Part shown: positions 1-22,404 of the stretch, one piece after another
How positions within the stretch are numbered: the stretch's first letter is position 1
How the letters are laid out: every line of letters begins with the position of its first letter
Source: a virus
Strand: one strand, 5' to 3'
Length of the DNA stretch: 22,404 nucleotides
Virus record (IMG/VR): IMGVR_UViG_3300025921_000070
Span: 1 to 22,404 of that record
The notes under the pieces: model-generated
Seen by the model: the letters and a program-made list of their open reading frames with translations, nothing else
What the model was told of the DNA's origin: nothing
Database searches by the model: none
Made by a program: the position numbers and the translations under genes

Positions 1-235
1 TCGGAACATGTGGTGGTTTCTCGCTCAGTGTATTCTCTTGAAACTTTCTCTTGAATCCATCGTAAACAATAAACGGTAGAAACACCAACAAAGCGAAGGA
101 TGCCGTTCCAATTATCAGGACCAACATAATAGGTCGGATGATGTATTCGGGAAGACAAGAGAATGCGATTATGGCGGCCATACCCCCGCCATAAGTCATG
201 ATTGTCCATCTAACCGCTTTCCAGTTAATTTTCAT
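1..235 (-). CDS. small membrane protein, 3' end beyond window
   Basis: The reading frame opens at an ATG at 233-235 and runs off the left edge after 78 codons, so only the N-terminal part is seen. The ATG overlaps the last 11 bases of the primase gene and has a good Shine-Dalgarno (GGAGG, about 5 nt upstream) inside the primase coding sequence, which points to translational coupling. The protein starts MKINWKAVRW and has two hydrophobic stretches, roughly residues 10-27 and 33-58, followed by a charged tail (YDGFKRKFQE). I infer a small inner-membrane protein. I do not recognise the family; its place beside the primase does not reveal a role. Confidence 0.6.
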   Translation of the reverse strand, partial: MKINWKAVRWTIMTYGGGMAAIIAFSCLPEYIIRPIMLVLIIGTASFALLVFLPFIVYDGFKRKFQENTLSEKPPHVP

Positions 236-1247
236 CCCGCCTCCATGCATTCAATTTCAGATTGGCTATCATGCCATCGTAGGTATTTTCGTCAATGAGG
301 TGATTGATCCACGACGCGCTTTCGCCCGCAAGGATGCCTTCATTGATATCCTTGTAGGTCCAGTGCTCAGGCCAAATGACAACCTTCCATCCGTATTGGA
401 TGGCCTTGGTGATGTTCAGGACGATTTCGTGATTGCGCGGTTCTGAATCGAAAACTATGACGCCGTTTTCACGCGAACATCCAATGCTATTTAGAACCGA
501 CAAAACGTCTGAGCCGCAAGCGGCCATGGCGTTGTCGAAGAACATAGAGTCGAACGGTCCTTCAAAAACATAGTATCGTTTGTTGAAATTTATTCGATTG
601 AGATTATACGCTTTTGGTTGGCTTTCGTCAAGTATAATACTGAGGTATCTGATTTCATCTTGAGGAAGTAACGCCCTACCCTGAAACCCGAAAAGAGCAT
701 TATTTCTATTGAAAAATGGAATGACTACCTTAGGAACAGCGTGTGCATTACTCTTGAGTTTGTCAGGTAGAAAACTGTTCACATAGGCTCTATAATCAGC
801 GCAATACCATAGGTCTTGGATGCGTGCTGGGGGTATCTTGCGACCAAGGAGATACTTATGGGCCATGTGGAATTTGGGTAGGTCAGAGACGCGTGCTAAG
901 CCCTTGAGACCATCCTGTGTGTCAACCTTCTTGACAGTCGGAATATAGACTTGTTGTGTCCGTTCGGCACCACGTTCTGCGATACCTTCCTTGACCATTT
1001 CATAGTATAGTTCGGGATCAACCTCTTGTAGAAATTTCTCGAAACGGCGCGATTTGTTGCAGTTATGACAGTGGAACACATAATTCCCCTGCTTCTCATA
1101 GAAGTAACCACGCGCTTTGGACTTACTCTTTTCGGAGTCACCGCAGAGAACGCAGCGAAAATTAAAAAGACTCGGGCCTTTCCTTACGAAACCGTCGAGT
1201 CTGTTACTTAGTAGAACAATGTATTTTTCTTGTAGCCATAAATCCAT
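225..1247 (-). CDS. 61: DNA primase, T4 gp61-like
   Basis: This 340-aa protein has the architecture of the T4-type primase that makes RNA primers at the fork in complex with the gp41 helicase. An N-terminal zinc-binding module shows C32-x2-C35 and C60-x2-C63 (FRCVLCG and FHCHNCN). A Toprim-like catalytic core follows, with the acidic motif VFEGPFDSMFF near residues 228-238 and an aspartate motif VIVFDSE near residues 263-269. The length matches T4 gp61. The first in-frame ATG is used because the zinc module begins at residue 32. No clear Shine-Dalgarno precedes it, and a promoter -10 box lies only 5 nt upstream. The helicase partner is also encoded in this window (11897-13267). Confidence 0.9.
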   Translation of the reverse strand: MDLWLQEKYIVLLSNRLDGFVRKGPSLFNFRCVLCGDSEKSKSKARGYFYEKQGNYVFHCHNCNKSRRFEKFLQEVDPELYYEMVKEGIAERGAERTQQVYIPTVKKVDTQDGLKGLARVSDLPKFHMAHKYLLGRKIPPARIQDLWYCADYRAYVNSFLPDKLKSNAHAVPKVVIPFFNRNNALFGFQGRALLPQDEIRYLSIILDESQPKAYNLNRINFNKRYYVFEGPFDSMFFDNAMAACGSDVLSVLNSIGCSRENGVIVFDSEPRNHEIVLNITKAIQYGWKVVIWPEHWTYKDINEGILAGESASWINHLIDENTYDGMIANLKLNAWRRDEN

Positions 1248-1252
1248 TCTGG

Positions 1253-1281
1253 ATTATACCACAATGGCTACAAAAATTCAA
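1253..1281 (-). promoter_or_regulatory. sigma70-type promoter for primase
   Basis: Read on the minus strand: -35 TTGAAT (1276-1281), 17-nt spacer, -10 TATAAT (1253-1258), with an extended -10 TG. Predicted transcription start is about 1246, essentially on the primase ATG (1247), so this transcript would be leaderless or the promoter mainly serves genes further down. The 62-aa ORF upstream ends at 1284, so the promoter fills the short intergenic gap. Confidence 0.65.
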
Positions 1282-1283
1282 CC

Positions 1284-1472
1284 TTATAGGTCGGTTTTCA
1301 GGTCCAATACGTCATGGAGTTCGGCATCGTCCGTGTTTTGGCAAGTTCGTTTCAATGATATGATACGCAATTTTAGGCGTTCCTTGGCTGCCTTGAACTT
1401 GTCATATTGGCTCTCAGATTTGAGAGGCAGATCAGCTTGAATATCTGCGATAACTTTGTCTAACTTTTGCAT
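1284..1472 (-). CDS. hypothetical protein, 62 aa, helical
   Basis: Starts MQKLDKVIADIQADL and is rich in Lys, Glu, Asp and Leu, with a pattern suggesting two short helices. No motif or family is recognised. Its ATG shares one base with the TAA stop of the gene upstream (TAATG at 1470-1474), the usual sign of translational coupling. It ends 36 bases before the primase start, leaving room only for the promoter at 1253-1281. I take it as real because of the coupling and the tight gene packing. Confidence 0.6.
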   Translation of the reverse strand: MQKLDKVIADIQADLPLKSESQYDKFKAAKERLKLRIISLKRTCQNTDDAELHDVLDLKTDL

Positions 1473-1792
1473 TATTCTTTCCGTCCGTTTTGCAGTATGA
1501 TCATTTGTAGTGTTGCGATTTTTTCGGTCAGTGAAGTCATGGTTTTGGTTGAAGTCTCAAGCATGTCAAAAGTCATTTCGTCGGTGCGATCCACGATCTT
1601 ACGCCATTCATCGTTTTGCGCCTTGATGACTTCGGCAACCTTGTCGGCGTATAAGTCCATTCTCTTATCCATGATGCTCAAACGCCAAACCATGAACACA
1701 ATCGCCAAACCCGCCACTATCCATCCCCCTGCACCAGCGGGATTGTCAAACCCTATTTTTAGGAGCGCGATAGCATCAGCGATGAAGTCCAT
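1472..1792 (-). CDS. membrane-anchored coiled-coil protein, 106 aa
   Basis: One hydrophobic segment at about residues 23-37 (GWIVAGLAIVFMVWR) is followed by a charged, heptad-like region (residues 40-100) that could form a coiled coil, ending ILQNGRKE. This suggests a single-pass membrane protein with a cytoplasmic or periplasmic helical arm. No family is recognised; holin, spanin or a replication-membrane tether cannot be told apart. The start lies inside the last 34 bases of the upstream 89-aa gene. That overlap contains an A-rich heptamer that could shift ribosomes from the upstream frame into this one (see findings). It is coupled to the next gene by TAATG. Confidence 0.65.
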   Translation of the reverse strand: MDFIADAIALLKIGFDNPAGAGGWIVAGLAIVFMVWRLSIMDKRMDLYADKVAEVIKAQNDEWRKIVDRTDEMTFDMLETSTKTMTSLTEKIATLQMIILQNGRKE

Positions 1793-2028
1793 TTCTTTTT
1801 GTTTTTCTTTTTTCTGCGCAGACCAATATCGAGGCCCGCTATGTTCCCTTGCCCAACATTATTTACAGGGAGAGCAGCGCATCCACCCATCCCTACATCT
1901 TCCGCAAGCTTCATGGCGTCTCTTAAATCATTGGTGCGTGCCACCACGCGCGCAAACTTTACATCACCTTGTTCATATGTTTTGAAAATCGCGTAATCTT
2001 CGTTGAGTTTTACGATGTGCTTAGACAT
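1759..2028 (-). CDS. hypothetical protein, 89 aa
   Basis: Starts MSKHIVKLNEDYAIFKTYE; no known domain is recognised. The last residues are a lysine-rich tract (RRKKKNKKK) encoded by an A-rich stretch that also serves as the leader of the next gene, so the final ten or so residues look like translation into the following gene rather than conserved protein. The ATG overlaps the 3' end of the GIY-YIG endonuclease gene by 8 bases. The slippery-type heptamer A AAA AAG sits in frame at 1807-1813; a -1 shift there would fuse this protein to the 106-aa membrane protein. Confidence 0.55.
   Translation of the reverse strand: MSKHIVKLNEDYAIFKTYEQGDVKFARVVARTNDLRDAMKLAEDVGMGGCAALPVNNVGQGNIAGLDIGLRRKKKNKKKWTSSLMLSRS
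1807..1813 (-). promoter_or_regulatory. candidate -1 ribosomal frameshift heptamer
   Basis: On the minus strand the codons AGA AAA AAG of the 89-aa ORF form A AAA AAG, the efficient bacterial slippery sequence used in E. coli dnaX. The -1 frame is open from here into the ATG of the 106-aa gene (1792). No strong upstream SD-like stimulator is seen, and a downstream structure was not evaluated, so this stays a candidate. Confidence 0.3.
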
Positions 2029-2614
2029 TTTGCTTGCACTTTTTCTTCCATGTTATTCCTTTATTCCAAGGAACGTTACCTATATGAGATATTGACATGT
2101 TTCTCTTATGAACCTCTGAAAATTTACGCCCTTGAAGACTTTCGCTTATTTTTTGTTTGGTTTCTTCACTACATGGAGTTCGTAGTCTTTTGCGATTGGC
2201 GTCACTAATCTTTCTCCGTGTCGTTTCTGAAACAGTTCTGTCTTTCGTCCAATGCCCCCAATTTGGATATTTTTGTTTCCGAGTTTGGGCGGCTCGTTGT
2301 CCTATGGTTTTTCTATCGTATTCCACATTAGCCCAATGACCACAACGCTTGTTGTGTAAATTATAATATCTCTTGCGCAATTCCTCAGGCTTGATCATTT
2401 GTAGCCATCGATATTCTTCTTCAAATAAGTCTTGTCTATTGGTGTATATTCGAGATATCACACGACGTTTGAAATCGTTTGGACGGCGTTTATAGGCATG
2501 TTTCATATTGGTTGACGAACAAATATATCTGTCGTCTTCTTTCCCCCAATGGCACCCAACATAGTAACGATTTTTCTTCTTATCTCTCCAAAGGTAGACA
2601 AAACCGTATTCCAA
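2021..2614 (-). CDS. GIY-YIG homing endonuclease 1 (Seg-like)
   Basis: This 197-aa protein opens with a GIY-YIG-type nuclease core: GFVYLW at residues 4-9 and YYVGCHWG at 17-24, then conserved R, E and Y residues through about residue 90 (MIKPEELRKRYYN). The C-terminal part has NUMOD3-like DNA-binding motifs (SEETKQKISESL, SEVHKRNMS). Such free-standing enzymes cut cognate DNA lacking the gene and spread by homologous repair. The start is a TTG at 2612-2614 preceded by GGAG at 8 nt, and that SD lies in a hairpin arm. It sits between two small genes and is a close paralogue of the endonuclease at 3391-4140, about 60% identical in the nuclease core by eye, with a different C-terminus. Confidence 0.88.
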   Translation of the reverse strand: MEYGFVYLWRDKKKNRYYVGCHWGKEDDRYICSSTNMKHAYKRRPNDFKRRVISRIYTNRQDLFEEEYRWLQMIKPEELRKRYYNLHNKRCGHWANVEYDRKTIGQRAAQTRKQKYPNWGHWTKDRTVSETTRRKISDANRKRLRTPCSEETKQKISESLQGRKFSEVHKRNMSISHIGNVPWNKGITWKKKCKQNV

Positions 2615-2656
2615 AGTAATAACTCCATAATTGTTTCCATGGAGTTATTTAGACAA
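2604..2656 (-). promoter_or_regulatory. endonuclease control element, copy 1: SD-masking hairpin plus late promoter
   Basis: A perfect 11-bp inverted repeat (arms 2618-2628 and 2639-2649, 10-nt loop) lies just upstream of the TTG start. The arm nearest the gene contains the SD (GGAG), so a long transcript would hide it. A late-promoter-like TCTAAATA (2646-2653, minus strand) overlaps the far arm; a transcript starting about 6 nt downstream (near 2640) would lack that arm and leave the SD free. The 53 bases 2604-2656 are identical to 4130-4182. The same logic is known for the T4 intron endonuclease I-TevI. Confidence 0.7.
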
Positions 2657-2664
2657 TGACTAAA

Positions 2665-3063
2665 TCACAGTGTCCGTAACCTCTCGGTGATTTCTTTGTC
2701 GAGTGCATAATCGTCGGTGTAGTGTATAAATGGACCTCCGACATTCACAAAACAGTCAGGTAGTATATTCAGCAGTATCAGAAACGGTTTGACTAAAACG
2801 AATTGGTCTCTCAATTTCAGGAACAGAATTCGGGGGGTGTGTTGTGGCCCGAAAACGTTATTGAGGACGATGATATGATTCAGAATCAACCGTTCTCGAA
2901 GCTCACCTGTTTGCTCATAACGCGTAAAGAGTTTCTTGATATATTTTATCCTGTTCAGATCAGTATAAAATTCTTCATCATCCACATAATGTCGCTTATC
3001 ATAGTGTGAGGCGCAGTAGAGAAGAAAATTGTCATCTGTCAGGAGTTCATTACAAATTTGCAT
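2665..3063 (-). CDS. conserved hypothetical protein, 132 aa, T4-like phage family
   Basis: Starts MQICNELLTDDNFLLYCASHY and contains FKKLFTRYEQTG-like and LILNHIIVLNNVFG segments. From memory this pattern (NELLTDDNFLLYCA...LNHIIVLNNVFGP...ILFLKL...FLILLNILP) recurs as a small uncharacterised protein in marine T4-like phages, usually beside structural genes. No catalytic motif is visible. The ATG overlaps the TAA of the upstream 112-aa gene by one base (TAATG at 3061-3065), so the two are probably translated together. It ends with TGA, eight bases before the 53-nt control element of endonuclease 1. Confidence 0.75.
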   Translation of the reverse strand: MQICNELLTDDNFLLYCASHYDKRHYVDDEEFYTDLNRIKYIKKLFTRYEQTGELRERLILNHIIVLNNVFGPQHTPRILFLKLRDQFVLVKPFLILLNILPDCFVNVGGPFIHYTDDYALDKEITERLRTL

Positions 3064-3401
3064 TAAAAGTCTGTAAGTGCCGCCCTTCTGATACCACTTC
3101 CTGTGACGACATAGATGTAGTCATCGTCTGTCCACATTGTTCCAAGTGCCAAACTACCTGCGGAATTGTTGGCGGGTGTTGAATGGCTTGACACGACAAT
3201 GGAATTTGAAGTGACGATGGTCGCTTGGATTGTGTTCGACGTGACATTGGAGAAAAGTTGAGCGACCGTCGAATGCTTAGTAATATAAGGGTTGGTAGCG
3301 TTATTGGTTGTGTTGGCACTCAGAATCATCAGAGCGTCCAATGCCTTTGGAGCACTGCACGCCTGATAACTTGAGACTTTAGCAGCGGTGTTAGCAGCCA
3401 T
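3063..3401 (-). CDS. probable virion-associated protein, 112 aa
   Basis: Starts MAANTAAKVSSYQACSAPKA and is rich in Ser, Thr, Ala and Asn with very few charged residues, the composition of small beta-rich phage structural or decoration proteins. The C-terminal part GTMWTDDDYIYVVTGSGIRR resembles the end of short structural proteins in marine T4-like phages, from memory only. The start overlaps the end of the upstream endonuclease by 11 bases and the stop is coupled to the next gene. It probably once sat directly after the virion protein at 4195-5049 before endonuclease 2 entered between them; that is inference. Confidence 0.6.
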   Translation of the reverse strand: MAANTAAKVSSYQACSAPKALDALMILSANTTNNATNPYITKHSTVAQLFSNVTSNTIQATIVTSNSIVVSSHSTPANNSAGSLALGTMWTDDDYIYVVTGSGIRRAALTDF

Positions 3402-4140
3402 TAATCACTTTCTTTTTCCGCGCTTCTAATTGGCGCTTTCTGTATTCAGGGTCTTGCCAAAGAAGTTTCACTTTATTCGATTGGTTCTTTATATAATCTG
3501 ATGTTTGGCATGTTAATTTACGAGCTTCTAAACTATGTTTTCTGTATTCAGGGTCTTGCCAAAGAAGTTTCATTTTTTCTGAATTTATTCTTCCTATTCG
3601 CTTACGCTTTTCAGTCGGAATCCAATCTTCTTTGATAGCCTTTAGACTTTCAGATCGTTTCTTATTACTTTCGGCGGAATGTTTCTTTCCAAGCATTCCG
3701 CGAGGGTGATCACCGTTCCACTTCTTTCCATAGAAGTAATTGTTCTCCCCACTATTTTCTTCACTAAGTCGCTTTTTGTATTCATCTGAGTGAATAGGTT
3801 TACCTATTTTACTCTTTGAAATTTTTTCTCTAATTGACCTTGTGTCTGGATTAGCTGACCAATGACCCCAATGATGATTACGAATGTTGTAATATCTCTT
3901 GCGCAATTCCTCAGGTTTGATCATCTTCAAATAATGATATTCAGCTTCCAATAGTTCCTCACGGTTGGTATAAACTCGCTTCAATATCCGACGTTTGAAA
4001 TCAGTAGGGCGATGTTTGTATCCCTGTTTCATCCATTTAGAGGAACAGATATATCCATCATTTTCAGTCCCCCAATGACATCCTACATAATAACGTTTGT
4101 GTTTCTTATCGAACCAAAGGTAGACAAAGCCGTATTCCAA
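3391..4140 (-). CDS. GIY-YIG homing endonuclease 2 (Seg-like)
   Basis: This 249-aa paralogue of endonuclease 1 has the same N-terminal GIY-YIG core (GFVYLW, RYYVGCHWG, MIKPEELRKRYYN). After it come NUMOD3-type motifs (KIGKPIHSDEYKKRLSEE, GKKHSAESNKKRSES) and then two tandem copies of a 34-residue unit containing LLWQDPEYRK...LEARK at the C-terminus. Those tandem copies give a 34-base exact direct repeat in the DNA (3437-3470 and 3539-3572). The start is TTG at 4138-4140 with GGAG 8 nt upstream, inside a hairpin arm. It lies between two apparently structural genes, as expected for a mobile endonuclease inserted in an intergenic site. Confidence 0.88.
   Translation of the reverse strand: MEYGFVYLWFDKKHKRYYVGCHWGTENDGYICSSKWMKQGYKHRPTDFKRRILKRVYTNREELLEAEYHYLKMIKPEELRKRYYNIRNHHWGHWSANPDTRSIREKISKSKIGKPIHSDEYKKRLSEENSGENNYFYGKKWNGDHPRGMLGKKHSAESNKKRSESLKAIKEDWIPTEKRKRIGRINSEKMKLLWQDPEYRKHSLEARKLTCQTSDYIKNQSNKVKLLWQDPEYRKRQLEARKKKVINGC
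3437..3572 (-). repeat. 102-nt tandem coding repeat, two copies
   Basis: A 34-base block is repeated exactly at 3437-3470 and 3539-3572, a period of 102 bases or 34 codons. It encodes the WQDPEYRK unit of endonuclease 2 twice. The in-frame spacing and exact match suggest a recent internal duplication of a DNA-binding module. Confidence 0.8.
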
Positions 4141-4182
4141 AGTAATAACTCCATAATTGTTTCCATGGAGTTATTTAGACAA
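4130..4182 (-). promoter_or_regulatory. endonuclease control element, copy 2
   Basis: Identical over 53 bases to 2604-2656: inverted repeat arms at 4144-4154 and 4165-4175, SD (GGAG) in the gene-proximal arm, TTG start at 4138-4140, and TCTAAATA late-promoter-like box at 4172-4179 overlapping the distal arm. It follows the TGA of the virion protein at 4195-5049 by 12 bases. Confidence 0.7.
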
Positions 4183-4194
4183 CAAAGTATCCCG

Positions 4195-5049
4195 TCACGC
4201 GTCAGGAAATATCACATCTTCACCGTCTGATGTGGGGCCACCTGCAACCAAGACTTCATAATGAACACGCCCCGCGCGGTTGCCTGAGCCGACTGTGCGC
4301 TTTACCCATCCTGTGTGCGTGACACCTTTCGATTTCTTGCCGCCGAATGTGACTGCCATCGTCAAGCCCGTTCCAGAACCGTTCGCGCCGTCTGCACCAA
4401 TCATCGAAGTGATGTTGGTTGGGATAACGGTATAGGTGCCAGGATCGGTGATCGTCAGGGTATCAACACCCATCGTGATCGTAGCCTGTGCGCCATTAGC
4501 AGAGCTATTGGCGACTGTAACGTTCTTTAGGTCACAGTTGGCAAGGTTCGTCGGATTAGTGGTGAATACGCCGTTGGTCGTCAAGGCCAGTGAAGCGATA
4601 GAAGTATTGGACGCGCCAGTTGTAACCGTGAAGACGGCATTGGTCGTCATGATACCGCTATTGACAGTGACCGTATCGTTGTTGGCATAGCCAGCGCCGA
4701 GATGACCTGCCGTAATCGTGACTGTGCGAACTCTTGTCGTCGCCACGCTGAACTTGGTCGCGTCAGAAAATGTTGCGCCCGCTGCGTTGGCTGTGATTGA
4801 ATCACCAGGAATATATGAGCCGCCCGAACCGTGATTGTTCGGAGCCACGGCAGTAGCGTAGATGGCACCCACGGCAATTTCAGTTTCATCAACGGCATAC
4901 GCGCCGATTGTCTGGCCTGTGAAGTAGGCATCGGCCGTTGTGTTGCCGTAAGTTGCGTTACGATTTGCCGTATTCGGTGTTTGGTTTAGCTGAGCGGGAA
5001 GCGAAATGGGAATCCCGTTCGCATTGTCATTCATCGACCATAATGGCAT
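4195..5049 (-). CDS. virion structural protein, 284 aa
   Basis: The N-terminus MPLWSMNDNANG and C-terminus HTGWVKRTVGSGNRAGRV...YEVLVA match, from memory, short structural proteins of marine T4-like phages in which these two ends flank a variable middle. Here the middle (about residues 45-230) is a long Thr/Ala/Asn/Val-rich beta-type region with repeated turn-like segments (TVTITAGHLGAGYANNDTV, LTITDPGTY), which may be an inserted Ig-like or decoration domain. ATG at 5047-5049 has an AAGGAC SD. A late-promoter-like box lies 55 bases upstream, fitting a late gene. The exact role in the virion (head decoration or tail) cannot be told. Confidence 0.7.
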   Translation of the reverse strand: MPLWSMNDNANGIPISLPAQLNQTPNTANRNATYGNTTADAYFTGQTIGAYAVDETEIAVGAIYATAVAPNNHGSGGSYIPGDSITANAAGATFSDATKFSVATTRVRTVTITAGHLGAGYANNDTVTVNSGIMTTNAVFTVTTGASNTSIASLALTTNGVFTTNPTNLANCDLKNVTVANSSANGAQATITMGVDTLTITDPGTYTVIPTNITSMIGADGANGSGTGLTMAVTFGGKKSKGVTHTGWVKRTVGSGNRAGRVHYEVLVAGGPTSDGEDVIFPDA

Positions 5050-5103
5050 TCGTTTAGTCCTTTTTCTTATTATTATTGGGGCGTTTGCCCGTAGTGTTTG
5101 TGG

Positions 5104-5111
5104 TATTTAGC
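5104..5111 (-). promoter_or_regulatory. late-promoter-like box
   Basis: GCTAAATA on the minus strand, 6 of 8 matches to the T4 late consensus TATAAATA, about 55 bases before the ATG of the virion protein (5049). It lies in the short intergenic region 5050-5121, which otherwise holds only a weak GGGC/GCCC hairpin (about 5081-5093). Confidence 0.45.
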
Positions 5112-5121
5112 AAAAATAGAG

Positions 5122-6264
5122 TTAGCCGTCCGTCGTGTTATAGAAACGTTTGCCCTTGCGGATTAACACTTTGGCTTTCTTGCCCAGTTTGGTCTTGGGG
5201 TTCTTCAAGTCTTCCTTAAGACCATGACGAATAGTGACGTGATCATGCGAACCAATCGGCTTGCCGTCGAAGTGTTGCACCCCACCTTTTTGATTGAACA
5301 TCGCTTTGCCATGGACATGGCGCGTCAACGTGTTGAGGCGGTCGCGTGTTGTTGTGGTTCCCCATCCTGCCATCGTCGCATGGATAGCGCCATTTTCAGC
5401 GTGCCACGCGATCTTGTGACCGTGGAGGTAGAGGCCAGTGCCATCAGTATGTGAACGCTTTCCTTTAGCCGAAGTCTTGTTGAGAAATGCTTTCACAACC
5501 TTGGTCGATTCCACGCGATCTTCGTTGATCGGTTCGACTTCTTCCTTGAGTTTCATTTTCTTCACTGCTTTGTCCATATATGACATGCGTGAGTCATTTT
5601 TCTTGTTGAGTTTTGCATATGCTTTATGCTTTTCCACGGCGGAGCCGCCAACAATCCACTTACGAGAACGTGCAACAATGTCGTCCGACGCTTTGGATAC
5701 ATAACGTCCAAGTGTCTTCTTCGAGATTTCATTGATCGGTTCCACATCCTCATTCAGGCCAGCCCATTCTGCAAGAACTTCTAAAACTTCGGCTTCGTCA
5801 TAGTTCTCGACCATATAATCCAGAAGGTCTTGGAACTCCGATTCCGTCATGTAGATTTCGGTTGGATCAATATCTTCCTTGACCTTAGATTTGACTGCGG
5901 ATTTTACCTTTTTGATTGCGTGTTTGACCTTGTGTGCCAATGTCTTTACCTCAGACTTTTGAGGTTTACCAGTCATACCTGCAATCATTTTACGGCCAGC
6001 CCTGTGTGCGGCACGCTTTTCCTTGTGCTTTTGCACGCGATCCATCATAGCCAGCGAGGCATAACCGCCGACCGTCGCGGCAGCAGTCGCATGAACGTCA
6101 GGATCAGCGATAAAGTGATGAATGGCGTTCAGGTCTTCTTTCACTGTATTTGTTTTGCGTAGTTTAACCGCGTCCTTACTCAGTTTCTGTGCAAATCTCA
6201 CAAAACCTTTGCGACGACGCCCGAAGGCTCTCTTTGGTGCTTTGTAAGCAACTTTCTTTTTCAT
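5122..6264 (-). CDS. basic head-type protein with prohead-protease-like sites, 380 aa
   Basis: Very basic N-terminus (MKKKVAYKAPKRAFGRRRKG) followed by alternating basic and acidic stretches. An acidic segment with a repeated module reads EDVEPINEISKKTLGRYV (about residue 170) and EEVEPINEDRVE (about residue 240). The KKTLGRYVSKAS motif recurs in head or internal proteins of marine T4-like phages (from memory). PINE fits the (L/I)-x-E consensus cut by the T4 prohead protease gp21, so it may be processed inside the prohead. The last 110 residues contain a distinct GLYLHGHKIAWHAENGAIHA region of unknown fold. Its ATG follows the TAA of the upstream gene without a gap. Function is inferred only. 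Confidence 0.6.
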   Translation of the reverse strand: MKKKVAYKAPKRAFGRRRKGFVRFAQKLSKDAVKLRKTNTVKEDLNAIHHFIADPDVHATAAATVGGYASLAMMDRVQKHKEKRAAHRAGRKMIAGMTGKPQKSEVKTLAHKVKHAIKKVKSAVKSKVKEDIDPTEIYMTESEFQDLLDYMVENYDEAEVLEVLAEWAGLNEDVEPINEISKKTLGRYVSKASDDIVARSRKWIVGGSAVEKHKAYAKLNKKNDSRMSYMDKAVKKMKLKEEVEPINEDRVESTKVVKAFLNKTSAKGKRSHTDGTGLYLHGHKIAWHAENGAIHATMAGWGTTTTRDRLNTLTRHVHGKAMFNQKGGVQHFDGKPIGSHDHVTIRHGLKEDLKNPKTKLGKKAKVLIRKGKRFYNTTDG

Positions 6265-7233
6265 TTATGACTTCCGTTTAATTAGTGATGTGAGTTGTTT
6301 GATTACACCATTTGGTTTGGGTGCAAGACGAGGTGTGATATCAACACTGTTTCGAGACGGCAAATTTTTAAACGGCCCATCAGGATCAGCTTTGATATCC
6401 GCTAAGTGTCTTAATCTTCGTTGAGGTAGAGGATGTGGAGCATGAGGCGGTATTGGTGATGTTGTAGGGGCGTTGAATGTTGCTTGCACCTTCTTCAACA
6501 CATCAAGCAAGTCGGCTGTATCCTTGGCTTGATTCTTTTGCAGCTTTGACTTCACTTCCTTGGTAATCTGCCGACGTAATTTCATATGCGCTTGTTTTGC
6601 TTCGAAAGCGCGTCCGTGTGCCGTCAGCGTCTTGGCTGCGGCGGACTTAGACGGTATTCCAAGCGTGCGAATAATTTTCTTGGCCGTCGAGTGGTCCATT
6701 CGGGCTTTGCCGTGCAAAACGTCGCCAAGAGTTTTCGAGGCTTCTTTCTTGGAACCATAGACTTGACTACGACGGGATGCGAGTTCAGCACGGGCTTGCG
6801 CGCCGAGGGCATCCTTTCGTCGTGCTAAACGACCCAGTGATTTATTGGAGGTTTGTTTGGTAATTTTGTATGACTTGGCTTCCGAGACCAAATCTTCATC
6901 AAGTTCCATCGCGCGTCCTCCAGCGATAAACGAGTTTACCCGAGCAAACGCCCATTGTGACGGAGTTATGTTGGGTTTGCTTGCTTCAACTTGGGAGGTA
7001 ACGTAATCGACAAGGCCGCGTTCCCATACTTCACGGAGAAGTTCAAATGGGAGTTCAGAATTTACGGCTTTTTCTTTGAGGGATTGTTCGATCTTTTTTG
7101 GGTCAGGATCGCACGGATCAAAATTAATATGCGGATTCTTTCCGCGTTTTCTAACGCCTTTAACAGATATAGGCTCAATTTTTCGAACGTGTTTCTTGTT
7201 TTCCACTACTTTGGTTTCCCTTGGGCTGAACAA
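6265..7233 (-). CDS. basic hypothetical phage protein, probable head-associated, 322 aa
   Basis: A conserved-looking segment at about residues 60-110 reads LPFELLREVWERGLVDYV and ITPSQWAFARVNSFIAGGR; the pattern W-x-RG...TPxQWAxARVNSF recurs in phage and giant-virus proteins of unknown function. The rest is strongly basic and Ala/Lys-rich, with a proline stretch (TSPIPPHAPHPLPQRR). Start choice is uncertain: the longest frame opens with TTG at 7231-7233 with no SD, while a GTG at 7204-7206 has AAGGG upstream and sits well downstream of a late-promoter-like box. It abuts the 380-aa gene (TAA-ATG), suggesting one late unit of head proteins. Confidence 0.6.
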   Translation of the reverse strand: MFSPRETKVVENKKHVRKIEPISVKGVRKRGKNPHINFDPCDPDPKKIEQSLKEKAVNSELPFELLREVWERGLVDYVTSQVEASKPNITPSQWAFARVNSFIAGGRAMELDEDLVSEAKSYKITKQTSNKSLGRLARRKDALGAQARAELASRRSQVYGSKKEASKTLGDVLHGKARMDHSTAKKIIRTLGIPSKSAAAKTLTAHGRAFEAKQAHMKLRRQITKEVKSKLQKNQAKDTADLLDVLKKVQATFNAPTTSPIPPHAPHPLPQRRLRHLADIKADPDGPFKNLPSRNSVDITPRLAPKPNGVIKQLTSLIKRKS

Positions 7234-7250
7234 AGTGTTAATAGTGGAAG

Positions 7251-7258
7251 TATTTAGT
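7251..7258 (-). promoter_or_regulatory. late-promoter-like box
   Basis: ACTAAATA on the minus strand (6 of 8 to TATAAATA), in the gap between the FkbM-like gene (ends 7261) and the 322-aa gene. Transcription would start near 7245, only 12 bases before the TTG start but 39 before the GTG at 7206. Confidence 0.45.
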
Positions 7259-7260
7259 GT

Positions 7261-7902
7261 TTAGCGATTTTTGGGTATCCAGATGGTGTCAGACACTGAC
7301 TGATCGACGGCCTCATAGCCAAGGTCGGTCATCAAAGTGATAATTTCAGAAGTCTTGCCGCATTCGACGGCGATTACAGGTTTGCATCTGAGAATGGTGT
7401 CTCGCGCCCCCCAGAGAACAGCGTGTTCGAACCGTTCCACGTCCAATTGCAGAAAATCAACGACAGGAAAATTGAAAGAATCAAGCATGACCATTGGCAC
7501 CGTGCCCTTTTGATCAAGGACTTTGAACATGCCGCGATTGGTATGATTCCCTACGTCCATCGCGACTGATGCGGCGCAACCGCCAAGGGCGCAATTGAAC
7601 TTGAAAACGTTCATGCGTTGCGTGTTCATGACCAGACAATGAAAGTTCAGAATGTCAGGTTCAAAGACATAAACAGTTTCAAATAAGTTGGAATAAAGAC
7701 GCGCATAGAGGCCCATATTACCGCCAGCGGCGACGACTACACGACGTTGTTTGACATGAGTAAAATAGCGATTGGAATGAGATAACAACCAATCATCTCT
7801 TGGGCCATCCCATGATCCTGTATCTTCCTTAACCCAAAACCAATCCGTTTCATCGGCTACGATTTCTTTGCGGACATAGATACGGTCGTCAAAATTAGTC
7901 AT
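7261..7902 (-). CDS. FkbM-like SAM-dependent methyltransferase, 213 aa
   Basis: Class I methyltransferase features are visible in order. A glycine-rich SAM loop RVVVAAGGNMGLYARLYS lies at about residues 53-70, the acidic end of strand 2 is VYVFEPDILNFHCL (about 77-90), and a late FkbM-type block VDFLQLDVERFEHAVLWGA is followed by KPVIAVECG. FkbM-family enzymes usually O-methylate sugars or small molecules; here the target could be a virion glycan, host surface sugar or modified base, none of which is shown by the sequence. ATG at 7900-7902 has a strong GAGG SD and overlaps the upstream gene by 8 bases. Its place among head-type genes suggests late expression. Confidence 0.75.
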   Translation of the reverse strand: MTNFDDRIYVRKEIVADETDWFWVKEDTGSWDGPRDDWLLSHSNRYFTHVKQRRVVVAAGGNMGLYARLYSNLFETVYVFEPDILNFHCLVMNTQRMNVFKFNCALGGCAASVAMDVGNHTNRGMFKVLDQKGTVPMVMLDSFNFPVVDFLQLDVERFEHAVLWGARDTILRCKPVIAVECGKTSEIITLMTDLGYEAVDQSVSDTIWIPKNR

Positions 7903-8935
7903 TCTTCCTCAGTTTTTTAATAGTCGTCATAGTCTTTGCTTCGGGAATATTGTGGTTCTCCTTGTCCATATATTTGCCGAAATGAGTAGAGAAGTGATTG
8001 GAAATCAGTTTACGTTGATAAGCGTCTTTTGTCGGGTCCTTATGGAATTTTTTGGATGCCAACAATGTCTGAAATTTCTTTGCTACATTGCGTTTTTCAG
8101 GTGCGCTGAGATTGTTTGCTGCAAACTTGGCGATACCATGGAAGTGTGCCGAATCTTTGACATCCCCCACCTTTGGCCGAACGCCAACAAGGTTGGTCAG
8201 GATTTTGGGAATATCAGTGATCGGTTCGTTTGTAGGAGCGCGCACAAAGACAGGAACACCAAGATGTGTGTCGTTCGTCGGGACGTGTTTTTTACGGAGT
8301 CCATCACGCATATTGAAAGAATGTTTTTCAACGTTGTCTTGATAGTCATATTTTTTACCAGTCTTGACATACCCTGGACCATAACCCTTGGCGGCAGTCA
8401 GGGACTGAATAACGAGATGGCGGCCAGAATTCGGAAGACCATACCCAAGATCGCGCATATGAGAAGTATCGCCCCAATGAGCGAACTTCGTAGGTTCGCC
8501 GTTCTCAAATTTCTTGAAGGCGAAATGAATGTCGTGGTGTTGATTGGTTTTTACGTTTTGGAGAGTGGCGGTGTATTTCGAAGCTTTCTTATCAACATTG
8601 ACAACCTTGAACCCCCCAATCTCACCCTTGAGGTGCTTATCGAGATAGGATTTGCTGTTGTCGGGCACCATGACGTGGAGGTTTTCCATCTTCGAACGGA
8701 CCTTGGTCAACGCTTTGTCTTGGAGATTGTGATTAAAGAAATGCCCAGAGGCCCCAGGAAACGCAGAGCGATTTGCCAGAGCCTTTGAGCCTTTGCCATA
8801 GAGTTTGTTCTTAGTTTTGGCGTCCAGGTCCACCAGGAATTGAAGAAATTCCTTTTGCTTGGTCTTGCGACCGTCTGTCCCTATCGGGCTCGCCTTGATC
8901 TTCTTTTCCGTTAGATATTTTCTGAAATCTGACAT
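7895..8935 (-). CDS. probable internal head protein with capsid-targeting N-terminus, 346 aa
   Basis: The N-terminus MSDFRKYLTEKK resembles the capsid-targeting sequence of T4 internal proteins and Alt (MKTYQEFIAEA): a short amphipathic start ending in an L-x-E prohead-protease site (LTE, residues 8-10). By that analogy it would be packed in the prohead, trimmed after E10 and perhaps injected. The body is basic with several histidine-containing stretches (HHDIHFAFKKFENGEP, FAHWGDTSHMRDLGYG) and a tail of TIKKLRKND; no enzyme family is recognised. The start lies 125 bases inside the 3' end of the upstream gene, an unusually long overlap. A late-promoter-like box lies upstream at 9053-9060. Confidence 0.6.
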   Translation of the reverse strand: MSDFRKYLTEKKIKASPIGTDGRKTKQKEFLQFLVDLDAKTKNKLYGKGSKALANRSAFPGASGHFFNHNLQDKALTKVRSKMENLHVMVPDNSKSYLDKHLKGEIGGFKVVNVDKKASKYTATLQNVKTNQHHDIHFAFKKFENGEPTKFAHWGDTSHMRDLGYGLPNSGRHLVIQSLTAAKGYGPGYVKTGKKYDYQDNVEKHSFNMRDGLRKKHVPTNDTHLGVPVFVRAPTNEPITDIPKILTNLVGVRPKVGDVKDSAHFHGIAKFAANNLSAPEKRNVAKKFQTLLASKKFHKDPTKDAYQRKLISNHFSTHFGKYMDKENHNIPEAKTMTTIKKLRKND

Positions 8936-9944
8936 TCGTTAATATTTTCTTTTCGAGTGTCACGTTCACCCCGCCTTCTGATCGACTACCAGCGCGTCCG
9001 TTTACCTCGATGTTGGCGGCTCCAAATTGAAAACAGCACCTTCCTTGTTTCTTATTTAGAGGAATCGGTGTGTCAAACATTTCGAGATAGTTGTTCACGT
9101 CATTCATGTAGTCATAGACTTTAATATTGGCAGTTGTATCAGGCTGTATTTCGGCGTCGAACATAACCGTAGAAAGAACATTAGGGTCGTTTGGCTCAGG
9201 AATGTTTGTGAGAACACGAAATACTCTGTGTTGATGGTCAGGAAGTTGACTGACAATAGTATAAAATTCGTCAGCCATTTCTGAATTAGAACCAGAGGAT
9301 GATTTTAGTAATACCTTATAAAATTCTGTGATAACTTCACGTTCAGGGTGTTCAATTTCTCCACGTTTAATCTTACGAATAGTCGAGCGCTGATCACTAT
9401 TCAACGATTCGAGTTCTTCGCCAAATATCGATTTGATCAACGGCTGATTGCGAGCAACAAAAGCATCGGCGTCATCAATCTTGTCGTCAATCAACGTGGC
9501 GATTTTCTGAGGGAGGCCACTCGACACTCCGTAGGCATCTTTGTATATTTCATCAAGTTTCTGGGCCAAAGTAACAGGGTGTGAGGTGAATACCTTAACA
9601 CGACGATTGGGGGCACCATACTTGAGAGAGATGCCAAACCAAGTATTGTCAAATGCCAGAACAATATCGGCTGGTGATTCTTTACCAGTTAACTCCTTTA
9701 CACCTTTTTTCTGTTTGCGCCCCATACAGTGAGCTTCCTTCACAATACCAAAAGGTTTGACAAAATCTACCAGCACATCGGCCACTACAGTAGCATCACT
9801 CCAAGTTTTGAAACAATACTGTTCATCCAAGTCAGTTGTTATAGGCTCTGACTCATCAAAATTCCACGAGCATAATCTATTTACATTATAGGTTACAAAT
9901 TCTTCACATAGAAAGCCACGTTTCGCGATTACAGTTCCGCGCAT
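8811..9944 (-). CDS. nuclease-like phage protein, 377 aa
   Basis: Around residues 88-108 the sequence ESPADIVLAFDNTWFGISLK has the spacing of a PD-(D/E)xK-like active site (acidic residue in a strand, then a hydrophobic strand ending SLK), with Ser in place of the usual Glu/Asp. It is followed by KVFTSHPV. I infer a restriction-endonuclease-like fold with low certainty. The last conserved-looking part is about residues 315-340 (GRCCFQFGAANIEVNGR); the final 40 residues are a charged tail read through the start of the next gene, so the natural end may once have been earlier. ATG at 9942-9944 has a good GGAG SD. Confidence 0.6.
   Translation of the reverse strand: MRGTVIAKRGFLCEEFVTYNVNRLCSWNFDESEPITTDLDEQYCFKTWSDATVVADVLVDFVKPFGIVKEAHCMGRKQKKGVKELTGKESPADIVLAFDNTWFGISLKYGAPNRRVKVFTSHPVTLAQKLDEIYKDAYGVSSGLPQKIATLIDDKIDDADAFVARNQPLIKSIFGEELESLNSDQRSTIRKIKRGEIEHPEREVITEFYKVLLKSSSGSNSEMADEFYTIVSQLPDHQHRVFRVLTNIPEPNDPNVLSTVMFDAEIQPDTTANIKVYDYMNDVNNYLEMFDTPIPLNKKQGRCCFQFGAANIEVNGRAGSRSEGGVNVTLEKKILTNVRFQKISNGKEDQGEPDRDRRSQDQAKGISSIPGGPGRQN
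9053..9060 (-). promoter_or_regulatory. late-promoter-like box inside upstream gene
   Basis: TCTAAATA on the minus strand (7 of 8 to TATAAATA), the same octamer found before both GIY-YIG genes and the HNH gene. It lies in the 3' part of the nuclease-like gene, 118 bases before the ATG of the probable internal head protein (8935). Confidence 0.45.
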
Positions 9945-9969
9945 TCAGTCTCCATATTTTTTATTGATT

Positions 9970-10377
9970 TTAGGCGGCTAAGGCCGTCTCTTTGATCCAA
10001 ATGGGAGCGTTACGCTTTGTCCATTGGTTTGTGCCATACGTTCTGGCATACCAGTTCCGAAATGAAATCGTCGGGTCTATCTGGCAAAGTTCGGGAATTA
10101 TATCACATTTGATGGAAGTCATGTAGTTCAATCCCTGTATTTCAGGAACCGCATTCAACATCAAATCTTCCTTGTGAGGGCGGCGGAAACGATATAGATG
10201 TTCGTCAGACACTGCCGTCAGATAATCTTTTGTCCATTCCCAATTCACTGTTGACTCCATAATCCACTTCGCCCAACTCTCATGCTTTAGAATAGTCAAA
10301 ATGGATGTTTCTCGGATATGAAGATCGCACAACCATTGCACTGATTGTTGCGGCGAATGCGACAAATAAAATATCAT
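9970..10377 (-). CDS. conserved hypothetical phage protein, 135 aa
   Basis: Starts MIFYLSHSPQQSVQWLCDLH. The order of features resembles, from memory, a widespread uncharacterised phage family: an early WL-D-xH segment, a Trp-rich middle (WAKWIMESTVNWEWTKDYL), then DEHLYRFRRPHK, and a C-terminal FRNWYARTYGTNQWTKR ending in PIWIKE. In that family the middle typically reads like ARESxxNYxWL...DEYxxRYxKxHKS. No function is established. The ATG follows the TGA of the upstream gene directly (TGAATG at 10375-10380), implying coupling. Confidence 0.7.
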   Translation of the reverse strand: MIFYLSHSPQQSVQWLCDLHIRETSILTILKHESWAKWIMESTVNWEWTKDYLTAVSDEHLYRFRRPHKEDLMLNAVPEIQGLNYMTSIKCDIIPELCQIDPTISFRNWYARTYGTNQWTKRNAPIWIKETALAA

Positions 10378-10623
10378 TCAGAAATCCTTCTTGATTACTT
10401 CGTTAAATGATACATTGGTCTTTACGGCTTCAAAATTCAGCGTGAAGAATGGAACAGGCTCGACAGGCTGAATAATAAGATCAAGTGTGATCGTCTCAGC
10501 TTTGTCATTGATATCCAGCACGTATCCAACAAGTTTAGGACAGTGTTCGCTTGGGTTGTTTTTCCAATACTCTAAGTCTTCAATCTTCCAATCGATGAAT
10601 GTCTGAAAACTCTTACTTCTCAT
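10378..10623 (-). CDS. hypothetical protein, 81 aa, tail-sheath-end-like C-terminus
   Basis: I start at the ATG at 10621-10623 because upstream codons in this frame lie inside the methyltransferase gene; the longer frame to 10710 would overlap it by 98 bases. The protein begins MRSKSFQTFIDWKIED. Its C-terminus FFTLNFEAVKTNVSFNEVI resembles the last beta strand region of T4-type tail sheath proteins (pattern FixLxFxAxxTGVxFxEv). It may be a small standalone domain related to sheath or sheath-initiator proteins; this is low-confidence recognition. It ends in TGA directly joined to the next ATG. Confidence 0.55.
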   Translation of the reverse strand: MRSKSFQTFIDWKIEDLEYWKNNPSEHCPKLVGYVLDINDKAETITLDLIIQPVEPVPFFTLNFEAVKTNVSFNEVIKKDF

Positions 10624-11161
10624 AGTGATACCATAACTGCGGGAAGTCATAGGATTGTTGCCAGACATACCATGCATGATTCTGGCTCGGTGAAGCCGTG
10701 GCAGGTTCAAACCATGTGATGCGTTTGGTCAGGACAAGCTTGCCTGCGAAGCTCAAGAGGCCATGGTTCTCACAGAAGATATCACGACGGGTCTTGGCGG
10801 AATCGAAATCGACTGGCAGCAACATAGCAATAAACCCCTCGGGATTACCGCTAAGCAATTTCAGACTGTGACGAATGAATTTCTCGGCATCTTTCCCGAA
10901 GGGTGGATTCGTTATTACACTATTACAATTTTTTGGCATCTTGGTTGTTTGCAAGAAATCGACACCACTATCCCCATAATCAGTAACCAAATCAGAACTG
11001 TATGTTGCAAACAACGTTTTTGAAATATTTCCAGAAGCGCAGGCAGGTTCCCAAAATAATACGTTGTCAGGTATAAGCGGTTGAAGTGCTAAGGCTACCC
11101 AAGGCGGTGTCTCATATTTATCAAGATATTTACGATCATATCCACTTTTTCTTTGACTCAT
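10613..11161 (-). CDS. DNA adenine-type methyltransferase, 182 aa
   Basis: Amino-methyltransferase motifs are clear. Motif I is FWEPACASGNIS (about residues 36-47), giving the SAM-binding EPA-x-G loop, and catalytic motif IV is ITNPPFGKDA (about residues 83-92), the NPPF signature of N6-adenine (or N4-cytosine) methylases. The N-terminus DRKYLDKYETPPWV is typical of short phage methylases that follow this layout. No target-recognition domain is visible at this length, so specificity is unknown. It could protect phage DNA from host restriction. ATG overlaps the upstream stop by ATGA (11158-11161). Confidence 0.82.
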   Translation of the reverse strand: MSQRKSGYDRKYLDKYETPPWVALALQPLIPDNVLFWEPACASGNISKTLFATYSSDLVTDYGDSGVDFLQTTKMPKNCNSVITNPPFGKDAEKFIRHSLKLLSGNPEGFIAMLLPVDFDSAKTRRDIFCENHGLLSFAGKLVLTKRITWFEPATASPSQNHAWYVWQQSYDFPQLWYHYEK

Positions 11162-11469
11162 GCAGGCCGAAGTTCTTGAAAACTAACACCAGTCTTTCGC
11201 ATTACAGTATTGATTTGTCGCAAGTCGTCGTCTTTTTTGATATAAACAACATAATATAGTTCATTATTATCAATGACTTCATGTGAATTATTACTTTCAT
11301 CGCATACTTGTTCTATCTCATAACCTTCTTCTATGAGGTTTGAGAGATAAGGAAACATGCTGATGCGCAAATCTTCGCGAGTTTGTTGGTTGTTAACTTC
11401 AAACCAAAAGTGACTTACAACTTGTTCGATATGAGTTTCTAAGTCTTCAATTACTTTTTGGGATATCAA
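11158..11469 (-). CDS. tail-sheath C-terminal-domain-like small protein, 103 aa
   Basis: The stretch FEVNNQQTREDLRISMFPYL, then CDESNNSHEVIDNNELYYVV, then YIKKDDDLRQINTVM and RKTGVSFQEL, follows the C-terminal domain of T4-like tail sheath proteins motif by motif (FExNDxxTR...VxPyL...vvCDexNNtxevIDnNElyvdiYiKP...TGVsF). Here it is a standalone protein with an extra N-terminal helix. T4-type phages have sheath-related small proteins, so this may be a tail-associated factor or a sheath fragment; the similarity is from memory. The start is TTG at 11467-11469 with AAGGA 8 nt upstream, overlapping the previous gene by 23 bases. Confidence 0.62.
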   Translation of the reverse strand: MISQKVIEDLETHIEQVVSHFWFEVNNQQTREDLRISMFPYLSNLIEEGYEIEQVCDESNNSHEVIDNNELYYVVYIKKDDDLRQINTVMRKTGVSFQELRPA

Positions 11470-11641
11470 TAGATTGATCCTTTACATATATGAAAAAGCG
11501 TGGCGTCTCGCCAGCGAACCCGCATCCTGAGTTCAAACGGCTGGCCAAAATTTTAGCTTCTTCTTTGGATTTCAAAATTTGGATGACAAAGCCAGTTGAG
11601 TATTCAATGACCTTCGATCCGTCGTATTTATATTTCTTCAT
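11447..11641 (-). CDS. hypothetical protein, 64 aa
   Basis: Begins MKKYKYDGSKVIEYSTGFVI. I prefer the ATG at 11639-11641 because it forms a 4-base ATGA overlap with the stop of the upstream gene; a longer start at 11653 adds MVVV. The segment SRLNSGCGFAGETPRFFI looks like a short motif common in small T4-like phage proteins (LN-x-G-x-GF-x-G-x-TPxFF) of unknown function. A perfect TATAAATA octamer lies over codons 3-6 (11625-11632, minus strand) and may be chance or a late promoter for the next gene. Confidence 0.6.
   Translation of the reverse strand: MKKYKYDGSKVIEYSTGFVIQILKSKEEAKILASRLNSGCGFAGETPRFFIYVKDQSIDIPKSN
11625..11632 (-). promoter_or_regulatory. TATAAATA octamer, possible late promoter
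   Basis: Exact T4 late-promoter core on the minus strand, inside the coding start of the 64-aa gene. It would direct transcription into the sheath-like and methyltransferase genes. Because it encodes Lys-Tyr-Lys-Tyr codons it may be coincidence. Confidence 0.3.
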
Positions 11642-11916
11642 AACCACCACCATTCAAAAAATACCATGACAGGCCAGTTCTTTCCAGGAAAGATGAATCC
11701 CGTTGTATACCACGTATAGGCATCATACCACCGATAACGTTTATCGGCTGGCCAATACCACGGTTTGCAGGCCCGTAACCACTTCCTGCGATTAGCATTG
11801 CGATATTCAAGCCAGCGGTCGTAGGCATCCCAATAGCATTCAACTCCACCAGGAAGATCAAAATCGTAATCGTCTCGATCGGGCTTCAAAACTTGTTTAT
11901 TTGAATGGGTAGTCAT
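11638..11916 (-). CDS. hypothetical Trp/Tyr-rich protein, 92 aa
   Basis: Start taken at the ATG at 11914-11916 (MTTHSNKQVLKPDRDDYDFD); a TTG nine codons earlier would increase the overlap with the helicase gene. It is unusually aromatic: YWDAYDRWLEYRNANRRKW and CKPWYWPADKRYRWYDAYT in the middle, and FFEWWWL at the end. No family is recognised. The gene overlaps the 3' end of the helicase by 20 bases and is coupled downstream by ATGA. Confidence 0.55.
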   Translation of the reverse strand: MTTHSNKQVLKPDRDDYDFDLPGGVECYWDAYDRWLEYRNANRRKWLRACKPWYWPADKRYRWYDAYTWYTTGFIFPGKNWPVMVFFEWWWL

Positions 11917-13267
11917 CGTCGTTTTCCAAGTCTCGTTTGCCAAATTCGGTCAGGTCCATGATTGGGCCAGACTCTGCAATATCTTCCTTAGGGTCTTCCA
12001 AGTCATAGAGGCGCATCTTCGGGCGATCCAAACCGACCACAAACTTGTTCATGTAGGACACATCACCGTCGCGGTTCTTCAACTGTTTGAAGAACACATG
12101 ATCGAGGTTTTCGTCCTTTCCAGGCATCATGGCCACGAGCAAGTCGCAAGTGTGAGGTAGACCCATCGACTCTGATGTGTTCTCCATTTCAATATCAGAG
12201 TTCTTGAAGCCTTCACGATTGACCTGTGTCGCCGTCACGATAGGACATTCATACTCGACACCAAGGCCGCGCAGTTCTTCGGCAATGGCCTTGACATACG
12301 TGTAGGAATTGACTGTGCCACCCATCTTGAGGCGTGACGACAGACAAATGTTGATGTAGTCGATATAAATGATATCGGGAACAAACTTCTTCTTGAGCTT
12401 GGCTTCCTGTAGAACATGACGAAAGTGATTGACACCAGCCGATGCCGTAGGAAATTCACGAATGATCAACTTGCCAGCAATCGAGGCTTTTTTACGGGCA
12501 AGCTTGTCCTTGAACATTGCCTTGGGATAGCCGCGTAGTTCCTTGATAGGAATGTCCAAGAGATTGGCGTCAATACGCATACCAATCTTCTCAGCAGCCA
12601 TTTCCATAGTGATGTAAAGGACATTGTAACCTTGCTCCATCTGAAAGGCAGCTTCGTTCGCCATGAGACGAGATTTGCCGCCACCTGTAGGGGCAATGAA
12701 ACATATGAGCGATTTGGTTGGTGCTCCTCCATCGGTGATAGTGTTGAGAGTCTTGAGACTCCATGGAATGCGCTTTTCATCCTTGTTATAGAAATCAAAG
12801 CGTTCCATGGCATCTTCGATGTAATCGTGGCCTATGCGATTATCGAACGTGACGGCCAGCGCATCCTCAAAAATTTGAGTGATAGCACCTCGATCAAGGT
12901 CTGATTTGCCGCCGCGTATCTCGATAGCCTTGGAAAGTGCATTGTCGAGTGCCTGTTGCTTGCACCATTCCTCGGTCTTATCGACCAACCATTGTTCGTT
13001 GGTTTCTTCTTCGGGTCGCAACTCGATCATCAACTCCTTGGCATCGCGGAAAACGTGTTCGTTGATGCCAGTGGTATTATTCAGTTCGACAAGCAGAGCT
13101 TCCCGCGTCGGGAAAGTGTTATACTTGAGAACGAATGAATTGAGGATATCGTAAGTTAGGCGATAATGTTTGGTTTGAAAGTATTCAGCCTTGACGAACG
13201 GTAAGACTTTTCGAGCATAGGTCTCGTTGAAGACGAGGTGACTTAATACGATTAGTGAAGTGTCTAT
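11897..13267 (-). CDS. 41: replicative DNA helicase, T4 gp41-like (non-standard start)
   Basis: DnaB-type hexameric helicase that unwinds the fork and recruits primase. Walker A FIAPTGGGKSRLM lies at about residues 190-202 and Walker B IIYIDY at about 299-304, followed by the DnaB-like SYTYVKAIAEELR and TATQVNREG segments. The shortest standard frame begins at TTG/ATG 13028-13033 (378 aa), but the same frame continues open for 78 codons upstream and encodes LIVLSHLVFNETYARKVLPF...AEYFQT, matching the T4 gp41 N-terminus (IILSHLIFDQAYFSKVWPY). With this part it is 456 aa against 475 in T4. No ATG, GTG or TTG occurs there; ATA at 13265-13267 has GGAG 7 nt upstream and overlaps the TAG stop of the preceding gene. 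Confidence 0.88.
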   Translation of the reverse strand: MDTSLIVLSHLVFNETYARKVLPFVKAEYFQTKHYRLTYDILNSFVLKYNTFPTREALLVELNNTTGINEHVFRDAKELMIELRPEEETNEQWLVDKTEEWCKQQALDNALSKAIEIRGGKSDLDRGAITQIFEDALAVTFDNRIGHDYIEDAMERFDFYNKDEKRIPWSLKTLNTITDGGAPTKSLICFIAPTGGGKSRLMANEAAFQMEQGYNVLYITMEMAAEKIGMRIDANLLDIPIKELRGYPKAMFKDKLARKKASIAGKLIIREFPTASAGVNHFRHVLQEAKLKKKFVPDIIYIDYINICLSSRLKMGGTVNSYTYVKAIAEELRGLGVEYECPIVTATQVNREGFKNSDIEMENTSESMGLPHTCDLLVAMMPGKDENLDHVFFKQLKNRDGDVSYMNKFVVGLDRPKMRLYDLEDPKEDIAESGPIMDLTEFGKRDLENDDDYPFK

Positions 13268-13446
13268 TCTTTGACTCCAAAATATTGTATGAACTCAGAA
13301 TCGGTCATGGTTTTCAACTGATCGAGTTCGGTTTCAAGATGTGTTTTGTAAATGTCGCGAATTTCTTCTACTGAATATCCAGCGGATTCGGTGGCAGGCA
13401 CAACGCGAAATGAACAGTTGCTATGGTATTTGAAGGAATATTTCAC
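13264..13446 (-). CDS. hypothetical protein, 60 aa, between uvsX and gene 41
   Basis: It starts with GTG at 13444-13446 in a 4-base GTGA overlap with the uvsX C-terminal gene and reads (M)KYSFKYHSNCSFRVVPATE...TDSEFIQYFGVKE. In T4 the gene between uvsX and 41 is gene 40; this ORF holds the same place but is shorter and I see no resemblance. It is one of only two ORFs in the window that end in TAG. Reading through would add three residues before a TAA. Its end overlaps the presumed AUA start of the helicase, so the two are likely translationally coupled. Confidence 0.65.
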   Translation of the reverse strand: MKYSFKYHSNCSFRVVPATESAGYSVEEIRDIYKTHLETELDQLKTMTDSEFIQYFGVKE

Positions 13447-13982
13447 TCGACTTCATCCTCTGTATCGAGTTCTCCATCATCTGTTCCATCATCTACATCT
13501 TTTGCCTTTCCGTAGCAGAACTCCTTCTTGACAGCTTCATCAAGCGTAGTCAGTAACTCAGTTGTCCAATACTTCTCAGGTTCAAGGCGCAGAGCCTTGG
13601 TCGTGACTTTCGTCCCGTCTGGTAGTTCCACTGAGAGTTTGGTGACAGGCTTAATTATACCATGTTTCAAGCCCAAATCCAATAGTCCATAGTATCGATC
13701 AAGCCCATCCGTGAAAGAAAGTTTGAGTTTGACTTCGATCTTCTCACGCGTCAGTCGCGACTTGTGCATCTTGACAGTAATGAAATTACCCCGCACAACT
13801 TTATCCTTGCCCGTGCCTTCGGCGTCTTGTGCCTTAGACAGGAAGATGATCGAACTTGCTGCGTACTTGAGGCCAGAATTATGCGTAATGATTCCATTAT
13901 CTAAAATGTAATGATGTGCGTCTTTCACAGTAATATCGTATACAGGGCAGGTTTCGATTTTTCTAATTCCCGTTATTCGCAT
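13443..13982 (-). CDS. uvsX: UvsX recombinase, C-terminal half with split-intein IntC
   Basis: Residues 1-35 are the C-terminal piece of an intein: block F VYDITVKDAHHYILDNG and block G IITHN, with the catalytic His34-Asn35, followed by Ser36 as the +1 residue. Residues 36-179 are the C-extein, SGLKYAASSIIFLSKAQD onwards, the part of RecA/UvsX after the conserved GG motif, ending in an acidic tail (DDGTDDGELDTEDEVE) like T4 UvsX. The ATG at 13980-13982 has an AAGGA SD, so it is translated separately and must be joined to the N-half by protein trans-splicing. It overlaps the HNH gene by 10 bases. Spliced exteins total 368 aa against 391 in T4. Confidence 0.88.
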   Translation of the reverse strand: MRITGIRKIETCPVYDITVKDAHHYILDNGIITHNSGLKYAASSIIFLSKAQDAEGTGKDKVVRGNFITVKMHKSRLTREKIEVKLKLSFTDGLDRYYGLLDLGLKHGIIKPVTKLSVELPDGTKVTTKALRLEPEKYWTTELLTTLDEAVKKEFCYGKAKDVDDGTDDGELDTEDEVE

Positions 13983-14656
13983 ATAATTTCCTTAATGTTG
14001 TATTTGTGCCAAAGATGTTTCTTGATTGAACATAATTGCACTCCTAATGCAGTAGAAACACCTAAATAAGAACCAATATCTATTTTCCGAGAAAGAGATA
14101 TTTCTTTACCATCGATAAAAATAATTTTCGTTCTGTGACTTCGGTATTTCGATAATTTGTCTTTGGTGTCTTGCGTATGTGTATGTTTCCAAAATGAGTT
14201 AGCTTCGCCAAATAACCTTCTATTACGCATTTTTTTAAGAGATTCCTCCGTGTGAGTTTCACCATAGAACGGATTATTTTCACCTTTGAAGCGATGGTCT
14301 CCGTAAAAAGGATTATTGGTTCCTGAAAATTCATCACGGATAGAAATTTTTATTTTTTCATATAAACGTCCATTTCCTATTCTGGTATATCCCGTTTTAT
14401 TATGAGAGCGACCCATAGCCACAAATGCATATGACATAGAACGTCTATGTTTTGGTTCAATTACCATTTTTAATAAAAGGGAATGAGCAATGAAATGTTC
14501 ACGGGGAGTTAAGAGGGCCTTATTTTCATTTGTATTCGGCCCCCCTAATGATCGAGGTATTATATGGTGTTTTTCATAAACATTTGGTAATTTACGCCGC
14601 TTCGCTTTCTCCATAATCTGATAGTAAATTTTCGTATATTTGTTGTCTAAGAACAT
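13973..14656 (-). CDS. HNH homing endonuclease inside the split uvsX
   Basis: A 227-aa protein with an HNH core near the N-terminus: YEKHHIIPRSLGG (about residues 27-39), conserved Asn in TNENKALLTPREHFIAHSLL (43-62). Downstream are NUMOD3-like repeats with NNPFYG twice (about 114 and 126) and TEESLKKMRNRR; the C-terminus ends in a NUMOD1-like DNA-binding region (RKIDIGSYLGVSTALGVQL). It sits exactly between the genes for IntN and IntC and presumably spread the split intein. Its 5' end overlaps the N-half gene by 65 bases. An AGGA SD is 5 nt before the ATG, and a TCTAAATA late-promoter-like box lies at 14687-14694. Confidence 0.88.
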   Translation of the reverse strand: MFLDNKYTKIYYQIMEKAKRRKLPNVYEKHHIIPRSLGGPNTNENKALLTPREHFIAHSLLLKMVIEPKHRRSMSYAFVAMGRSHNKTGYTRIGNGRLYEKIKISIRDEFSGTNNPFYGDHRFKGENNPFYGETHTEESLKKMRNRRLFGEANSFWKHTHTQDTKDKLSKYRSHRTKIIFIDGKEISLSRKIDIGSYLGVSTALGVQLCSIKKHLWHKYNIKEIICE

Positions 14657-15623
14657 CTAAATCCTGTCTAATATCGGCTACTTCGATATTTAGACATTCT
14701 GTATTCTTAGCCATATCCAGCATGTTCGCTACAGACATCCATTCTCCACTTACAAGAAATCTATGATTTCCTGAACATCTGACGGTATTACCATCATCTA
14801 ATGTCAATTCGTAAACATCTTTGTCGTTGAATGAAAATGTGTTAGTAACTGGTTTAGGTCCGAAGACTGTTTCGACTACCTCTCCAATTTTAATCTCCTG
14901 AATTTCCTTTGGTCCTGTGGGGGTTTTGATAAGCGTCCCCATTACCAAACATCCTCCCCCCATTTCCTTGGGTGTATAGTTGGCGTTTCCTTTGCCGATA
15001 GCGAGGTAGATGTGATTGGTGACTATCAGCGGGATACCAGCCTGAGCCAAGCGTAGTGTCAGGACACGGAAGACGCCCTTGAGAAGTTGTTGCTTGGTCA
15101 TGTCACGGGTATTTTCACCAGCCTCAGTATCCTTGACTTCCTTGTCGGATGACAACATGCCGAGTGAGTCAAGCACCATGATCAACGGCGGACGTTTGTT
15201 TTCGGCTACCTTTTCGTAGTTGCCAATGATCTTGAGAGCCATGGTGCGGAATTCTTCAATCGTCGCAGGCTCGGCAATCATCATGCGCTTGGTGTCAATA
15301 TCTCGATCAAGCAACATGTCTTTGGTGATCGCTGCTTCGGTATCGAAGTAGACAACTTGTGCGTCGGGATTGCTATCAAGGTGATACTTGGTGATGCCAA
15401 GGGCGATGAACGTCTTGCCTGTTGCTTCCTCGCCTGCGATGGCAGTCACCTTGTTTGTGGGGAAGCCTTTGAATAGTGAGCCTGAGATTACGGCGTTGAG
15501 CATTAGACAACCCGTGTCGGTATATCCCCCAATCTCTGCCGCGTTCTCACCATCGTCTGCAATTGAACCTGCGAACTTTGCTTTGTTGAATTCAGTTACA
15601 ATGTCTTGTAGAAATGATGTCAA
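14592..15623 (-). CDS. uvsX: UvsX recombinase, N-terminal half with split-intein IntN
   Basis: Residues 1-224 are the N-extein of the RecA-family strand-exchange protein: Walker A GEEATGKT (64-71), Walker B LIMVLDSLGML (147-157), and the DNA-binding loop region ending PKEMGGG. The intein begins at Cys225: block A CLVMGTLIKTPTGPKEIQ, block B with NTVRCSGNHRFLV including His287; IntN is 119 aa and stops at a true TAA. Start is TTG at 15621-15623; its SD (AGGAG) is 12 nt away, longer than ideal. The N-terminus TSFLQDIV fits other marine T4-like UvsX proteins. A mini-ORF repeating its first residues lies just upstream. Confidence 0.9.
   Translation of the reverse strand: MTSFLQDIVTEFNKAKFAGSIADDGENAAEIGGYTDTGCLMLNAVISGSLFKGFPTNKVTAIAGEEATGKTFIALGITKYHLDSNPDAQVVYFDTEAAITKDMLLDRDIDTKRMMIAEPATIEEFRTMALKIIGNYEKVAENKRPPLIMVLDSLGMLSSDKEVKDTEAGENTRDMTKQQLLKGVFRVLTLRLAQAGIPLIVTNHIYLAIGKGNANYTPKEMGGGCLVMGTLIKTPTGPKEIQEIKIGEVVETVFGPKPVTNTFSFNDKDVYELTLDDGNTVRCSGNHRFLVSGEWMSVANMLDMAKNTECLNIEVADIRQDLDVLRQQIYENLLSDYGESEAA
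14687..14694 (-). promoter_or_regulatory. late-promoter-like box for HNH endonuclease
   Basis: TCTAAATA in the context TGTCTAAATA on the minus strand, the same decamer as upstream of both GIY-YIG genes. Predicted start near 14681 gives a leader of about 25 nt carrying an AGGA SD before the HNH ATG at 14656. It lies within the IntN coding sequence. Confidence 0.5.
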
Positions 15624-15664
15624 AGTTAAATGATTCTCCTAAAATTTTTAGTAATATGTATGTT

Positions 15665-15688
15665 TTAGTCTTGTAAAAAGTTAGTCAT
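15665..15688 (-). CDS. mini-ORF MTNFLQD, echo of the UvsX N-terminus
   Basis: Seven codons followed by TAA, with a near-ideal SD (AAGGAG, 4 nt before the ATG). The peptide MTNFLQD differs from the first seven residues of UvsX (MTSFLQD) at one position, and several codon differences are synonymous. It lies 65 bases upstream of the UvsX copy, with the stop directly after a GAC codon that also ends the second copy. It may be a leader peptide, a duplication remnant or the 5' part of a bypassed gene (see findings). Confidence 0.45.
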   Translation of the reverse strand: MTNFLQD

Positions 15689-15715
15689 TAGTCTCCTTAT
15701 CTTGGTTGTGTTCTG

Positions 15716-15877
15716 TCAATCTGTCCCCCACATTAGTCTGTCTGTAATGTCATCATGTTTCTGTTTCTCCTTGGCCTCCTCAATAAGTAAAATATCGGCC
15801 ATGGCAGCGGGTGTGATAAACCGCTTATCAAGATACGGGCCGAGTATCACTATTAGTTGGTCGCGGGTCAGATACAT
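15716..15877 (-). CDS. hypothetical protein, 53 aa, between polymerase and uvsX
   Basis: ATG at 15875-15877, one base after the TAA of the DNA polymerase gene. The protein reads MYLTRDQLIVILGPYLDKRF...ADILLIEEAKEKQKHDD and ends GTD. It looks like a small helical protein with no recognised domain. The tight spacing implies translation coupled to the polymerase. A GAGG lies 12 nt upstream within the polymerase end. Confidence 0.6.
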   Translation of the reverse strand: MYLTRDQLIVILGPYLDKRFITPAAMADILLIEEAKEKQKHDDITDRLMWGTD

Positions 15878-15878
15878 T

Positions 15879-18377
15879 TTAGAAAAAATCCTCAATGCTA
15901 TGTTGCTTTTCTATTGCCCACCCCGCCGCATCGAGAAGTGAACGCATCGGTTTCAAAAACGTGACTTCGAACATGTTGGCCCTATCGACATATTCTTCTA
16001 TTTCCAGTTCAACTGGAAATGCCCCATCTGGAGCCCCAAATTCATCCTGAAATAATGGATTGTATTTCACCAAATGAAGATACTTAATTTTATCACCATT
16101 TTGGATTTTGCGATACTTCGAAGTTAGACTTTTGTCCGCTAAAAATTTATTATAGGCAATTGCTGCTTTCACATGTTGTGGTGCCTTGTGCATCGCCGTG
16201 AAGTTTGGCCCGAGATACTTTGTGTAGTCGCGAACGCCTTTGGGTCTGGCAATATCATAAATCGATAGTTTCCAATACTCCTTACGAAAATCTGCAACCA
16301 TCTTTTGCACGGCTTCTTCGCCTTGGGAAAACATAAGTTCCAATCCTTCCTTAATCTTCTTGCGGCAGACTTCGGGAGAATCAGAACGGACGGCTTGGAT
16401 GCCTACAATCTTGAGTTTAGGCTTGGTATAACGCGTGCCTTCGGAATCCCATACCAGGATGGCGTAGTTCTTTTTCTTGCGCCATAGACCCTTCTCACAG
16501 ATATTCTCGCGCTTCATGTGGAGAGCATTCTTGTAGCAGTTCAGATCGCTCGTTAGCTTCTGAAATGACTTATCAATCAAGTCAGCGAGTTCACCAGCGC
16601 AGAAGACATCAAGCGCATCAACAATAACACTCGTTTCAGTCAAGCCTGTTTGCGCGACGAATGCTTCGAGATTTAGGTATACCGAATCCGTATCGGATGC
16701 GATGACATAATCCATGTTAGTCGCCAGTTTGGCATTGAGGAATTTGTTGATTTCATCGGCAATAAACTTAATGACGGCCTGTCCTGTATAGGTAACGGCT
16801 CGTGCGCAATCGATGTTGTAGAACTTGAAGTAAGGGTTTGCGACAGCGCCATAGCAAGAGTTAAGTTGGATTTTCTTGCCATACTGATAGTTGTCGTATT
16901 TAACAATGAGTTCTTTAAGACTTTCGTCCTTGGTTTCCTCGTATTGTCGTTGTAGCTCAAGCATTTTCGACTTGTAGTCTTTGCGTAGTTGAAACTGTCT
17001 CTCAATCAGTTCAGCAAGAAAGCCGCGTTGACTATTGTCAAAAATTGCACCATTGGCCGCCAGACAAATATTCTCAGCCCTGAGTTTGTCTGAATTGAAG
17101 TCACCGCGTAGAATGGAATCTTCGTCATAGCCTGACCAGACGCCGCGAAAGGTTTCGGGTGAAATGTTCCAACCAATCATGATGTGCGGATACAGAGACG
17201 TTAAGTCGAGAGAGACTACCCATTTGAAGAAACCTATCTGGGGTTCCTTGACAAATGCCCCCTTCAGTTTTTCGCGTTCTTTTTTCTTGGGGATGGGCAT
17301 CATGATATTGCGCGGGAGAAGGTCATTGAGACACATACATTCCCATAGCAACACCGAAGTCATGGCGTCTTCGTAGTTGACCTTAGCGTCATAGGCGACG
17401 ACAATCGAGCGCTCGATATACTTGAGTTTCTTTTCAAGCTTGGCGACCAGTTTGGTGTCATGAATGTTGTATTCGATATAGAGTTGAGGATTCTGTTCCC
17501 AAAGTGTGTCAAGATCGCGATACTCTGAATAATCAATCTTGCTTTCTTCTAATTCAATGTAAGAGATATTATTGAGTGAGTAACCATCGCGTTTGGTCGG
17601 GCAGAACTTCTTATAAACCTTGATGTAGTCAAGGCTTGAAATACCATCCAATGTCCAGTCAACATAAACGACGCGCTTGCCATTGACTTCTTCTCTGCGT
17701 TCTCTGCGACGGGCGCGTTTCCACGGTGACAAGGCTTTGGAGAACTCTACCCCAAGCAATTCCTCGGTTCGCAGTATGAGCATAGGAATGTCGAAGGTAT
17801 CAATATTCCAACCTGTAATAACATCAAGATCAAGCTTCTCCCAAAGTTTGATAAACTTGAGAAGCATGTCCTTTTCATCATCACACAGAAAGAAGACTAT
17901 GGATGGATCATTACTGACAAATGACTTCCATGACAGCACATAGGTCATATCGCCCTTCTGGATCGATATGACTGTTATTGGCGTCTTGCGCTTTTGCGCA
18001 TCAGTCTCGGGGAAGCCTTGATCCCCCTGCAAGGTTTCGATATCGACGTTGCCGACATTGATATGCTCAATCTTGTATTCGAAGTTTGGGAAGGTTTCGG
18101 CTATGTAGGAATATTCGTGTTTGGAGAATCCATAGATCGTGTAATCCTGGATTTGATCATATTGATCGATAAACTCCTTCGCATCCCACATATCCTTGCA
18201 ACGGACGGGTTTCAGGAAATGATTTTTGAGATTTTTGTGGATACCGTCGTTCGTAGGAGACGGCACATATATGGTTGGCCTATACTTGACTATCTTGGTT
18301 TCACGTCGGCCAAATTCGTCTTTGCCTCGCACATAGAGGAAGTTCCCCTTGCGCGAGACATTGGAGTAATATCGCAT
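15879..18377 (-). CDS. 43: DNA polymerase, family B, T4 gp43-like
   Basis: The 832-aa replicative polymerase has proofreading and polymerising domains in order. Exo I is VDIET (111-115), Exo II is GWNIDTFDIP (189-198), Exo III is YNIHD (303-307). Pol motif A is SLDLTSLYPHI (389-399), motif B is KKIQLNSCYGA (501-511) and motif C is ASDTDSVY (560-567), with the catalytic Asp residues 391, 562 and 564 present. The C-terminus QHSIEDFF fits a Q-x-x-I-x-x-FF clamp-binding peptide. T4 gp43 is 898 aa. ATG at 18375-18377 lies about 22 nt downstream of a sigma70-type promoter start. It heads the unit polymerase, 53-aa ORF, uvsX, helicase. Confidence 0.95.
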   Translation of the reverse strand: MRYYSNVSRKGNFLYVRGKDEFGRRETKIVKYRPTIYVPSPTNDGIHKNLKNHFLKPVRCKDMWDAKEFIDQYDQIQDYTIYGFSKHEYSYIAETFPNFEYKIEHINVGNVDIETLQGDQGFPETDAQKRKTPITVISIQKGDMTYVLSWKSFVSNDPSIVFFLCDDEKDMLLKFIKLWEKLDLDVITGWNIDTFDIPMLILRTEELLGVEFSKALSPWKRARRRERREEVNGKRVVYVDWTLDGISSLDYIKVYKKFCPTKRDGYSLNNISYIELEESKIDYSEYRDLDTLWEQNPQLYIEYNIHDTKLVAKLEKKLKYIERSIVVAYDAKVNYEDAMTSVLLWECMCLNDLLPRNIMMPIPKKKEREKLKGAFVKEPQIGFFKWVVSLDLTSLYPHIMIGWNISPETFRGVWSGYDEDSILRGDFNSDKLRAENICLAANGAIFDNSQRGFLAELIERQFQLRKDYKSKMLELQRQYEETKDESLKELIVKYDNYQYGKKIQLNSCYGAVANPYFKFYNIDCARAVTYTGQAVIKFIADEINKFLNAKLATNMDYVIASDTDSVYLNLEAFVAQTGLTETSVIVDALDVFCAGELADLIDKSFQKLTSDLNCYKNALHMKRENICEKGLWRKKKNYAILVWDSEGTRYTKPKLKIVGIQAVRSDSPEVCRKKIKEGLELMFSQGEEAVQKMVADFRKEYWKLSIYDIARPKGVRDYTKYLGPNFTAMHKAPQHVKAAIAYNKFLADKSLTSKYRKIQNGDKIKYLHLVKYNPLFQDEFGAPDGAFPVELEIEEYVDRANMFEVTFLKPMRSLLDAAGWAIEKQHSIEDFF

Positions 18378-18405
18378 TAATGTCTCGAAATTGATAAGAG
18401 TGTGG

Positions 18406-18434
18406 ATTATACACTATTATCGAGTAATAGGCAA
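18406..18434 (-). promoter_or_regulatory. sigma70-type promoter for the polymerase unit
   Basis: Minus strand: -35 TTGCCT (18429-18434), 17-nt spacer, -10 TATAAT (18406-18411). The predicted start near 18399 leaves a leader of about 22 nt. The -35 box directly follows the T-tract of the terminator of the preceding gene, a clean unit boundary. Confidence 0.65.
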
Positions 18435-18460
18435 GAAAAAAGGCCCCTTTCAGGGCCTTT
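18435..18460 (-). terminator. rho-independent terminator
   Basis: Minus strand: stem AAAGGCCC / GGGCCTTT (8 bp, 6-nt loop, arms 18453-18460 and 18439-18446) followed by a run of six T (18436-18441, partly in the stem). It ends the unit containing the Hsp20-like gene, 12 bases after its stop codon. Confidence 0.85.
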
Positions 18461-18472
18461 CTCTATAAAGTT

Positions 18473-20932
18473 TTATTGCAGGTCAGAGCTTGTGTTGGCA
18501 ACCAGAGTGTCTGGCGCTTGTTGCTCGACAGGAGCCGCCGCAGGATCAGTCGCAGGTGTTACGGTCGGATCAGAAGCGACCGCAGGTGTTGCGCTTGTAT
18601 CTGTCACAGGCGATGCTATATTGTCCGTAGTTGGTGCAGGATCAGCCGCAGGAGCCGCAGGTGCAACGTTTTGGTCTACAGATGCAGGTGCTACAGAGTC
18701 AGTCGCTGGAGGCGCAACTGTGGTTGCGTCAGCCGTCGCAGTATCTGTTGACGGAGCTACAGGTGGCGGCGTTGCTGAACTATCAACTGGCGTGGTTGAT
18801 TGTGCTTCGGCCGTCGCATCTACTTGAACCACTGGTGTACTTGGAACGTCAGCGGGCGTATCAGAAGATACTGGCAGGGGTGCTGCCACGTCGGTTGAGG
18901 TAACGACAGGTGTATCAGCGGCAACAACGGCCTTTGAAACATCTTTCGAAACGTCTACGCCAAGATCATCCAACTTTTTGTCGGTGTCAGGCGTTGTCGC
19001 CACCACGATATCGTGTTGGTCGGCGGCCGTGACGACAGGTGTCAGTGTCGCGTCGGCGGGAACTTGTCCCTGAGTATCCGAGAGCACGACCTTGTTGTCA
19101 TCGCTGACTGTTGCCTGAACGACCGATTGCAAGGTGTCAGGAACAGAGACCGTCACAGGTGCCGCGCTGGCATCTGCGCTTGGCTGAACGACAACATCGG
19201 CAGGTGCATTATCCTTGGTCGCTTCTGTTTGGGCAGGCGGCGGTGTCGGAAGCGTCACGCCAGCGGGTGCAAGTTCAATTGCATCCTTGGCCGATTGCAG
19301 AACGTCTACACCTTGAGCCTTCATATCGGCTTGGTGATCGGCGTCAACCGCAACAACCACGTCGGCATTGGTGTCAGGTGTCTTGGCGACAGTCGTGACA
19401 ACATTGTCCGAAACGATTTCATGAGTTGCATCAGATACCGTGACCGTGGCCTGAGGTTCGGCCGCCGCTGGATTAACGACGGGTTTCACGTCTGTTGCTT
19501 CGGCGGTTACAACTTGAGGAAGTTCCTTAGGAAGCTCGACAGTTGTCGTGGCGACGACAGGATTTTGGTCGTTGGTTAGGACAGGAACGGGCACATCTGG
19601 CGTGTGTGGCACATCAGGGGCCGCAGCTTGCACAGCTTGCGACAATGCTGCCGAAGGATCAACGCCAGCGTTGGTCAGAGCGTCGTGGGCGTCAGGAGAG
19701 ACGGCAGCAACAACATTGCTTGCCCCATCCTGAGTTACGACAGGAACCATGACGCTATCTTTTGGAACATCCGTTCCATCCGAAGGCGTAATTGCGACAG
19801 CGGGAACACTCCCAGAGTTGTCAGCTTGCACCGCTGGCGTGACATTGACGACAGGCGTCACGGTGTCAGGGACTTGAACTTCGACGGCAGGAGCGGTCGA
19901 ATCAGATGCGGCGACAGGAACAGGAATTGTGTTGGATACGACAGGTGCAGGATCAGCGGGCGCGACAGTTACGTCGGGATGATCGAGCGCGGCCGAGACA
20001 GCAGCGGGAACATCAATGCCAGCGCTGGCGGCAGTCGCGGCAGATGCGGGATCAACGGCGACAACCACGTCAGGCTTGTCAGGATCGGTCTTGACAACCG
20101 TCAGCGTTGAGTCGGGTGCAACACTATCCGTGGCAGGTGTGACCGTGACGGTAGCCTGAGGTTGATCACTTGAATTGCTAACAGGCGCATTGACGACGGC
20201 CGAAACCGTGGCTTGCACGACAGGTGGCACTACGGTCGGTGTGTTGACTGTGACCGTTGGTTGTGCAGTTGTGTCGGCGTTGACCGTGACCTGAGTTGTG
20301 TCGGCGGGCGCAGTATCAACAGGCGCAGTAGTAGGAGGGGTCGCTACCGCAGCCTGTTGATCTTCAACCGTTGGGAGTTCCAACGGGACTGCATCCGTGC
20401 TGTTGGGATCAGAACCCGCAGGCACCATAACAGGTGAACCCTTGGCGTCATACTCAACAGTGTAAGGTGTATCGGACTTGGGTAGAGGCCCGATAGGAAG
20501 CGTTGTAAGAGTTCTCGGTGAATTGGTGTCGTTGAAGACAACCGATAGAATGCCATCATCAAGATTGGCTTCCTTGAAGGCCAGATTATGTGCAACCAAG
20601 AACTTGGCAGACACTTTCCCGCCCGCAAGAATGCCTTGATGGAAGTATACATCACCATCCGATGATGCAGCATCAAAACCGACTTTAGTCGTTGCTGAAA
20701 TAGTCAGATGATCAGCGTCGAGCGTTGCGGTAATATCGCCACGATCTACACCTGTCAGGTCCAATTCAAGGACATAACCGCCATCAGCGGCCTTTTTGAT
20801 ATTATATGGCGGGATGGCCGTTACATCTTCCAGTGAGGTAGATTCATCTACACTCTTGATAAGATCGAGAACGGGATCAAATCCGATGCCGAGTTTACCG
20901 ACATATGAATCATACCCTCTTGATTGTGACAT
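18473..20932 (-). CDS. Hsp20/IbpA-like protein with long repetitive tail, 819 aa
   Basis: Residues 1-150 look like a small heat-shock protein of the IbpA type carried by many T4-like marine phages: VGKLGIGFDPVLDLI near the start, IPPYNIKKAADGGYVLEL opening the alpha-crystallin domain, and LDDGILSVVF near its end. Residues 155-819 are a Pro/Val/Thr/Asp/Ala-rich tail with almost no aromatic residues and no Cys. Within it a module of about 118 residues recurs four times (about 259-325, 378-445, 494-563, 614-678), each with D-x-x-LTxVV, VVAV and GVDV-x-x-A elements. Usual phage Hsp20 is under 200 aa. SD GGAG precedes the ATG. I infer a virion-associated or fibre-like protein; the chaperone assignment is from pattern memory. 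Confidence 0.75.
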   Translation of the reverse strand: MSQSRGYDSYVGKLGIGFDPVLDLIKSVDESTSLEDVTAIPPYNIKKAADGGYVLELDLTGVDRGDITATLDADHLTISATTKVGFDAASSDGDVYFHQGILAGGKVSAKFLVAHNLAFKEANLDDGILSVVFNDTNSPRTLTTLPIGPLPKSDTPYTVEYDAKGSPVMVPAGSDPNSTDAVPLELPTVEDQQAAVATPPTTAPVDTAPADTTQVTVNADTTAQPTVTVNTPTVVPPVVQATVSAVVNAPVSNSSDQPQATVTVTPATDSVAPDSTLTVVKTDPDKPDVVVAVDPASAATAASAGIDVPAAVSAALDHPDVTVAPADPAPVVSNTIPVPVAASDSTAPAVEVQVPDTVTPVVNVTPAVQADNSGSVPAVAITPSDGTDVPKDSVMVPVVTQDGASNVVAAVSPDAHDALTNAGVDPSAALSQAVQAAAPDVPHTPDVPVPVLTNDQNPVVATTTVELPKELPQVVTAEATDVKPVVNPAAAEPQATVTVSDATHEIVSDNVVTTVAKTPDTNADVVVAVDADHQADMKAQGVDVLQSAKDAIELAPAGVTLPTPPPAQTEATKDNAPADVVVQPSADASAAPVTVSVPDTLQSVVQATVSDDNKVVLSDTQGQVPADATLTPVVTAADQHDIVVATTPDTDKKLDDLGVDVSKDVSKAVVAADTPVVTSTDVAAPLPVSSDTPADVPSTPVVQVDATAEAQSTTPVDSSATPPPVAPSTDTATADATTVAPPATDSVAPASVDQNVAPAAPAADPAPTTDNIASPVTDTSATPAVASDPTVTPATDPAAAPVEQQAPDTLVANTSSDLQ

Positions 20933-20964
20933 TTTTTCTCCGAGAATTTTTGTGGGTTGTGGAA

Positions 20965-21438
20965 TTACGGTTTATTTATCTTATTGATATGTTCACCATT
21001 CACCCAATCTACGAATTTCTCATATGAAAACATCGTAACCTTCTTGTAAGGATTGGGAGTGTATTCCTGCGTGTTTGTAAGGATGACAGGCATAGGATAG
21101 CGTTCAGTCTTGCCATACTGATAAATCATGCGACCAACTTGTGTCCAAAGTCGGGCGATTTCTGTTGTCGAGAGCGACCCATGTTCGACAGAATCAAATC
21201 TCTTACCACGTAAAAATGCATAAGCGATTTGTGTCGCGCGGGACGCATTGCGAACAACCGTCTTGCGGTGATTCCGAAGTTCTAACAGTTTCCAAGACGC
21301 GTAATTGTAGGAGTCTTCCAGCCCTTGCTTGTGCTTGGTGCTGGCTTTCCAGTCTGTAGCTATGGATTCCTCGCGCCGAATGATCTTGGCTTCGCCTGCG
21401 AGTTCTTTGATTCTTACTTTAAGAAAAGTGCGTGACAT
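20965..21438 (-). CDS. conserved hypothetical T4-like phage protein, 157 aa
   Basis: Starts MSRTFLKVRIKELAGEAKII, with the conserved-looking core LRNHRKTVVRNASRATQIAY followed by AFLRGKRFDSVE and a C-terminal half ending WVNGEHINKINKP. The pattern SRTFLKVRIKxLAxEAxIIRxEE...LRxHRxxVVRxxAR...AYxFLRGrxYxxvE recurs, from memory, as an uncharacterised protein of marine T4-like phages. It is basic and helical in its first half; nucleic-acid binding is possible but not shown. A 9-bp inverted repeat (21461-21490) lies in its leader. Confidence 0.72.
   Translation of the reverse strand: MSRTFLKVRIKELAGEAKIIRREESIATDWKASTKHKQGLEDSYNYASWKLLELRNHRKTVVRNASRATQIAYAFLRGKRFDSVEHGSLSTTEIARLWTQVGRMIYQYGKTERYPMPVILTNTQEYTPNPYKKVTMFSYEKFVDWVNGEHINKINKP
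20973..20980 (-). promoter_or_regulatory. late-promoter-like box for Hsp20-like gene
   Basis: GATAAATA on the minus strand (7 of 8 to TATAAATA) at the very end of the upstream gene. Predicted start near 20967 gives a leader of about 35 nt before the ATG at 20932, with its GGAG SD. Confidence 0.5.
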
Positions 21439-21460
21439 GTTTGAATATTCTCCGTTGATT

Positions 21461-21490
21461 GAAATTTGGTTTTTGGAAGTTCCAAATTTC
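21461..21490. repeat. inverted repeat in leader of 157-aa gene
   Basis: Arms GAAATTTGG (21461-21469) and CCAAATTTC (21482-21490) match perfectly across 12 bases. An alternative, centred 7-bp palindrome TTTGGAA-G-TTCCAAA lies at 21472-21486. No T-tract follows on the minus strand, so it is not a standard terminator; it could be an RNA hairpin or protein-binding site. Confidence 0.5.
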
Positions 21491-21532
21491 GCGGGAGGAC
21501 CCCTAATATTCTATGAAAATGTAGTCTACAAT

Positions 21533-21781
21533 TTATTTATCCCATTTTGATTTAGTGTGAGGAGGACCAAGAGTTAGGTCCCATCCATGTTTGCCAAAAC
21601 TTGAGAAACAAAACACGACGGCCAAATTGATTGGTCCGCCTATGGCAAGTGTTAGAGCAAATAACAGGTTAACGCGACGTTCGCGCGGACTATCCAGACT
21701 CGGATATTCGTTCTTGAAATAGGCATTACAGAATCCCGCGCCGATCAAGCCGAGCCCGAGCCAGATTAGAATTATAAGCAT
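21533..21781 (-). CDS. small membrane protein, 82 aa
   Basis: Starts MLIILIWLGLGLIGAGFCNAYF, an N-terminal transmembrane segment (about residues 2-21), then a charged loop with SLDSPRERR and a second hydrophobic segment (about 38-61, LLFALTLAIGGPINLAVVF). The end GKHGWDL is followed by a polar tail. Similar two-helix proteins (FxNxYPSLxxxRE...GPxxL...FxKHGW) occur in T4-like phages, from memory; function unknown. The SD GAGGGG lies 8 nt before the ATG. It is the first protein gene after the tRNA cluster. Confidence 0.65.
   Translation of the reverse strand: MLIILIWLGLGLIGAGFCNAYFKNEYPSLDSPRERRVNLLFALTLAIGGPINLAVVFCFSSFGKHGWDLTLGPPHTKSKWDK
21534..21541 (-). promoter_or_regulatory. late-promoter-like box
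   Basis: GATAAATA on the minus strand, overlapping the stop codon of the 82-aa gene. A transcript from near 21528 would carry about 90 nt of leader including the inverted repeat at 21461-21490 before the 157-aa gene. Confidence 0.4.
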
Positions 21782-21887
21782 AGTATAATCCCCTCAAAAC
21801 ACAAATGTGGGAAGTGTCCTATACGACTTCTCCCCTTGGTCTTACGCGGTATAGTGCGCCAGCTTTGCAAAATGAAAGCTGGAAAGA

Positions 21888-21963
21888 TGGTGTCCCTGGC
21901 CAGATTCTAACTGGCATCGTCGCAGTTTTAGAGACTGCCGCTCTAACTTTGAGCTACGGGGAC
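21888..21963 (-). tRNA. tRNA with anticodon CUA (amber suppressor)
   Basis: A 76-nt cloverleaf with encoded CCA. Acceptor is GTCCCCG/CAGGGAC (one C-A mismatch at 6-67), D stem GCTC/GAGC with 7-nt loop AAAGTTA, and anticodon stem GCAGT/ACTGC with loop CTCTAAA. This gives U33 and anticodon CUA, complementary to UAG. The variable loop is 6 nt, T stem GCCAG/CTGGC, T loop TTAGAAT. G19 and C56, nearly universal, are U19 and A56 here, a compensatory pair. The loop differs from the neighbouring tRNA-Trp by one base. It lacks the special features of tRNA-Pyl (short 8-9 linker, tiny variable loop). The amino acid is unknown; A73 and G1-C72 are present. Confidence 0.8.
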
Positions 21964-22112
21964 TTAAACAAATCTTTGGTCGTCAGTTGACGTTCTTCGA
22001 CGTTCAACCATTGCAAAAAATCGTCTCGGGATATTTGGATTTTGTCTTTGTAAGAACCGTCCGAAACTTCAATAGTCAGATAAACAGAATCAAAACTATA
22101 CTCAAGACGCAT
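21954..22112 (-). CDS. hypothetical protein, 52 aa, between tRNA genes
   Basis: ATG at 22110-22112 has a strong SD (GAGGG, 5 nt). It reads MRLEYSFDSVYLTIEVSDGS...RDDFLQWLNVEERQ and ends SP at a TAG. That stop codon is made of bases 8-10 of the amber-suppressor tRNA gene. No family is recognised; beta-strand then helix composition suggests a small folded domain. Suppression of the TAG would extend the protein through the tRNA sequence for about 45 residues to a second TAG. Being one of two TAG-ending ORFs beside a CUA tRNA is notable, though overlap by chance is possible. Confidence 0.55.
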   Translation of the reverse strand: MRLEYSFDSVYLTIEVSDGSYKDKIQISRDDFLQWLNVEERQLTTKDLFKSP

Positions 22113-22128
22113 TTTTTCCCTCGAAAAT

Positions 22129-22202
22129 TGGCAAATGCGGTAGGAATCGAACCCACGTCTACTGATTTGGAGGCAGTCGTTCTACCATTGAACTACGCAG
22201 AT
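22129..22202 (-). tRNA. tRNA-Trp (anticodon CCA)
   Basis: A 74-nt cloverleaf with encoded CCA. D stem GTTC/GAAC with loop AATGGTA (G18 G19 present), anticodon loop CTCCAAA (U33, anticodon CCA), 4-nt variable loop, T stem GTGGG/CCTAC, T loop TTCGATT, discriminator G73 as in bacterial tRNA-Trp. The acceptor stem ATCTGCG/CGCATTT has two adjacent mismatches (2-71 and 3-70), and the pair 31-39 is C-U, so the molecule is weaker than a typical tRNA. Confidence 0.75.
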
Positions 22203-22208
22203 ATTAGT

Positions 22209-22282
22209 TGCGGGTGTGGGAAATGCTCGACCACGATTTCTGACGTATGAGGCCAGTGAGATAGACTTCTTCTCTAACCCGC
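22209..22282 (-). tRNA. degenerate tRNA-Met-like gene (anticodon CAU)
   Basis: Acceptor GCGGGT/ACCCGC, D stem GAGA/TCTC, anticodon stem CTGGC/GTCAG with loop CTCATAC (U33, anticodon CAU) and A73 can be drawn. The T arm is abnormal (GTGGT/CCCAC with a mismatch and a 9-nt loop), the D loop lacks GG, and no CCA is encoded. It ends six bases before tRNA-Trp. It may be a decayed or unusual tRNA-Met, or a tRNA-like element. Confidence 0.5.
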
Positions 22283-22289
22283 AATAAAG

Positions 22290-22352
22290 GGTGATGACGG
22301 GGAGGTGCGTTGTGAAAGGAGGTGATGCACCAAAGTTGGCCCCGTCATCACC
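22290..22352 (-). ncRNA. structured leader RNA with 16S 3'-end (anti-SD) mimic in its loop
   Basis: Downstream of a strong promoter the minus-strand RNA forms a perfect 13-bp stem (GGTGATGACGGGG, 22352-22340, with CCCCGTCATCACC, 22302-22290). Nested inside is a 5-bp stem GGTGC/GCACC (22331-22327 with 22308-22304) closing an 18-nt loop. That loop contains ATCACCTCCTTTC (22314-22326), the sequence of the 3' end of bacterial 16S rRNA including the anti-Shine-Dalgarno. The RNA precedes the tRNA genes, a position comparable to the small stable RNAs linked to the T4 tRNA cluster. No ORF is needed to explain it. Confidence 0.6.
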
Positions 22353-22356
22353 GAAG

Positions 22357-22364
22357 TATTTATA
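22357..22364 (-). promoter_or_regulatory. late promoter, exact TATAAATA
   Basis: A perfect T4-type late octamer on the minus strand, overlapping the -10 box of the sigma70-type promoter at 22362-22390. Late transcription would start near 22351, at the first base of the RNA hairpin stem. Confidence 0.5.
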
Positions 22365-22390
22365 ATACCAAATTACTCACTATTTGTCAA
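22362..22390 (-). promoter_or_regulatory. strong sigma70-type promoter for the RNA/tRNA cluster
   Basis: Minus strand: consensus -35 TTGACA (22385-22390), 17-nt spacer, -10 TATTAT (22362-22367) with extended TG. Predicted start about 22355, three or so bases before the hairpin stem. It is the best match to the host consensus in the window. Confidence 0.75.
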
Positions 22391-22404
22391 GCTACTTCTT
22401 ACTT

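Follow-up and report, generated by a model that had tools for sequence, protein, structure and literature searches.

The DNA analysed here (the window) is an entire IMG/VR virus record of 22,404 bases and represents a fragment of a T4-like genome. Its proteins include a family-B DNA polymerase, UvsX, the gp41 helicase, a primase and a protein with an Hsp20 domain, and the presence of a gp43-type polymerase, UvsX, gp41 and a gp61-type primase in T4-like order places the virus in the T4-like (straboviral/kyanoviral) group. The best named relatives of the polymerase are cyanophages (around 38%), and those closest to gp41 are the Sinorhizobium phages phiM7, phiM12 and phiM19 (around 50%); the polymerase–UvsX–gp41 order also occurs in phiM12. 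The fragment covers early and replication genes, with the late genes lying beyond it, and no capsid, terminase or lysis gene was identified among the window proteins searched. A search for close relatives found one, IMGVR_UViG_3300037312_000468 (hereafter G002), a 33.6-kb contig syntenic with the window whose orthologues are mostly 52–87% identical; the next gp41 stood at around 51–54%.

On the minus strand at 21888–21963, the window encodes a 76-nt tRNA with a CUA anticodon, detected by ARAGORN and matched by the Rfam tRNA model (RF00005) at 56.1 bits (E = 7e-10). Read 5′ to 3′, it comprises the acceptor strand GUCCCCG, a UA linker, a D arm of GCUC and GAGC around the loop AAAGUUA, a single G, an anticodon stem of GCAGU and ACUGC around the loop CUCUAAA, the variable loop GACGAU, a T arm of GCCAG and CUGGC around the loop UUAGAAU, the acceptor strand CAGGGAC, A73 and an encoded CCA. 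The cloverleaf is complete, with U33 and the CUA anticodon (CTA at 21931–21929) of an amber suppressor. Direct reading of the loops gave A14, A15, A16, G18, U19, U20 and A21 in the D-loop and U54, U55, A56, G57 and A58 in the T-loop, confirming that U19–A56 (21946 and 21908) stands in place of the G19–C56 elbow pair while G18 is retained. The sequence-only reading that we followed up had described both the cloverleaf, with its encoded CCA and CUA anticodon, and the exchanged elbow pair, and both descriptions held; it had overlooked a C6·A67 mismatch in the acceptor stem that is also found in G002. ARAGORN labelled the gene tRNA-Pyl because of its anticodon alone, and we rejected this assignment: tRNA-Pyl has one base between the acceptor and D stems, a 6-bp anticodon stem and a 3-base variable loop, whereas the window tRNA has two bases (UA), a 5-bp stem and a 6-base loop.

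The suppressor gene ends an arrangement common to the window and G002, in the order hairpin, CAU tRNA-like sequence, tRNA-Trp, small open reading frame (ORF) and suppressor, all on the minus strand in the window. The tRNA-Trp (anticodon CCA; 22129–22202, ARAGORN; L002:9040-9114 in G002) has the normal G19 and C56, but 31–39, the bottom pair of the anticodon stem, is mismatched (C31·U39 in the window, C31·C39 in G002). Position 31–39 was mismatched in 8 of 18 aligned tRNAs, several suppressors among them. Such bottom mismatches are the type set aside in a study of 4-bp anticodon stems 'unpinned at the top', and we accordingly do not assign the tRNAs here to that kind (PMC13092985). The CAU-anticodon-loop sequence (22209–22283) scored 27.2 bits, below the Rfam cut-off of 29, and has degenerate D and T loops; inspection by eye showed a similar CAU sequence at the matching place in G002 (L002, around 8945-9033). 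Upstream lies a σ70-like promoter, TTGACA-N17-TATTAT with TG before the −10 hexamer (22362–22390), whose hexamers and spacing are identical in G002 and which probably drives the tRNA cluster.

Directly after the promoter, whose conservation sets the strand, a 13-bp hairpin (22290–22352; fold z = −7.5) displays the loop AUCACCUCCUUUC (22314–22326), which is identical to the 3′ end of 16S rRNA with its anti-Shine–Dalgarno sequence. Its counterpart in G002 has 16 bp and z = −5.2 (promoter and hairpin at L002:8847-8942); among all sequences searched the hairpin was conserved only in G002, and it matched no Rfam family. Shine–Dalgarno matches of at least 5 bases precede 24% and 17% of phage genes in this lineage, compared with 37% in T4-like loci. 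However, the value is equally low (20%, n = 10) for phiM12, whose examined stretch yielded no such hairpin RNA, and weak Shine–Dalgarno use is therefore no evidence for a role of the hairpin. We judge this RNA at least as worthy of follow-up as the suppressor tRNA.

The suppressor gene in G002 (L002:9420-9494) occupies the matching place, and this contig was retrieved through a neighbouring protein, independently of the elbow. Its acceptor and T arms are identical to those of the window tRNA, and the CUCUAAA loop, U19, A56 and the encoded CCA are all kept, whereas all five anticodon-stem pairs differ (GCAGU/ACUGC in the window, AUCCA/CGGAU in G002). Replacement of the whole anticodon stem with retention of U19, A56 and the loop indicates that the gene is maintained and is not decaying. 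Across the cloverleaf alignment 94% of cells were paired and 18 of 22 pairs showed two-sided changes, a level that none of 500 shuffles reached. Among 18 aligned tRNAs, each with a 7-base D-loop, the 19–56 pair was G–C in 13, U–A in five and mismatched in none; three of the five U–A rows (G001, L090 and L140) came from patterns that required both bases, and the window row itself had prompted the search. The suggestion that the double change at 19 and 56 marks a maintained, folded tRNA is thus supported by the lack of any mismatched 19–56 pair in this alignment together with the stem replacement in G002, and on the evidence of these alignments the gene is under selection for both structure and decoding.

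Searching 2.9 million viral contigs for a pattern combining U19, A56 and CUA returned exactly two contigs, G002 and G001, the latter an unrelated 186-kb viral contig of whole-genome scale without a protein match to the window, whose suppressor is a third U19–A56 CUA example with stems unlike those of the window; the canonical-pair counterpart with CUA was present in 22 viral contigs. Scanning for U19–A56 with any anticodon gave 78 stretches, no more than a dozen or so of which fold as tRNAs; the others are chance matches, probably for the most part in coding DNA. Viral examples of this elbow with other anticodons include tRNAs for Gly, Thr, Ile and Pro. Across 84,980 cellular genomes, A56 together with a G-U-U-A D-loop matched five times, including Met and Thr tRNAs of Pacearchaeota, an Ala tRNA of Nomurabacteria and a Pro tRNA in a Flavobacterium metagenome-assembled genome (MAG), whereas in a single phylum 117 of 198 genomes contain the canonical counterpart pattern. 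From these counts, U19–A56 is rare and recurrent, is very rare in cells and extends beyond suppressors; we rejected it as a suppressor hallmark since Gly, Thr, Ile, Pro and Met tRNAs in viruses and in archaeal or bacterial MAGs share it. Possible intermediates occur among phage CUA tRNAs, with U19 opposite C56 in MT835556 and GG (G19) opposite A56 in L058. The term 'U19-A56' was absent from the open-licence papers searched, a scope that makes its absence no proof of novelty.

We then considered how UAG is used. The 29 window ORFs examined end 20 times in TAA, seven times in TGA and twice in TAG, in agreement with the earlier count of two TAG-ending ORFs (13264 and 21954) against about 26 others. 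That scarcity had been offered as a hint of recoding, which the comparison with T4-like relatives does not bear out: TAG ends 115 of 936 ORFs of at least 100 aa in 79 loci, and neither 2 of 29 (Fisher p = 0.57), 0 of 24 ORFs of at least 100 aa (p = 0.10) nor 4 of 62 for the window and G002 together (p = 0.22) is significantly lower, so we rejected TAG depletion as evidence. Both TAG-ending genes are conserved with their stops. The first (13264–13446, minus strand) encodes 60 aa, is 85% identical in G002 and ends at TAG in both viruses, with TAA following 4 and 7 codons later. The second (21954–22112, minus strand) encodes 52 aa, and 58 aa in G002 at 53% identity with the same TAG; this stop, as the earlier reading had not noticed, is U8-A9-G10 of the suppressor tRNA itself, so that the last bases of the small gene overlap the tRNA gene. 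We sought a conserved protein extension past the two shared TAG stops and found none, the frame through the tRNA not being conserved beyond the stop.

No in-frame TAG was present in 25 securely comparable window/G002 orthologues; 27 ORFs had matched, and two in the overlapping 11628–11943 region were left out, the stops in their alignments being most simply overlapping-frame or alignment effects. Reading TAG as sense raised ORF coverage of the window only from 0.945 to 0.968, and the ORFs still averaged 232 aa, so coding density is not clearly higher, as it would be under code 15. The cautious statement that recoding itself was not shown is thereby borne out, and UAG recoding is not supported in the testable early region covered by the 25 orthologues. 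Outside the window, G002 carries at 6275–7075 (plus strand) a 149-aa ORF ending in TAG and followed by 116 in-frame codons, a possible target of suppressor readthrough.

These results favour, at a probability of roughly 0.6, a selected and functional amber-suppressor tRNA in a T4-like virus whose code is otherwise standard, with partial readthrough of UAG expected in place of wholesale reassignment; because UAG is still an ordinary stop in the sequenced part, the tRNA probably suppresses UAG only in part and does not mark a new code. The suppressor would be co-transcribed with tRNA-Trp from the conserved upstream TTGACA-N17-TATTAT promoter. Host enzymes would then process it, a host synthetase would charge it, and at UAG it would compete with host RF1, so that readthrough is partial; we infer expression, charging and partial suppression from the gene and its setting. 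We read U19–A56 as a compensated swap for G19–C56 that preserves the Watson–Crick stack between the D- and T-loops and hence the L-shape, while altering the face contacted by RNase P, the ribosome and further factors. At the elbow, the 19–56 pair presents an exposed flat face that the ribosome and other factors use (PMC4810234). Against this reading stand the altered elbow, which might weaken handling by the ribosome, RNase P or EF-Tu, the C6·A67 mismatch, the restriction of the window to early and replication genes, and the lack of a conserved extension past TAG, which leaves no suppression target in view.

The amino acid inserted can be approached through the identity elements. A73, G1–C72 and the remainder of the tRNA are unlike a Trp or Gln tRNA, and A73 and G1–C72 differ from the Gln-like U1 and G73 seen in L124 and L129. 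Under E. coli identity rules GlnRS prefers G73, and A73, U35 and G1–C72 fit mischarging of the LysRS type better; by those rules Lys is the best candidate, a guess that we make with low confidence. The CUCUAAA loop differs by a single base from the Trp loop CUCCAAA, a feature shared with E. coli su+7, a tRNA-Trp whose anticodon went from CCA to CUA; unlike su+7, the window tRNA has A73 in place of G73, another acceptor and T arm, and a changed elbow.

An alternative that we regard as unlikely is that UAG is recoded only late, in structural or lysis genes beyond the 22.4-kb fragment, with the tRNA acting as a code switch in crAss-like fashion. Recoding usually sits in late genes, and cases confined to late genes and accompanied by suppressor tRNAs are on record (PMC7886860; PMC11210395); the window, with its replication genes, is where such recoding would not be seen. 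Set against this are the TAG stops at conserved gene ends, the lack of significant TAG depletion, and the behaviour of G001, which has a similar tRNA: TAG is the stop of 27 of its 172 long ORFs, reading TAG as sense brings no gain in coding coverage (0.929 to 0.938), and the TAGs of its read-through ORFs lie mostly near the ends. In addition, no PCRF-family release factor was found in G001 or G002.

Less likely still, the suppressor may be aimed at the host, with UAG readthrough disturbing host proteins, including those of defence, and the phage tolerating the effect. Such an effect on the host has been suggested for suppressors without recoding (PMC7886860, PMC12386605), and maintenance of the gene without a visible phage target is consistent with it; against it, phage genes too end at TAG, and some lack a backup stop close by, the next stop being 8 to 116 codons away in G002. 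The notion that the locus encodes a tRNA-derived decoy or passenger that lost its translation role, its elbow relaxed along with its function, could draw on the changed elbow, the C6·A67 mismatch, the degenerate CAU neighbour and the elbow intermediates of other phages, but is improbable: the elbow change is compensated, the stems are intact and vary in a compensatory way, and the loop and encoded CCA are conserved in both relatives. Similarly improbable is the more novel reading that promoter, anti-Shine–Dalgarno hairpin, tRNA-Trp and elbow-altered suppressor make up one translation-takeover cassette, in which the hairpin RNA would act against Shine–Dalgarno-led host initiation and the suppressor, its elbow retuned to escape a host elbow factor or nuclease, against host termination.

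Amber suppressor tRNAs without detected recoding are known from the Xanthomonas jumbo phage XacN1 (PMC5852040) and zeta crAss-like clade 8 (PMC12386605), the roles suggested for them being pre-adaptation to recoding or interference with host proteins, and suppressors without recoding are a standing puzzle of phage biology. Like them, the window virus has a CUA tRNA, no recoding found and no known targets; unlike them, it is T4-like, with a short tRNA cluster, a U19–A56 elbow and a suppressor gene conserved across two diverged viruses with its anticodon stem replaced. Code-15 phages (crAss-like and Lak, in which TAG encodes Gln) likewise encode a Sup-CTA tRNA (PMC11210395), but the 25 comparable orthologues here contained no in-frame TAG. 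The CUA tRNAs of Sinorhizobium phage Phosso, Cronobacter phage GAP32 and Synechococcus phage BUCT-ZZ01 (Kyanoviridae) share a near-identical CUCUAAA loop and anticodon arm with the window tRNA, whereas all have C56 and a D-loop GG. Two CUA tRNAs on a 176-kb contig (L004:1673-1966) carry the window's exact anticodon arm, GCAGTCTCTAAAACTGC, with canonical GG/C56 elbows. The novelty lies in the altered elbow pair and in its retention within a T4-like lineage; suppressor tRNAs in non-recoding phages were known. With a gene kept across diverged T4-like viruses while its anticodon arm was rebuilt and its elbow pair swapped on both sides, the window and G002 offer natural pairs for probing how 19–56 affects suppression, tRNA selection and cleavage by RNase P, and these bear on the benefit to a phage of suppressing UAG when its own genes still stop there.

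Other genes of the window showed further features. UvsX (13443–15623, minus strand) is split by an intein in pieces, with the N-extein and IntN at 14592–15623, a separate NUMOD3 endonuclease-like ORF at 13973–14656 (minus strand), and IntC with the C-extein at 13443–13982 (minus strand; junction ...THN|SGLKYAAS); uvsX of G002 is intact and has no intein at this junction. Two paralogous putative GIY-YIG-type endonucleases (2021–2614 and 3391–4140, minus strand), one with a NUMOD3 match, both use a TTG start after an identical 25-base leader, TGGAAACAATTATGGAGTTATTACT. Finally, 18473–20932 (minus strand) encodes an 819-aa protein in which the N-terminal Hsp20 domain is followed by a low-complexity tail of around 680 residues rich in Ala, Val, Pro, Asp and Thr, and which is 76% identical to its G002 counterpart over most of its length.
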